The translations under genes and the position numbers were made by a program. The notes beneath the pieces were generated by a model. The model worked only from the letters and a program-made list of their open reading frames with translations, had not been told where the DNA came from and made no database searches. From Cycloclasticus sp. symbiont of Poecilosclerida sp. N (GTDB taxonomy: Bacteria > Pseudomonadota > Gammaproteobacteria > Methylococcales > Cycloclasticaceae): DNA of 64,000 nt. Shown piece after piece: positions 1 to 64,000 of this stretch. Location: contig LWTM01000075.1 in the NCBI GenBank assembly GCA_002101205.1, positions 124,001-188,000 on the forward strand, in the 5' to 3' direction. Every line of letters starts with the position of its first letter. Within the stretch, counting starts at the first letter, position 1.

Positions 1-791
1 ATATTCGTCCTGATGGCAAAGGCTTGCCTAAGGGTAAGGGTTCGGTTCTGCAAGGTGAAGAAGCCTATGAGGCACAATGCGCATCATGTCACGGTTTATT
101 TGGTGAAGGCGAAGGTCGTTGGCCACCTCTTGCAGGCGGTGAAGACTCGCTGACCGAAGACCGTCCAAAAAAAACTGTCGGTAGTTACTGGCCTTATGCA
201 TCAACTCTATGGGATTACATTAATAGAGCCATGCCATTTTCTGCCCCACAATCTCTAACACCCGATGAAGTTTATGCAATTACCGCTTACGTTTTGTACC
301 TAAATGACTTGGTTGAAAAAGGCTTTGTACTGACACAAGATAACTTGGCGTCTATTGAGATGCCGAATGTAAACAACTTTTATGCAGACGATAGGCCAGA
401 CACAAACAACGAGCGCTGCATGAAAAACTGTAAAGATCCAAGGAATATTGAAGTCATTCAGTCATTGCGCGGCATCACACCCGACCAAAAAAAGACAACT
501 GCAGAAGAAAACCCTGCAAAGAGCAAGCTAAGTGAGGCGGCGATTGAAGGTAAAGCAACGTACACAACAAGCTGTTTAGTATGTCATGCAAGTGGCGTAG
601 CTGGCGCACCATCTCTAGACAATAAAGATGATTGGGCAAAAAGGCTTGAACAAGGCATGGACACCCTGGTCAAGCGCGCCATTAAAGGATTTATGGGAGA
701 GAGTGGGATAATGCCTCCAAAAGGTGGCAATATGTCATTAACAGATGAGCAAGTTAGCAATGCTGTCCAATACATGGTTGAGGCCGAATAA
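1..791 (+). CDS. soxD: SoxD, diheme cytochrome c subunit of sulfur dehydrogenase SoxCD (5' truncated by window)
   Basis: Periplasmic electron-accepting subunit of SoxCD, which oxidises SoxY-bound sulfane sulfur. The open frame runs in from the window edge (codons in phase from base 3), so the signal peptide and first residues are missing. Counted from the TTG at 24, there are two haem motifs, CASCH at residues 19-23 and CLVCH at 184-188. Between them is a conserved stretch around VGSYWPYASTLWDYINRAMP that is typical of SoxD, and possible axial methionines lie in AMPF and IMPP. soxC is expected just upstream, outside the window. soxX follows after 1 bp, so the genes are co-transcribed. A lone c-type cytochrome is the alternative, but the motif pattern and neighbours favour SoxD. 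Confidence 0.9.
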   Translation, partial: IRPDGKGLPKGKGSVLQGEEAYEAQCASCHGLFGEGEGRWPPLAGGEDSLTEDRPKKTVGSYWPYASTLWDYINRAMPFSAPQSLTPDEVYAITAYVLYLNDLVEKGFVLTQDNLASIEMPNVNNFYADDRPDTNNERCMKNCKDPRNIEVIQSLRGITPDQKKTTAEENPAKSKLSEAAIEGKATYTTSCLVCHASGVAGAPSLDNKDDWAKRLEQGMDTLVKRAIKGFMGESGIMPPKGGNMSLTDEQVSNAVQYMVEAE

Positions 792-792
792 T

Positions 793-1146
793 ATGAATAT
801 ACTTCTAAAAAAATTAACGCTGAACACTATTTTAATCGGCTTATTGCTTGTCTCATTTGCGAGTGCTACTGTAGCAGATAAGGCAGACGGTAAAAAAATA
901 GCGTTCGACCGTAAAAAAGGCAACTGTTTAGCGTGTCATGTAATGGGTGATGGCGATATGGCCGGCAATGTAGGCCCGCCCCTGATTGCTATGAAAATAA
1001 GATTTCCAGATCGTGCCATATTAAAAGCACAGATTTGGGATGCAACCGCAAAAAACCCAATTTCAATCATGCCTCCATTTGGCAAACACTATGTCCTTAC
1101 TGATGATGAAATTGAGAGCCTGCTCGATTATTTATACACCCTTTAA
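793..1146 (+). CDS. soxX: SoxX, monohaem cytochrome c of the SoxAX complex
   Basis: Small periplasmic c-type cytochrome that pairs with SoxA to couple thiosulfate oxidatively to the SoxY carrier cysteine. The 117-aa product starts at the ATG at 793, 1 bp after the soxD stop; the longer frame beginning at 745 would overlap soxD and lacks a signal peptide at its start. A signal peptide (residues 1-28, hydrophobic ILIGLLLVSFASA) is followed by haem motif CLACH at 45-49 and a distal Met in IMPPFG. Length and motif spacing fit SoxX. It precedes soxY by 19 bp. Its partner soxA lies about 1.2 kb downstream, beyond an IS remnant. Confidence 0.93.
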   Translation: MNILLKKLTLNTILIGLLLVSFASATVADKADGKKIAFDRKKGNCLACHVMGDGDMAGNVGPPLIAMKIRFPDRAILKAQIWDATAKNPISIMPPFGKHYVLTDDEIESLLDYLYTL

Positions 1147-1165
1147 CCACAGACACGGAGACAAT

Positions 1166-1624
1166 ATGGCTATTTCGCGTAGAAAGTTCTTAAACATATT
1201 AACCACCGGCTCAGCCGCTTGTTTGACCCTGTTAACACCACTAAGTGCCTTCGCCGCATGGGCAGCCGACGCCTTCAAGGCCACCGAACTCGAGCTCGCC
1301 TTAAACCGCTTATTAGGCTCTACAGAATTAATTGAGAGCGATGACGTTAAATTAGGGGTGCCGAAAATTGCAGAAAACGGTGCCGCCGTTTCTGTTTCAG
1401 TAAAAACAAAAATAAAAAAAGTTGAATCTATTAGTATTTTTGTTAAAGAGAACCCTCAACCACTCACCGCATCATTTAGCATCCCCGCAGGCACCAGAGC
1501 AGACGTCTCGACACGTATACGTTTAGCACAAACAAGTACTGTCACTGCAGTTGTTAAAGCAAACGGTCAACTATTCAGTAAAAGCCAAGAAGTTAAAGTA
1601 ACCATTGGTGGTTGCGGCGGCTAA
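1166..1624 (+). CDS. soxY: SoxY, sulfur-carrier subunit with C-terminal GGCGG
   Basis: Periplasmic sulfur-compound carrier: intermediates stay covalently bound to the cysteine of its swinging C-terminal arm. The 152-aa product begins at ATG 1166. The longer frame from 1040 only reads through soxX. A twin-arginine signal (SRRKFL, residues 4-9, then a hydrophobic stretch) indicates Tat export as a folded SoxYZ dimer. The protein ends in GGCGG (148-152), the diagnostic carrier motif. soxZ follows 18 bp downstream. Confidence 0.96.
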   Translation: MAISRRKFLNILTTGSAACLTLLTPLSAFAAWAADAFKATELELALNRLLGSTELIESDDVKLGVPKIAENGAAVSVSVKTKIKKVESISIFVKENPQPLTASFSIPAGTRADVSTRIRLAQTSTVTAVVKANGQLFSKSQEVKVTIGGCGG

Positions 1625-1642
1625 AAAACAATGGAGAGTAGT

Positions 1643-1945
1643 ATGAAAGTTAAAGTAAAGTTCAAAAACAACATAACGTCAGTCCGCCTTTTAGCAAAAC
1701 ACCCCATGGAAACTGGACGTCGTATTAATAAAAAAACAGGTGAAAAAATTCCAGCGAAATATATCCAAGAATTGACCTGCAAGCATGATGGGAAAGTCGT
1801 TTTTATTGCTCAATTCGGGACATCTGTATCGCAGGATCCATACCTTGCTTTCTCTTTCGAGGGCGGTAAAAAAGGTGACACCATACAACTACGCTGGAAC
1901 GACAATACAGGCGATGTGGGAAGAGCTGAAGCTAAAATAAAATAA
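1643..1945 (+). CDS. soxZ: SoxZ, SoxY-binding partner
   Basis: Beta-sandwich partner of SoxY that lacks its own signal and is exported with SoxY. I chose ATG 1643 (100 aa) over ATG 1631, because the purine-rich GGAGAG at 1633-1638 makes a good ribosome binding site for 1643. Characteristic segments are KHPMETG near residue 23 and the terminal strand with AEAKIK. It is the last intact gene before an IS5-type remnant that starts about 15 bp after its stop, so the original soxXYZ-soxA continuity has been broken. Confidence 0.94.
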   Translation: MKVKVKFKNNITSVRLLAKHPMETGRRINKKTGEKIPAKYIQELTCKHDGKVVFIAQFGTSVSQDPYLAFSFEGGKKGDTIQLRWNDNTGDVGRAEAKIK

Positions 1946-1959
1946 AAATATGTGGGCAA

Positions 1960-2393
1960 GTGTATGCTGACAGTGCTTATGCCAACAAGCAAAATGATAA
2001 AAAATTAGGCAAACAAAACAATAAAGTCTTACACAGAGCCTACAGAAACACATCGCTGACAGACAAAAACAAGACAACGCTCATCGATTCGTTATCATTG
2101 TTGAAAGAACCTTTGGGCTGTTAAAACTTCATCATGATTTAACTAAGGCAAGAGGATAGAGCGGAACAAAGGCATGGCTCATTGCCATAAATCATAATCT
2201 TAAGCCTGGAATGAATATTTTTAAACAAATGCGAAGTTTGAGGGATTGTTACGCCCAATGAGTGTAAAAAGCCTAGAAGTGAGGAATAAAGCAAGAAAAA
2301 CAAGGTGTTCTTAGGTTTCTATGGTAAAAATATAGAAATATTTTTACCATAGAAACTGGAGTTAGGATGAAAAATGGATTATGCAAAGGTCTA
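1960..2393 (+). mobile_element. Decayed IS5-family element (3' transposase part plus right end) inserted between soxZ and soxA
   Basis: Reading from 1960 gives a degenerate transposase C-terminal half: ADSAYANKQ, then HRAYRNTSLTDKNKT, then (another frame, from 2100) VERTFGLLKLHHDLTKARG, a stop, AWLIAINHNLKPG and MNIFKQMRSLRDCYAQ ending at TGA 2260-2262. These match the IS5-type DDE transposase tail. Roughly 100 bp from about 2222 to 2318 is nearly identical to the reverse complement of 27636-27735. At 2379-2393 TTATGCAAAGGTCTA matches, in 14 of 15 bases, the presumed terminal repeat at 27877-27891, so it is probably the right end. The 5' half of the element is missing. The soxA start codon lies inside the right end. 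Confidence 0.8.
2315..2356. repeat. Perfect 19-bp inverted repeat with 4-nt loop upstream of soxA
   Basis: Arms 2315-2333 and 2338-2356 are exact reverse complements around the loop AGAA. The arm reads GTTTCTATGGTAAAAATAT. It lies 25 bp before the soxA ATG, inside the IS5 remnant. It could be a terminator-like hairpin, a nested insertion footprint or a regulator site. No strong T-run follows on the plus strand, so its function is unknown. Confidence 0.85.
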
Positions 2394-3208
2394 TTCTAAT
2401 AACTGCAATGGCCTTGTTGTTTTCCTGCATAGTTAATGCAACGCCTGAACAGGATAAAAAGCTCTTCCAAAAATTTTATACTGACCGGTTTTCTGATATT
2501 CCAATAAGTGAGTTCTCTAATGGGGTTTATGCACTGGATCAAGATGCTAGAGACCAATGGGAAGCCACATTGGACTTCCCACCCTACGAATATGCTCTTG
2601 AAGAAGGGGAAGAACTCTTTGATACGCCTTTTAGAAACGGCAAAAACTACGCGAGTTGTTTTGAAAATGGCGGTATTAACATTCGTCAAAACTATCCAAC
2701 GTTTAATAGACAGCGTAATACCCTTATTACTCTTGAGCTAGCCATTAACGAGTGCCGTGCAGAAAATGGTGAAAATTTCTTGGCATATGGGAAAGGTGAA
2801 ATAGCCAAAATATCAGCATATATGGCATCTACATCGGAAGGTTCTATTATAAATATTGTGACACCAACCAAAGGAAACGGTTTAGCAGACTACAAAAAGG
2901 GAAAGCAGTATTTTTATACTAAACGGGGGCAGTTGAATTTCTCATGTGCAAATTGTCATCTCCAAAATGCTGGCCGTAAAGTCCGTTCAGAAACATTAAG
3001 CACCGCACTAGGGCACCCCACACATTTTCCTGTATATCGGATGAAATGGGGTGGCTTCGGAACTTTACAACGACGTATTGCTTCTTGTGATGCACAGGTT
3101 CGTGCTCAACCCCTTCTTGGGCAAAGTGAAACATATAAAGCCTTGGAATATTTTTTAACTTATATGAGTAATGGTCTACCAATCAATGGCCCTGCATCTA
3201 GAAAATAA
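2381..3208 (+). CDS. soxA: SoxA, monohaem cytochrome c subunit of SoxAX
   Basis: Catalytic subunit of SoxAX, which forms the SoxY-cysteine-S-thiosulfate bond. The 275-aa product has a signal peptide (residues 1-20), one haem motif CANCH at 189-193 and the expected active-site cysteine haem ligand at 236 in RRIASCDAQ. The N-terminal haem of diheme SoxA is absent: C93 and C125 remain where a disulfide replaces it, placing this in the monohaem SoxA type. ATG 2381 is the only plausible start, with AGGA at 2364-2367 upstream. The first five codons fall in what looks like the right terminal repeat of an IS5-type element, so the native N-terminus and promoter may have been replaced. Confidence 0.93.
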   Translation: MQRSILITAMALLFSCIVNATPEQDKKLFQKFYTDRFSDIPISEFSNGVYALDQDARDQWEATLDFPPYEYALEEGEELFDTPFRNGKNYASCFENGGINIRQNYPTFNRQRNTLITLELAINECRAENGENFLAYGKGEIAKISAYMASTSEGSIINIVTPTKGNGLADYKKGKQYFYTKRGQLNFSCANCHLQNAGRKVRSETLSTALGHPTHFPVYRMKWGGFGTLQRRIASCDAQVRAQPLLGQSETYKALEYFLTYMSNGLPINGPASRK

Positions 3209-3222
3209 TCAAGGTATTTATA

Positions 3223-3549
3223 ATGAAAGTTTTATTCAATAACTCTCGCGCTGTGTTAATTTGTATTTTATTAATCCTTGCTAGCTTTTCATCCATAGCT
3301 AAATCAGTCACACAGGCTCAAGCGAAAGCGGCCACTGAAGAAGCTCACAACTTATGGCAACAAAGCATTGCCGCCGGGCATGAATGGAGCACAATAAAAC
3401 CGCTTGTCGTCCAGTCGAAGAAAAATTTAACCGCGAAGCTCTATTTCTCTGCCCTTTCGCTGGCTGAACAAGCTATTTCTCAATCCAAACAAGCTTTAAT
3501 TCAGGCAGAACACGAAAAAATAAATTGGCTGAATAATCTACCTAAGTGA
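3223..3549 (+). CDS. soxK: SoxK / SoxAX-binding protein (SAXB)-like small periplasmic protein
   Basis: 108-aa secreted protein with signal peptide (residues 1-26, ending SSIA-KS) and an alanine/glutamine-rich helical body. The mature part has no cysteine. Its position between soxA and soxB is where SoxK/SAXB is found in other gammaproteobacterial sox clusters. That protein binds and stimulates SoxAX. Assignment rests on position, size and composition (AEQAISQSKQALIQAE helical region near the C-terminus) rather than on a catalytic motif. It starts 14 bp after soxA and ends 19 bp before soxB. Confidence 0.75.
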   Translation: MKVLFNNSRAVLICILLILASFSSIAKSVTQAQAKAATEEAHNLWQQSIAAGHEWSTIKPLVVQSKKNLTAKLYFSALSLAEQAISQSKQALIQAEHEKINWLNNLPK

Positions 3550-3568
3550 TTCACTGTAGGATTTCAAA

Positions 3569-5317
3569 ATGAACCGTAGAGAGTTTAACCGCTTGCTTAC
3601 AGCAGGTGCAGTTGCCGGCATTATACCTACAACAAGTTTGGGGCTCTCAAGCGCTAAACTGAACTATAACATCCCTCAAAAAGGTCATGTGCGCCTACTC
3701 CATATCACTGACTGTCATGCTCAGTTAAACCCTGTTTATTTTAGAGAACCCAATGTTAATATTGGCTTAAAAGAAGCATTTGGCAGAACACCCCATGTTG
3801 TTGGCGATGCGTTTTTAAGTAAAAATAAATTTTCTAAAAACTCCATCGAAGCTCATGCTTTCACCTACCTAAACTTTGACTGTGCGGCAAAGGAGTACGG
3901 CAAAGTCGGTGGTTTCGCACATTTAAGCACACTGATAGCATCACTTAGGGCTTCGGCTGGTGGTGCAAGTAATTCCCTACTGCTTGATGGCGGAGACACA
4001 TGGCAAGGTTCGGCAACTGCCTATTGGAGCCGCGGTAAAGACATGGTTAAAGCGGCCAATTTGCTAGGCGTAGATGTGATGACGGGACATTGGGAATTCA
4101 CCTACCAAGATGAAGAAGTCTTTTCTAATGTGGACGATTTCAACGGTGATTTTTTAGCTCAAAACATCAAACTAACAGAAGACGCGTTGTTTGAAGGAAA
4201 GCGTGCACACGATGAATCTACGGGACGTGTATTTAAGCCTTATACGATTAAAGAATTAAATGGTATGAGGGTTGCCATTATAGGCCAAGCATTCCCATAC
4301 ACACCCGTAGCAAATCCAAAACGCTTTATTCCCGACTGGAGCTTTGGTATCCAAAATCAAGGTCTACAAGAGCTTGTCGGTGAAATTAAAGAAACCGAGA
4401 AACCTGCTGCAATTATCCTGCTTTCACACAACGGTATGGATGTTGACCTTAAACTTGCCTCTGTTGTAACTGGTATCGATTTTATTCTTGGTGGACACAC
4501 ACACGATGGCGTTCCAATTCCAGTTACGATTAAAAACAGCAGCGGCGTAACAGTTGTTACCAACGCTGGTTCAAATGGTAAATTTCTTGGTGTGCTTGAT
4601 TTAAATTTAAGCGGAGGGAAATTAAAAGGCTACGAATATCGCCTACTACCTGTTTTCTCAAACTTCATTAAAGCAGATGCCGAAATGAGCGCTTTAATCG
4701 AGGATATTCGTAAACCACATCTAGATACATTAACTGAAGAACTCGCCATTAGCGAAACCTTGCTTTATCGACGCGGTAACTTTAACGGCACGTTTGATCA
4801 ACTCATCTGTGATGCGCTACGTCACGAGTTAAATGCCGAAATATCGCTATCACCTGGCTTTAGATGGGGAACAACCGTTCTGGCTGGGCAAGCTATTACG
4901 TTTGAACACGTGATGGATCAGACCTGTATTACGTACCCAGAAACATACGCCCGTAACATGCTAGGCAATGAAATAAAAAGCATTTTAGAAGACGTAGCCG
5001 ACAACCTTTTCCATCCCGACCCATTCTATCAACAAGGTGGCGATATGGTGCGTGTTGGCGGCATGAACTATATTTGCGACCCAACAGCGCCCGCCAACAA
5101 ACGCATCAGTAATATGACTTTGGATAATGGCCGCTTAATTGAGCCCAATAAATATTACAAAGTAGCTGGTTGGGCAACGGTCGGCTCAAAAGCACCTGGG
5201 AAGCCAGTTTGGGAGATTGTTTCTAGCTATTTGCGTAATCGAAAGACGGTGGCTATTAGTCATATAAATTCACCCAAACTAAAAAATGTAGGCAACAACT
5301 TAGGTGTCGTGTTATAA
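3569..5317 (+). CDS. soxB: SoxB, thiosulfohydrolase (dimanganese)
   Basis: Periplasmic hydrolase that releases sulfate from SoxY-bound sulfonate in the Sox cycle. The 582-aa product has a Tat signal (RREFNRLL, residues 3-10). Calcineurin-like/5'-nucleotidase metal motifs follow: DCH at 48-50, GGDTWQGS near 147, TGHWEFTY (the SoxB form of the GNHE motif), LLSHNGMD and GGHTHDG near 310, then the 5'-nucleotidase C-terminal domain. The length is normal for SoxB. It is the last gene of the cluster in this window and its frame is intact. Confidence 0.97.
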   Translation: MNRREFNRLLTAGAVAGIIPTTSLGLSSAKLNYNIPQKGHVRLLHITDCHAQLNPVYFREPNVNIGLKEAFGRTPHVVGDAFLSKNKFSKNSIEAHAFTYLNFDCAAKEYGKVGGFAHLSTLIASLRASAGGASNSLLLDGGDTWQGSATAYWSRGKDMVKAANLLGVDVMTGHWEFTYQDEEVFSNVDDFNGDFLAQNIKLTEDALFEGKRAHDESTGRVFKPYTIKELNGMRVAIIGQAFPYTPVANPKRFIPDWSFGIQNQGLQELVGEIKETEKPAAIILLSHNGMDVDLKLASVVTGIDFILGGHTHDGVPIPVTIKNSSGVTVVTNAGSNGKFLGVLDLNLSGGKLKGYEYRLLPVFSNFIKADAEMSALIEDIRKPHLDTLTEELAISETLLYRRGNFNGTFDQLICDALRHELNAEISLSPGFRWGTTVLAGQAITFEHVMDQTCITYPETYARNMLGNEIKSILEDVADNLFHPDPFYQQGGDMVRVGGMNYICDPTAPANKRISNMTLDNGRLIEPNKYYKVAGWATVGSKAPGKPVWEIVSSYLRNRKTVAISHINSPKLKNVGNNLGVVL

Positions 5318-5633
5318 GCCGCACAGCACCACTGCTATCCATTAAGGACTTTTTATCTAAAAATATACTGAAGGCTCTGTACTGGTTTTAAAGGTTCAAT
5401 ATCTAGCTTTGAATCAAATAACTTTTGCCGCTGGCAGCTAATAATTGTCTCCACCAAAAAGATTAAATTTACACTTCGGTTATTCTTCATTCGTGCTATT
5501 ATTTTTTAGCTCTTAAAAAGCACTTTCTAGAGGCACTTTATTGCTTTATACCAAAGGAATAAGTTTTACCCATCGGTACGATGCATTGAAGCGGAAATAT
5601 GGCCTCTCGTTTAATTCAACTTTAAATATTCAT
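5318..5633. other. Intergenic region between soxB and tRNA-Arg, no gene seen
   Basis: AT-rich 316 bp with no convincing reading frame on either strand, no clear hairpin terminator and no match to the IS remnants elsewhere in the window. Confidence 0.6.
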
Positions 5634-5710
5634 GCCTCGGTAGCTCAGCTGGATAGAGCGCACCCCTCCTAAGGGTGAAGTCGCAGGTTCGAATCCTGCT
5701 CGGGGCACCA
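5634..5710 (+). tRNA. tRNA-Arg (anticodon CCT)
   Basis: 77-nt cloverleaf. Acceptor GCCTCGG pairs with TCGGGGC (two G-U pairs). The anticodon stem CACCC/GGGTG encloses loop CTCCTAA, giving anticodon CCT. The T arm is GCAGG-TTCGAAT-CCTGC and the encoded 3' end is ACCA. Confidence 0.95.
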
Positions 5711-5807
5711 GAAATATTATTTTTCAGAACAGGGTGAAAGTTGCTGATTTTTTTACAACTTCAACTACAATTGATTGTCTTACATCAGTTTAAAAAGAGA
5801 TAACGTA

Positions 5808-8627
5808 ATGAACAACCTAATGCAGTTATTCAGAACCACTTCTGCACTTAACGGCTCTAATGCGAACTTTATTGAAGGCATGTACGAGCAATATCTCAAC
5901 GACCCCGATTCGGTTGACGAACAATGGCGCACCCAGTTCAACAATATACGTGAGAGCTCTGAGACGGTTGACATTCCACATTCATTAATAAAAAAACATT
6001 TCGCAGACCTTGCACAAGCACCCACAGGCGTTCGTGTTATACAAGGTGGCGTATCTGGCGAACAACTCGCAAAACAGACCGCTGTTTCTAGACTTATCAA
6101 TGCCTATCGTATTAATGGTCATAAACAAGCAAAAACAAATCCACTTGATAGCACGAAGAGAAAATTAATCGCCGAGCTTGATATCGCTTTCCATGGTTTA
6201 AGTCAGCTGGATTTAAATTCACAATTTGATACGGGCACATTACATAACACGCCCGAGCAATTAGCGCTTAAAGACATTATTCCCATTTTACAAGAAACCT
6301 ATTGCGGCAGTATTGGTGTTGAGTACATGCACATCAGCGATACGGATATGCGCTCGTGGGTACGCCGTCGTATGGAAGGGCCGCGTGGGCACCTAAATTT
6401 AGATGCTGAACAAAAGGCTTGGCTAATTAAACTTTTAACTGCCGCCGAAGGCATAGAAAACCACTTGCATAGAACCTATGTAGGACAAAAACGTTTTTCA
6501 TTAGAAGGCGGTGAAAGCCTTATTCCAATGCTTGATGAAATGATTCAACGTTGTGGCGAACACGGCGTTAAAGAAACCGTTATTGGCATGGCACACCGAG
6601 GACGATTAAACGTTCTCGTCAATATTTTTGGTAAAAACCCTGCTATTCTCTTCGAAGAGTTTGAGGGCAAACGTTCCGCCTCTCCTGCTACAAATGGTTC
6701 TGGCGATGTTAAATACCACATGGGGTTTTCATCCGATGTCGAAACGCCCAGCGGCGAAATGCACCTCGCTTTAGCGTTTAACCCTTCTCACCTTGAAATC
6801 ATCAACCCTGTTGTTGAAGGTTCTGTGCGTGCTCGGCAAGACAGACGCGGCGAAAATGGCGAAAATGAAGTTATTGCCATCCAAATTCATGGCGATTCAG
6901 CTTTTTCTGGTCAAGGCGTTGTCATGGAAACATTACAAATGTCCCGTACACGTGCATATGGCACAGGTGGCACAATTCATATCGTTATAAACAACCAGGT
7001 TGGCTTTACAACCAGTAACCCAGCCGATACGCGTTCAACACTTTATTGCACAGACGTTGCAAAAATGTTGGAAACACCGATTTTGCATTTCAATGCTGAT
7101 GATCCAGAAGCCGTTCTTTTTGCATCGCAACTAGCCGTGGATTTCCGTAAAGAATTCAAACAAGACATTGTTCTTGATATGGTTTGCTATCGTCGCCGCG
7201 GTCATAACGAGGCTGATGAACCCGCTGTTACGCAGCCGTTAATGTACAAAACCATCCGCGCGTTACCCACCACTAGAAAAATTTATGCTGACCGTCTAGT
7301 TAACGAAGGTATTTTAGATAGTGCTGAACCGAGCAAGCTCGAGGCTCGCTACCGTTCCGCTTTAGAAAAGGGTGAAATCGTTTCTCGCCCTATTCTTGAA
7401 CATAAAATTAACCCTTTCGTTGCTAAATGGGACGTCTTCCTAACCAGTCAATGGGATGATCCATGTGACACCACCGTTCCCGCAAAAAAATTCCATGAAT
7501 TATCGGAATTAATGTTGCAGTTACCACCAGATTTCGCATTGCAAGCACGTGTTGAAAAAGTTTTAGAAAGCCGTACAAAAATGTCTGTTGGCGCTCAACC
7601 AATCGACTGGGGTTATGCCGAAAATATGGCATACGGCACACTACTTGAATCAGGCCGAAATATTAGAATGACGGGGCAAGACGTAGGTCGTGGAACTTTT
7701 TTCCACCGTCATGCTGTTCTGCATAATACACAAAATGGTGAAACTTATACCCCGCTTAGACACCTAATGTTGGAACAAGGTAAGTTCTCACTTTACGACT
7801 CGTTTTTATCTGAAGAAGCCGTTTTAGGCTTTGAATACGGCTACTCAACCACTGAGCCTGATGACTTGGTGATTTGGGAAGCACAATTCGGTGATTTTGC
7901 TAATGGCGCACAAGTGCTTATGGACCAGTTTATAAGCTCTGGTGAAACCAAATGGGGTCGCTTATGTGGCCTTGTCATGCTATTACCTCACGGCTATGAA
8001 GGGCAAGGACCTGAACATTCATCTGCTCGACTAGAGCGTTACCTGCAACTATGTGCTGAACACAATATGCAGGTTTGCGTACCTTCTACTCCTGCACAAA
8101 TATTCCATTTAATACGCCGTCAGTCGCTTAGTTTCTTCCGTAAACCGCTCATCATTATGAGTCCGAAGAGCTTATTACGTCACAAGCTAGCAACATCAAC
8201 CTTAGAGGAATTAACTGAAGGTCGCTTTCAGCCACTGATTCAAGAAATTGATGAATGTGACCCTAAAAAAATAACACGCATGGTTGTGTGCTCTGGCAAA
8301 GTCTATTACGAAGTGCTTGAAAAACGTCGTGCTGACGGGCTTGATAACGTCGTCATTCTAAGAGCAGAGCAACTGTACCCGTTCCCGATTGACGAATTAC
8401 ACGACTCATTCAAACAGTACCCTAATTTAAAACAACTCGTTTGGTGTCAGGAAGAGCCTATGAATCAAGGCGCGTGGTATCAAATCAGGCATCGTTTCTT
8501 TGATCTTTTAAGTGAACAACTTGAATTAAAATATGCTGGTCGGGATATGTCAGCATCCCCCGCTGTTGGACAATTCAGTCTTCACGTTGGACAGCAACAA
8601 AAATTAATACACGCAGCACTCTATTAA
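5808..8627 (+). CDS. sucA: 2-oxoglutarate dehydrogenase E1 component
   Basis: Thiamine-diphosphate E1 subunit that decarboxylates 2-oxoglutarate and reductively succinylates the lipoyl group of SucB. I chose ATG 5808 (939 aa, usual SucA length), which has AGAG upstream; the TTG start at 5775 would add 11 unlikely residues. Recognisable segments are the N-terminal FIEGMYEQYLND used in complex assembly, GMAHRGRLNVL near 262, GDSAFSGQG near 361 (ThDP/Mg region), and the transketolase-like C-terminal half with GYEGQGPEHSSAR. It is followed 29 bp later by sucB. No sdh or sucCD genes are in view. Confidence 0.97.
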   Translation: MNNLMQLFRTTSALNGSNANFIEGMYEQYLNDPDSVDEQWRTQFNNIRESSETVDIPHSLIKKHFADLAQAPTGVRVIQGGVSGEQLAKQTAVSRLINAYRINGHKQAKTNPLDSTKRKLIAELDIAFHGLSQLDLNSQFDTGTLHNTPEQLALKDIIPILQETYCGSIGVEYMHISDTDMRSWVRRRMEGPRGHLNLDAEQKAWLIKLLTAAEGIENHLHRTYVGQKRFSLEGGESLIPMLDEMIQRCGEHGVKETVIGMAHRGRLNVLVNIFGKNPAILFEEFEGKRSASPATNGSGDVKYHMGFSSDVETPSGEMHLALAFNPSHLEIINPVVEGSVRARQDRRGENGENEVIAIQIHGDSAFSGQGVVMETLQMSRTRAYGTGGTIHIVINNQVGFTTSNPADTRSTLYCTDVAKMLETPILHFNADDPEAVLFASQLAVDFRKEFKQDIVLDMVCYRRRGHNEADEPAVTQPLMYKTIRALPTTRKIYADRLVNEGILDSAEPSKLEARYRSALEKGEIVSRPILEHKINPFVAKWDVFLTSQWDDPCDTTVPAKKFHELSELMLQLPPDFALQARVEKVLESRTKMSVGAQPIDWGYAENMAYGTLLESGRNIRMTGQDVGRGTFFHRHAVLHNTQNGETYTPLRHLMLEQGKFSLYDSFLSEEAVLGFEYGYSTTEPDDLVIWEAQFGDFANGAQVLMDQFISSGETKWGRLCGLVMLLPHGYEGQGPEHSSARLERYLQLCAEHNMQVCVPSTPAQIFHLIRRQSLSFFRKPLIIMSPKSLLRHKLATSTLEELTEGRFQPLIQEIDECDPKKITRMVVCSGKVYYEVLEKRRADGLDNVVILRAEQLYPFPIDELHDSFKQYPNLKQLVWCQEEPMNQGAWYQIRHRFFDLLSEQLELKYAGRDMSASPAVGQFSLHVGQQQKLIHAALY

Positions 8628-8656
8628 CGCATTGACTTTCATAAAGGAAACAAATC

Positions 8657-11351
<2,695 letters not shown>

Positions 11352-11411
11352 TTTTTTATAAGATAACTAAAGTACAAAAAAAAAGCTGGTTTTAAGCCAC
11401 AGGATTGCCAC

Positions 11412-12935
11412 ATGACTATGATTAAACAAAACGACTTTATCGAAAGTGTTGCCGCTGCTTTTCAATTTATTTCTTATTACCACCCTAAAGATTATATTCA
11501 AGCATTAGGAAAAGCCCATGAGCTAGAAGAATCGCCAGCGGCAAAAGATGCCATGGCACAAATTCTTCTTAATTCACGCATGTGTGCGATGGATCAACGT
11601 CCTATCTGTCAAGACACTGGCATTGCTAATCTATTTTTGGATGTCGGTATGAGCGTCCAGTGGGACGCCTCTATGAGTGTACAAGAAATGTGTGACGAAG
11701 GTGTTAGGCAGGCCTATAAGCATCCAGACAATGTATTACGCGCGTCTATTGTCAGTGATCCGTTAGGTGCGCGTAAAAACACCGGTGATAACACACCCGC
11801 TGTTGTATACACCCGCATTGTTCCTGGTAATACCGTAAGCGTACACGTTGCTGCAAAAGGTGGCGGTTCTGAAAACAAATCAAATTTTGCGATGCTAAAC
11901 CCAAGCGATAGTTTGGTTGACTGGGTACTTAAAACTGTTCCGTCAATGGGTGCTGGCTGGTGCCCGCCAGGTATTTTAGGTATTGGCGTTGGTGGCACCG
12001 CCGAAATGGCGATGCAATTAGCCAAAGAATCACTGATGCAGCACATCGATATTCAAGAGCTTAAAAACAGAGGCCCACAAAACCGTGCTGAAGAATTACG
12101 TTTGGAACTCTACAAAAAAGTAAACGCTTTAGGCATTGGCGCACAAGGGCTTGGCGGCTTGACTACTGTATTGGATGTTAAAATAAACCATATGCCAACC
12201 CATGCCGCTTCTTTACCTGTCGCGATGATTCCAAACTGTGCCGCAACACGCCATGCACACTTTGTTTTAGACGGAACAGGCCCATCGTTTATTGAGCCAC
12301 CTAAACTTGAAGATTGGCCAGACATTACTTGGGCGCCAGATGCCCAAACAAAACACGTTAATTTAGACACCGTAACCAAAGAAGACGTGCAAGCATGGCA
12401 ATCGGGTGATCGCTTATTGCTAAGTGGTCATATGCTAACGGGTCGTGATGCTGCTCATAAGCGTATTGCCGATATGTTTGCAAAAGGTGAAAGCCTACCT
12501 GATGGTGTCAACTTTAAAGGCCGCTTTATTTACTACGTTGGCCCTGTTGACCCTGTTGAAGGTGAAGTTGTTGGCCCTGCTGGCCCTACGACAGCAACAC
12601 GTATGGATAAATTTACCGAAATGATGCTGGATAAAACCAACCTTCTCGGCATGATAGGCAAAGCGGAGCGAGGCCCTGCCGGTATTGAAGCCATTAAAAA
12701 GCATAAGGCGACCTATTTAATGGCTGTAGGCGGCGCGGCTTACCTCGTCTCTAAGGCTATAAAAGGCTCAAAAGTAATCGCCTTCGAAGATTTAGGAATG
12801 GAGGCCATTCGAGAATTCTATGTGGAAGATATGCCCGTCACCGTTGCGGTGGACTCAAAAGGTGAGTCTGTTCACAAAATAGGCCCTGCTTTATGGCAGT
12901 CTAAGATAGCTGGAATCCCGATTGTTGCGGAATAA
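11412..12935 (+). CDS. fumA: Class I fumarate hydratase (iron-sulfur, FumA/FumB type)
   Basis: Oxygen-sensitive [4Fe-4S] fumarase converting fumarate to malate. The 507-aa product has both halves of the class I enzyme: the alpha-like part with CQDTG (cluster cysteine) and GGGSENKS, and the beta-like part with LSGHMLTGRDAAHK, YYVGPVDP and GPTTATRMD. It lies 60 bp after lpdA in the same direction, so this may be an extended TCA transcription unit. ATG 11412 has a weak upstream site; ATG 11418 is an equally possible start. Confidence 0.94.
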   Translation: MTMIKQNDFIESVAAAFQFISYYHPKDYIQALGKAHELEESPAAKDAMAQILLNSRMCAMDQRPICQDTGIANLFLDVGMSVQWDASMSVQEMCDEGVRQAYKHPDNVLRASIVSDPLGARKNTGDNTPAVVYTRIVPGNTVSVHVAAKGGGSENKSNFAMLNPSDSLVDWVLKTVPSMGAGWCPPGILGIGVGGTAEMAMQLAKESLMQHIDIQELKNRGPQNRAEELRLELYKKVNALGIGAQGLGGLTTVLDVKINHMPTHAASLPVAMIPNCAATRHAHFVLDGTGPSFIEPPKLEDWPDITWAPDAQTKHVNLDTVTKEDVQAWQSGDRLLLSGHMLTGRDAAHKRIADMFAKGESLPDGVNFKGRFIYYVGPVDPVEGEVVGPAGPTTATRMDKFTEMMLDKTNLLGMIGKAERGPAGIEAIKKHKATYLMAVGGAAYLVSKAIKGSKVIAFEDLGMEAIREFYVEDMPVTVAVDSKGESVHKIGPALWQSKIAGIPIVAE

Positions 12936-12940
12936 CTCAT

Positions 12941-12979
12941 TGTAGTGACATAGTTAAATTGGCCACCTAATTAGAGGTG
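12941..12979 (+). repeat. Left IS-end-like sequence bracketing the HipBA island
   Basis: Begins TGTAGTGACATAGTTAAATT and continues GGCCACC. The reverse complement of 18571-18598 begins TGTAGTGGTCAATTAGCTTG and continues GCCAG. Both share TGTAGTG, then 11-12 bases, then TTGGCCA. The style resembles IS3-type terminal repeats. It lies 6 bp after the fumarase stop. Confidence 0.55.
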
Positions 12980-13044
12980 ATATTGTAATCCACCAAATAA
13001 TAACCAACGTTATAAGTGAGGTTAAGCCGCCTTCAGTAATCGTC

Positions 13045-13281
13045 TTGCTGGCACGCCACAGATTGCTGTATGTGGACGTTCATTTAAGTTATCGTCAGCT
13101 ATTTGATAAGCTGGGTATTAGCGGCGAACAAGCAAAAATAAGTAATGCAACTTTGGCTGGCGATGTTTTTGGTAGTGAGCGGTTGCATACCAAAATAGAT
13201 CGGCTTATTTCTAGGGTAACGAGGCGAGCATCACACGGTGGTGATAGGAAAAGCAAAGAATATAAGAATCAAACTGGCTGA
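13045..13281 (+). pseudogene. Fragment of a REP-associated tyrosine transposase (RAYT, IS200/IS605-like)
   Basis: A frame with no good start or ribosome site encodes SYRQLFDKLGISGEQ, then DVFGSERLHTKIDRLI and RRASHGGDRKSKEYKN. This matches the usual C-terminal third of Y1 RAYT proteins: the SYR-LF segment, then (L)GSE-F-I and a basic R-GGDRKS tail. The catalytic His/Tyr part is absent, so the gene is a remnant. It sits at the left edge of the HipBA island. Confidence 0.6.
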
Positions 13282-13412
13282 TCCCTTGATTCATTTATCG
13301 GGGAGATTACAGATATTCGCGCTTCACGAACACTAATTAAAATATATATTATAATGGATAAAACTCTCTATTTGCTTTATCTTTATCAATATATTAGACA
13401 AATTAAAAGCTC

Positions 13413-13661
13413 ATGTCATTTAATAAATCGCTAGGCGACAACCTTAAGAAGCTCAGAAAGCGGCGTTACCCAAAAGATACTCAAAAGGATACGGCTTGCC
13501 GAGTTCAAGTGAGCCGAGGAACCTATCAAAAAATGGAATCTGGCTGCATGACTGTTTCAATGGAAAACTACTATAGAGCTGCTAAGCTATTTGATATAGA
13601 GGATTCGTTTGATCAGTTATTCCATGTGGACCTGACTCCGTTTGAAGAAGCTGAGTCATGA
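13413..13661 (+). CDS. hipB: HipB-like XRE antitoxin (module 1)
   Basis: 82-aa helix-turn-helix protein. The HTH runs from about residue 8 to 62 (ACRVQVSRGTYQKMESG as recognition region). The last codons overlap the downstream hipA by 4 bp (ATGA), so the two are translationally coupled as expected for an antitoxin-kinase pair. An AT-rich stretch (TATATATTATAAT) about 55 bp upstream is a plausible promoter. It is divergent in sequence from the two other antitoxins in this island. Confidence 0.85.
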   Translation: MSFNKSLGDNLKKLRKRRYPKDTQKDTACRVQVSRGTYQKMESGCMTVSMENYYRAAKLFDIEDSFDQLFHVDLTPFEEAES

Positions 13662-14779
13662 GCAAGGTATACCCTATTTTCAGAATAACGCCTGACAGAT
13701 CAATTATCAAGGTCGGCGATTTAGCTGTTCAATTCGAAAATAGTCGCGTTCGCCAATCTCAATTTAGATATAAGTCCAGCTACCTATCATCTAGTGACTC
13801 TATGGAACTGTGCCCTGTATTTGCTCCATTAACAAATGAGGTACTTGATTTTAAGACACCTCACTTACCAGGCTTTATTGACGACGCCCTGCCAGATGCT
13901 TGGGGTCGCTCACTTATTGCCGTGTCGCTAAAGTCCAGATATTTAAGCGTAGAGCAATTGCTCGATAACATCCGAGGGTCTTTTACCGGTGATTTGCTTA
14001 TCGGGAAGCCAGGGCTTGTTAGTCCTGAGATCAACGACATTTCTTCGTATAACCTATCTGGAATAAAAGACCTTGAGGATCTTGCTGATAAGCAATGGCT
14101 TGATATGGCACTTACTGGCGCAGCTGGGTCGGGTGGCGCAAGACCTAAACTACTCACCAATGATAGGCTTATTAAATTTAATAAAGCGTCTGATAAAATT
14201 GATGTTTGCGAGGCTGAACATGCTTGTCTCGAGCTTTGCTTGAATAGTGGGCTTACGGATACACCGCCTTCTGACATTATTCGGCTAGGCGAACATAAGT
14301 GTCTTTCTGTTGAGCGGTTTGATATGAGTGAGCAAGGCGGAAGGTATAGATTATTAACGCTTAACGCTCTTTTGAAGCAACCCGGTACAAATCAGGACCC
14401 GTATCACTGTCGATATGAAGATATTGCTGACATCATCAGGAAGCATTGTGTTGACCCTGATAAGCAGCTAAGAAAGTTATTAACGCTGGCACTTATTAAC
14501 CATGAAGTGAAAAACACGGATGACCACTTAAGGAACTTTTCTTTAATTAATAGAGGTGATGGGTGGGCATTATCGCCTGCCTACGATATCGTACCTTCCG
14601 CAGAGACGGGTGAGTATCATCAGTTAACGCTATCCGGCAAACCTTATCTGGTTTCTCTGGATGATCATGAAGATGCGGGGGAGGCACTAGGTATTAATAG
14701 TGATAGTGTGGCAACTAAGGTGCGAGAAGGGTTGGACTGGTATGCCTGTGAGACACTGGCAAACCGAAGTCTACGTTGA
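13658..14779 (+). CDS. hipA: HipA-family Ser/Thr kinase toxin (module 1)
   Basis: 373-aa kinase of the HipA family; the E. coli family member phosphorylates glutamyl-tRNA synthetase. Seen here: the N-subdomain motif LPGFIDDALPDAWGRS (70-85), the glycine-rich loop GAAGSGGARPK (154-164), SVERFD (217-222), the catalytic loop NTDDHLRNFS (286-295) and the metal motif PAYD (307-310). All key kinase residues look present, so it is probably active. Translation is coupled to hipB by a 4-bp overlap. The target cannot be read from sequence. Confidence 0.9.
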   Translation: MSKVYPIFRITPDRSIIKVGDLAVQFENSRVRQSQFRYKSSYLSSSDSMELCPVFAPLTNEVLDFKTPHLPGFIDDALPDAWGRSLIAVSLKSRYLSVEQLLDNIRGSFTGDLLIGKPGLVSPEINDISSYNLSGIKDLEDLADKQWLDMALTGAAGSGGARPKLLTNDRLIKFNKASDKIDVCEAEHACLELCLNSGLTDTPPSDIIRLGEHKCLSVERFDMSEQGGRYRLLTLNALLKQPGTNQDPYHCRYEDIADIIRKHCVDPDKQLRKLLTLALINHEVKNTDDHLRNFSLINRGDGWALSPAYDIVPSAETGEYHQLTLSGKPYLVSLDDHEDAGEALGINSDSVATKVREGLDWYACETLANRSLR

Positions 14780-14819
14780 CATTTTAATCAACATAAGCAC
14801 GGACCTTTAGCACAGCAAG

Positions 14820-15003
14820 CTATCTGACTTGCTCTAACAAAGTGATTACGTGCTCCTTGTCAACAAAAAAATCATCACTGGCCTCATATTCGTTTTGCAA
14901 TTCGTTGATGGTGTTAGAGGCAAGATATTTCAACCTGATGGGTTGAGCTAAACATGTCAATGCGAAGATATTTGTTTTTGTAGAAACAAACGACCATTTA
15001 AAT
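14820..15003 (-). other. Possible gene remnant on the minus strand between HipBA modules 1 and 2
   Basis: The 327-bp gap 14780-15106 holds an uninterrupted minus frame of about 60 codons ending at 14820. It contains LKYLASNTINELQNEYEASD and then DDFFVDKEHVITLLEQVR. It has no ATG/GTG start in frame (a TTG is the first option), so it looks like the 3' end of a lost gene. I do not recognise the family. Confidence 0.3.
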
Positions 15004-15038
15004 AGGCTTTAGGCTATCTAAAGTCTATTCAAATGGTC
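14992..15038. promoter_or_regulatory. 21-bp imperfect inverted repeat upstream of hipB module 2, candidate operator
   Basis: Left arm GACCATTTAAATAGGCTTTAG (14992-15012), 5-nt spacer GCTAT, right arm at 15018-15038 matching with two mismatches. It lies about 70 bp before the hipB start. HipB-type regulators bind such palindromes to autoregulate, so operator function is inferred from position. Confidence 0.5.
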
Positions 15039-15106
15039 ATTTATTTGATTGCAGAAGGTTTTCTTGCTATTCTCTTCTTACATTAATAGCTAGGTAATTA
15101 AGCATT

Positions 15107-15439
15107 ATGAAAAAGCAAAGAGCTTATTCAAAATACGCCTTAGAGGCCAACGAATTGCTGGGCGGTCAAATCAAACTTGGACGTAAGCTGCGCAAGTGGA
15201 GTGAGAAAAACCTAGCGGAACGAGCTGGAATATCTAGAGCTACTTTACAAAAAATAGAAAACGGCGATATGAGTTGCGCTATAGGTTTGTTTTTTGAGGC
15301 GGCCGCCCTTGTGGACGTCCGCTTATTTGAGTCCGATACCGTTGCGCTGTCCCGTCAGGTAGAGCACACAAAAGATAAGATATATCTACTTCCTCAGCGC
15401 ATCAAGCAGGCAATAAAGATTGCGCAGGATGACTTCTAA
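15107..15439 (+). CDS. hipB: HipB-like XRE antitoxin (module 2)
   Basis: 110-aa protein with an XRE helix-turn-helix at about residues 22-72 (LAERAGISRATLQKIENGD) and a basic C-terminal tail. It overlaps the following hipA by about 11 bp. The upstream inverted repeat at 14992-15038 is a candidate autoregulatory site. It is not closely similar to the module 1 or module 3 antitoxins, so the pairs are unlikely to be recent duplicates. Confidence 0.85.
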   Translation: MKKQRAYSKYALEANELLGGQIKLGRKLRKWSEKNLAERAGISRATLQKIENGDMSCAIGLFFEAAALVDVRLFESDTVALSRQVEHTKDKIYLLPQRIKQAIKIAQDDF

Positions 15440-16691
15440 GAATCCACACGAGGAGGCTTATGTTTGGATATGGCTGTCTGGTGAGGTTAAGCCCGTCATC
15501 GCCGGTAAACTGACCGCTGATGGTACTAAGCTCTTTTTTAACTACGGCAAGAGCTATATTGAGCGGATGAGGGATGCCTCTCCTGCCATTCCTATTTATG
15601 AGCCTGAATTACCGTTAAGAACAGGCGTTTTGCCTTTGCTTGATGGCCTAAACATGCCCGGCTGCATTCGTGATGGCGCTCCGGACGCATGGGGTAGACG
15701 GGTTATTACTAACAAGAAACTCGGAGTGAAAGGTGCTGATACTGCCGTCCTTGATGAGCTAACCTATTTATTAGAATCTGGATCCGATCGTATTGGCACA
15801 CTGGATTTCCAGTTGTCAGCCACGTCCTACGAACCAAGATCTGCAAAAAACGCTTCACTTGAAGAGCTAATTGGTTCTGCCGCACGTGTTGAAAAAGGTG
15901 TTCCGCTTACAGCTGAATTAGACGCCGCCCTGTATCACGGTACAGCTATTGGTGGCGCCAGACCAAAAGCATTAATTGAGGATGGCGATAAAAAATACAT
16001 TGCTAAATTTTCATCTAGCACTGATGTGTACAACGTAGTAAAAGCTGAATTTGTAGCGATGAAAATGGCAGAAGTTGTAGGCCTCGATGCGGCGGCTGTT
16101 CAGCTTAAAATAGCGGCAGGCAAAGATGTGTTACTTATTGAGCGATTCGATCGCACTAAAACACCTCATGGCTGGGCGCGTAAATCAATGGTATCAGCGC
16201 TAACGCTCTTCGCCCTTGATGACATGATGGCTCGCTATGCAAGTTATGAGGACTTGGCTGAAATTATTCGCTATCGCTTTTCTGATCCAAAAAACAATCT
16301 TAAAGAGCTTTTTTCTAGGCTCACCTATAATGTGCTTTGTGGCAACACAGATGATCATGCGCGCAATCATTCCGCTTTTTGGGATGGTGAAACGCTGAGT
16401 TTAACACCTGCCTACGACATATGTCCGCAGGGACGATCAGGTAATGAAGCTTCTCATGCCATGCTGATATCAGGCAATAACAACCTAAGTCAACTGAAAA
16501 CATGCTTAGCAGCTGCGCATTCTTTTCTTATATCTAAGCAAGATGCTCGAGCAATATTTGAACATCAAATAGAATTAATAGAATTGCACTGGGATAGTGT
16601 TTGCGATGAAGCTCAGCTAAGCGAGATTGATAGAAAGCTACTCTTTAGGAGGCAGTTCTTAAATCCTTATTCAGTGCTAATTAACCCCTAA
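15429..16691 (+). CDS. hipA: HipA-family Ser/Thr kinase toxin (module 2)
   Basis: 420-aa HipA kinase from ATG 15429. A TTG at 15420 has a better-spaced AGG (15408-15410) and could be the real start, adding three residues. Motifs seen: PGCIRDGAPDAWGRR, glycine-rich GTAIGGARPKAL, LLIERFDRTK, catalytic GNTDDHARNHS and metal-binding PAYD. The kinase core is complete. The gene converges with module 3 hipA, leaving 77 bp between the stops. Confidence 0.9.
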   Translation: MTSKNPHEEAYVWIWLSGEVKPVIAGKLTADGTKLFFNYGKSYIERMRDASPAIPIYEPELPLRTGVLPLLDGLNMPGCIRDGAPDAWGRRVITNKKLGVKGADTAVLDELTYLLESGSDRIGTLDFQLSATSYEPRSAKNASLEELIGSAARVEKGVPLTAELDAALYHGTAIGGARPKALIEDGDKKYIAKFSSSTDVYNVVKAEFVAMKMAEVVGLDAAAVQLKIAAGKDVLLIERFDRTKTPHGWARKSMVSALTLFALDDMMARYASYEDLAEIIRYRFSDPKNNLKELFSRLTYNVLCGNTDDHARNHSAFWDGETLSLTPAYDICPQGRSGNEASHAMLISGNNNLSQLKTCLAAAHSFLISKQDARAIFEHQIELIELHWDSVCDEAQLSEIDRKLLFRRQFLNPYSVLINP

Positions 16692-16768
16692 AGTTGGTCA
16701 GTTTTGCATGCTTATTAACGGCAGCATAAGCCTTTGCAAGCTGTTTATTACCGATTCTCGTTTCCTTT

Positions 16769-18007
16769 TTAGAATATCTCGCTACTCAATTGATTATCCC
16801 CTATGGCTATGGCTGCCGCTTCACTTACGCCAGCCTTGCCCGCGAAGCTATGCCAATCATTAATAGCACCAATAACTTTATTAAGTACGGCTACGGACTT
16901 ATCGCGCTTAATGAATTTAGATGCGCTAATAATAAGGTCTTCTTTTGTGATTTTTGATGTTTTTCCATTAACACTCATCTGGTGATTGTGCGTCCAAGGA
17001 ATACTTTGATTAAAGGAGTATGTCATATCGTAAGCTGGTGCTAAGGACCACCGCCCATCCTTACTCATAAGGAAAGATACGTTTTTAGTATGATCATCTG
17101 GGTTAGCGGATAACACATTAAAGAAGCATCGCCTTATAGCCTCTTGCGTCGCTTCGCTATCTGTTAAAAGATCCCGAGTCACTGAAAAATACTGCTCGTA
17201 ACTGTGGGCACCTTCGAGCCTAAAATCAAGGCTGGACATACCGCATAAACTTAACATGTGAAGCTTCTCGCCGCATACTCTGTCAAACCTCTCAGTGATA
17301 AAGTGCGCGCTTTTACCCTCCTCTATCAAGTTGCTCTTGGATATATTAATACCCGCAGCTTTAGCCATTAAGTAATATGCGTACTCTATACGGCCGTACT
17401 CAGGCTTCTTTCTATGATTGTCGCTCACGCCGTCAAACTTAATAATCAAGTCCGTAAAACCTTTGTAACTTTTAATGCCCGACTTAATTTCACCCGTTTC
17501 TTCATTGTAGGCAATAATAGCCTTAGCTTTGGCACCGCCGGCAGATACGCCAGCAGAGATAATCTCATCAATGGCGTGCGACGGCTGCTCGTTTAAGTTT
17601 CCGCTTAACGCAAGTTTTGCTTGCTCAACTATTTTGCTCAGATGAATGATTCCATGAGTCTCGTTGTCGCTAGTTGGATGGAATGTCATCGCACCCATCC
17701 CTTTTTCGCCCACATAGCACAGCTTGTCGAGCACATTAATATTGTGCTGACCTTTTCTTGCGAAGTACGCATTGATAAGACCGCTACCAAAATTATCCGG
17801 CAGTGATTCCGCAATAAAGGGCGGCAATCCTTTGTATGTTCCCCCCTTCACGCTTTTTGTTATATGGGTGACCTGCGCCATTGGGTTAACCTTAATCCCA
17901 GTCTTTAAGAATTCTTCAGAATACTCGAAGTCGGCCGTCGACGTCTCTTCGTTCCAAGCGAGCGCGCCTAGGGTTTGGCCCCAAAGCCTAACTTCTATAA
18001 CATTCAT
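16769..18007 (-). CDS. hipA: HipA-family Ser/Thr kinase toxin (module 3)
   Basis: 412-aa HipA kinase on the opposite strand from modules 1 and 2. Motifs: PPFIAESLPDNFG in the N-subdomain, GVSAGGAKAKAI as the glycine-rich loop, HFITERFDRV, catalytic ANPDDHTKNVSF and metal-binding PAYD. All expected kinase elements are present. The start overlaps the hipB stop by 4 bp, so the pair is translationally coupled. Confidence 0.9.
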   Translation of the reverse strand: MNVIEVRLWGQTLGALAWNEETSTADFEYSEEFLKTGIKVNPMAQVTHITKSVKGGTYKGLPPFIAESLPDNFGSGLINAYFARKGQHNINVLDKLCYVGEKGMGAMTFHPTSDNETHGIIHLSKIVEQAKLALSGNLNEQPSHAIDEIISAGVSAGGAKAKAIIAYNEETGEIKSGIKSYKGFTDLIIKFDGVSDNHRKKPEYGRIEYAYYLMAKAAGINISKSNLIEEGKSAHFITERFDRVCGEKLHMLSLCGMSSLDFRLEGAHSYEQYFSVTRDLLTDSEATQEAIRRCFFNVLSANPDDHTKNVSFLMSKDGRWSLAPAYDMTYSFNQSIPWTHNHQMSVNGKTSKITKEDLIISASKFIKRDKSVAVLNKVIGAINDWHSFAGKAGVSEAAAIAIGDNQLSSEIF

Positions 18008-18312
18008 GGTGATTTACTCGCTCTTTTTCTTGTCACTCTTAATTTCTTCTTTTGTTGCTCGAGCTTTTGCATGGGCGTTAGACCATCATCCTTTAAGATA
18101 GACTCTAAATCATCAAGGCTATGGAATACTCTTAAAAACCCTATTAAGCTACTCAGGGATATATTTTTACCTTGCTCAACATTTTTAATGGTACTGAGTG
18201 AGCAGCCGGATTTACTTGCTAGTGTAGATTGACTGATATTTTCTTTTAATCGCCTGACGCTGATTCTATTGCCAAGTTGACGAAGTATTTCTTGAGTGCT
18301 ATTTTCTTGCAT
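18004..18312 (-). CDS. hipB: HipB-like XRE antitoxin (module 3)
   Basis: 102-aa XRE helix-turn-helix antitoxin. I chose ATG 18312, with GGGGG about 8 nt upstream, over the TTG two codons earlier. The HTH covers about residues 14-65 (STLASKSGCSLSTIKNVEQG), followed by a lysine/arginine-rich tail, KKKLRVTRKRASK. Coupled to hipA by a 4-bp overlap. Confidence 0.87.
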   Translation of the reverse strand: MQENSTQEILRQLGNRISVRRLKENISQSTLASKSGCSLSTIKNVEQGKNISLSSLIGFLRVFHSLDDLESILKDDGLTPMQKLEQQKKKLRVTRKRASKSP

Positions 18313-18318
18313 TACCAA

Positions 18319-18727
18319 CCCCCATGATCAATCTTAATGTGCATAATAAGAGCTATTATAGAGTATAAATAGATTTAATAGCTAGTATATGAGCTATAGA
18401 CCTTACGCTAACCAACATTCAAGCGGGGGATGTTAATAATACTCATATGTTAGCGTAACCTCATTTACATTAAATTTAAGAGTAACTCTGTTAATAGACC
18501 TTTGTGCTAAACCATGCCAGTATGGATAGTTTGGCGGTCTGTCCAAAACACGCTTTAAAATCGAACCCTAAAACTGGCCAAGCTAATTGACCACTACAGA
18601 GGTGTTTATTTAGAGCCATTAAAAAGAAGTGCTTGCGTTAAAGTTATACTTATCTTCGGCAAACTCATGGTAGTCCAATAACTTAGAGGCTGCTCAAAAT
18701 TACCATCACTTAAATACGGGAATTAAT
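18319..18727. promoter_or_regulatory. Intergenic region carrying the hipB module 3 promoter and right island boundary
   Basis: The part next to hipB (about 18340-18400) is AT-rich and repeats AGCTAT/ATAGCT boxes (AGCTATTATAG, TAGCTAGTATATGAGCTATAG), a reasonable place for promoter and HipB operators. The IS-end-like sequence lies at 18571-18598. The remainder holds no convincing gene. Confidence 0.35.
18571..18598 (-). repeat. Right IS-end-like sequence bracketing the HipBA island
   Basis: Inverted relative to 12941-12979: on the minus strand it begins TGTAGTGGTCAATTAGCTTG then GCCAG, sharing TGTAGTG and TTGGCCA with the left copy. The pair encloses about 5.6 kb of accessory genes. Confidence 0.55.
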
Positions 18728-19453
18728 GTGACAAAAATCTCTAGGTTAACAACTGCCTTATTATTAACTCTTATAGCAACAGCCAGCCATTCTGAACCTA
18801 CTGAGTCATTCAGCAAGGCCAAAAAATTACTAATGTCCAACGTGTACTTTGATCATCGTGTAACTATTTATTGCGCAGCAAAGTTCAACAGCAATAAGGT
18901 GATTACGCTTCCGCGAGGCTACGAGTCAAGCAAGTATAAAAAACGAGCTAGACGTGTTGAGTGGGAACACATTGTTCCCGCCGAAAACTTTGGGCGTACT
19001 TTTACTGAGTGGCGAGAAGGGGATGCAAAATGCGTTAACAAGCATGGCAAACCATATAAAGGCCGAAGGTGTGCAAATAAAGCAAATAAAGAGTACAGAC
19101 AAATGCAGTCGGACTTATATAACCTATCTCCCGCTATAGGTGCCGTCAACGCTTTGAGAAGTAATTATAATTTCACAATGCTTTCTGGCGAAAAATCAGA
19201 CTTCGGCTCATGCCAAATGAAGGTTGCTAAGAGAAAGGCTGAACCACCCCTGAGAGCTAGAGGCCGCATAGCCAGAACATACCTCTATATGGAGCAAAAA
19301 TACCCACGATACAACATGAGTAAATCACAACGAAAACTAATGCTTGCCTGGGATAAACTCCATCCTGTTAATAACTGGGAATGCACGCGAGCAGATAGAA
19401 TTAAAAACATACAAGGCAACAGCAACCAAATATTATCTGCTCGATGTAACTAA
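18728..19453 (+). CDS. endA: Secreted endonuclease I (EndA/Dns family)
   Basis: Exported DNase of the endonuclease I family, which makes double-strand cuts in DNA without strong sequence specificity. The 241-aa product starts at GTG 18728 (the ATG at 18726 runs straight into a stop). A signal peptide covers residues 1-22. The catalytic segment RRVEWEHIVPAENFG (about 77-91) is typical of the His-Me finger nuclease, followed by DLYNLSPAIGAVNALR. It sits just outside the HipBA island, probably as a single gene. Confidence 0.9.
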   Translation: MTKISRLTTALLLTLIATASHSEPTESFSKAKKLLMSNVYFDHRVTIYCAAKFNSNKVITLPRGYESSKYKKRARRVEWEHIVPAENFGRTFTEWREGDAKCVNKHGKPYKGRRCANKANKEYRQMQSDLYNLSPAIGAVNALRSNYNFTMLSGEKSDFGSCQMKVAKRKAEPPLRARGRIARTYLYMEQKYPRYNMSKSQRKLMLAWDKLHPVNNWECTRADRIKNIQGNSNQILSARCN

Positions 19454-19633
19454 TTAATTTCATTGTTAGCGATGATGTACTTAGTCATAAATTAGTAGCT
19501 CGAAAACAAGTTAACTAATAAAAAGGCTTCGATGTGTAAAAACCCTCAGTTCTTACTATTTGATTAAAAATCGCCTCATATGAGTTAAAAAAGCATTCGA
19601 AAAAAACATAGCTACCTGTTAATTATAGAGTCG

Positions 19634-19870
19634 CTATTTTTTTGACATGGCTTTGTATATTTGACCAATAAACTGAATTCCTTTTTCAGGCATCCATCTA
19701 TACATACGATATGAGCTGAGACACTGCCTTTCATAAAACTTAATATTCGCGTCATATCGCAAATTTAGATTCATAAAACGCGGATTGATCTTTAATGTTT
19801 TTTTACATACTCGGTAGACTATTTTTGTTTTCGCTAATGCGATAGCATCTTCAATTTTTATGGGCGTCAA
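19634..19870 (-). CDS. Small hypothetical protein
   Basis: 78-aa basic protein starting with TTG at 19870 preceded by a good GGGAG ribosome site about 8 nt upstream, which is the main reason to think it is real. It has three cysteines and is rich in Lys/Arg/Tyr (e.g. YRVCKKTLKINPRFMNLNLR). No signal peptide, membrane segment or family is recognised. It stands alone between endA and tRNA-Pro. Confidence 0.45.
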   Translation of the reverse strand: MTPIKIEDAIALAKTKIVYRVCKKTLKINPRFMNLNLRYDANIKFYERQCLSSYRMYRWMPEKGIQFIGQIYKAMSKK

Positions 19871-20096
19871 AATTAGCTCCCTAAAATTAATTTATAATAA
19901 AACTCTTCAATTTTGCATTGCTCTTCTCCATTGTGAGGAGAAAACGAAGCGTGTAGCAGTTGGTGTACTGATTGGTGTAGCAAATAATTAATTTCACTCT
20001 GGTACGTGAGCAAAATAACCTCCATTTTATGAATGAAACAGCATCCAATCCATATACAAATAAAAAGGTTATATTAATTTATCGCATTTACTGAAA

Positions 20097-20175
<79 letters not shown>

Positions 20176-20187
20176 ATGGGAATGCTG

Positions 20188-20541
20188 CTATTTTAGAATG
20201 TCTAAGATTTCTTGTAACTCAGCTTGAACATGCTGAATTTCAATTTTTATTTGCGATGCGGCTTTTCCTGAATTATCCCCAGCTAAATATGTACGCGCCC
20301 CACCAATGGTGAAACCATCGTCATAAAGCAAAGCACGAATTTTTCTGATTAAAACAATATCTTGTCTTTGATAGTAACGCCTATTGCCACGACGTTTAAC
20401 AGGTTCAAGCTGGGCGAACTCCTGCTCCCAGTAACGTAAAACGTGTGGTTTTACAGTACATAAGCCACTGACTTCGCCAATCGTGAAATAGCGTTTTGCT
20501 GGTATTGCGGGCAATTCTTTGTTATGGCTGGGTTCCAGCAT
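20188..20541 (-). CDS. MerR-family transcriptional regulator
   Basis: 117-aa DNA-binding protein with a winged helix-turn-helix of MerR type ([20 protein letters not shown], residues 18-37, then WEQEF and RRYYQRQD) and a short C-terminal coiled-coil helix ([13 protein letters not shown]). There are no metal-binding cysteines in the C-terminus. It overlaps the 3' end of ihfA by 20 bp and ends the phe-ihf operon. A MerR-like gene in this position is common in gammaproteobacteria; its effector is unknown. Confidence 0.88.
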
Positions 20542-20821
20542 ACGCTTCTACTCGTTCTTTAAGTTTTTGACCTGTGCGTAGCGTCACTACTCGCCTTGCT
20601 GAAATAGAAACATCTTCACCTGTTTTAGGGTTTCTACCAGGCCTTGCTTCCTTGTCTTTTAATTCAAAATTTCCGAAACCAGAAATTTTTACTTGCTCGC
20701 CCTTTTCTAAAGAAACTTTCATGGACTCAAACATTTGCTCAACAATTTCTTTTGCTTCGCGCTTATTAAGCCCTAACTCATCAAATAGTCGTTCTATTAA
20801 ATCAGCTTTTGTTAATGACAT
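20522..20821 (-). CDS. ihfA: Integration host factor subunit alpha
   Basis: 99-aa histone-like DNA-bending protein that pairs with IhfB. HU/IHF fold with the beta-arm motif [10 protein letters not shown] and [10 protein letters not shown]. Length is exact for IhfA. It lies 5 bp after pheT, the standard pheST-ihfA arrangement. IHF commonly assists sigma-54 promoters such as the one proposed here for glnK. Confidence 0.97.
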
Positions 20822-20826
20822 TTTTA

Positions 20827-23205
20827 TTATTCTCTTAGCTGAGCATTAAATAAATTATTTAAATCTCCAAGCAACACCTTAAGAAGCTCTTCGACATCCT
20901 GTTCTACAAGTGTCTTAGATTTATCCTGTAAAATCAAGCCTAAAGCGATACTTTTTCTACCACTTTCTACCCCTTTGCCTTGGTAAATATCGAAAACAAC
21001 CACTTCGCTAACTAAACTGTGTTGTTGGTAAATATAACTGACTATTTCATTTACATACTGCTTTTCATCCATAATGAGCGCTAAATCACGTCTTACCGAT
21101 GGATATTTCGACACCATTTCAAACACTGGTAATTGCCTGCTTTGAATGTATGATTGTATTAATTCCACTAAGTAAACAGGTTTTTTAACACCGAAATCTC
21201 TTTCTAGCGCTGGGTGAAGCAAACCTATATACCCGACAAGTTCGCCTGCCTTGTTTTTCAACTGCGCTGTTTGCCCTGGATGTAAAGCATCATGTTGAGC
21301 CGATTCAAACTGATAATCTGACGCCTTACCATTTAAGGCCAGTATTGCCTCAACGTCGTGTTTTATATCATAATAATCTATGCCTCTTGATGATTCGCCC
21401 CATTGCTCTGGTTGCGCTTGCCCTGTCGCCAACATTGATAAGACTTGCTGCTGTTTTAATTCGCCATTTTCCACGCTAAATTTTAAGCCTGTCTCAAAAA
21501 AACGAACCGTCTCTTCGTGACGTTTAATATTTGCATCCATTGCTTTTAGTAAACCTGCCCATAGCGTCGTACGCATAACAGACAAATCAGAAGAAATCGG
21601 GTTTTTTAGACGATAAACATCTGCATTAGGCGCAAGCAAGTTAAGTGATGCTTCATCCGTGAAGCTGTATGTGATTGCCTCTTGGTAGCCCAAATCAACC
21701 AATAGGTCTTTGATTCTATCCAGTGGTTGCGTTGCCTCTTCAACCGCCACTAAAGAACCTGATACATTAAGCTTGTTTTGCGGCAGTTTGTCGTAACCGT
21801 ACAAGCGCGCTACTTCCTCTATCAAATCAGCTTCTATTCCAATGTCAAAACGATAGCTCGGCGCCGTTACAAGCCATTCAGAAACGTTCTTTTCAACTTG
21901 CATACCAAGACTTGCAAAATACGTTTCCACAAGCTCCTCGCTCATCTGTACGCCAAGCATTCGCGCAATTCGCTCAAACCTAAATCTAACGGTTTTGTTC
22001 TTTGGCAAGGTAATTCCTGAAGACACGTCCGTTAACGGCCCAACCTGCCCGCCGGCAATGCTCGTTAGCAATTCAATAGCTCGCCTTAACGCTCTGTAGC
22101 AAAGCTCTGGGTCAACGCCTCGTTCAAAACGGTATGATGAATCGGTATGTAAACCGAACTTTCTAGATTTTCCAGCGATTGAAATCGGTGTGAAAAATGC
22201 ACACTCTAAAAACACGTCCGTAGTTGCATCATTAACGGCGGATTGTTCGCCGCCCATAACACCGGCGAATGCTAATGGCTTCGCTTTGTCAGCAATAACG
22301 AGCAGGCTATCATCTAAATCTATTATTTGCTCGTTCAATAACGCTAATTTTTCTCCCACTTTCGCACGGCGAACAACAATATCGCTTTCAATTTTATTCA
22401 AATCAAACGCGTGTAACGGTTGACCTAACTCAAGTAGCACATAATTCGTTACATCTACTAGCGGGCCTAAGCTACGTTGTCCACAACGGCGTAATTTTTC
22501 TTGCATCCAAATAGGTGTTGGTGCAGAGCGATCAAGCCCTTTGATAACCTGACCTAAGTAACGCGGGCAGTCTCCTGGTGCTTCAACAATAACATTCACT
22601 TGATCATCGATGCTAACGTCGATGTCTGCCGCCTTAGCTAAACGCATTGGCTGGTCAGAAAAACATGCGATCTCGCGCGCCACGCCTTGTATGCTTAAAC
22701 AATCCGCACGGTTGGGTGTCAAATCCACCTCAATAATCGTGTCATTCAGTTGTAAATATTCTCTGATATCAACGCCGACTGGCGCATCGTCGGGCAATTC
22801 CATTAGACCGTCGGTAGAATCTGCTAGGCCCAATTCTTGCTTTGAACACAACATACCATTCGATGGCTCGCCACGCAGTTTCGATGGCTTTATTTTGAAA
22901 TCGCCAGGTAAAACCGCGCCCACGATTGCAACAGGAATGCGTAAAGCCGTTCTTACATTGCTCGCGCCACAAACAATATCTAACGCATCTGCATCCCCTA
23001 CGGACACTTTACACAAGCGTAATTTATCAGCATTTGGATGTGGCTCTACGGACAAAACCTCACCAATAATAACACCTGAAAATTCTGCCGCTGCGGGTTC
23101 TACAGAATCTACTTCTAAACCTGCCATCGTTAACTTTGCCGTTAATTCACCCGTTGGCAGGGTGTAATCCACGAATTCTTTAAGCCATGCTTCACTTACT
23201 AACAT
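20827..23205 (-). CDS. pheT: Phenylalanyl-tRNA synthetase beta subunit
   Basis: 792-aa beta subunit of the (alpha-beta)2 enzyme. Domains in order: EMAP-like tRNA-binding fold (about 40-150, VVIGEV-type start), B3/B4 editing domain (about 210-380), B5 (about 400-470), catalytic-like core and the C-terminal ferredoxin-fold anticodon-binding domain (from about 700, with [11 protein letters not shown]). Normal length, intact. Starts 19 bp after pheS. Confidence 0.97.
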
Positions 23206-23224
23206 AATGATGTCCTACTTAAGC

Positions 23225-24304
<1,080 letters not shown>

Positions 24305-24365
24305 ACGACTGATAATCAGTTTGTAGCAACACAAGTAATATCAATTACTCATGTAACGCTTGTTT

Positions 24366-24719
24366 TTATAGCTTTGATTTTGCAGTCGCTACCAATTGCG
24401 AAAACGCATCTTTATCAAACACAGCAAGATCTGCTAATACTTTTCTGTCCAAGCCAATAGAGGATTTTTTTAGTCCATTCATAAAGCGGCTGTATGACAA
24501 ACCACAACTGCGAGCGCCCGCATTAATACGAGCGATCCACAATGCGCGGAATTGACGTTTTCTTTGACGGCGATCTCGGTATGCATATTGGCCGGCTTTA
24601 ATAACTGCTTGTTTAGCAACACGGTAAATACGGCTACGTGCTCCGTAATAACCTTTTGCTTGCTTTAATACTTTCTTGTGTCTTGCTCTTGCAACAACAC
24701 CGCGTTTAACTCTTGGCAT
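24366..24719 (-). CDS. rplT: Ribosomal protein L20
   Basis: 117-aa basic 50S protein, standard length, with conserved start [16 protein letters not shown] and the [14 protein letters not shown]-like region (here [19 protein letters not shown]). It follows rpmI by 24 bp. L20 often represses rpmI-rplT translation in gammaproteobacteria. Confidence 0.98.
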
Positions 24720-24743
24720 TTCTAGTCCTCAATAAGTCTTAAA

Positions 24744-24941
24744 TTAGCTATAAGGCAACATGCGTGTTGCACTTTTCATATCAGATGCGTGAAGCGATGA
24801 TGATTTACGTAACTGGCGCTTACGTTTAGTGCTTTTTTTGGTCAAAATATGACGCAAATGAGCTTGCTTACATTTGAAAGCGCCTGTGGCTGTTTTTTTA
24901 AAACGTTTGGCTGCTCCACTGTGTGTCTTCATCTTAGGCAT
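24744..24941 (-). CDS. rpmI: Ribosomal protein L35
   Basis: 65-aa basic 50S protein with the typical [18 protein letters not shown] start. Lies 11 bp after infC. Confidence 0.98.
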
Positions 24942-24952
24942 TACTAACTCCG

Positions 24953-25471
24953 TTAATTAATCTTTTTCGGCACCATAACCATAACCATTTGGCGACCTTC
25001 AAACTTTGGCCGCTGCTCGACCACTGCTAATTCTTCTAAATCTTTTTCTACTCGTTGCAGTAATTCCATACCTAACTCTCTATGAGCCATTTCTCTGCCG
25101 CGAAACCTAACTGTGATTTTGGTTTTGTCACCATGCTCTAAAAACGAACGCAGGTTACGCAACTTAACGTTGTAATCACCAATGTCTGTTCCAGGTCTAA
25201 ACTTAATTTCTTTAACCTGAACGTTTTTTTGTTTCTTTTTTGATGCCTGCAATTTTTTGCTGGCTTCAAACTTAAACTTACCGTAGTCCATAATCTTACA
25301 GACCGGCGGTTCAGCCGTAGGAGAAACCTCTACTAGATCCAAATCTACTCCAACAGCCAAATTCATTGCTTCTTCCAAGGTAACAATCCCGACTTTTTCA
25401 CCTTCGTGATTAATAAGCCTTACGCTTGGTACCCTAATGTCTTCGTTTATTCTTACTTTTTTTGTTGCGAT
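24953..25471 (-). CDS. infC: Translation initiation factor IF-3 with non-canonical ATC start
   Basis: IF-3 keeps ribosomal subunits apart and proofreads the start codon. With a start at ATC 25471 the product is 172 aa and opens with [18 protein letters not shown], which aligns with the IF-3 N-domain. The first ordinary start codon in frame (TTG 25378) would remove much of that domain. GGAG lies about 9 nt upstream of the ATC. Rare AUU/AUC-type starts underlie infC autoregulation in other bacteria, so this is expected biology but often mis-annotated. Ends 11 bp before rpmI. Confidence 0.92.
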
Positions 25472-25499
25472 CTTACAATCTCCAAAATATAAAAAAACC

Positions 25500-27419
25500 T
25501 TAAAACTCTAATTTATTACGCTCTGCAACATTTGTTGTTAATAACGAAATAAAGTCCTCAGGAGTGAAGTTACCCATGTTTTTTCCACTTAAAGATCGTA
25601 CCGCTAATTCATTATTTTCGACTTCTTTGTCGCCAATAACAAGAAGGTAAGGAATACGCTTTAAAGTGTGCTCGCGAATTTTAAAGCCGATCTTCTCATT
25701 TCTCAAGTCTAATTTGACTCTGATGCCTTGTTTTTGAAGGATTTTTGCAACTGAAGACACATATTCGTTGTTTTTGTCTGTAATTGACATCAAAACAACT
25801 TGAGTTGGTGCCAACCACACAGGAAATTTACCCGCGTATTCTTCAATCAAAATACCAATAAAACGTTCAAGCGAACCCAAAATAGCACGGTGTAGCATCA
25901 CAGGCGATTGTCGCGACCCATCTTCAGCAATATATTGCGCGTCCAGCCTATCTGGCATAGAAAAGTCGACTTGAATGGTACCACACTGCCAAACCCTGTC
26001 TAAACAATCCTTTAAAGAAAATTCGATTTTAGGGCCATAAAACGCACCTTCGCCTGGTTGTAAATCCCAATCTAAATTTTTCGCGTTTAACGCTTCTTCT
26101 AAAGCCTTTTCAGACTTATCCCAAACGGCATCAGAGCCTACGCGCTTTTCTGGACGAGTTGATAGTTTAATGATGACGTCAGTAAAGCCGAAGTCGGCAT
26201 ACACTTCATATAATAAATTAATAAAATCAGACACTTCGGATTGAACTTGGTCTTCTGTGCAAAAAATATGCGCATCATCTTGGATGAAATTACGTAAACG
26301 CATTAAACCGTGCAACGTGCCTGACGGCTCATTACGATGGCACGAACCAAACTCTGCCATTCTTAATGGTAAGTCGCGGTAGCTCTTTAGACCCCGATTA
26401 TAAATTTGCACATGACACGGGCAATTCATCGGCTTAACGGCATACTCATGGTTATCCGAATTAACCGTAAACATATCGTCACGGAATTTCTCCCAGTGCC
26501 CTGATTTTTCCCACAACGATTTATCAACCAGCTGTGGCGTGCGAACTTCTACGTAGTTATTTTCTTGTAGCTTGCCACGAATATATTGCTCAATCGTGCG
26601 GTAGATACTTAAACCAGCATCATGCCAAAAAATCATACCAGGCGCTTCTTCTTGAATATGGAAAAAGTCTAAGGCTTTTGATATTTTTCGATGGTCGCGC
26701 TTTTCTGCTTCTTCAATGCGATGCAAATACTTCTTAAGTGATTTTTTATCACCCCAAGCTGTGCCATAGACACGTTGCAGCATTTCATTATTAGAATCAC
26801 CACGCCAATATGCGCCAGCCAGCTTTGTCAGCTTAAATGCTTTTAAGCTACCCGTATGCGGCACATGCGGTCCTCTGCATAAATCAGTAAAATCGCCTTG
26901 GCGATAAAGTGACAACACTTCATCTTGCGGAAAACTTTCAATAATTTGCACTTTATACTCTTCGTCTTTTTCTCTAAAAAAAGCTATTGCATCATCGCGT
27001 GATAATTCAAAACGTTCGACCTCAATCGCTTGCTCGGCAAGTTCGGACATCCGCTTTTCAATTTTAGCGAGATCATCCGGGGTAAATGGACGCTCAAAGG
27101 CAAAATCATAAAAGAAACCATCGTCTATAACTGGGCCAATTGTTACTTGTGCGCTGGGGAAAAGCTGTTTAACGGCTTGCGCTAAAAGATGCGCTGCGGA
27201 ATGGCGAATAACGTCAACACCCTCTTCATCGCGTGCGGTAACAATGGCAAGTGTTGAATCATTTTCAATAACAAACGAGCCATCAACTAATACATCGTTT
27301 GCTTTTCCTGCCAGTGTTGCTTTAGCAAGGCCTGCACCAATATCGGCAGCAACATCAAGCACGCTAACAGCTTGCGAAAATTCACGCTGACTTCCATCAG
27401 GTAGTGTAATGACTGGCAC
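25500..27419 (-). CDS. thrS: Threonyl-tRNA synthetase
   Basis: 639-aa class II synthetase from GTG 27419. TGS domain (1-62), editing domain with [10 protein letters not shown] (about 73-82) and zinc-binding catalytic core with [10 protein letters not shown], then the anticodon-binding domain from about 535. Usual length. First gene of the thrS-infC-rpmI-rplT-pheST-ihfA-merR unit; infC starts 28 bp downstream. Confidence 0.98.
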
Positions 27420-27472
27420 GTTAAACCTCTGTTATCTGTTAATAGAATTTGAATCTATTTATATTTAAAAAT

Positions 27473-27549
27473 TGGTAGGCACGAGTGGATTCGAACCACC
27501 GACCTCACCCATGTCAAGGGTGCGCTCTAACCAACTGAGCTACGCGCCT
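27473..27549 (-). tRNA. tRNA-Val (anticodon GAC)
   Basis: 77-nt cloverleaf on the minus strand. Acceptor AGGCGCG/CGTGCCT, anticodon stem CACCC/GGGTG with loop TTGACAT giving GAC, T loop TTCGAAT, encoded CCA. Confidence 0.94.
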
Positions 27550-27635
27550 TCAAGCCAATTTTTTAGTGACCGCGCATTGTACTTAATGCTGCCGCGTTAG
27601 TGAAGCAATCTACTGTATTCTCACATAACCCTACA

Positions 27636-27891
27636 TGAAAACCTAAAAACACCTTGTTTTTCTTGCTTTATTCCTCCACTTCTAAGATTTTTACACTCAT
27701 TGGGCGTAACAATCCCTCAAACTTCGTATTTGTTTAAAACGCCTGAACATTAAATCTCTGGCAATTTGTTTTCCTAAGGCTTCATCATTCAGATTATACC
27801 AACCTTGGAGAGTAAGGGCCTTAAACATCGTTAGCGGCGAATAGCTAGGCGCACCGCGTTTGGATGAATAAAGATTTATGCAAAGGTCTCT
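27636..27891 (-). mobile_element. Internally deleted IS5-family element (MITE-like derivative)
   Basis: The minus strand starts with GAGACCTTTGCATAA (27891-27877), the presumed left terminal repeat. It then encodes an IS5 transposase N-terminus (GAPSYSPLTMFKALTLQGWY, then ARDLMFRRF) fused directly to the extreme C-terminus FKQIRSLRDCYAQ with a stop at 27697. The middle of the transposase, including the DDE residues, is gone. The next roughly 60 bp match the IS5 remnant near soxA, after which homology stops near 27636 without a visible right end. Such an element cannot transpose itself. Confidence 0.75.
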
Positions 27892-27951
27892 ACTTATTTT
27901 CATTCTCCGAGCATAAGTCTCATTGAAGCGAAAAATATAAGGCTCTTCCGC

Positions 27952-29961
27952 TTAATCCGGCTTTAAAAGTGCTTGATCTTGCAAGCGATTAACCTCATCA
28001 CGCACTTTCGCTGCTTGCTCAAACTCTAAATCCCGTGAATGCTGATACATTTTTGCTTCCAGTTGTTTAATTTTCTTCAATATTTCCGCCGGCGAGAGTG
28101 CTTGATATATTGCTGCCTCTTCGGCCGCTTTTTTCATTGTGATTCGCTGCGACCGCTTGGAGCTTTCCATAATATCGGTGACTTTTTTAACGATGCCTTT
28201 AGGCGTGATGTCGTGCTTTTCATTAAACGCTTGCTGCGTTTCGCGGCGACGGTTCGTTTCGTCTATTGCACGTTGCATTGACCCGGTAATTTTATCGGCA
28301 TATAAAATAGCCATGCCTTTTATATTCCTAGCAGCACGTCCCATTGTTTGGATCATCGATACTTCGGAACGTAAAAAGCCTTCTTTATCCGCATCCAAAA
28401 TCGCGACTAATGACACCTCTGGGATATCCAAACCTTCACGCAATAGGTTAATCCCAATTAACACATCAAAAACGCCCAGCCTCAAATCACGAATGATTTC
28501 AACGCGCTCGACCGTTTCGATATCCGAATGCAGATAGCGTACTTTTACGCCGTGTTCCATTAGGTAATCGGTTAAATCCTCCGACATGCGCTTGGTTAAG
28601 GTTGTAACCAGCACCCTTTCTTCAAGCTTTACACGCTGATTAATTTCGGACAACAAATCGTCCACTTGCGTGGTAGCTGGTCGCACTTCAATAACAGGGT
28701 CTAACAGACCTGTAGGACGAACCACTTGTTCAATAACCGCACCAGAGCGCTGCGTTTCATACTTCGCTGGCGTGGCAGAAATAAACACCGTTTGCGGCGC
28801 TTTAGCTTCAAACTCCTCAAAGCGCATGGGTCGATTATCCAGCGCCGATGGCAACCTAAAACCGTACTCAACTAGAGTTTCTTTACGTGAACGATCACCT
28901 TTATACATAGCACCCACTTGCGGCACCGTCACGTGCGATTCATCAATAAAGAGCAAGGCATTATCGGGTAAATAATCGAACAAGGTGGGCGGCGCATCGC
29001 CCGTGTTCCTGCCAGACAGATAACGTGAATAGTTTTCAATGCCTGAGCAATAGCCGATTTCTCGCATCATTTCTATATCAAACTTTGTACGCTCTTCTAA
29101 CCGCTGCGCTTCGACTAATTTATTCAGCGAACGCAATTGCTCAAGCCGCTTTGCCAATTCAGATTTTATTTTGTCAATCGAGGCAAGAATTGTTTCACGC
29201 GGCGTTACATAATGCGAAATAGGGAATATGGTGTAACGTGGAATACGCTGAACAATTGCACCTGTTAGCGGATCAAATAAAGAAAGTCGCTCAATTTCAT
29301 CATCAAACAACTCTACCCGTATAGCGTCTTGGTCTGATTCAGCCGGAAAAATATCAATGGTATCGCCTCTTACGCGATACGTTGCGCGTAATAATTCAAC
29401 ATCATTACGTTTGTATTGCATCTCTGTCAATTGACGAATAATGTCTCGCTGGTTAATTCGCTCACCACGCGACAGGTGCAAAATCATACTGAAATAGAGT
29501 TCTGGATCGCCTAGACCATAAATACAAGACACGCTGGCAACGATAATCGCGTCGTCTCGTTCCATAAGCGCTTTGGTAGCCGATAAACGCATTTGCTGAA
29601 TATGCTCATTCAATGAGGCATCTTTATCAATAAACGTATCGGACGCGGGCATATACGCCTCAGGCTGATAATAGTCGTAATACGACACAAAATACTCAAC
29701 CGCGTTATCAGGGAAAAACTCTTTTAGCTCACCGTATAACTGCGCCGCCAAAGTTTTGTTGTGCACCAACACCAACGCGGGCCTCTGTAGCTCCGCGATG
29801 ATATGCACCATCGTAAATGTCTTACCTGAACCGGTTACGCCCAATAAGGTCTGATGCGCTTCGCCTTGCTTTATACCCTCAACCAGCGCTTTTATCGCCT
29901 TAGGTTGATCTCCAGCAGGCTCGAATGGCGAATGAATATCGAATTTTTTATTTATAGGGAT
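27952..29961 (-). CDS. uvrB: Excinuclease ABC subunit B, apparently starting at ATC
   Basis: DNA-damage-loading helicase of nucleotide excision repair. From ATC 29961 the protein is 669 aa, normal UvrB length, opening [19 protein letters not shown]. Walker A GVTGSGKT follows near residue 40. Other segments are the beta-hairpin region [21 protein letters not shown], helicase motif [11 protein letters not shown] and the C-terminal UVR coiled coil ending the protein. No ATG, GTG or TTG occurs in frame before the Walker motif after the upstream stop. GAGGA lies 6 nt upstream of the ATC. An out-of-frame ATG at the same site hits a stop after six codons. Confidence 0.93.
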
Positions 29962-30079
29962 TTTGCATCCTCGCAGTATCTAGTAGAATAAAGAGTTTAG
30001 GCTGATGTAATCTTTAATTTTATTCCAAAAAGATTCACAATGCCCATTTAGCTGACTTTATTTACCTAGAAACAATCCT

Positions 30080-31270
30080 ATGAGCATTAAACTTTCCAAT
30101 CGCGTACAAACCATTAAACCGTCCCCCACCTTAGCTGTAACGGCAAGAGCCGCCGCACTAAGAGCTGCTGGGCAAGATATTATTGGCCTAGGCGCTGGCG
30201 AGCCTGACTTTGATACGCCTGAGCATATAAAGCAAGCAGCGAGGGATGCCATTAACGCTGGCAAAACTAAATACACGGCCGTTGACGGTACGGCTGAGCT
30301 TAAAACCGCCATCATCAATAAATTACAACGTGATAACGGGCTTGAATACCAAATGGACCAAGTGCTTGTGTCTTGCGGCGGCAAACAAAGCTTTTTCAAT
30401 CTGGCACAGGCTCTTTTAAACGATGGCGATGAGGTTGTTATTCCTGCACCTTATTGGGTTTCATATCCAGACATGAGTCTACTCGCTGGCGGCGTACCCG
30501 TTATTGTTCAGGCGGGACAACAACAAGACTTTAAAATAACGCCCGCGCAACTAGAAGCGGCGATAACAGAAAAAACCAAGTTAGTCGTTATTAACAGCCC
30601 ATCAAACCCAAGCGGAAAAGCTTATACTAAAAACGAATTGGCGGCTCTAGGCGCTATTTTGTTAAAGCACCCAAGCATCATCGTCGCCACTGACGATATG
30701 TACGAGCACATCCTTTGGTGTGACGAACCGTTCAGCAATATCGTTATGTCATGTCCAGGACTTTACGAGCAAACCATCGTACTGAATGGCGTGTCCAAAG
30801 CATATTCCATGACCGGTTGGCGTATTGGTTATGCCGCCGGGCCTGTTGACCTTATAAAAGCGATGAAGAAGATTCAATCGCAAAGCACGTCAAACCCAAC
30901 TTCCATTTCACAATACGCCGCACAAGCCGCGTTAGAAGGCGACCAATCATGCATCAGCGAAATGCTCGTAGCGTTTAAAGAACGCCATGATTATGTCGTT
31001 AAAAAACTCAATGCAATAGGCGGTGTTAGCTGTATTGCGTCGGATGGAACATTTTACTGTTTCCCAGATTTCAACCCCGTGCTAAACCGCATGTCTGATA
31101 TAGCAAACGACGTAGACCTAGCCGAATATATTCTTGAAAAATCAGGCGTCGCCCTAGTGCCAGGATCAGCTTTTGGTTTAGACGGCCACATGCGACTATC
31201 CATCGCCACCAGCATGGATAATTTAGTTAACGCGGTAGATAGAATAGCCAAGCTATTAAACAACTATTAG
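30080..31270 (+). CDS. aspC: Aspartate aminotransferase-type class I PLP enzyme
   Basis: 396-aa fold-type I aminotransferase, subgroup I-gamma, likely interconverting aspartate and oxaloacetate and possibly acting on prephenate or aromatic substrates. Motifs: GAGEPDFDTP near 37, Y70-type region KYTAVDGTAEL, NSPSNPSGK (177-185), the PLP lysine in NGVSKAYSMTGWRIGY and the arginine in MRLSIATS near the C-terminus. Divergent from uvrB with a 118-bp shared upstream region. Substrate range is not fixed by sequence. Confidence 0.88.
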   Translation: MSIKLSNRVQTIKPSPTLAVTARAAALRAAGQDIIGLGAGEPDFDTPEHIKQAARDAINAGKTKYTAVDGTAELKTAIINKLQRDNGLEYQMDQVLVSCGGKQSFFNLAQALLNDGDEVVIPAPYWVSYPDMSLLAGGVPVIVQAGQQQDFKITPAQLEAAITEKTKLVVINSPSNPSGKAYTKNELAALGAILLKHPSIIVATDDMYEHILWCDEPFSNIVMSCPGLYEQTIVLNGVSKAYSMTGWRIGYAAGPVDLIKAMKKIQSQSTSNPTSISQYAAQAALEGDQSCISEMLVAFKERHDYVVKKLNAIGGVSCIASDGTFYCFPDFNPVLNRMSDIANDVDLAEYILEKSGVALVPGSAFGLDGHMRLSIATSMDNLVNAVDRIAKLLNNY

Positions 31271-31325
31271 ATATTAGCTATTGACCAAAACAATCGCGTT
31301 TCGTAAGATACGCGACCTGAACAAT

Positions 31326-31401
31326 TCCTCTGTAGCTCAGTTGGTAGAGCAAATGACTGTTAATCATTGGGTCACTGGTTCGAGTCCAGTCGGAGGAGCC
31401 A
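31326..31401 (+). tRNA. tRNA-Asn (anticodon GTT)
   Basis: 76-nt cloverleaf. Acceptor TCCTCTG/CGGAGGA, anticodon stem AATGA/TCATT with loop CTGTTAA giving GTT, T arm ACTGG-TTCGAGT-CCAGT, discriminator G, encoded CCA. Confidence 0.95.
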
Positions 31402-31410
31402 TATACGATC

Positions 31411-31441
31411 AAAGACTTAGCGTAAAACCTAGGTCTTTTTT
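31411..31441 (+). terminator. Rho-independent terminator after tRNA-Asn
   Basis: Stem AAAGACTTAG / CTAGGTCTTT (10 bp, one G-T) with 8-nt loop, followed by a run of T. Confidence 0.8.
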
Positions 31442-31574
31442 TATGTCTCTATAATAATTTCACTGGCTCTAGTGGCAGGCATAAAGGTATCTTTCGCCAA
31501 TCGGTATGCGGATATATTCATATCGTCCAGCAATTTTTGAAGGAAAATGCGGGACGGAATGGATTGCTAATCAT
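31441..31574 (-). pseudogene. higA: Degenerate HigA-type antitoxin
   Basis: The minus strand from ATG 31574 reads MISNPFRPAFSFK, then shifts frame and continues LLDDMNISAYRLAKDTFMP and ATRASEIIIET before a stop. This matches the start of HigA/XRE addiction-module antitoxins, in which the helix-turn-helix normally continues well beyond this point. Truncated and frameshifted, so not functional. Confidence 0.7.
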
Positions 31575-31759
31575 GCTTTTAACTCCAAGTGATAGTCTAT
31601 TATTTCAACACCAAAAGCGTCGCCATTAACGAACTCAAAACATAGCCGCCTTTGCTTGCTAATACGGATACTGCTTTGCTTTTTTCTGTTTCCTCTCAAC
31701 TTCGCCAGTTGGTTCGATACTGGAATGCGTAAAGCATCAAGGCTATGCGCATTAAAACG
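31571..31759 (-). pseudogene. higB: N-terminally truncated HigB-type toxin
   Basis: A minus frame of about 62 codons encodes LRIPVSNQLAKLRGNRK, SIRISKQRRLCFEFVNGDAF and EIIDYH, the C-terminal two thirds of a RelE/HigB mRNA interferase. A stop precedes it at 31760-31762 and no usable start codon exists. It overlaps the higA fragment by 4 bp as in intact higBA operons. The module is dead. Confidence 0.72.
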
Positions 31760-31783
31760 CTACGTTACACATAGCGAACGTAG

Positions 31784-33466
31784 CTATTTGCTTTTCTTAG
31801 CCCAAGAATCACGCAATGTTACGATTCGGTTGAAAACCAAAGCATCTTGCGTTGAATCAACGCTGTCTTGGCAGAAATAGCCTTGTCGTTCAAATTGGTA
31901 AGCCGACGTATTTGCATCTAACAAGGATGATTCTAATTGGCAGTTTTCTAATACTTGCAAAGAGTCTTTGTTAATCAAATCTTTGTAGTCTTTCGCTTTT
32001 TCTGCTGCAGGTACTGGCACGCTGAATAAGCGGTCGTATTGCCTAATCTGTGCTGACACTGCATGTTTCGCTGACACCCAGTGAATCGTGCCCTTAACCT
32101 TACGACCGTCTTCTGATTTACCCCCTCGCGTTTCAGGGTCATAGCTACAATGTACTTCTATCACATCACCAGTATCATTTTTTACAACGTGCGTGCACGT
32201 GACATAATAAGCAAAACGCAATCTCACTTCACGTCCAACTGTTAAGCGGAAAAATTTCTTCGGCGCATCGTCCATATAGTCGCTTCGTTCAATATAAAGC
32301 TCTTTTGAAAACGGTATATCGCGGGTGGCAGCTTCTGGCTTTTTCGGATGGTTAACGCCTTGCAGTATCTCTTCTTTGTCCTCTGGGTAATTAGTGATGA
32401 GCAATTTAATTGGGTCTAGCACGGCTAGTGCACGTGGCGCATTGGCATCTAAATCTTCACGTAGGGAGTTTTCCAACACACTCATTTCAATCATGTTCTC
32501 TTTTTTTGTAACACCAATACGCGAACAAAAATCACGGATCGCATTAGCTGTGTAACCACGCCGACGCATACCGCTTAGCGTGGGTAAGCGCGGATCATCC
32601 CAACCGCTGACATAGCCGCCTTCTACTAATTCGTGCAGTTTGCGCTTGCTCATCACGGTGTAATCTAAATTAAGCCTAGAAAACTCAATCTGTTGTGGGT
32701 GTGCTGATGTTTTTAACTCATTTAAAAACCAGTCATAGAGTGGGCGGTGATTCTCAAACTCTAAGGTACACAAAGAATGAGTGATACCTTCAATCGCATC
32801 TGATACGCAATGTGCAAAGTCGTACATTGGATAGATGTGCCATTTATCACCCGTCATAGGGTGCGAGATGTGTTTAATACGATAAATGGCAGGATCGCGT
32901 AGATTAATATTAGCCGCCGCCATATCAATTTTCGCTCGCAACAAATGTTCACCTTCTGCGAATTCGCCACTTTTCATTTTATCTAACAACTCGAGGTTTT
33001 CTTCAACCGAACGACCTCTAAACGGGCTGTTTTTGCCTGGTTCGGTTAAATTACCACGATAAAGGCGAATATCATCGGCCGACAAGCTGTCTACATACGC
33101 TTTACCTTTTTTGATAAGCTGTATAGCGTACGCATACAGTTGGTCAAAATAGTCCGATGTATGGTGCAAATTATCGCCCCATTCAAAACCAAGCCAACGA
33201 ATATCCTCCTTAATGGCATTAATATATTCTGACTTTTCTTTGCCCGGATTGGTGTCATCGAACCGAAGGTGACACGTTGCATTGACATAATCCTGCGCAA
33301 TGCCAAAATTCAAGCAAATAGACTTTGCATGGCCAATATGCAGGTGGCCGTTAGGCTCAGGCGGAAATCTTGTAATAACTTGCGTATGCTTAGCGGACTC
33401 TAAATCCGCATCAATAATAGCGCGAATAAAGTTACTCGAAGTCGTTCCATCAAACGTATCATTCAT
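31784..33466 (-). CDS. glnS: Glutaminyl-tRNA synthetase
   Basis: 560-aa class I synthetase. HIGH motif in [14 protein letters not shown] (about 36-49), MSK version of KMSKS in [10 protein letters not shown] (about 270), and C-terminal anticodon-binding beta barrels. The presence of GlnRS means glutaminyl-tRNA is made directly. Likely single gene; the degenerate higBA lies just beyond its 3' end. Confidence 0.97.
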
Positions 33467-33976
33467 CTGCTAAAGCCTTGGAGTCGATTAAGCACTGAAT
33501 TTTAAAGCATCTTGGCAACAAGGTCTTTAAAAAATAGCTATTCGACCGCCTCAACGACTAAATCTCAAGTTCACTTTCCATTTAACGCATGTTCCATTGG
33601 CCCATCAATGCTATTTGCAATACTTAAGCTAGTTTAAGTCAATTGGTTTCATTGCTCGACAAGTAGATCTATTCCTCTGCGCTACGCGCTACATTGACTA
33701 CATCACTCAACATCTATACGTTGATTGATTGGGCCGTTCCCAACGCCTTGTTCACCTAGTGGCACAAGGAGTTGGAATAAAAAGATTCAGCCTCATTATG
33801 AGGAGCTCATCACTTTCAATACAGAGAAAACGAGTCCTGACACAAGAACAACATTGTAAGCCGCATTTCATTGAAATGGTGGGTAAAACGCTTAACTGTG
33901 TCCGCTTTAACTTGACACAAAGCAAAACAAGACTTAGAAAGTACATACAAATTTAATCATTCTAAAAATACATATT
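33467..33976. other. 510-bp intergenic region, no recognised gene
   Basis: Short frames on both strands (up to about 75 codons) lack ribosome sites and recognisable families. It separates divergent glnS and the CBS-domain gene and must hold their promoters. Composition resembles decayed sequence. Confidence 0.5.
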
Positions 33977-35272
33977 TTGACCGATCTTTCGTTAACGTTT
34001 CTCTTTAGCCTTTTAGGCATACTCATTTTGCTATCTGCTTTTTTCTCCGGTTCTGAAACCGCATTGATGCGCTTAAATCGATACCGCCTATTACACCTTG
34101 TTAAAAATAAACATTTGGGCGCAACACTCGCGCACAAACTCCTTCAAAAACCAGATCGGCTTATTGGCCTTATATTGCTTGGCAACAACTTCATCAATAT
34201 TTTTGCATCTTCTATTGCGACCATCATCGCTCTACGTTTATATGGTGAGGCAGGCATCGCTATCGCAGCCGGCCTATTAACTTTTGTTATTCTTATTTTC
34301 TCTGAAGTTGCACCTAAAACTTGGGCTGCAGCTTATCCTGAACGGCTGGCTTTTATTGCCTCCGTTATCTACACGCCACTATTAAAGCTTCTTAATCCGT
34401 TGGTGTGGGTTATCAACGCCTTATCTAATCAACTGCTTCGGGTATTTGGCATCGACATAAAGAATCATATTGAATCGGAAATCCATCATGATGAATTACG
34501 TACTGTCGTAACAGAAGCCGGATCACTCATACCCCATGAGCACAAAGAGATGTTACTGGGCATTTTGGATCTCCAACAAGCCACTGTTGAAGATATTATG
34601 ACACCCATAAATGAAATACATGGCATCGATCTTGATGATGATATCGATGACATCAAAAAACAAATTTTAAATTCACCTTATTCTAATTTGCCCATTTTCA
34701 CGACCAACATTGACTCAATCCAAGGTTACCTTCGAAAAAAAGATATTTTTGCTGTTATTAACGACAGCGATTTTAATTCAGAAACTTTACTAACAAGCCA
34801 GACCGAGCCATATTTCATTCCCAATAATACATCGCTTTATAAACAGTTAATTAACTTTCAACAAAACAAAAAACGCTTAGCAATCATTGTTAATGAATAC
34901 GGCAATATCCTCGGACTTATTAGTCTGCAAGATGTTCTTGAAGAAGTGATAGGAGAGTTCACAACAGACCCTTCTGACAGTTCACCTAACATTCAAAAAC
35001 AAGCTGGTAACACCTTGCTCATTAGTGGAAACATCACCATCCGCGAACTCAATCGCACATTAAATTGGTCGCTACCAACTGATGGCGCTAAAACATTAAA
35101 CGGCTTGATTATCGAGCATCTTGAGTCTATCCCTGAACAAGGAACAAGCCTAAAACTATATAATTACCCGATAGAAGTAGTTCAAATGGAAGATAACACA
35201 GTAAAACTTGCGAAATTTCATTTCAGCAAACCTATAGAAAAAGTGCATAATAATTCAATTCATCTACACTAA
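33977..35272 (+). CDS. CNNM/CorC-family membrane protein with CBS pair (HlyC/CorC type)
   Basis: 431-aa inner-membrane protein, starting with TTG 33977. The N-terminal DUF21/CNNM domain has three to four membrane segments (about 8-30, 64-110, 125-150) and the motif FFSGSETALM. A CBS pair (about 195-325, with VEDIMTPINEI and VNEYGNILGLISLQDVLEE) and a C-terminal CorC_HlyC domain (about 345-420, GAKTLNGLIIEHL) follow. The family is linked to magnesium/cobalt efflux; transport here is inferred from family only. Convergent with radA. Confidence 0.88.
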   Translation: MTDLSLTFLFSLLGILILLSAFFSGSETALMRLNRYRLLHLVKNKHLGATLAHKLLQKPDRLIGLILLGNNFINIFASSIATIIALRLYGEAGIAIAAGLLTFVILIFSEVAPKTWAAAYPERLAFIASVIYTPLLKLLNPLVWVINALSNQLLRVFGIDIKNHIESEIHHDELRTVVTEAGSLIPHEHKEMLLGILDLQQATVEDIMTPINEIHGIDLDDDIDDIKKQILNSPYSNLPIFTTNIDSIQGYLRKKDIFAVINDSDFNSETLLTSQTEPYFIPNNTSLYKQLINFQQNKKRLAIIVNEYGNILGLISLQDVLEEVIGEFTTDPSDSSPNIQKQAGNTLLISGNITIRELNRTLNWSLPTDGAKTLNGLIIEHLESIPEQGTSLKLYNYPIEVVQMEDNTVKLAKFHFSKPIEKVHNNSIHLH

Positions 35273-35359
35273 CTTGACAATACTGCTGTTGCCAAAATAC
35301 ATCTCAACTGCTTTCTTATACCAAGTCGTTACATGGTTGACACTAATGAAAAACGTCCA

Positions 35360-36724
35360 TTAAAAGTACTGTAACGCATCTCGTAAAATACTCACGGAGT
35401 AAATTTTCAAGCCCTTAATTCCGCCCTTAGGGATATTTCCCTTAGGCGCCAATGCAAATTTAAAACCATGCTTTGCCGCTTCACGCAGTCGCTCTTCACC
35501 ATTTGGTACGGGGCGCACCTCACCCGACAAACCAAGCTCACCAAAAACCACCCAATCTTTAGGGATGTTTTTCTCTTTAAAGCTTGATAGTAGTGCTGCT
35601 ACAATCGCTAAATCACCACCGGTTTCCATCACCCTTAAACCGCCAACAATATTTACAAATACATCTTGGTCAATAAGCGAACATTGTCCATGACGATGCA
35701 AAATAGCCAATAACATAGCCAGACGATTTTGATCCATACCGACCGTCACTCGCTTTGGGTTGCCTTGGCTGCTTTCGTCAACTAGCGCCTGCACTTCAAC
35801 CAACAAAGGCCTTGACCCTTCACGCGTAACCATCACCACGCTGCCTGGCACCTCTTGCTCGTGACGCGATAAGAATATAGCCGACGGGTTGGTTATTTCG
35901 CGCAGACCCTTTTCTGTCATCGCAAAAACACCCAGTTCATTGACAGCGCCAAAACGATTTTTTATGGCACGAATAACGCGGAAGCGGCTACCCGAATCGC
36001 CCTCAAAATATAAGACTGAATCGACCATATGCTCAAGCATACGCGGCCCCGCGATAGCCCCTTCTTTAGTGACATGTCCCACCAAAAAAATAGTCGTATC
36101 GGTCCGTTTAGCAAAACGCACTAAACGCGCTGCACACTCACGAACTTGCCCAACCGAACCTGGTGCCGATTGTAGTTCATCGCTAAAGACGGTCTGGATG
36201 GAATCTATAACCAACACATCTGTCGACATTTTTTCTGCCGTGGCTAAGATCGTTTCAAGTGCTATTTCACAAAGAATATTGACGTTATCAACAGACAACT
36301 GCAACCTTTTTGCCCGCATGCTGACTTGCTGCGCAGACTCTTCACCGCTGACATAAAGCGTATTAACACGCTGGCTTAAGCTGGATAACGATTGCAATAA
36401 AAGCGTCGACTTACCGATACCTGGATCACCACCAATTAGAATGGCTGAACCCGCTACGATACCACCGCCTAATACGCGGTCTAATTCATCCAGCCCACTT
36501 TTTATACGCTCAATTCGTCCCGCCTCTACCGCCGAGAGAGTTTGCACCTCAGCGGAACTAGTTTGATCTGCATAACCACTAAAACGATTAACTTTAGTCG
36601 AACTCGACATCGTTGACTCATCCAATGTATTCCACTGCCCGCAGTCTTGGCATTGCCCTGACCACTTTGAGGCGCGCGCACCACATTCACGGCAATTGTA
36701 TAAAAATTTTCCTTTACTCACCAT
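35360..36724 (-). CDS. radA: DNA repair protein RadA (Sms)
   Basis: 454-aa RecA-like helicase promoting branch migration in recombination. N-terminal C4 zinc finger CRECGARASKWSGQCQDCG (about 10-28), Walker A GGDPGIGKST (about 97-106), the RadA-specific KNRFGAVNELGVF, and a C-terminal Lon-like domain. It starts 11 bp inside the 3' end of alr, so it is co-transcribed with it. Confidence 0.97.
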   Translation of the reverse strand: MVSKGKFLYNCRECGARASKWSGQCQDCGQWNTLDESTMSSSTKVNRFSGYADQTSSAEVQTLSAVEAGRIERIKSGLDELDRVLGGGIVAGSAILIGGDPGIGKSTLLLQSLSSLSQRVNTLYVSGEESAQQVSMRAKRLQLSVDNVNILCEIALETILATAEKMSTDVLVIDSIQTVFSDELQSAPGSVGQVRECAARLVRFAKRTDTTIFLVGHVTKEGAIAGPRMLEHMVDSVLYFEGDSGSRFRVIRAIKNRFGAVNELGVFAMTEKGLREITNPSAIFLSRHEQEVPGSVVMVTREGSRPLLVEVQALVDESSQGNPKRVTVGMDQNRLAMLLAILHRHGQCSLIDQDVFVNIVGGLRVMETGGDLAIVAALLSSFKEKNIPKDWVVFGELGLSGEVRPVPNGEERLREAAKHGFKFALAPKGNIPKGGIKGLKIYSVSILRDALQYF

Positions 36725-37808
36725 TTATTGCGCCTTTAACAACCCTACTGACCCTACCCGTAATCCCACACATCAGCTCATATGAAATCGTCTCGCTCAT
36801 CTGAGCAACTTCATCAATGGGCAGTCCCTCCCCCCACAAAGTAACGGTATCGCCAACCTTAATATTTTTGCATTGACTAGCATCCACATTGATAGAATCC
36901 ATCGAAACACGCCCAACTAACGGCACACGTTGGCCGCCTATCAATACCGGTGTGCCTGTCACAGCATGGCGCGGATACCCATCACCATAGCCCGCCCCAA
37001 CCGTTGCAATTAAGCTAGTTTTTTCGGCTACCCAACAGCCCCCATAACCTACTTTCTCGCTTTTTTTTACGCTACGAAGCGCTATCACACGGCTGTTGAA
37101 TGTCATCACGGGTTTCAAATCATCATCACTGGCTTTTCTGTCGAAAAACGGGCTTGCGCCATACAACATAAGTCCAGGTCGGACCCAGTCCCTTTGTGCA
37201 TACTTCCAACCTAAAAGCCCTGCGGAATTGCAAATACTTTGCTCGCCTGTCATACCATCAATGCTTTCGTCAAATACAGCAATTTGCTCTTGCGTTGCAG
37301 TCGATGTCATATCATCTGCACACGCTAAATGCGTCATCAGCTTAATGGGCTGTCGTACATCGGCAGATAACGCTAAAGCGTTGTTTATCCGTGTCACACA
37401 TAAAGGCTCCACACCCAAACGATTCATCCCTGTGTTTATTTTCAACCAAACCGATAATGGTTGCTGTGGCGAAACACAGGCCAACAAATCTAGCTGGTAA
37501 TCGCTGTGAACAACTGCATCAAGGTTGTTTTTTGAAAAAACTGAAATATCATCAGAACAGCCGAAGCCAGTTAGGACTAAAATAGTTTTTTTAATTCCGG
37601 CTTTTCTTAAGGTAAGGGCTTCATTTAGCTGTGCAACCGCATAGCCATCAACATTCGACAATGCTTTTGCAACCATCACCATGCCGTGTCCATAGGCATC
37701 GGCTTTAATAACCGCCATGATTCTAGAATTCGGCGCGCAGCGCCCAACCACCGCTGCATTGTGCTTCAACGCATCTAAATCAATCACCACATTAGTATCA
37801 CTCAGCAC
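36714..37808 (-). CDS. alr: Alanine racemase
   Basis: 364-aa PLP enzyme making D-alanine for peptidoglycan. PLP lysine in AVIKADAYGHG (about 32-42), catalytic tyrosine in KVGYGGCW, and the C-terminal GRVSMDSINVD domain. GTG start at 37808. Between dnaB and radA as in many gammaproteobacteria. Confidence 0.96.
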   Translation of the reverse strand: MLSDTNVVIDLDALKHNAAVVGRCAPNSRIMAVIKADAYGHGMVMVAKALSNVDGYAVAQLNEALTLRKAGIKKTILVLTGFGCSDDISVFSKNNLDAVVHSDYQLDLLACVSPQQPLSVWLKINTGMNRLGVEPLCVTRINNALALSADVRQPIKLMTHLACADDMTSTATQEQIAVFDESIDGMTGEQSICNSAGLLGWKYAQRDWVRPGLMLYGASPFFDRKASDDDLKPVMTFNSRVIALRSVKKSEKVGYGGCWVAEKTSLIATVGAGYGDGYPRHAVTGTPVLIGGQRVPLVGRVSMDSINVDASQCKNIKVGDTVTLWGEGLPIDEVAQMSETISYELMCGITGRVSRVVKGAINGE

Positions 37809-37855
37809 GGTTACTCTACGTTATTTAGGTGTTACTAATTAAGAACGCTGAAGGG

Positions 37856-39256
37856 CTAATAATCATCATCCATATAGGCATCCTTCGCATAGTTTTCGAA
37901 TCGCGTATATTCAGCTAAGAAGGTCAAGGTGCACGTTCCAATTGGGCCGTTGCGCTGTTTGCCGATGATTATTTCAGCGACACCCTTTGCATCAGACTCT
38001 TCGTTATATACCTCGTCTCTATAAATGAAAAGAATAACGTCGGCATCCTGCTCGATACTCCCCGACTCTCGAAGGTCAGACATGACAGGACGCTTATTAG
38101 GTCTCTGCTCAAGGTTTCGGTTTAACTGGGAAAGCGCAACAACCGGTACATTGAGCTCTTTTGCAAGTGCTTTTAATGAACGTGAAATATCAGAAACCTC
38201 AGCAACACGACCCTCGCTTTTAGACGGCGATTGCATCAACTGTAAATAATCCAGCACGATTAAGCTTAACGGCCCATGGTCTTTCACCAAACGGCGAGAA
38301 CGGGCACGAACTTCACTCGGGCTCAAAGCCGCCGTATCATCAATGAATATTTTGGTTTTTTCTGATAATATGTTGATTGATGACTGCATCCGCGGCCATT
38401 CATCATCTTCTAGCTGACCTGTGCGAACGTTGTGCTGGTCGATATGACTTAAAGAAGACAGCATCCGCAGAGCCAATGAATCGCCTGGCATTTCCATACT
38501 AAATACCGCAATCGGCATACCCGTTTTCATACCCACCTCTACAACCAAGTTCATCGCAAAACTGGTTTTACCCATAGAAGGACGACCCGCGACAATAATT
38601 AAATCAGCTGGCTGAAGGCCCGATGTCATCGCGTCTAAATCGGTAAATCCCGTGCTTACACCGGTCAAGGCGTTTCCGCTTGCATGTAGCTTGGTAATTT
38701 TATCTACGGCGACACTCAGTAAGTCTCGGAGAGGCTCAAAACCCTTTTGGTCTTTTGCGCCCTGCTCCGCAATTTTAAACACTTTGCTTTCCGCATCATC
38801 GAGCAATTCATTGACATCGCCCCCTTTTGTATCAAAAGCAGAGTCAGCTATCTCATTACTAATACGAATGAGCTGCCGACGGACTGAACGCTGGCGCACA
38901 ATGCTCGCGTAACTGGTGATATTGGCTGCACTGGGCGTGTCTTTTGCTAATGCGCCTAAATAAGCAAGTCCCCCCGCTTTTTCTAACGCACCTTTTCGTC
39001 CAAGCACCTCTGAGATAGTCACAACATCGAATGGCTCGTTTTTTTGCGCTAAATCGGCAATGGATTCAAAAATCAATTGGTGGTCTGTCTGGTAAAAGTC
39101 CACGCCAGAAACCTTATCCATCACCGTATCCCAACGCTGATTATCTAACATTAAACCACCCAAAACTGACTGCTCTGCTTGCAGTGAATGCGGTGGCACA
39201 CGAACACGCTCAATTTCGTCTAGCATGTCATAATCAAGGGGAGGTTCTGCAGCCAT
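37856..39256 (-). CDS. dnaB: Replicative DNA helicase DnaB
   Basis: 466-aa hexameric fork helicase. N-terminal collar domain (PHSLQAEQSVLGGLMLD), linker, RecA-like motor with GRPSMGKTSFAMN (Walker A), VLDYLQLM (Walker B) and DLRESGSIEQDADVI. No intein is present and the length is standard. Confidence 0.97.
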   Translation of the reverse strand: MAAEPPLDYDMLDEIERVRVPPHSLQAEQSVLGGLMLDNQRWDTVMDKVSGVDFYQTDHQLIFESIADLAQKNEPFDVVTISEVLGRKGALEKAGGLAYLGALAKDTPSAANITSYASIVRQRSVRRQLIRISNEIADSAFDTKGGDVNELLDDAESKVFKIAEQGAKDQKGFEPLRDLLSVAVDKITKLHASGNALTGVSTGFTDLDAMTSGLQPADLIIVAGRPSMGKTSFAMNLVVEVGMKTGMPIAVFSMEMPGDSLALRMLSSLSHIDQHNVRTGQLEDDEWPRMQSSINILSEKTKIFIDDTAALSPSEVRARSRRLVKDHGPLSLIVLDYLQLMQSPSKSEGRVAEVSDISRSLKALAKELNVPVVALSQLNRNLEQRPNKRPVMSDLRESGSIEQDADVILFIYRDEVYNEESDAKGVAEIIIGKQRNGPIGTCTLTFLAEYTRFENYAKDAYMDDDY

Positions 39257-39407
39257 AAGTGAAAATTAAACGGTTGAATGATTCTTTATTGTACAGGAAT
39301 ACGAATTCTCATCGCAAAAAATACCGCTGCCAACGCCGCCGGTATTCCAAATATTATTTGAATTAAGTGAGCTTAACTTCACTCACTCAAAACAAGAAGC
39401 AGAAGTA

Positions 39408-39854
39408 TTACTCAGCAACAATTACTCCTTTTAATGTCGCCACAACATCTGTGTGCAAATGAATAGCCACTTCAAATTCGCCTACTTGTCTTAACGAACC
39501 TTCAGGTAGTTTAATTTCTTGTTTTTCAATTTCAACGCCTGCTTCAGCAGTTGCCTTAATGATGTCTAGCAAGCCCACTGAACCGAAAAGCTTACCTTCC
39601 TCACCAGCTTGATGTGTAATGGTTAAGCTTAACTTTCCAATAGCTTCAGCTCTTGTTTGCGCTTGAGTCAAACGTTCAGCTTCTGCTTTTTCGAGATCGG
39701 CTCTACGCGTTTCAAATTCCGCGATACGATCTGGCGTAGCTAGAACTGCTTTACCACTTGGTATCAAAAAGTTACGACCAAACCCAGGCTTAACTGAAAC
39801 CTTGTCGCCTAAATTACCTAAATTTGCTACCTTTTCAAGAAGAATAATGTTCAT
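39408..39854 (-). CDS. rplI: Ribosomal protein L9
   Basis: 148-aa 50S protein with the N-terminal NIILLEKVANLGNLGDKVSV domain, a long central helix and C-terminal domain. Part of the rpsF-rpsR-DUF2232-rplI unit. Confidence 0.98.
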   Translation of the reverse strand: MNIILLEKVANLGNLGDKVSVKPGFGRNFLIPSGKAVLATPDRIAEFETRRADLEKAEAERLTQAQTRAEAIGKLSLTITHQAGEEGKLFGSVGLLDIIKATAEAGVEIEKQEIKLPEGSLRQVGEFEVAIHLHTDVVATLKGVIVAE

Positions 39855-39890
39855 CTTTACTTCACCTTATAAATTAAAATTAACCCCGCG

Positions 39891-40799
39891 TTACGTTTTA
39901 GCTATAAACCGTTGACGCCAATTCATCCAAACATCTGATAAGCCAATTAACACTAAAGGCAACATCAAATGTGGCACAAAAAATACTACTATATAAAAAC
40001 CACCTAATAGGTATTTACTAGCACCCTTGTTCTTTATTACTACGTGAACAACCGATACGCCCACTATAAAAAACAATAATAAAACCTGTATATTTAAGTT
40101 CCATAAAAACTCTCCAGACGATTCACCTAGCAAGAAAGCTAGCGTCGTCAGCACAACAAAAACAACACCATCACGTGGCAGTAAACGGATATGTCTAAAC
40201 TCATCGTCAAAACCATCTGCGTTGTATAACAAGCTTTGCCACCAACGTCCTAATAACAAACTCATCAACAAACTAATCAGCGTTCCCGCTGCGACAATGC
40301 CGGTTGCATACTTCGACCAAAACGCCAACGCTTCCTGCAAATCATCTTGCGTTCCTGGTAAACCTTGTTGCTCAGCCAAAGTTTTAATGATTTCCTGTAT
40401 GCCCGCTAGCCAAAATTGAGCCGGTGAATCAACGCTTAAATACACCCCAGCAACCGCAAACATTCCAAGTACAACTAAAAACTCTAACGCCTTATTCATC
40501 TGGCCAGTTTCTCGCAAAACTAAAGACACTAAAAAAGCAGGAAGCCACATAATAAATAAGTAACTGAAAGAAACGATTGATGTTCCTAACAATATGTAAC
40601 CTAATAATGCGGTGGCAACTGTTGCTCCGATTAAAACCCTCAAACCCTCTACTAAGCCATTTCTTAGCGTTACTAAACAAACCGCAGCGACGCTAACGAT
40701 AACTAATGGCGGTATTAACAAAGACAAAATGGCCGTTGTTGCCACGATGATCGTGGCTTGCCGCCCGCCTTGCATTATAAAAACCGCTAATCCTTTCAT
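39891..40799 (-). CDS. DUF2232 integral membrane protein
   Basis: 302-aa polytopic membrane protein, about eight hydrophobic segments and no long soluble domain. Members of DUF2232 sit between rpsR and rplI in many proteobacteria, and that context supports the call. Function unknown. It follows rpsR by 39 bp. Confidence 0.85.
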   Translation of the reverse strand: MKGLAVFIMQGGRQATIIVATTAILSLLIPPLVIVSVAAVCLVTLRNGLVEGLRVLIGATVATALLGYILLGTSIVSFSYLFIMWLPAFLVSLVLRETGQMNKALEFLVVLGMFAVAGVYLSVDSPAQFWLAGIQEIIKTLAEQQGLPGTQDDLQEALAFWSKYATGIVAAGTLISLLMSLLLGRWWQSLLYNADGFDDEFRHIRLLPRDGVVFVVLTTLAFLLGESSGEFLWNLNIQVLLLFFIVGVSVVHVVIKNKGASKYLLGGFYIVVFFVPHLMLPLVLIGLSDVWMNWRQRFIAKT

Positions 40800-40838
40800 A
40801 TGCAGAGCCTAAAACGCAATCTCTCGCAACAAGAGCGC

Positions 40839-41075
40839 CTAACTTCCGTGTGCGTCGCAGTAAGGAATCAACGATAGGAACCGCGCTTTTTTAATAGCCG
40901 CCGTTAACTGACGTTGATACTTCGCTTTCACCCCTGTTACTCTAGCAGGAATAATTTTCCCTGATTCTGTCATGTACTCTTTTAATGTATCTAAATCCTT
41001 GTAATCAATTTCTTTTACGTTTTCTGCTGTGAATTTGCAGTAACGTGGACGTCTAAAACCTTTATCAAATGCCAT
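40839..41075 (-). CDS. rpsR: Ribosomal protein S18
   Basis: 78-aa 30S protein with [34 protein letters not shown] and FLSLIPYCD. Forms a heterodimer with S6, encoded 11 bp upstream. Confidence 0.98.
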
Positions 41076-41086
41076 CTCTTTACTCC

Positions 41087-41536
41087 TTACTCTTCTGTCG
41101 TTGCTTCTTTAGCAACAGGTGTGGTTTCTTCTGTTCCTGCGGCCGGTGTGGTTTCTTCTGTTCCTGCGGCCGGTGTTTTTTCATCTGGCTTCATATAAGG
41201 TTTAGCGGTTTCTTTTTCGTTTGATTTTGCAAGAGGCGTTGTTTCTATACTTGCCTCATCACGACGCATAACCATACTTCTGATAACGGCATCGTTGAAT
41301 TTAAAGGCTTTTTCTAATTCTCCAAGCACGGCTTGGTCACATTCGATATTCATCAATGTGTAATGTGCTTTGTGAATTTTGTTGATTGGATAAGCCAGCT
41401 GCCTTCTGCCCCAATCTTCTACACGGTGAACTTTGCCTGTACCTTCAGAGATTGTTGCACTATAGCGTTCAATCATTCCTGGTACTTGTGCGCTTTGGTC
41501 CGGATGCACCAAAAATACAACTTCATAATGTCTCAT
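41087..41536 (-). CDS. rpsF: Ribosomal protein S6 with repeat-extended tail
   Basis: 149-aa 30S protein. The core (about 1-100: [38 protein letters not shown]) is ordinary. The C-terminal tail carries near-perfect nine-residue repeats of the type EETTPAAGT, encoded by a 27-bp tandem DNA repeat at about 41120-41174. S6 tails vary among bacteria; in E. coli the tail receives glutamates from RimK. The tail ends in TTEE here. Confidence 0.97.
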
Positions 41537-41725
41537 TTTACGTCCTTTAGGATTAACAGCCCCCCTGAATATTCAGATGAAGCAAGGATTAAGGTGCACT
41601 ACTAATGCACCGCAATTTTGAACGCGCATTCTACCAATTTAACAAAAATAAATCAAACCCATGTATGAGTCCACCACATGTTGCACCTCTATTCTCCTGC
41701 GCTATAGTGTAATATATTTCTGAAC

Positions 41726-42265
41726 TTATACAGTCGCCTCGCCATTCTCTTTCTTTAATGCGGCAATTAAGTCTGCGTAAAACACGTTGAAATCACTGGC
41801 TTCCGAAACTGTTTCTTTGGGAATAATAATGGCTGATGCTTCCCCCGTATAAAGAAACACGTAGCGTTTGCTTTTCTCAATTTTTAGAATTTTTCCCCAC
41901 TCAAGCAGTTCTTCACCATTGGGCTTTATTTCAAGCAAGCCGCTATCGGTATTTTTTAGCGTGAATTCACCCGTTGATTTTTCTAACACATCTGCAGACA
42001 ATTGCTCTGCAACGTGCTGATGGAATTTCTTTTGCAATAGCGCGGGTACGCCTAGCGACCATACAAAAGCGCCGGTAATAATGTAAATACCCAACCGCGC
42101 ATCTTGCGATGACATGACAATAAACAAGGCGATGAAAGCGATGATGCCTGGCCATATTATTCTGTGCCTTGTGATGCTTTTGCCATAACCGCCGTTCATT
42201 TTTGCATGGAACTCATTAAATTCGAGTAAATCTATTTTTCGTACGATATAGGTAACTACGGACAT
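41726..42265 (-). CDS. YcxB-like membrane protein
   Basis: 179-aa protein with an N-terminal cytoplasmic stretch, two membrane helices (about 37-52 and 58-75, IIAFIALFIVMSS and LGIYIITGAFVWSLG) and a C-terminal soluble domain of YcxB type (LLEWGKILKIEKSKRYVFLY). Function unknown. Separated from rlmB by 18 bp, so probably in the rnr-rlmB unit. Confidence 0.7.
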   Translation of the reverse strand: MSVVTYIVRKIDLLEFNEFHAKMNGGYGKSITRHRIIWPGIIAFIALFIVMSSQDARLGIYIITGAFVWSLGVPALLQKKFHQHVAEQLSADVLEKSTGEFTLKNTDSGLLEIKPNGEELLEWGKILKIEKSKRYVFLYTGEASAIIIPKETVSEASDFNVFYADLIAALKKENGEATV

Positions 42266-42283
42266 ATGTAATTCTCGTTGTTT

Positions 42284-43048
42284 TTATGTGTGCGAGCTTA
42301 ATTTAGCTGCGCGATTTTGTCTTAATACTTCATAAAAGATGATGCCCGTAGCAACGGACACATTGAGGCTTTCTACCTCGTCTGACATGGGAATTTTAAC
42401 CAGTTGATCGCAATGCTGTTGCGTTAGTTGCCGCAGCCCTTTGCCCTCAGCACCCATAACGATGGCTACTGAACCGGTTAGCTGCGCATCAAAAACATCA
42501 GTAGGTGCTTCACTTGCTGCGCCAGTCAGCCAAACACCTTCATTTTTTAACCACTTTAAGATGCGCGATAAATTGGTCACGCGATAAACCGGCAATATTT
42601 CTGCCGCGCCACTGGCTACTTTACACACGGTGGCGTTTAATCGACAGGCATTATCTTTCGGCACAATCACGCCTTGCACACCCGCCGCCAGCGCTGTTCT
42701 TAAACAAGCACCCAAATTGTGTGGGTCTGTGACTTGATCTAATACCAAATAAAACGCCTCTTCTGTTCGCTCTTTAATGGCTTTTTTAAGCGCCTCTTCT
42801 GTTCTCTCACTGGGTAATCTAACCGTCAGCAAAACACCTTGGTGATTACCATTTTTCGATAATTTTTCTAATGCTTTTTTATCCGTATACTCAACGCGTA
42901 CACCCACTTGCTCTAAGTTCCTTTGAATCGTTTGCAACTTTACATCTTTACGCTGACGGTCCAGCCAAGCACCGATAATTCTCTCAGCACCTCCTTTCAG
43001 CACAGCCCTAACAGCGTGAATACCATAAATTGTTTGCGCATCAGCCAT
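42284..43048 (-). CDS. rlmB: 23S rRNA 2'-O-ribose G2251 methyltransferase
   Basis: 254-aa SPOUT methyltransferase. N-terminal substrate domain and the trefoil-knot motifs DPHNLGACLRTA, MGAEGKGLRQLT and SLNVSVATGI. Its start codon overlaps the rnr stop by 1 bp, the usual rnr-rlmB operon. Confidence 0.96.
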   Translation of the reverse strand: MADAQTIYGIHAVRAVLKGGAERIIGAWLDRQRKDVKLQTIQRNLEQVGVRVEYTDKKALEKLSKNGNHQGVLLTVRLPSERTEEALKKAIKERTEEAFYLVLDQVTDPHNLGACLRTALAAGVQGVIVPKDNACRLNATVCKVASGAAEILPVYRVTNLSRILKWLKNEGVWLTGAASEAPTDVFDAQLTGSVAIVMGAEGKGLRQLTQQHCDQLVKIPMSDEVESLNVSVATGIIFYEVLRQNRAAKLSSHT

Positions 43049-45270
43049 TATCGCTTCTTCTTTTTGAAACGCTTCTTAAATATTTTTTCTTTTTGCTTCG
43101 CGCCCACCAACGACAAATCAATTTTCTTTTCATCAAGATTCACTTTAACGACTTGAACTTTTAAGCTGTCACCTAAACGGAAAGATTTGTTTGTTCGTTC
43201 ACCCAACAAGCGATGTTTGCCCGCATCGAAATGATAATAATCATCACCTAAGGCCGTCACGTGAATAAGTCCGTCAATAAACACTTTGTCGAGTTCGACA
43301 AATAAGCCAAACGAGGTAACCGCCGAAACAACACCGGTAAATTCTTGGCCGATTTTATCGAGCATAAACTCGCACTTCAGCCAGCTCTCCACGTCACGCG
43401 TTGCTTCATCTGCGCGGCGACTACAATGCGAGCAATGTTCGCCGAACCCATCCATGTCACTACCAGAATAGTTAAACGTTGCCGGCTTACGTTTTTGAAT
43501 AACGTGCTTTATCGCACGATGCGTTAACAAGTCGGGGTAACGACGTATGGGCGAGGTGAAATGCGCATACAAATCAAGCGCCAAACCAAAGTGCCCTTGC
43601 TGCTCTGGGCTATACATCGCTTGCGACATAGAACGCAACATAACGGTTTCTATTAAGTGTGAATCGGGTCTGTTTTGTATGTTGGAAATTAAGGTTTTGT
43701 AATGCTGCGGTGTTGGCTCTTCGCCACCGTCTAGGCTCAAGCATAATTCTGACAAGAAGCCTCGGAGTTTTAACAGCCTATCAGTGCTCGGCCCTTCATG
43801 AATGCGCAATAAATTCGGCATTTTATGTTCCACCAAAAAGCGTGCGGTGGATGCGTTTGCCGCAATCATGAATACTTCAATCAAACGGTGGGCGTCGTGA
43901 CGAATAACCGGCTCGATGACTTTTATCTTTCTTTTTTTATCAAAAACAAAACGCGTTTCAAAGGTATCAAACTCAAGCGTTCCGCGTTTATCCGCAGCGA
44001 CTTTCATCACCTCGTATAAGTTTTTCAACTCGTGTAAATGCGGTAATAACTTTTTATGTTTTTTAATCAGATCAGGCGCTGTTTCGTCAAATATAGAGCC
44101 CACTTCATCGTAGGTTAACCGCGCGTGCGAGTGCATAACGGCTTGATAGAATTTAGCCCCCATCACTTCACCTTGCTCATCCAAGCGCATCTCGCACACC
44201 ATGCACAAACGATCAACTAATGGATTTAAACTGCATAACCCATTCGATAACACTTCGGGCAGCATAGGTATCACTTGCTCGGGGAAATAAACCGAGGTGC
44301 CGCGTTCATACGCTTCGACATCAATCGCGCTATTGGGCTTTACATAATGCGCAACATCCGCAATAGCGACACATAGTTTCCAACCTTTTGCTATTTTTTT
44401 GCAATACACCGCGTCATCAAAATCACGTGCGTCTGCGCCATCAATGGTGACAAAAGGTAATTTTCGAATATCCTCCCTATATTCTAAGTCACCCTCGGCA
44501 ACACCATCGCCAAAGCTTTGCGCTTCGTCTAACACGTGCTGCGACCAACCATTAGGTAATTCGTGTGAGCGAATCGCCATATCTATTTCCATGCCTGGAG
44601 CCATATGGTCACCCATCACCTCAATGACTTTACCTATCGCGGGTGTGCGTGAAGTTGGGTAATGGGTTATTTGCGCCATTACAATTTGACCATCTTTTGC
44701 GTCCAATTTCGCGCCAGCAGGAACCTGTATGTGCTGAAAAATTCGTTTATTTTCCGCCTCAATATGGCAAACACCCGTCACATCGAAAAAACGCCCGACC
44801 ACTGTCTTAACTTTTCGCTCAAGCACGTCAACGACACGGGCTTCTATTTTGCCTTGCCGATTAAGCTTTCCTCGGCTTGCAACAACGCGGTCTCCATTCA
44901 TTAGCGCGCGCATTTCATGTGGTGGAATAAACATATCGTCACCGCCAGCATCGCGCTTTAGAAAACCAAAACCGTCTGCGTGACCAATCACTACACCTGC
45001 TTCTAGGTCACTTTGTTGCACCAAGCAGTATTGTTCTTTTCGATTAAACAATAACTCACCTGATTTCAACATCGCCGAGAGATGGCCAGATAACGATTTC
45101 TTTTCACGTTTTGACTTAACACCTAAGCCATTAGATATATCTATCCAGTCTAAGGGCCGCTTTTCATTAGCCAAAAACGTTAGTAACTGGGTTTTAGTCG
45201 CAAGTGCCTGATCGCCCACCCGTAGTGCCTGGTCTTTTGAAGGTTTCTTGGTGTTTTTCTTTTTAGACAC
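43048..45270 (-). CDS. rnr: Ribonuclease R
   Basis: 740-aa 3'-5' exoribonuclease for structured RNA. N-terminal winged helix (about 25-75), cold-shock domains, RNB catalytic domain with DGADARDFDDAVY (metal-binding aspartates, about 275-287), C-terminal S1 domain (about 635-715) and a lysine-rich tail. Slightly shorter than E. coli RNase R but complete. Confidence 0.96.
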   Translation of the reverse strand: MSKKKNTKKPSKDQALRVGDQALATKTQLLTFLANEKRPLDWIDISNGLGVKSKREKKSLSGHLSAMLKSGELLFNRKEQYCLVQQSDLEAGVVIGHADGFGFLKRDAGGDDMFIPPHEMRALMNGDRVVASRGKLNRQGKIEARVVDVLERKVKTVVGRFFDVTGVCHIEAENKRIFQHIQVPAGAKLDAKDGQIVMAQITHYPTSRTPAIGKVIEVMGDHMAPGMEIDMAIRSHELPNGWSQHVLDEAQSFGDGVAEGDLEYREDIRKLPFVTIDGADARDFDDAVYCKKIAKGWKLCVAIADVAHYVKPNSAIDVEAYERGTSVYFPEQVIPMLPEVLSNGLCSLNPLVDRLCMVCEMRLDEQGEVMGAKFYQAVMHSHARLTYDEVGSIFDETAPDLIKKHKKLLPHLHELKNLYEVMKVAADKRGTLEFDTFETRFVFDKKRKIKVIEPVIRHDAHRLIEVFMIAANASTARFLVEHKMPNLLRIHEGPSTDRLLKLRGFLSELCLSLDGGEEPTPQHYKTLISNIQNRPDSHLIETVMLRSMSQAMYSPEQQGHFGLALDLYAHFTSPIRRYPDLLTHRAIKHVIQKRKPATFNYSGSDMDGFGEHCSHCSRRADEATRDVESWLKCEFMLDKIGQEFTGVVSAVTSFGLFVELDKVFIDGLIHVTALGDDYYHFDAGKHRLLGERTNKSFRLGDSLKVQVVKVNLDEKKIDLSLVGAKQKEKIFKKRFKKKKR

Positions 45271-45349
45271 TGCGCATCACTTTCAACTAATTAAAGGAGG
45301 CAAGCCTAATGCCCTCGAGTTCTCTTTGCAACATTTAAAAACGCTAATT

Positions 45350-45812
45350 GTTAGGAGTGAATTATCTGTCCTATTAATTAACACGTGACCTGTCCAGATT
45401 CATTCTACCCCTATTTTTTGGGGTTGGGGGCTGAAGACTGGGCTGGACAAATTTTCATGAGAGATTAGAACGGATGAGATTCGAATAAGCATATAAAGGG
45501 TCCTTTAACTGGCCTATATTTCAATCGATATAATGGCTGGAACGTTCGGCACTTTCACCGTTGGTATCAGCGCGAATATGATGGTTCATGCAGTTACAGT
45601 TGGGTTAAAAACCATCTCCAAAAAGCCAAACTGGTTACTAAATGCAGTCAACCTGGGCCTCACCGTATAAAACGTCTAGCGAGTGCATTACCTAGCATGA
45701 TGATTCGTCAAGGCTAACGTTGCATCATTGCGCTTCACAACGTCTAGAACAAAGTTAATAAAAACGGACAGATGCCGTGTTAGTTATCTGGATAGTTCTA
45801 TTGACTCCTAAC
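45350..45812 (+). mobile_element. ISNCY-type transposon remnant with inverted ends (copy A)
   Basis: The left end GTTAGGAGTGAATTATCTGT (45350-45369) and the inverted right end at 45791-45812 share GTTAGGAGT-AAT. Between them, an uninterrupted but startless plus frame ending at 45717 reads YFNRYNGWNVRHFHRWYQRE, then YSWVKNHLQKAKLVTKCSQP and GPHRIKRLASALPSMM. This resembles the HTH/linker part of ISNCY transposases (NVRHFHE-, SYTWVK-AL--AGLV). The catalytic core is missing. It fills most of the 760-bp gap between rnr and the DUF445 gene; the rest of the gap shows no gene. Confidence 0.65.
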
Positions 45813-46032
45813 AGCCGTCCTTTGTAATGAGACTTCAGCATAACTCATGAACGGGTAAAGAAGGTCAGCCAAAATAACGTGCAATAGCTCACTATTACTC
45901 TTGATTATTGGCTAAAACCTGAAAAATTCCATCCTTTTTTTATCCGTCCCCCGTTATGCTGAGGTCTCGTAATATAAAAAGAAAGCTTTAACGTGGCAAA
46001 GCTATGCCGGGCCATGGGAAATTAAGGGCGTA

Positions 46033-46743
46033 TTACAGAAGGCTAAACCCCAAACCAATCAAACCTCCGAATACGCCACCCCAAACAACGAGCCAACCGA
46101 GGTGCTGTTTAATCATCCGTTGAATAATTTCTTTCACCATGTCGGGGGTCAATTCGTCGAGTCGCTTTTCAACGATTTCTTCGATATCGTCAACCAAGTC
46201 ACCGCTGATTTGATGCGCGTTGATACCTTCGTGTATGGCTTCATTAAAAGCCTCGCTTTCGGTCATATCAATTAAAGTAAGACGAATTTTTTTGCAGAAG
46301 GGTTCTTTAAGTGGCTCGAGTGCTTCAACACCGCCGACCATTGCAAGCATGCTGCCAAAGGATGACTCGGCAATGGTGTCGACCAAACCTTTAAACAGTT
46401 TATCGTAATCGAGGCGGTCTAAAAGTGGCTCGATATTAAATAGCTTTTGAGCGGAATCTTCTTCGCGCTGTAAAAAACGCTCGATGTTTCCCTGTGTAAA
46501 AAACTGTCGCATGATGAGATCTTGGATGCTGCGCTTAAACTCTTCGAAATGCGCGGGAATAACGCCAGAACCATATAAAAATGGCACGCGTTCGAATAGC
46601 ATGTAAATGGCAATCCAATTTGTGACAGCGCCAGATAGAGCAAACACACCAATGGCTTGGATGTTTTCGGCGAATTGCATTACAAAGAAACTCGCTACGA
46701 TAATGGCGATAGCGACGAGGTTGGTTAATAGGCTTTTATTCAT
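46033..46743 (-). CDS. DUF445 family membrane protein
   Basis: 236-aa protein from ATG 46743. N-terminal hydrophobic pair (about 5-45, with SGAVTNWIAIYMLFERVPF as the DUF445 hallmark), a long acidic helical region, and a C-terminal membrane helix (WLVVWGGVFGGLIGLGF). Other DUF445 members are larger. Function unknown. Downstream gene of the CopD/DUF3530 group on the same strand. Confidence 0.8.
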   Translation of the reverse strand: MNKSLLTNLVAIAIIVASFFVMQFAENIQAIGVFALSGAVTNWIAIYMLFERVPFLYGSGVIPAHFEEFKRSIQDLIMRQFFTQGNIERFLQREEDSAQKLFNIEPLLDRLDYDKLFKGLVDTIAESSFGSMLAMVGGVEALEPLKEPFCKKIRLTLIDMTESEAFNEAIHEGINAHQISGDLVDDIEEIVEKRLDELTPDMVKEIIQRMIKQHLGWLVVWGGVFGGLIGLGFSLL

Positions 46744-46769
46744 AAAGATTTGCAACAAAGACGGTTGCG

Positions 46770-47234
46770 TTAAACGAACAAGTAACGCCCCCCCGTTGCA
46801 ATAACGACGACGGCCAAACCTAAAATCAAATTGACGCCTATAATCATGCGAATTTGAGCGAGGTTTCTGCCAGCCTCTTCCCAGTCATGTTCAATAACAG
46901 CCTGGGTTAAGCGTTTGCGAGGGGCGAAAAATAAGTGCATGAACATAAGCGCCATAATAATGCCCGTGCTCATCATGATGTGAATGTGCACGCCCACATT
47001 TTTCATGCCGCCAAATTTATTCCAAATAAGCCAGAAACCCGTGCCAATTAAAAGGACAACGGACGCCCAAACCCACGGGAAGAATTTTGCAAACACATTC
47101 GACCACAAGGTGAGCCGTTGCGGCGGTTCAAATTGCAAAGCAGCAATGGGACGTAATACAAGGTAGGCGAAAAACATACCGCCGACCCAAATAGTAGCAG
47201 ACAGTGCGTGTAGACTAATAGCAAGAGGGATCAT
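46770..47234 (-). CDS. CopD-family integral membrane protein
   Basis: 154-aa protein with four predicted membrane helices (about 5-30, 47-70, 80-100, 128-150). Conserved-looking histidines are H9, and those in GVHIHIMM and LMFMHLFF, typical of the CopD-like group. A role in copper handling is inferred from the family name only. Its start overlaps the preceding gene's stop by 4 bp. Confidence 0.78.
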   Translation of the reverse strand: MIPLAISLHALSATIWVGGMFFAYLVLRPIAALQFEPPQRLTLWSNVFAKFFPWVWASVVLLIGTGFWLIWNKFGGMKNVGVHIHIMMSTGIIMALMFMHLFFAPRKRLTQAVIEHDWEEAGRNLAQIRMIIGVNLILGLAVVVIATGGRYLFV

Positions 47235-47668
47235 ACATATTCCTTATGGTTTGGTTTGGCCTGCTCAAAAGCAGACATGAGCCGGTTGTGTATTGAACGA
47301 ACCAAGGTGCTTTCTAAACCTGTAAAAAGGTGATCAGCACCTAAAATTTCAATTTGCCGGAGGAGGGGGTTGTTTTTCTTAATGGTTAACTTTCTTGTAG
47401 ACGGCCGCTTTTTAACGCTGTCTAAATCCTGAGTACCATAGACATCAAAAATAGGAATGGTGCCACGTAAATGTTCAGGCTCTTCATTATTGACTAGACA
47501 GATAAAACCGTCGCCATCAGCTTCCAAACTAATCACTTCGCCAACGATAATGCTTTTTTTAATGTTTTCTGCGACACGCTGTTCGCGTTCCATATTAGAT
47601 GCGAATGTTAACCCGTTTAAGAAAAGGCAAAACACTAAAAACGTAAATGCGAATAGTCGTTTAGACAT
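47231..47668 (-). pseudogene. DUF3530 (alpha/beta-hydrolase-like) gene with in-frame internal deletion
   Basis: 145-aa open frame with signal peptide (1-23). The N-terminal part (REQRVAENIKKSIIVGEVIS, then LEADGDGF) and the C-terminal part (IPIFDVYGTQDLD, GADHLFTGLE) each resemble opposite ends of DUF3530 proteins of roughly 250 aa. The central hydrolase core, with the expected LHG and nucleophile region, is missing between residues about 67 and 73. The frame is intact, so a stable stub could be made, but hydrolase activity is not expected. Confidence 0.6.
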
Positions 47669-47751
47669 GTAAAGCGATAAGTGACCGATTGAATGAAGTG
47701 TTTATGGTGCATGACAAAGCGTAAAAAAGCCAGTACGAACACGACTTTAGT

Positions 47752-47970
47752 GTTAGGGGTGAATTATCTGCCCTATTAATTCACACGTGACCGGTCCTGA
47801 TTTATTGTGTCCCTATTATAGGTGTAAAGAATGGGCTGGGGGGATTTTCACTAGAGATTAAAACGGATGAGATTTGAATAAGCATTATGAGGGGTATAAC
47901 AACAAACGGTTAACGCAAGTTCTAGCGACGAATGAGCAAGCTAAAGTAAGCGATGCCATACCGCGCTAAA
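47752..47970 (+). mobile_element. ISNCY-type transposon remnant (copy B)
   Basis: About 140 bp from 47752 closely repeats 45350-45500: GTTAGGGGTGAATTATCTGC, a CACGTGACC segment and ACGGATGAGATTTGAATAAG. The following frame gives GYNNKRLTQVLA, similar to the N-terminal HTH of ISNCY transposases, and soon decays. Same orientation as copy A, so the two are direct repeats enclosing the DUF445-CopD-DUF3530 genes. Confidence 0.6.
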
Positions 47971-48047
47971 CACATTGAAACAGTTGCTTCATGCTGTAAA
48001 GCATAAAACTATTAGCCTAGAGAAGCATTAAATAGATAAAGGGAATT

Positions 48048-48269
48048 TCAGTCCGAGTCGCAGCAATTGCTGCCGGCTTGAACGGAAGGGCAAGGTACTG
48101 TGCCAAAGGAGCAAAAGACACAGCAATCCAGCTCTGTAGGCCTTAGGACCTCGGCGCAAGCTTTGCACTCGTAAAACCATTGGCAAGCATCTGTTGGCAT
48201 GATTTCTAGTTCGCTATGTCCGCACGATGGACAGTTGATGGTTGATTCCAAGGTGGTGTCGGAACTCAT
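48048..48269 (-). CDS. Small cysteine-rich protein with DCCVFCSFGTVPCP signature
   Basis: 73-aa protein with 11 cysteines: an N-terminal CPSCG and CKAC pair that look like a zinc ribbon, then DCCVFCSFGTVPCP near the C-terminus and a terminal NCC. ATG 48269 has AGGTG upstream. The signature is that of a widespread small protein often found near mercury-resistance or mobile DNA. No mer genes are recognised here. Metal binding is inferred; function unknown. Confidence 0.65.
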   Translation of the reverse strand: MSSDTTLESTINCPSCGHSELEIMPTDACQWFYECKACAEVLRPTELDCCVFCSFGTVPCPSVQAGSNCCDSD

Positions 48270-48599
48270 TTTTCACCTCACACTGTTTGTTTGCAGGGCT
48301 GATAGCGACCAAGAGTGAAACGATAAGCATTAGCACAATGGCCCTACAATATTTGTGTGCTTCAGACATCGGCCCAAAATAAAAACAAGGTCGCTAAAAC
48401 CATCTAAGAGCCGACGACGCTTGATAAACCATGGTGGCAAATACCATAGGGCAAGCAATAAAGCGATCGGGTTCACTATATCTAGGACATTTAGGCGGCC
48501 TCTGTGATGTGTTGATAATACACCATTAACGCCACTAAATCCAAGCTATCGTGAGAACGATAATAGTGTTAGGAGCAAACTATTTGTCTAAAATATTCA
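48270..48599. repeat. Gene-poor region containing a third copy of the GTTAGGAG end repeat
   Basis: GTTAGGAGCAAACTATTTGTC at 48568-48588 matches the left ends at 45350 and 47752. It abuts the broken 3' end of the comM pseudogene, suggesting the IS removed the rest of comM. A minus frame of about 49 codons (start-like GTG near 48478, membrane-like NPIALLLALWYLPPWFIKRR) has no family match and may be chance. Confidence 0.45.
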
Positions 48600-49220
48600 A
48601 CCTTATGCCAACCTTATATTTGCTCTGGCGAGCATTTTAATTGTAGCTCTTCAATAACGATTTGCCTTAGCTCTAGGTTGATTTCTAGTTCTAAAGCGCG
48701 TTTTACTGTGTCTTTGACCAGAAACGTCAGCAAAGCCAGCTTTATGCCTGCGCTGCTTTTATTTAAAGCGCCAGAAGGTGTAGAGCTAGTTAAAGGCTGC
48801 TTGTCCACCTAAGTGGGCACAAACACCCAAGAAATGCGGCACAGCAAGAATTTCAGCCTTAGAGATCAAGTGGTTCTTCTGGTTGGTTTTGCCACGAATG
48901 CACAATGTACGTTGGCTTTTTTGACACGCTAACGCGACCAGCAATGCACCTTGAATGGCACGTGCCTCACCGCCTAACGATAGCTCTCTTTGCTTTTGGC
49001 AAGTCGGCCGGCGCTAAATGAATGGGAATTCGCTTCGTAGAAAATGCAAATTGACCGTTGATAATGACACTGCGCACGCGGTCTTTGCTTTTCTTAACGG
49101 CCGCTCACGATAAGCCGACGACAGATAAACCGGGCAAGCTATTAGCAAACTGTGCCTTGACAGTAACCAACTGCGCATTAATCCCAGCGGTGCTACGTGA
49201 CTCAATGTGGCCAGAGACAC
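48600..49220 (-). pseudogene. comM: comM (YifB) Mg-chelatase-like ATPase pseudogene
   Basis: Fragments of ComM occur in order on the minus strand but in shifting frames. MSLATL starts at 49220, followed by NAQLVTVKAQFANSLPGLSV, a stop, KSKDRVRSVIINGQFAF, KRIPIHLAPADLP, then (after missing sequence) ELSLGGEARAIQGALLVALA, VPHFLGVCAHLGGQ and GFADVSGQRHSK. The AAA+ domain with Walker A is absent. Intact ComM drives branch migration during natural transformation. Position next to ubiK and glnK-amtB matches Pseudomonas-type order, which supports the identification. Frames at 48614-48808 and 49014-49220 are parts of this remnant and not independent genes. Confidence 0.8.
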
Positions 49221-49260
49221 TGGAATCCTTGCCTTATTATTGATCCAAAAAAGGCTAAGC

Positions 49261-49506
49261 TTATTTTTTTACAGTTGTTAACTCTTTAATGGACTTTTCA
49301 AGCATATTTAATTTTTCACGGGTTCTTGCAAGAACAGCACTTTGCGTACCGAACTCTTCTCGCGTGAGCAAATCAAAATTCGAGAATTGTTGTTGCAAAA
49401 CAACTTTAAAGTTCTTTTCAAGCTCTCCTTTCATATTGCTGAGCCCTTCAGGAAGTTGTTTGCTGAAAACTTTGGCGAGTTTTTCTATGTCGTTTGTGTC
49501 AATCAC
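49261..49506 (-). CDS. ubiK: Ubiquinone biosynthesis accessory factor UbiK (YqiC/BMFP)
   Basis: 81-aa protein from GTG 49506, with an N-terminal amphipathic helix (IEKLAKVFSKQLPEGL) and a C-terminal coiled coil (VLARTREKLNMLEKSIKEL) of BMFP type. The family assists ubiquinone synthesis. Located between comM and the glnK-amtB region as expected. Confidence 0.9.
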   Translation of the reverse strand: MIDTNDIEKLAKVFSKQLPEGLSNMKGELEKNFKVVLQQQFSNFDLLTREEFGTQSAVLARTREKLNMLEKSIKELTTVKK

Positions 49507-49741
49507 TGTTTTTTCAATACTTTGGAGTGTAAATGTTGGTTAATTTATGAAACGAAGCTATTTGGTGCAAAATGAAGCGCGTTTGTCTTAATTCAGTGCA
49601 TGTTTTGTTGTTTTATTACCAGTAAAGCAATCATTAATCAGTTATTTGTGTTATTCTAGCAACATGATTATTCACGTTGCGTGTTGGTACTTTGTACCGC
49701 ATAAAACATATCATAAACGAAACTAATTAAAAGGGTTAAAA

Positions 49742-50410
49742 ATGAAATTATTAAAAATAACGGCAATTGCTAGCTTATTAGCAGCTTCCGGCGCAGCAAG
49801 TGCTGTAGAAATCAGCGGCAACGTTGCTTTAACAACAGACTATGTATGGCGTGGTATTTCACAAACAGACGGTTCACCTGCTATTCAAGGTGGCTTTGAT
49901 GCGGGCTTCGGCAATGGTTTATACACCGGCATTTGGGCTTCAAATGTTGACTTTGGCGGTGATGAAAGCATGGAGTTAGACGTGTATGCTGGTTGGGCTG
50001 GTGAGTTCAAAAGTGTTGGTGTTGATATCGGTGTTTTACATTATGCATACCCAACTTCTGCACCTGACACCGACTTTACTGAAGCTTATGCAGGCTTATC
50101 TTATGGTCCCGCTTCTTTAACGCAATATTTTGGTTTTGATGCTGGCAGTGATGACATCGGCGATGTAGATTTTGGCAACTACACAGATCTGGGCTTGGAC
50201 CTTGGTGAATACAATGGTATTACATTGGCTGTGCACGCTGGTCATTACGATCGTAAAAGTGGGTCAGACGACTATTGGGACTGGAGGCTAGCGGCTTCAA
50301 CAAGTCTGTTTGGTGTTGATTGGGAAGTGGCGTACTCAGATGTTGATAACGCAAATGAAGATAGGAATGATGATCCTAACTTGGTATTGACTGTTTCTAA
50401 GTCTTTATAA
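49742..50410 (+). CDS. TorF-family putative porin
   Basis: 222-aa outer-membrane beta-barrel protein with signal peptide (1-21, ending ASA-VE) and the family start VALTTDYVWRGISQTDGSPA. Alternating strands and many Asp/Gly loops follow, and it ends VSKSL. Channel function is inferred from the family. A strong terminator follows, and a sigma-54-type promoter starts the next operon, so it is transcribed separately. Confidence 0.9.
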   Translation: MKLLKITAIASLLAASGAASAVEISGNVALTTDYVWRGISQTDGSPAIQGGFDAGFGNGLYTGIWASNVDFGGDESMELDVYAGWAGEFKSVGVDIGVLHYAYPTSAPDTDFTEAYAGLSYGPASLTQYFGFDAGSDDIGDVDFGNYTDLGLDLGEYNGITLAVHAGHYDRKSGSDDYWDWRLAASTSLFGVDWEVAYSDVDNANEDRNDDPNLVLTVSKSL

Positions 50411-50430
50411 GCTAAGCGGCCATTTGTGTA

Positions 50431-50462
50431 AAAACGCTCCTCTTTACAGAGGGGCGTTTTTT
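50431..50462 (+). terminator. Rho-independent terminator after the TorF-like gene
   Basis: Stem AAAACGCTCCTCT / AGAGGGGCGTTTT with TTAC loop and following T-run. Confidence 0.92.
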
Positions 50463-50596
50463 ATGCGAGCAGTAAAAATATTAAGATAAATGAGGGTTTA
50501 GCCATCGGCACCATTATGGTGCTGAAAATCATAAATTTAAAAGAACGGAAATTTAAAAAGATACTAAGATATTGAAATATATGCTGATTATTAGAT

Positions 50597-50612
50597 TGGC
50601 ATGTTATTTGCT
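50597..50612 (+). promoter_or_regulatory. Sigma-54 (RpoN) promoter of glnK-amtB
   Basis: TGGCATGTTATTTGCT fits the -24/-12 consensus (GG at 50598-50599, GC at 50610-50611, correct spacing). The expected start of transcription is about 50623, 36 bp before the glnK ATG. NtrC with sigma-54 commonly drives this operon under nitrogen limitation. Confidence 0.85.
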
Positions 50613-50646
50613 TGATAGATGGTGTCAATAAGACATTTTAGAATAA

Positions 50647-50997
<351 letters not shown>

Positions 50998-51018
50998 ATT
51001 TAGATAGAGGATATAAAC

Positions 51019-52308
51019 GTGGATATAAACGCGAATAATATATTAGAACTACAATATGCGGTCGATACCTTTTACTTTTTGGTCTGCGGCGCGTTAGTAA
51101 TGTGGATGGCAGCCGGCTTTTCAATGTTAGAAGCAGGACTGGTTCGTTCAAAGAACACAGCCGAGATTTTAACCAAGAACGTTGCGCTATTCGCAATCTC
51201 TTGCATCATGTATTTGGTATACGGCTACGAAGTCATGTACGGCGGCGGTGTTATGTTAAGTGGTATTGAGCTTGATGGCGCGGCAACAGCAGATGCGTTA
51301 ACAGCGACTGTTTTAGCAGAATCACAAGAAGCTGGATTCGATGGCGGCTCTGTTTATGCAAACGCATCAGATTTTTTCTTCCAAGTGGTGTTCGTTGCCA
51401 CAGCGATGTCTATCGTTTCGGGCGCGGTTGCAGAGCGCATGAGGCTTTGGTCTTTCTTGGCGTTTGCTGTTGTGATGACAGGCATTATCTACCCAATGGA
51501 GGGGGCGTGGACTTGGAATGGCGAGGACGTTTTTGGCTTGTATAACTTGGGCGACCTTGGGTTCTCAGATTTTGCTGGTTCAGGCATTGTGCATATGGCA
51601 GGTGGGGCAGCTGCGTTAGCGGGTGTTATTTTGCTAGGCGCACGTAAAGGCAAGTATGGCCCAAATGGCGAAATCACACCAATTACAGGTGCAAACCTAC
51701 CGTTAGCGACATTAGGCACATTCATTCTATGGATGGGTTGGTTTGGTTTTAACGGTGGTTCTGTGCTTAAACTGGGCGATATCGCTAGTGCAAACTCAGT
51801 AGCGATGGTCTTCTTAAACACAAACGCGGCGGCGGCCGGTGGTGCGATGGCGGCATTAATCGTTGCTCGTATAATGTTTGGCAAAGCTGATTTAACGATG
51901 CTACTAAACGGCGCATTGGCTGGTCTTGTCGCGATTACCGCTGAACCTTCAACACCGACTGCATTAGAAGCTACTTTGTTTGGTGCCGCTGGCGGTGTAT
52001 TAGTCGTGTTCTCTATTCTTGCATTAGATAAAATGAGAATCGATGACCCTGTTGGTGCGATTTCAGTTCACGGCACATGTGGTTTGTTAGGCCTTTTATT
52101 AGTACCTTTAACAAACGACGCCGTGAGCTTCTCTGGGCAATTGATTGGTGCGGCGACTATCTTTGGATGGGTGTTCGTATCTAGCTTTATTGTTTGGGGC
52201 GCTCTGAAAGCGGTTATGGGGATACGCGTATCAGAAGAAGAAGAATACGAAGGCGTTGACCTTAGTGAATGTGGTCTGGAAGCATACCCAGAGTTTACTA
52301 ATAAGTAG
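51019..52308 (+). CDS. amtB: Ammonium transporter AmtB
   Basis: 429-aa inner-membrane channel with about 11 helices, from GTG 51019 with AGAGG upstream. The pore twin histidines lie in HMAGGAAALAG (about 193) and HGTCGLLG (about 352). FSMLEAGLVRSKN is the family signature. It has no obvious cleavable signal peptide. Co-transcribed with glnK and ended by a strong terminator. Confidence 0.96.
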   Translation: MDINANNILELQYAVDTFYFLVCGALVMWMAAGFSMLEAGLVRSKNTAEILTKNVALFAISCIMYLVYGYEVMYGGGVMLSGIELDGAATADALTATVLAESQEAGFDGGSVYANASDFFFQVVFVATAMSIVSGAVAERMRLWSFLAFAVVMTGIIYPMEGAWTWNGEDVFGLYNLGDLGFSDFAGSGIVHMAGGAAALAGVILLGARKGKYGPNGEITPITGANLPLATLGTFILWMGWFGFNGGSVLKLGDIASANSVAMVFLNTNAAAAGGAMAALIVARIMFGKADLTMLLNGALAGLVAITAEPSTPTALEATLFGAAGGVLVVFSILALDKMRIDDPVGAISVHGTCGLLGLLLVPLTNDAVSFSGQLIGAATIFGWVFVSSFIVWGALKAVMGIRVSEEEEYEGVDLSECGLEAYPEFTNK

Positions 52309-52328
52309 TCTCGCTTTTAAGTGGTAAT

Positions 52329-52359
52329 AAAAAAGGGCGCCTATGGCGCCCTTTTTTTT
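52329..52359 (+). terminator. Rho-independent terminator after amtB
   Basis: Stem AAAAAGGGCGCC / GGCGCCCTTTTTT with a 3-nt loop and T-run. Confidence 0.93.
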
Positions 52360-52426
52360 GTTGTCTTTATTTACCTTGCCTCAGCACTATTCAGTTTTAC
52401 AAGGCTCTGCGCTGAGGTTGTTATAG

Positions 52427-52882
52427 CTAAATGGAGCAGAAGCGTTTTTCCTTCAACGGCGCACCTTTTATTGCCTCGCGGTTTGTTTCAGGCAAACCAT
52501 AAACAGCCTGCTCCAATAACTCTGGACAAACATGGCTCGCACCGTACCATTTCTCCCACTCAGCAACATCTTTTAGCCTAAAGTCTGCGGATAAATCAAT
52601 GACTTTGATACCTGCATCCAATAGATTTTTCGCCATATACATAGCCGTTGCATTGGGCGTGGCAAAAAACACCACGTCGCAAGTCGTAAGATTTTCAATG
52701 ATAGGTTCGACAAAGCATAAATCGTTAAATCCACGCAGGTTCGGATACACCGCGTCAACTTGCAAGCCTTTTTCCGCGCGAGACGTCACCACTTGAACGC
52801 TTGCCTTCGGGTGCATAGCCAGCAACCTGAGTAATTCAACTCCGGTGTACCCTGTACCACCTACAATACCTACCTTTATCAC
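52427..52882 (-). pseudogene. argC: 5' fragment of argC (N-acetyl-gamma-glutamyl-phosphate reductase)
   Basis: The open frame of 151 aa begins normally (GTG 52882; [21 protein letters not shown]-binding) and follows ArgC to [14 protein letters not shown] near residue 140. It then diverges and stops after a short unrelated tail (KEKRFCSI). Full ArgC is about 340 aa, and the active-site cysteine segment (NPGCYPT) and the whole dimerisation domain are missing. The break lies close to the amtB terminator, so a deletion joined the two. Unless another copy exists, arginine synthesis would be interrupted. Confidence 0.85.
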
Positions 52883-52972
52883 GCTGCAACCTCATTTAAT
52901 GAAACCAGGTGACAGAACAAACGCCTGCTCAGCACATTTAAGAGGCATTATGGGCTTGGCAGAACACGATTT

Positions 52973-53089
52973 ATGGGGCTGGGCAAAAATGCAACCGTTT
53001 ATGGTTTAGCTGCCATGGCTGCGAACATTCGCAAAGGAGCTAAGTTTTTAACGCTCTACGGTATACCAGAGCAAAGTTATGCGGGGTAA
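52973..53089 (+). mobile_element. C-terminal scrap of an IS5-type transposase
   Basis: A plus frame ending at TAA 53087-53089 reads MGLGKNATVYGLAAMAANIR, then KGAKFLTLYGIPEQSYAG. It resembles the final helix of IS5-superfamily transposases (A-MAANIRKGAK). Nothing upstream belongs to it. It is not related to the soxA-linked IS5 copy. Confidence 0.5.
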
Positions 53090-53223
53090 CTGTGTCAAAA
53101 ATCAGGGAAAAGCACTAAAACCAGGAATGAAATCGATTTTTTAGGCATTAAATGACCTAAAAGCAACGTAATTGACGGAAAAATAGGGGAAGTCTCATGA
53201 AGGTGGATAAAGTTGTTGGGTTA

Positions 53224-53302
53224 CACTGTCAGCGCTAGCACCGCCAGTGCACGCACCTCCGGTCAGTGCCGGCGGTGTAAGTACACGTACTGAGGTCTCA
53301 CC
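53224..53302 (+). repeat. Direct repeat flanking the autotransporter locus (left copy)
   Basis: 53224-53253 matches 59334-59363 in 29 of 30 bases (CACTGTCAGCGCTAGCACC...). A second block CACGTACTGAGGTCTCACC (53284-53302) matches 59360-59378 with one change. The left copy has about 30 extra bases between the blocks. Confidence 0.8.
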
Positions 53303-53322
53303 CTATAAACGTTTCCAATTAT

Positions 53323-53645
53323 ATGCCACATCGTGAGGGCTATGGTTGTCGTCTCGTTAGCTCTCTCCACGCAGCCATTCCACTTCGGTTTTCTTGGCTG
53401 TTAAACAAATTAGGGGATGACTCTTGTTTTACAAGCACGCTTAAATGCTTCTCTAAACTTACTACCACCATCCACCTCAATAGAGAGTAATAAGGAGATG
53501 ATCTATCAGCGAGTCAAGAGAGCGCCTTGCAGTGCAACTGTCGAGAGTAGCTACGTATGATCGTTGTTCCTGTGATGAGGCATGTCGTGAGGGTACAGCC
53601 TTCTGTGAAGCTAACGCCCATGTGATCAACCTACATCAACTTACT
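53323..53645 (-). pseudogene. IS481-type transposase (rve) remnant
   Basis: Minus-strand fragments in shifting frames: VDHMGVSF, then TYVATLDSCTARRSLDSLID, then IEVDGGSKFREAFKRACKTR, then (with stops) PRKPKWNGCVERANETT. VDGGS-F and NG-VERAN are hallmarks of the IS481 integrase core. Multiple stops show it is dead. The plus-strand frame at 53532-53852 mostly overlaps it in antisense and is not called as a gene. Confidence 0.6.
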
Positions 53646-53844
53646 AGATTGTTTGGCTTTCATAGTATAACGCCAGCGCTTTACGTGTTACTTAAATCCG
53701 CATATTCGCTTTGGCTTAACCTGGCCGAAGTAAAACGTGACAGGAATAGTACGACCGCAGATGATTTGCTAATTGTTACCCCTTTGGATAATGTGATGGG
53801 GTTGAGCTTGATTCCTTTGATGAGCAAGCTTGGAAACGAGACAA

Positions 53845-53873
53845 AAAAATGAGGACACTTTGTCCTCATTTTT
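53845..53873. terminator. Bidirectional terminator downstream of the autotransporter gene
   Basis: Stem AAAAATGAGGACA / TGTCCTCATTTTT with a 3-nt loop, with A-run before and T-run after, so it can act on both strands. It lies 24 bp beyond the autotransporter stop. Confidence 0.9.
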
Positions 53874-53896
53874 CCTCGGGTTTTGTTATCTACTGA

Positions 53897-56275
53897 CTAA
53901 AACTTGAGATCGATACGTAACTGTATGCTGTCGTCCGTTTGTTTATGCTCACCTATTAAGTCTAGGTTCAATCTGGAATCTATTGCCCAGCGCGCGCCTA
54001 TATTATAGCTTTGCGTGTCGTTTGTCATATTTAAGCCAGCGTAAGGGGTCAATAAGCCACGGCCAAAGAATCCAGGTAGTCCGTAACCTAGCTCGGTGTT
54101 TAACTGTAGGCCTCTACTGCCGTTGCTATCCTCATCGTTTGCATAGTCAGTGATGGCTAATGGTTGCCATATTCTATCGGCAACATTGCTTGGGGTGTCG
54201 CCCCAGGCTGGTTGTAGGCTTAACCACAGACCTTGACCGCTGCTGTTAGCTCGGTATTTGACCAGACCGCTGAGTCCCCATTCTTTGTAATTTGACTCAT
54301 GTGCCAGTAAACCGTGCGCACGTAGTTCCATTTCCAGCCCTTGTGGGTTGCTGTAACGGTAGCTACCTGCTAACTCTACGCCACCGCCTGTCTCATCACC
54401 ACTGCCATCGTCATAGAGTATTCCCAGTTCTATGGATGGGCTGATGCTAGCACCGCTGGCTAGGGTGTGGTTATGACTGCCTTCTAATGCGATACGGTAA
54501 CGATGAGCGTCTATGGACAATGCTTTGGCATCGGTTAAATCGCTTTTATCCACCTTAATATTAGATAGCGAGACCTCGCCTTTAAGGCGCAAGGTGGTGG
54601 TGCCAGACAGATTTAGCCAGCTATTGCTGGATAATAAATCACCACTACCACCAAACGCTAGACTGTATAACTCGGTGTCACGGCTGCTTTTGGTTTCGAC
54701 GGTATTGATTTTATCGCTAATTTCTACCTCGCCTTGACCATAGCCGAATGTGCCCCATACCCGTCCGCCTTGTGATAAATCATAACCAAGATAGGGATGG
54801 ACGCTGGTTAGCGTATTGGTTAAGGTGTTATTGTCGTTATTTGCGCCATCGCGTTTATAGTCAATATCGCCTTCGCTGTAAGACACAGCAGCGCCTGCGA
54901 CTAGGTTTCGGCTTAGACGGGCATCAATACCCACGCTACCACCGACTATTTCACCTTCCCAGTCAACACCAGAGGCATCATCCGAAAGATTAAGGTAATC
55001 ACCACTACCCCATAGCGTCATATTATTAGCACCGTAGTTATTATCCCCCGCTACGTTCAGCGGTATGAGGAAAGAGGAATTATTAAGCATTTGCTTAATA
55101 TCCAAGCCGTCTTGTAACGCGGTGCGAGCATTATTATTGATGAGCTCTTGCAAGGTTGAGCTACCACCTAGATTAAGGCGGGCGTCTGTGCTTGCAGATG
55201 CGTCTAATGCTTGGTCAATACGGTTGCTGATATTGTCCACTGTTATTTTTGTTGTTGCTCTGAGCAGTTGTGGTAAAACCGCGTTTAGTACTTGTGTTCC
55301 GTCAACTGTGGCAGTAGTGACGGTGATCGCCACAGTGGCCATGTCGGTGCCTGCAGCATTGGTTGCAGTGATGATGTAAGGCACCTCATCGGCAACGGCT
55401 GTTGGGGTGCCGGAGATGGTGCCAGTGGTGCGGTCAAAGCTCAGGCCATTTCCGATAGGTGGGCTGATAGGTGGGCTAATGGTATAACTGACTACTGTGC
55501 CCCCTGTTGAGTCAATAGTCACAGGGACGATAGCCGTGCCTACCACTGCCTTTACTATAGAGACACTGGTGGCGATAGCTGGGAGTTCGGGCAGGGTGAC
55601 GGTGATGGTCACAGTGGCCGTGACAGGGGCAGTGCCTGGAACATCGGTTGCAGCATTGTTTGCAGTGATGGTGTAAGGCACCTCATCGGCAACGGCTGTT
55701 GGGATTCCGGAGATGGTGCCGGTCATGGTGCTAAAACGCAGCCCATTTTCGATTGCTGGGCTAATGGTATAACTGCTTACTGTGCCCCCTGTTGAGTCAA
55801 TAGTCACATCGGTGATGGCCGTGCCTACGACTGCGTTTACTATAGAGACACTGGTGGCGATAGCTGGGAGGGGGGGCAGGGTGACGGTGATGGTCACAGT
55901 GGCCGTGTTGGTGCCTGCAGTATTGGTTGCAGTGATGATGTAAGTCACCTCATCGGCAACGGCTCTTGGGGTGCCGGAGATGGTGCCGGTCGTGGTGCTA
56001 AAACTCAGACCAATCTCACTGATTTCTGGGCTAATGGCATAACCACTGGCTACTGTGCCCCTTGTTGAGTCAATAGTCACAGGGACGATGGCCGTGCCTA
56101 CGACTGCGTTTACTATAGAGACACTGGTGGCGATAGCTGGGGCACTCAGAGCACGGTTCAAGGTAAGGGTGTAGGTTTGTTCTGTCGTGCCGTCTTCGGC
56201 AGTCACTACAATTCTAATGATGTTGGCACCATCGGCCAGTCCAGTGACTCTGCCAGTGCCTGCATCGACTGTCAA
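53897..56275 (-). CDS. Autotransporter, C-terminal part (Ig-like repeats and beta-barrel), downstream of a frameshift
   Basis: 792-aa frame that carries the end of a cadherin-like domain and three putative-Ig (He_PIG) repeats of about 95 aa, each with a GLSF-TTGTISGTP-type core (roughly 40-330). A linker helix with LPQLLRATTKITVDNISNRI follows, then an autotransporter beta-barrel of about 290 aa ending in RIDLKF. The terminal phenylalanine is the Bam recognition signal. It has no signal peptide of its own and its first residues continue a domain begun in the upstream frame, so it is the second half of one gene (see 56272-59169). Confidence 0.8.
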   Translation of the reverse strand: MTVDAGTGRVTGLADGANIIRIVVTAEDGTTEQTYTLTLNRALSAPAIATSVSIVNAVVGTAIVPVTIDSTRGTVASGYAISPEISEIGLSFSTTTGTISGTPRAVADEVTYIITATNTAGTNTATVTITVTLPPLPAIATSVSIVNAVVGTAITDVTIDSTGGTVSSYTISPAIENGLRFSTMTGTISGIPTAVADEVPYTITANNAATDVPGTAPVTATVTITVTLPELPAIATSVSIVKAVVGTAIVPVTIDSTGGTVVSYTISPPISPPIGNGLSFDRTTGTISGTPTAVADEVPYIITATNAAGTDMATVAITVTTATVDGTQVLNAVLPQLLRATTKITVDNISNRIDQALDASASTDARLNLGGSSTLQELINNNARTALQDGLDIKQMLNNSSFLIPLNVAGDNNYGANNMTLWGSGDYLNLSDDASGVDWEGEIVGGSVGIDARLSRNLVAGAAVSYSEGDIDYKRDGANNDNNTLTNTLTSVHPYLGYDLSQGGRVWGTFGYGQGEVEISDKINTVETKSSRDTELYSLAFGGSGDLLSSNSWLNLSGTTTLRLKGEVSLSNIKVDKSDLTDAKALSIDAHRYRIALEGSHNHTLASGASISPSIELGILYDDGSGDETGGGVELAGSYRYSNPQGLEMELRAHGLLAHESNYKEWGLSGLVKYRANSSGQGLWLSLQPAWGDTPSNVADRIWQPLAITDYANDEDSNGSRGLQLNTELGYGLPGFFGRGLLTPYAGLNMTNDTQSYNIGARWAIDSRLNLDLIGEHKQTDDSIQLRIDLKF

Positions 56276-59169
56276 AGCACTGCCGTCTGCCGTCGTACCA
56301 CTAACGGCAAAGGTGGCAGGGTACCGGTAGTGAGCCTCGGCTCTACCCTTAAGCTGGTTACTGTGTTGCGAATGCTGGCGGTATAGTTAAGCCTGTCGCT
56401 GTTAAAGGCTAAGGCGACGCCTGCGTCTCTAAGGACTAGACCGCTCAAGGTGGCAACGTTACTGGCAACATCAACGCTAAGCGTATTGGAAGCTGCATTG
56501 CCATTGGCTGCCGTATCTTCTGCTTTACTTGCAGGCACTGCCACGGTGATTGTAGCACCTTCCGATCCCGCCTGTGGCGTGATGGTCGCAGTGTACAGGA
56601 GTGGATTGATACCATCTACGACTGGGGCGCTTGCCGTGCCCCTTGTCACTGTAATATCGTCCACACTATCAAAGCCGGTGACAGCCTCACTAAAGGTGAA
56701 GGTGACGGTAAAGTCGTCGCTGACTGTGACTGGGGTTGCCAATCCGTCTGACCGCATAATAGTTACAGTTGGGACAGTCGTATCGGCAGGTGTCGCAGGG
56801 GTGACAGTGATGGTCACTGCGTTGGTCGATGCCAGACCACCTGAATCGGTAACGGTCAACCTGAATGTCAGTGCAGTACCTACCGCTAAACCTGCTGGCA
56901 CCCTGAAAGTCGGGGCTATCGACGTGGGTGTGTTCAGCCCTATGCCCGCACCTGACTGACTGCCGGTTGGGGAAGTCTGCGTCCAGACATAGCCCAAAGC
57001 TCTGTTTGCGGCGTCGTCCTCAGCATCTCTACTGTCAGAGCCGACAAGGGTCACCGTTGCACCTACAACCGCATTTTGTGCCACGCCTACATTGGCAACC
57101 GGTGCCGTATTGGGGGTGGTGGGGGTGGCCGGGTCGGGTGTCACTGTAATTTGCACTGTATCGGCGGCACTGCGCTGACCATTATCATCCACCGTCAAGG
57201 TAAAGTCGTAGGTCGTTATGGTGCTCACGTCAGGGGCAGTAAAGCTGGGTCCTATACTATCGGGATTGGTTAATACAATGGCGCTATCAACTGAGACCCA
57301 CCGATGCCCTGTTGCTGCTGCGCCGCCAAGCCGGCCGCTTGCACTACCATCCAAGGTCACCTCTGCATCGGCTACCACTTGCTGATCAGGCCCTGCATCT
57401 GCCAGCGCATTGACATTGATAGTGACATGATCATTTGCCGAGCGCACGCCCTGACTATCGGCAACCATCAGAGAAAAAGTCAAGGCATAATCGCCACCCG
57501 GAGCCTGTGGTCGGGGTGCCGTCACTGTCAGCTGTTGTGAGCGCGTGTCTGTTAAGCCGGCACGCGGACCTGCGCCAACCTGCTGCCAGAAGAAAGTATC
57601 TATCGGGCGGCCTTCTGGGTCATCTTCCAAGTCTACGCCCGCACCGCTGAGCGTAACCACGGTATTTTCATCTACTGCTTGATCTTCGCCAGCCATTGCA
57701 ATAGGCACTTTATTGGGAGCCTCTGAGCGCTCAACCACAGTGAGCCTGAATCGTTGTTCTAGTTGGACAGAATCAGTGACGGCACTGTCTTGAACTAGGT
57801 ATCCAAACACGACCGTGCCTAAGGCGGTTGGCGTCCCGTCAATGGTCGGCGGAGTAAACCGCGCATCTGTCTCGACGTTTAATCCGGCTGGCACTGTACC
57901 CTCGATACTAATTGCATACGATGGTCGTCCCGGATTCCGAAGGGCGGCTGGTAACGTCAGGCTAAAAGGCTCACCCCGAAAGATAATAATGTCATCGATG
58001 AATGGCAAGCCAATGCTTCTATCTGGACTCACGGCTAAAGTGAACTCATCGGTAACCGTGTGTTCCCCATCGCTTACTGCCACTCTAAAAATAAACGACA
58101 CTCCGAAAAGAGCGGTCTGCAGATCCGCACAACAATTCCTCAATGCTTCCACGGAGGGTGTTTGAAACAATGCTTCCGCCTGATCTGTTTGTGTAAAACT
58201 ATACGTACTAGGGGTCAGCCCCCCGGGAGTATTCCCGCCATTATCTTCTATGCCTGCTATGCTCCATTCATAGGTTAACGGTCTGCCTTCCGGGTCTGTA
58301 TAGGTGGCGACTAACGGCACAAGATCGGAACCGGTGGCAAAACTACCTGTGTTACCAGTCCCAACAGTACCACCCCGTATAATTCCGCTTGGTGGCTCAT
58401 TACTAGCCAGCACCCTCAGCCGCACCTCAACCGGTGGCGATTGCAAAGCACCCTCTGTGACCACCAAACGAAACTCCAGATCACTGTCGGCTATCAGGTT
58501 CGGCACATTAAAACTTGCCTGTACGCTAGTGGCACCGCGTATCTCCACCTCTTCACCGCCAATCTGCGTCCATTGATAACCCAAGGTGCCGTCGGCGGCA
58601 GCGGCACTGCTGGTGCTAGCATCCAGAATAATCTGGGCAGTGTGGGTATCAGCCGCCTCAGCTTGGCTAATGGTCGCCATCGCAGTTGGTAAACCTGAGT
58701 TTGGCGTGGCACTTTCGATGACTGAATAAGCACCATCGCCGTTAGTGTTTATCGCACGGACGCGATAAAAATACGCAACCCCCGCAGTCAAGCTGGTATC
58801 AATATAAGTTGTCGCCAATGATTGCACTGGCACAACCATAGTGTTGACACCGATAGAGAAGCCTAAGTCGGTGGCGCGTTCAACCTGATAGGCAGTCAAG
58901 GTTGAATCTCCAATTTCTAATGGAGACTCCCATTCCAGCTTCAAGCTCTGCTCGTCTAAGGCATAGACCTGCAAGCCGGTTACCTGACCCGGAAGGGGAT
59001 GCGAGTTTGCCTGTGCGCTCCCTTGTTGCGTAAACAGCACGCATAGCAAACCGCCTAACAGTAAACGGCACATGGCATTGCATCGCTTTTTTATCCATCG
59101 CTCGTGGCTTATTCTTGCTGTCATCATCCTATGCCGACTCATAAATTCCATAAATGTAGATTTAAGCAC
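56272..59169 (-). CDS. Autotransporter, N-terminal part (signal peptide, FN3, PKD/cadherin-like passenger), frameshifted at its 3' end
   Basis: 965-aa frame. GTG 59169 or ATG 59151 opens an extended signal region, with a hydrophobic core CRLLLGGLLCVLFTQQGSAQA near residues 34-54. A fibronectin type III domain (about 60-155, LKLEWESP, AYFYRVRAINTNGDG), several PKD/Ig-like domains (DAGPDQQVV, TLDGSAS, DSRDAEDD) and a bacterial Ig/cadherin-like stretch (VTFTFSEAVTGFDS) follow. Near 56331-56345 the coding sense shifts by one base: the +1 frame reads AHYRYPATFAVSGTTADGS and continues smoothly into the 53897-56275 frame. Repaired, the gene would encode about 1757 aa, a large surface adhesin-like autotransporter. 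Confidence 0.78.
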   Translation of the reverse strand: MLKSTFMEFMSRHRMMTARISHERWIKKRCNAMCRLLLGGLLCVLFTQQGSAQANSHPLPGQVTGLQVYALDEQSLKLEWESPLEIGDSTLTAYQVERATDLGFSIGVNTMVVPVQSLATTYIDTSLTAGVAYFYRVRAINTNGDGAYSVIESATPNSGLPTAMATISQAEAADTHTAQIILDASTSSAAAADGTLGYQWTQIGGEEVEIRGATSVQASFNVPNLIADSDLEFRLVVTEGALQSPPVEVRLRVLASNEPPSGIIRGGTVGTGNTGSFATGSDLVPLVATYTDPEGRPLTYEWSIAGIEDNGGNTPGGLTPSTYSFTQTDQAEALFQTPSVEALRNCCADLQTALFGVSFIFRVAVSDGEHTVTDEFTLAVSPDRSIGLPFIDDIIIFRGEPFSLTLPAALRNPGRPSYAISIEGTVPAGLNVETDARFTPPTIDGTPTALGTVVFGYLVQDSAVTDSVQLEQRFRLTVVERSEAPNKVPIAMAGEDQAVDENTVVTLSGAGVDLEDDPEGRPIDTFFWQQVGAGPRAGLTDTRSQQLTVTAPRPQAPGGDYALTFSLMVADSQGVRSANDHVTINVNALADAGPDQQVVADAEVTLDGSASGRLGGAAATGHRWVSVDSAIVLTNPDSIGPSFTAPDVSTITTYDFTLTVDDNGQRSAADTVQITVTPDPATPTTPNTAPVANVGVAQNAVVGATVTLVGSDSRDAEDDAANRALGYVWTQTSPTGSQSGAGIGLNTPTSIAPTFRVPAGLAVGTALTFRLTVTDSGGLASTNAVTITVTPATPADTTVPTVTIMRSDGLATPVTVSDDFTVTFTFSEAVTGFDSVDDITVTRGTASAPVVDGINPLLYTATITPQAGSEGATITVAVPASKAEDTAANGNAASNTLSVDVASNVATLSGLVLRDAGVALAFNSDRLNYTASIRNTVTSLRVEPRLTTGTLPPLPLVVRRQTAVL

Positions 59170-59333
59170 TATAGCATTAATAATAGGAAAATGGAAATGT
59201 TTAATCGTAGTCTATTCCCTATTTATGCTACTTATTAAAATGAAACGTTGAGGCGGTGTTGAGAATGATTTTTTGTCTGTCGTGTTTTAACAAAATTCAT
59301 TGCCGATTCAATGAGTTGTGCTGCCAGCACTAG

Positions 59334-59378
59334 CACTGTCAGCGCTAGCACCACCAGTGCACGTGCTGAGGTCTCACC
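59334..59378 (+). repeat. Direct repeat flanking the autotransporter locus (right copy)
   Basis: Pairs with 53224-53302 (30-bp block with one mismatch plus a 19-bp block with one mismatch). Its end overlaps the purC stop codon region (stop at 59374-59376). Confidence 0.8.
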
Positions 59379-60264
59379 TTGTCAATAACGCTTGAACTTC
59401 ACGATACTTTGAAGCCGTTTTATCCACAATTTCAGCAGGTAAAGCCGGCCCAGGATTTGTTTTATCCCAAGCCAGCGTTTCTAGATAGTCACGTACAATT
59501 TGCTTATCAAAACTGGCGGGGCTGGTGCCTACTTTATAAGCCTTTGCATCCCAAAAACGTGATGAATCCGGTGTTAATACTTCATCAATCAAGTGAAGAA
59601 CGCCGTTATCATCTAGGCCAAATTCAAATTTGGTATCGGCAATAATAATGTTTCGTTCATATGCATATTCAGCTGCCGTGTTATACAGCGTTAAGCTGAT
59701 ATCGCGTACTTGTTTAGCCAGGTCTTCGCCCAGCACCTCTATAGCCTGTTCATAAGAAATATTTTCATCATGATCACCAACCGCCGCTTTAGTTGAAGGT
59801 GTGAAAATCGCTTCTGGCAATTGAGAGGCTTGTTGCAGGTTGTCTGCCAATTGAATGCCGCAAACTTTCCCTGATTTTTGATAGTCCTTCCAACCAGAAC
59901 CAATTAAGTAACCGCGAACGATAGCTTCGATGGGCAACGGCTTTAGTTTCTTAACGATGATGCCGCGCTTTTCAAGGCATTGGCAGTCCTGCTCATTATC
60001 AAGTACATCGCGTAGTGTTAAATCAGAAAGCTGATTTGGAACGAGGTGTTGCAATTTTTCAAACCAAAAATTAGACACTTCGTTAAGTACAATGCCCTTT
60101 CCTGGGATAGGGTCAGGTAGAATAACGTCAAAGGCGGACAGGCGATCTGTCGTTACAATCAGCATGTGCTGGTCATCAATGTCGTAAATGTCGCGGACTT
60201 TGCCTTTATGAATCATAGCTAGACTTTTTAGGTTAGCGTCTAACAGGGAAACTGGAATAGTCAT
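59374..60264 (-). CDS. purC: SAICAR synthase (phosphoribosylaminoimidazole-succinocarboxamide synthase)
   Basis: 296-aa purine-pathway ligase joining CAIR and aspartate. Motifs: IHKGKVRDIYDID near 17, DRLSAFDVILPDPIPGKG, LPIEAIVRGYLIGSGWKDY, DTKFEFGLD and DEVLTPDSSRFW. The length matches the longer, yeast-like PurC form. Divergent from djlA across 76 bp. Confidence 0.96.
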   Translation of the reverse strand: MTIPVSLLDANLKSLAMIHKGKVRDIYDIDDQHMLIVTTDRLSAFDVILPDPIPGKGIVLNEVSNFWFEKLQHLVPNQLSDLTLRDVLDNEQDCQCLEKRGIIVKKLKPLPIEAIVRGYLIGSGWKDYQKSGKVCGIQLADNLQQASQLPEAIFTPSTKAAVGDHDENISYEQAIEVLGEDLAKQVRDISLTLYNTAAEYAYERNIIIADTKFEFGLDDNGVLHLIDEVLTPDSSRFWDAKAYKVGTSPASFDKQIVRDYLETLAWDKTNPGPALPAEIVDKTASKYREVQALLTR

Positions 60265-60340
60265 TTGATTATTTGCCTTGTGAAAAAGTTGCTAATCATC
60301 TAATTTTATTAATAATTTTGCAAGCAAAAGGTGTGAAACG

Positions 60341-61111
60341 ATGAGTTGGATAGGAAAATTATTGGGCGGCATATTTGGCTATATGACGTTTGGCACATGG
60401 GGCTTCTTATTGGGCGTTTATATCGGCCATAAGTTTGATACTGGCAGGGCGCAAAACCCATTTGACCCTGAGCGCCAACAAAAGATTAAGAAAGTTTTCT
60501 TTAAATCGACGTTTGCCATCATGGGTCATATTGCCAAAGCGGATGGGCAAGTGTCGAAAGAAGAAGTTCAAATGGCTCAGCGTGTTATGGCGCAAATGGA
60601 TTTATCGGAACAGATGAAACGCGATGCGATTGCTGAGTTTAATCGTGGCAAGTCCTCAGGTTTTAATTTGGATGTGGAGTTAGACGCGTTTAAGCAAGGT
60701 TGTCAGTATCAAAAAAATCTTATCCGTATCTTTATTGAAGTACAGCTTCAAGGAGCGTTTGCAGACGGTGTGTTAGATGACGTAGAAGATAAAATTTTAC
60801 GGCATATCTGTAGCCGAGTCGGTATCCCAGCGTTTGTGTATGAGCAGTTAAAAACAATGCTTGGCGCGAGTCAACGTGGTGGTTCGCACCAACAGCGTGG
60901 CGCAACGCCGCAAGAGGCTTACGCAATTTTGGGGGTCGACGAGTCAGCAACGGATAAAGACGTTAAAAAAGCCTATAGGCGACTGATTAGCCAACATCAC
61001 CCAGATAAACTAGTGTCGAAGGGATTGCCTGATGAGATGATGACGATAGCAAAAGAGAAAACACAACAAATAACCGAAGCGTATGACACGATTCGAGCAG
61101 CGCGAAAGTAA
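60341..61111 (+). CDS. djlA: Co-chaperone DjlA
   Basis: 256-aa membrane-anchored DnaJ-like protein. One N-terminal membrane segment (about 6-28), a TerB-like helical domain (about 50-170, ADGQVSKEEVQMAQ) and a C-terminal J-domain (about 190-256) with the HPD motif in QHHPDKL. It stimulates DnaK at the inner membrane. Confidence 0.93.
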   Translation: MSWIGKLLGGIFGYMTFGTWGFLLGVYIGHKFDTGRAQNPFDPERQQKIKKVFFKSTFAIMGHIAKADGQVSKEEVQMAQRVMAQMDLSEQMKRDAIAEFNRGKSSGFNLDVELDAFKQGCQYQKNLIRIFIEVQLQGAFADGVLDDVEDKILRHICSRVGIPAFVYEQLKTMLGASQRGGSHQQRGATPQEAYAILGVDESATDKDVKKAYRRLISQHHPDKLVSKGLPDEMMTIAKEKTQQITEAYDTIRAARK

Positions 61112-61153
61112 ATACTTATTGTGAATTGATAAATTAAATTATGAGGAGAAGTT

Positions 61154-61437
61154 ATGCCACTATCATAATGTGGTTTCAGAAATTGATATGCACGAGTTAA
61201 CTAATACGGTTAATCAAGCAAAAAGAGGTATCAACGCGCGACGACTCCAAAGGAATAAATGCGACGCCCGATCTGACCGACAATGATGTAACAATGATAA
61301 GTGAATCCAAATACTAATTGGGCAAATGTTAGCTATTTACCGTATTAAGCTCTCTCGTCGCGGTGTCGATGCAGATTGGATGGATGTGCAAAACAGCAAA
61401 TAGTTTGGCTTGAAAGTAAAGCAAAAAATTATGGGTC
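61154..61437 (+). pseudogene. yajQ: yajQ (UPF0234 nucleotide-binding protein) pseudogene
   Basis: Pieces of YajQ appear in order with frame changes: NVVSEIDMHELTNTVNQAKR, then DSKGINATPDLTDNDVTMIS, a stop, then IKLSRRGVDADWMDVQN, another stop, and FGLKVKQKI. Intact YajQ is about 160 aa. At least two frameshifts and several stops make it non-functional. Confidence 0.75.
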
Positions 61438-61519
61438 ATGACAAGTTAAGCATGGGTATTACCATGCTCTAAAGTAGTGTTGTCACTATAAAAAACAAGT
61501 ATACGAACCGTTCGCGCAT

Positions 61520-62190
61520 TTCAAAGAAGTTGTTAGAGAACTTATTCGGTACTTTTCTATCGACTTAAACGTCAGCTAAATAGCTAAATTAACGTTACTT
61601 AGCCGCCAAACGACCAACACTTAATTTGACGGCGATTAGATCTCGAATAGTCATTTTTTGTGAGCAAGAATTTTCTTGCTTTAGCAGGACAAATTAAAGT
61701 TGATGAAAGCGACTTAAGCCAGAAGACAAGGTTTATACTCAGACAGTCCCAAACGCCTCAGCATCAACATTACAGCCGATTATATGGGGAAAGGCCGATA
61801 TCAATAGTGTTATTCATTTTGATGGTTGGCGCGGTATAATAGACTTATCTATCTTTGGTTATAAGAAGCATTTTAGGGCGCATCGTGGCCAAAATGAGTT
61901 TTTTAGAGGTACGAGTCATATCAATGGAATTGAGTCGTTGTGGGCTATGCTAAAATGCGACGGGTGCAGTTTAAAAGGATGGATAAAGGTATGTTCAATT
62001 TACACCTTAAACAGTGTGAGTTTAGGTTTAATAATCGAGAGCAAGGTCTATACAATATTTTGCTCAAAAGGTTCAAAAAAGAGCCGCTTAACTTGGCATG
62101 GTCCAAAAACATTATTGTACTGGGTGTTCCACAAGCTAAGCAAGTCCGCATGACTTTACATAATTCTTCGTGGATTATTGAACAATAGCT
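61520..62190 (+). mobile_element. IS1595 (ISXO2-like) transposase remnant
   Basis: The DDE core reads DINSVIHFDGWRGIIDLSIF, GYKKHFRAHRGQNEF and HINGIESLWAMLK (about 61797-61960), then shifts frame to FNLHLKQCEFRFNNREQGLY and LLKRFKKEPLN (to about 62187). Upstream traces include GQIKVDESDL. These match the ISXO2-like domain. Frameshifts and stops interrupt it. It adjoins the yajQ pseudogene and ends about 10 bp before nth. Confidence 0.75.
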
Positions 62191-62200
62191 TCGGTGTTTT

Positions 62201-62836
62201 ATGAATAAGAGTAAACGCCAAGAGATTTTCGAACGGCTAAACAAAGCAATTCCAGACCCAAGAACCGAGCTCAATTACAGTTCGCCTTTTGAATTGCTTA
62301 TTGCTGTTATTCTCTCTGCTCAAGCAACGGATAAAGGCGTAAATAAAGCGACTGCAAAACTATATCCCATAGCCAACACGCCCCGCACTATTTTTGACCT
62401 TGGTGAGACTGGACTAAAAAAATATATTAAAACCATTGGCCTGTTTAACACCAAAGGCAGCAACATCATAAAAACCTGTAAAATGTTGATGGAGTTGCAC
62501 GAAAGCAATATCCCGCAAACACGCATAGAACTTGAAGCTTTACCCGGCGTAGGTCGAAAAACAGCAAACGTTGTTTTAAATACTGCCTTTGGCGTACCTA
62601 CGATTGCTGTCGATACGCATATTTTTAGAGTGAGCAATCGCACCAAAATTGCTGCCGGAAAAAGCGTATTAGACGTTGAAAAAAGACTTGAAAAAAACGT
62701 GCCTAAGGCATTCAAGCTTAACGCACATCATTTGCTGATCCTGCATGGCAGATATACTTGTATCGCTCGCAAGCCAAGGTGCGGCTCATGTGTGATTGAA
62801 GACTTATGTGAATTTAAACAAAAAACCAGTCTCTAG
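62201..62836 (+). CDS. nth: Endonuclease III
   Basis: 211-aa base-excision DNA glycosylase/AP lyase for oxidised pyrimidines. Helix-hairpin-helix LPGVGRKTANVVL with catalytic lysine (about 114-126), catalytic aspartate in IAVDTHIFRVSNR, and a C-terminal [4Fe-4S] loop with four cysteines in CIARKPRCGSC and DLC. Intact despite the IS remnant immediately upstream. Confidence 0.97.
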   Translation: MNKSKRQEIFERLNKAIPDPRTELNYSSPFELLIAVILSAQATDKGVNKATAKLYPIANTPRTIFDLGETGLKKYIKTIGLFNTKGSNIIKTCKMLMELHESNIPQTRIELEALPGVGRKTANVVLNTAFGVPTIAVDTHIFRVSNRTKIAAGKSVLDVEKRLEKNVPKAFKLNAHHLLILHGRYTCIARKPRCGSCVIEDLCEFKQKTSL

Positions 62837-63050
62837 GTATTGGATATTATTGAGGCCTAAATACGCATTGCAGCGCTATTTCAAGTATTACACGTTAAAC
62901 CAATTTACAAAGTTAATTGGTGTTGCAAGTTTTTTAAACTTTCCATGGTCTAGTAAATCGCATATAGTTAACCAGTCAGCTCTTGTCCGCTCTTTGTGCA
63001 AGATGTCTGGATTTACAGTTCGTACTTTTATTATAACAAAAGGATATTTT

Positions 63051-63497
63051 ATGAAAAACTCTACAAAAAAACCATTAGTCGCGGCTTTAAGCGCCGCATT
63101 CGTAACATCTATAGCATTTGCTCCTGCAGCAAACGCTGACACAAGCCCATTCGGCGCAACTGAACTTGAAACTGGCTACATGGTTCTTGCTGAAGGCAAG
63201 TGTGGCGAAGGCAAATGTGGTGACAAAAAGAAATCCGAAGCTAAATGTGGCGAAGGCAAATGTGGTGACAAAAAGAAATCCGAAGCTAAGTGTGGCGAAG
63301 GCAAATGTGGCGACAAAAAGAAATCCGAAGCTAAGTGTGGCGAAGGCAAATGTGGCGACAAAAAGAAATCCGAAGCTAAGTGTGGCGAAGGCAAATGTGG
63401 CGACAAAAAGAAATCCGAAGCTAAATGTGGCGAAGGCAAATGTGGCGACAAAAAGAAATCCGAAGCTAAGTGTGGCGAAGGCAAATGTGGTTCTTAA
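63051..63497 (+). CDS. hvfA: HvfA-like secreted precursor peptide with 14 E(G/A)KCG motifs
   Basis: 148-aa product from ATG 63051 (AAGGA 6-7 nt upstream); the longer in-frame extension to 62796 overlaps nth and is rejected. A signal peptide (1-30, ending ANA-DT) and a short spacer (ATELETGYMVLA) precede a pure repeat core. Residues 48-147 are EGKCG, EGKCG, then six copies of DKKKSEAKCGEGKCG, and a final Ser. That makes 8 EGKCG and 6 EAKCG, with all 14 cysteines in KCG. In Haemophilus HvfA, EGKCG cysteines are converted by the MNIO enzyme HvfB to oxazolone/thioamide groups that bind copper. The MNIO gene follows 19 bp later. The modification here is inferred from that family. Confidence 0.88.
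   Translation: MKNSTKKPLVAALSAAFVTSIAFAPAANADTSPFGATELETGYMVLAEGKCGEGKCGDKKKSEAKCGEGKCGDKKKSEAKCGEGKCGDKKKSEAKCGEGKCGDKKKSEAKCGEGKCGDKKKSEAKCGEGKCGDKKKSEAKCGEGKCGS
63192..63491 (+). repeat. 45-bp tandem repeat array encoding the RiPP core
   Basis: 300 bp made of two 15-bp units and six 45-bp units, differing only by silent changes such as AAA/AAG and GGT/GGC. It is in frame throughout. Near-identity implies recent expansion or ongoing homogenisation. Confidence 0.95.
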
Positions 63498-63516
63498 GTC
63501 AGTAAGTTAATTTAGA

Positions 63517-64000
63517 ATGATGACAAGTACCTTTCCAGTTAATGGAGCAGGTCTCGGATTAAGGCGAGCCTTCATCGGCTCGCTATCTGAGCGACCTCCC
63601 AACAATGTCGATTTTTACGAAATCGTGCCTGAAAACTGGATTCGTATTGGCGGGAGTTTTGGCAAACAACTGCGTGCCTTAACGGAACAATTCCCCTTTG
63701 TTACTCACGGCTTATCACTCAGCTTGGGTAGCCCAGATCCAATTGATGTAGCGTTTGTGCGCGATATTCGCGACTTTTTAAAACTCCATCAAATTGAAAC
63801 TTATACCGAACACCTCACGTACTGTAGTGATGGCGGACATATGTACGACTTAATGCCCATCCCGTTTACTGAAGAAGCGGTTAATTACGTGGCTGATAGG
63901 ATTATTCAAGTACAAGATATTTTAGGCAAACAAATCGCTATCGAGAACGCCTCTTACTACGCGGCCCCAGGTAAAGAGATGGAAGAAATTGATTTCATTA
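63517..64000 (+). CDS. hvfB: DUF692/MNIO-family peptide-modifying enzyme, HvfB-like (3' truncated by window)
   Basis: 161 codons are visible before the window ends; two adjacent ATGs (63517, 63520) are possible starts. The DUF692 TIM-barrel signatures appear in order: GAGLGLRR (10-17), FYEIVPENW (33-41), THGLSLSLG (63-71), YTEHLTY (96-102) and IENASYY (142-148). They carry the His/Glu/Asn residues expected for a multinuclear iron site. MNIO enzymes oxidatively modify cysteines of a neighbouring precursor. The adjacent repeat precursor is the obvious substrate. An HvfC/DUF2063-type partner and a DoxX protein would be expected just beyond the window. Confidence 0.92.
   Translation, partial: MMTSTFPVNGAGLGLRRAFIGSLSERPPNNVDFYEIVPENWIRIGGSFGKQLRALTEQFPFVTHGLSLSLGSPDPIDVAFVRDIRDFLKLHQIETYTEHLTYCSDGGHMYDLMPIPFTEEAVNYVADRIIQVQDILGKQIAIENASYYAAPGKEMEEIDFI

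Follow-up and report, generated by a model that had tools for sequence, protein, structure and literature searches.

We analyzed a 64,000-nucleotide stretch of DNA (the window) from a Cycloclasticus symbiont of Poecilosclerida sp. N. At its right-hand end lies an hvfA-like precursor gene, followed by a gene for a DUF692 (MNIO) enzyme. The features are listed in Table 1. All 14 cysteines of the precursor fall within KCG motifs, and reading the open reading frame bore out the eight EGKCG and six EAKCG motifs counted in the original prediction, as well as the 19-bp gap between the precursor stop codon and the ATG of the MNIO gene. The N terminus, MKNSTKKPLVAALSAAFVTSIAFAPAANA followed by D, has the charged, hydrophobic, and AxA parts of a Sec signal peptide, as judged by eye only. 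Within this putative signal peptide, A15 is invariant in 22 relatives and A29 nearly so. A short leader, SPFGATELETGYMVLA, follows and precedes the 101-residue core with the 14 KCG sites; P33, F34, G42, and Y43 of the leader are invariant in these 22 relatives too. Chance can be set aside as an explanation, for reading frame, leader, and enzyme are all conserved both within the genus and outside it.

Table 1. Features of the hvf locus, in window coordinates
Feature	Position	Strand	Basis or remark
Predicted ECF-type promoter of hvfA, TGCAAG-N17-GGTCTA	62924..62952	+	Upstream-region alignment
hvfA-like precursor gene	63051..63497, stop included	+	Encodes 148 aa with 14 cysteines, all in KCG; Sec signal peptide putative
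Putative signal peptide	63051..63137	+	Cleavage after ANA, by eye
Core of 14 EGKCG/EAKCG sites in 15-residue units EAKCGEGKCGDKKKS	63192..63494	+	TRF, codon comparison
hvfB, MNIO (DUF692) maturase	63517..64000	+	First 161 of 285 codons in window; remainder on same contig

The precursor matched the NCBIfam model for the HvfA family repeat domain (NF050137) in six stretches, with 121.6 bits against a cut-off of 19.5. Its score with the strict HvfA equivalog model (NF050188) was 91 bits, 4 bits below the cut-off of 95, and we therefore file it as a member of the HvfA family rather than as a strict HvfA equivalog. No second EGKCG precursor was found elsewhere in the genome. AlphaFold returned an unfolded, low-confidence model (mean pLDDT 42, pTM 0.12). 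The "beads on a string" imagined in the original prediction would fit this model, although the evidence is weak. A beta-helix, which is the published model for a mid-size Buf_EGKCG precursor (PMC12452194), is unsupported for the precursor studied here, for which the modeling gave no confident fold; nor does the AlphaFold model amount to real evidence of disorder.

The MNIO reading frame is complete past the window edge on the same contig (C75) and encodes 285 residues. It is overlapped by 38 bp by a gene for a 265-residue DUF2063 protein, HvfC, also beyond the window on that contig. The complete enzyme and the overlapping partner gene establish the locus as hvfABC. NCBIfam models name the HvfA-family repeat, HvfB, and HvfC. 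The HvfA/HvfB-type copper RiPP locus originally predicted is the right family. The enzyme scored 341.8 bits with PF05114 (cut-off, 25) and 426.4 bits with the HvfB equivalog model NF003818 (cut-off, 360). Conversely, the models for the bufferin maturase BufB (NF050167; 265.4 bits, cut-off 310) and for MbnB-type methanobactin enzymes (TIGR04159; 44.6 bits, cut-off 325) stayed below their cut-offs. HvfC scored 278 bits with NF050145 (cut-off, 142), 90.1 bits with PF09836, and 84.9 bits with PF22106. The enzyme has a homologue in the PDB (3BWW; E value, 2.4e-68) and the partner matches 3DEE, two structures that have been assigned to the captophorin pathway (PMC13097082). Only one MNIO is encoded in the genome.

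The residues expected of such an enzyme are conserved. D175, N177, and N178 of the DINN motif and D220 and H222 of the DxHG motif are invariant in 18 sequences, and these motifs correspond to the residues published as essential in HvfB (N175, D242, and H244). The residues published as conferring Lys-Cys specificity on FonB (Arg15/Arg16, Asp249, and Phe250) are present as R16/R17 and D251/F252. Together, the essential and specificity residues are mostly invariant in the 18 aligned sequences.

Downstream of hvfC are hemL, a truncated globin gene, and a gene that by eye is DedA-like. Of the two kinds of gene that the original prediction proposed to look for past position 64,000, hvfC (DUF2063) is there and DoxX is not linked: no DoxX gene (hvfX) adjoins the cluster, and the only one detected in the genome is on another contig. 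DoxX is not needed in captophorins, as the fon cluster does without it (PMC13097082). No copper gene is adjacent to hvf. The order nth-hvfABC-hemL is kept across Cycloclasticus, and nth-hvfABC extends to more distant Gammaproteobacteria. In the window (62201 to 62836) and in loci L003 to L064, the gene nth, for endonuclease III, immediately precedes hvfA in Cycloclasticus and lies a short way upstream of it in many Gammaproteobacteria that are only distantly related (Thiohalobacter, Methylobacter, and others), a stable arrangement with no obvious functional reason. In one Cycloclasticus relative, two genes for what by eye is a cytochrome bd-like oxidase lie between hvfC and hemL (L004, 6929 to 9601).

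The core is encoded by a single tandem array at positions 63198 to 63490, with a period of 45 bp, 6.5 copies, and 97% match (TRF). The full repeats vary at synonymous sites only (AAA/AAG and GGT/GGC), with the exception of the first motif, which is EGKCG in place of EAKCG. This near-absence of amino acid differences points to recent tandem duplication. The number of cysteines ranged from 4 to 15 among 62 precursors (this one and those of related loci), and 5 of the 62, including this one, have 14 or 15. Precursors from Cycloclasticus alone carry 4 to 14, the present one having the most; its nearest relative, whose MNIO is 93% identical, has 7. Microbulbifer precursors have five to eight (PMC12538549), and the Buf_EGKCG/oxazolin family has 17-residue repeats in variable number, with up to 58 cysteines (PMC12452194). 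Given this published maximum and the range seen here, 14 sites are high and not exceptional. The expansion is a quantitative variant, and the 15-residue unit with its DKKKS linker is a local flavor. Near-identical 45-bp units in a draft assembly could also be misassembled, in which case the copy number would be an artifact and the real core shorter or longer. The array covers about 293 bp in a draft of 77 contigs and the nearest relative has half as many cysteines, yet synonymous changes tell some of the units apart and relatives with 12 to 15 cysteines exist in other assemblies. We consider such an artifact unlikely.

Upstream of hvfA we found a candidate promoter. When the sequences upstream of 15 Cycloclasticus hvfA genes were aligned, every one contained a TGYAAG-N17-GGTCTA block (TGAAAG in some). 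In a genome-wide search the long form of this pattern matched hvfA alone, and the two-box form was needed to go further: TGYAAG-N17-GGTCT matched three times in the 1.9-Mb genome (control, 0), namely, at the hvfA promoter, directly before an ECF sigma factor gene on another contig (C77, in the region 77000 to 79800), and inside a coding sequence judged by eye to be of the HIT family. The ECF factor is PRK12517-like and resembles NF009170, with a score below the cut-off of that model. Its gene was present in 17 of 18 genomes of the genus searched and was preceded, in all 17, by the element in the form TG[TCA]AAG with a varied spacer. In the present genome, its translation may begin at a TTG 5 bp past the element or at a GTG another 45 bp downstream. 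A DUF3379 gene follows, and its product is plausibly the anti-sigma factor. NrsF, the anti-sigma factor known from Buf1 clusters, was not found in the genome. Outside Cycloclasticus, a loose form of the pattern occurred at 10 of 46 other loci in scattered positions, and we make no claim there.

Both boxes have been kept while the spacer between them varies, ahead of the sigma factor gene and ahead of hvfA alike. This pattern is the hallmark of an ECF factor that regulates itself and has hvf among its targets. From these sequence comparisons we infer that hvf is under such control in Cycloclasticus, which is new here and is the most useful addition of this analysis. The prediction agrees with the published ECF control of hvf in Haemophilus influenzae (RpoE2) and Neisseria (SigE) (PMC7907618). 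A rival reading concerns function: the main role could be defense against oxidative stress (hypochlorite or peroxide) or another thiol-reactive envelope stress, with copper binding secondary. The H. influenzae operon, controlled by RpoE2, was studied under HOCl stress (PMC7907618), and the element that hvfA has in common with the ECF factor in Cycloclasticus would suit such a role. The EGKCG products characterized so far, however, bind Cu(I) (PMC13097082, PMC12538549), and we regard a primary role in such stress defense as rather improbable.

The chemistry can be drawn from relatives with the same motifs, which carry 5-thiooxazoles and bind copper (PMC13097082, PMC12538549). The oxazolone/thioamide pairs that the original prediction ascribed to Haemophilus HvfA were the first assignment for oxazolin. 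This has since been revised to 5-thiooxazole, the group also found for fontiphorin and gonophorin (PMC13097082), and the group behind oxazolin agrees (PMC13419390). FonA, with seven sites, binds up to four copper ions (PMC13097082); by analogy, the 14-site HvfA might hold about seven. The Microbulbifer equivalents are not induced by copper and give little protection (PMC12538549), and the lack of copper induction is a warning against assuming that hvf serves copper detoxification.

As to the host, the closest matches are from Cycloclasticus, the top one being a symbiont of the mussel Bathymodiolus heckerae. The original prediction had placed the locus in a sulfur oxidizer; soxB is indeed present, within the window, but no dsrA scored above the cut-off in the genome, and a hydrocarbon oxidizer with a copper monooxygenase fits better. 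The genome has an AMO/pMMO-family gene (PF02461, 364.6 bits) on a contig other than that of hvf, so copper is needed as well as toxic there. Cycloclasticus with pHMO and sox genes, and the use of pHMO on short alkanes, have been described (PMC12510462). The modified peptide might hold or supply copper mainly for the hydrocarbon monooxygenase rather than for detoxification. The monooxygenase gene and the described alkane use are what such a role would call for, but the two loci lie on different contigs, no copper-uptake gene was seen adjoining hvf, and the element common to hvfA and the ECF factor suggests that stress is the inducer. Many hvf-bearing relatives, for example, Pseudoalteromonas, are to our knowledge not known for a copper hydrocarbon monooxygenase, which also counts against it. 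We hold this role to be very unlikely. Unlikely as well is a combined reading, in which the operon and the one autoregulated ECF factor (PRK12517-like, with its DUF3379 partner) would form a minimal regulon, the copy number of the 45-bp repeat would tune copper capacity, and copper would be buffered for the hydrocarbon monooxygenase as well.

The reading that we favor, with a probability of roughly 85%, is that this is an hvfABC cluster belonging with the EGKCG captophorins (oxazolin/fontiphorin type) and making an ECF-induced, periplasmic multi-thiooxazole buffer or sink for Cu(I). HvfA would be synthesized with a Sec signal peptide and the 14-cysteine repeat core, and HvfC, as the RRE partner, would present it to the iron enzyme HvfB. 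By analogy with relatives, HvfB would oxidize each Lys-Cys site, with loss of four hydrogens, to a 5-thiooxazole, moving along the repeats. The modified HvfA would then be exported to the periplasm, where it would bind Cu(I), probably one per about two sites, and act as the buffer or sink. The dedicated, autoregulated ECF factor, which has a DUF3379 partner, would probably turn on transcription when the cell meets envelope, oxidative, or metal stress. What the sequences show directly is which genes are present and to which families they belong, that the catalytic residues are conserved, that hvfA and the ECF gene have a promoter element in common, and how the repeats are built. The literature on relatives supplies the chemistry and the copper binding; modification at all 14 sites, the location, the copper stoichiometry, the regulator, and the inducer are predicted parts of the reading. 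Against it count that neither a copper gene nor a DoxX gene adjoins the cluster, that the HvfA equivalog model is missed by 4 bits, and that the Microbulbifer genes did not respond to copper and protected little (PMC12538549).

The Cycloclasticus locus is one more instance of a gene trio that is widespread and has been described before, in which the cysteines of an exported, repetitive peptide are made into rings that bind copper. It stands out only for the freshly duplicated 14-cysteine repeat and the predicted stress-sigma-factor switch. It resembles HvfABC (X) of H. influenzae, the oxazolin system, in the EGKCG precursor (with a Sec signal peptide that is putative here), the MNIO maturase, and the DUF2063 partner. 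It differs in having 14 sites rather than 6, no linked DoxX, an HvfA equivalog score just under the cut-off, and a different predicted ECF factor. The fontiphorin system of Fontimonas thermophila (FonABC, captophorin class; PMC13097082) is likewise a minimal three-gene cluster with the same enzyme specificity residues, and its precursor also sets EAKCG beside EGKCG in EAKCGEGKCG pairs (SGEAKCGEGKCGEK); it has 7 sites against 14, whereas the precursor studied here has a regular 15-residue unit with the DKKKS linker. Variable numbers of paired EGKCG repeats are shared with the Buf_EGKCG/oxazolin family, found mostly in Pseudomonadota (PMC12452194), in which the repeats are 17 residues long, in contrast to 15 here. 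Bulbicupramide of Microbulbifer (MmrABC; PMC12538549) is alike in its two-cysteine cassettes, lysine-rich linkers, MNIO, and DUF2063 protein; Cu(I) binding was found there, with five to eight sites and no copper induction. With this locus, Cycloclasticus, a key marine degrader of oil and gas, would join the hosts of copper-binding thiooxazole peptides. The natural series of 4 to 14 sites in one genus, with the same enzyme and leader, suits the study of repeat number versus copper capacity, and the predicted ECF regulator makes what captophorin peptides respond to directly testable.

Other parts of the window drew our attention as well. Positions 61700 to 62190 contain fragmentary frames that by eye resemble a decayed transposase (IS1595-like), a guess that found no Pfam match. 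A 1,683-bp direct duplication, 99.3% identical, links window positions 52454 to 54136 with the end of the contig (C75; L002, 16878 to 18560). Within it, argC is truncated in the window copy, and its intact start lies close to where the contig ends; the 3' end of an autotransporter-like gene is also included. The contig breaks inside this duplication. On the minus strand, at positions 53897 to 59169, two adjacent long open reading frames of 965 and 792 residues overlap by 4 bp in different frames; together they resemble a single surface protein, rich in repeats and with a C terminus of autotransporter-like character, as if split by a frameshift.
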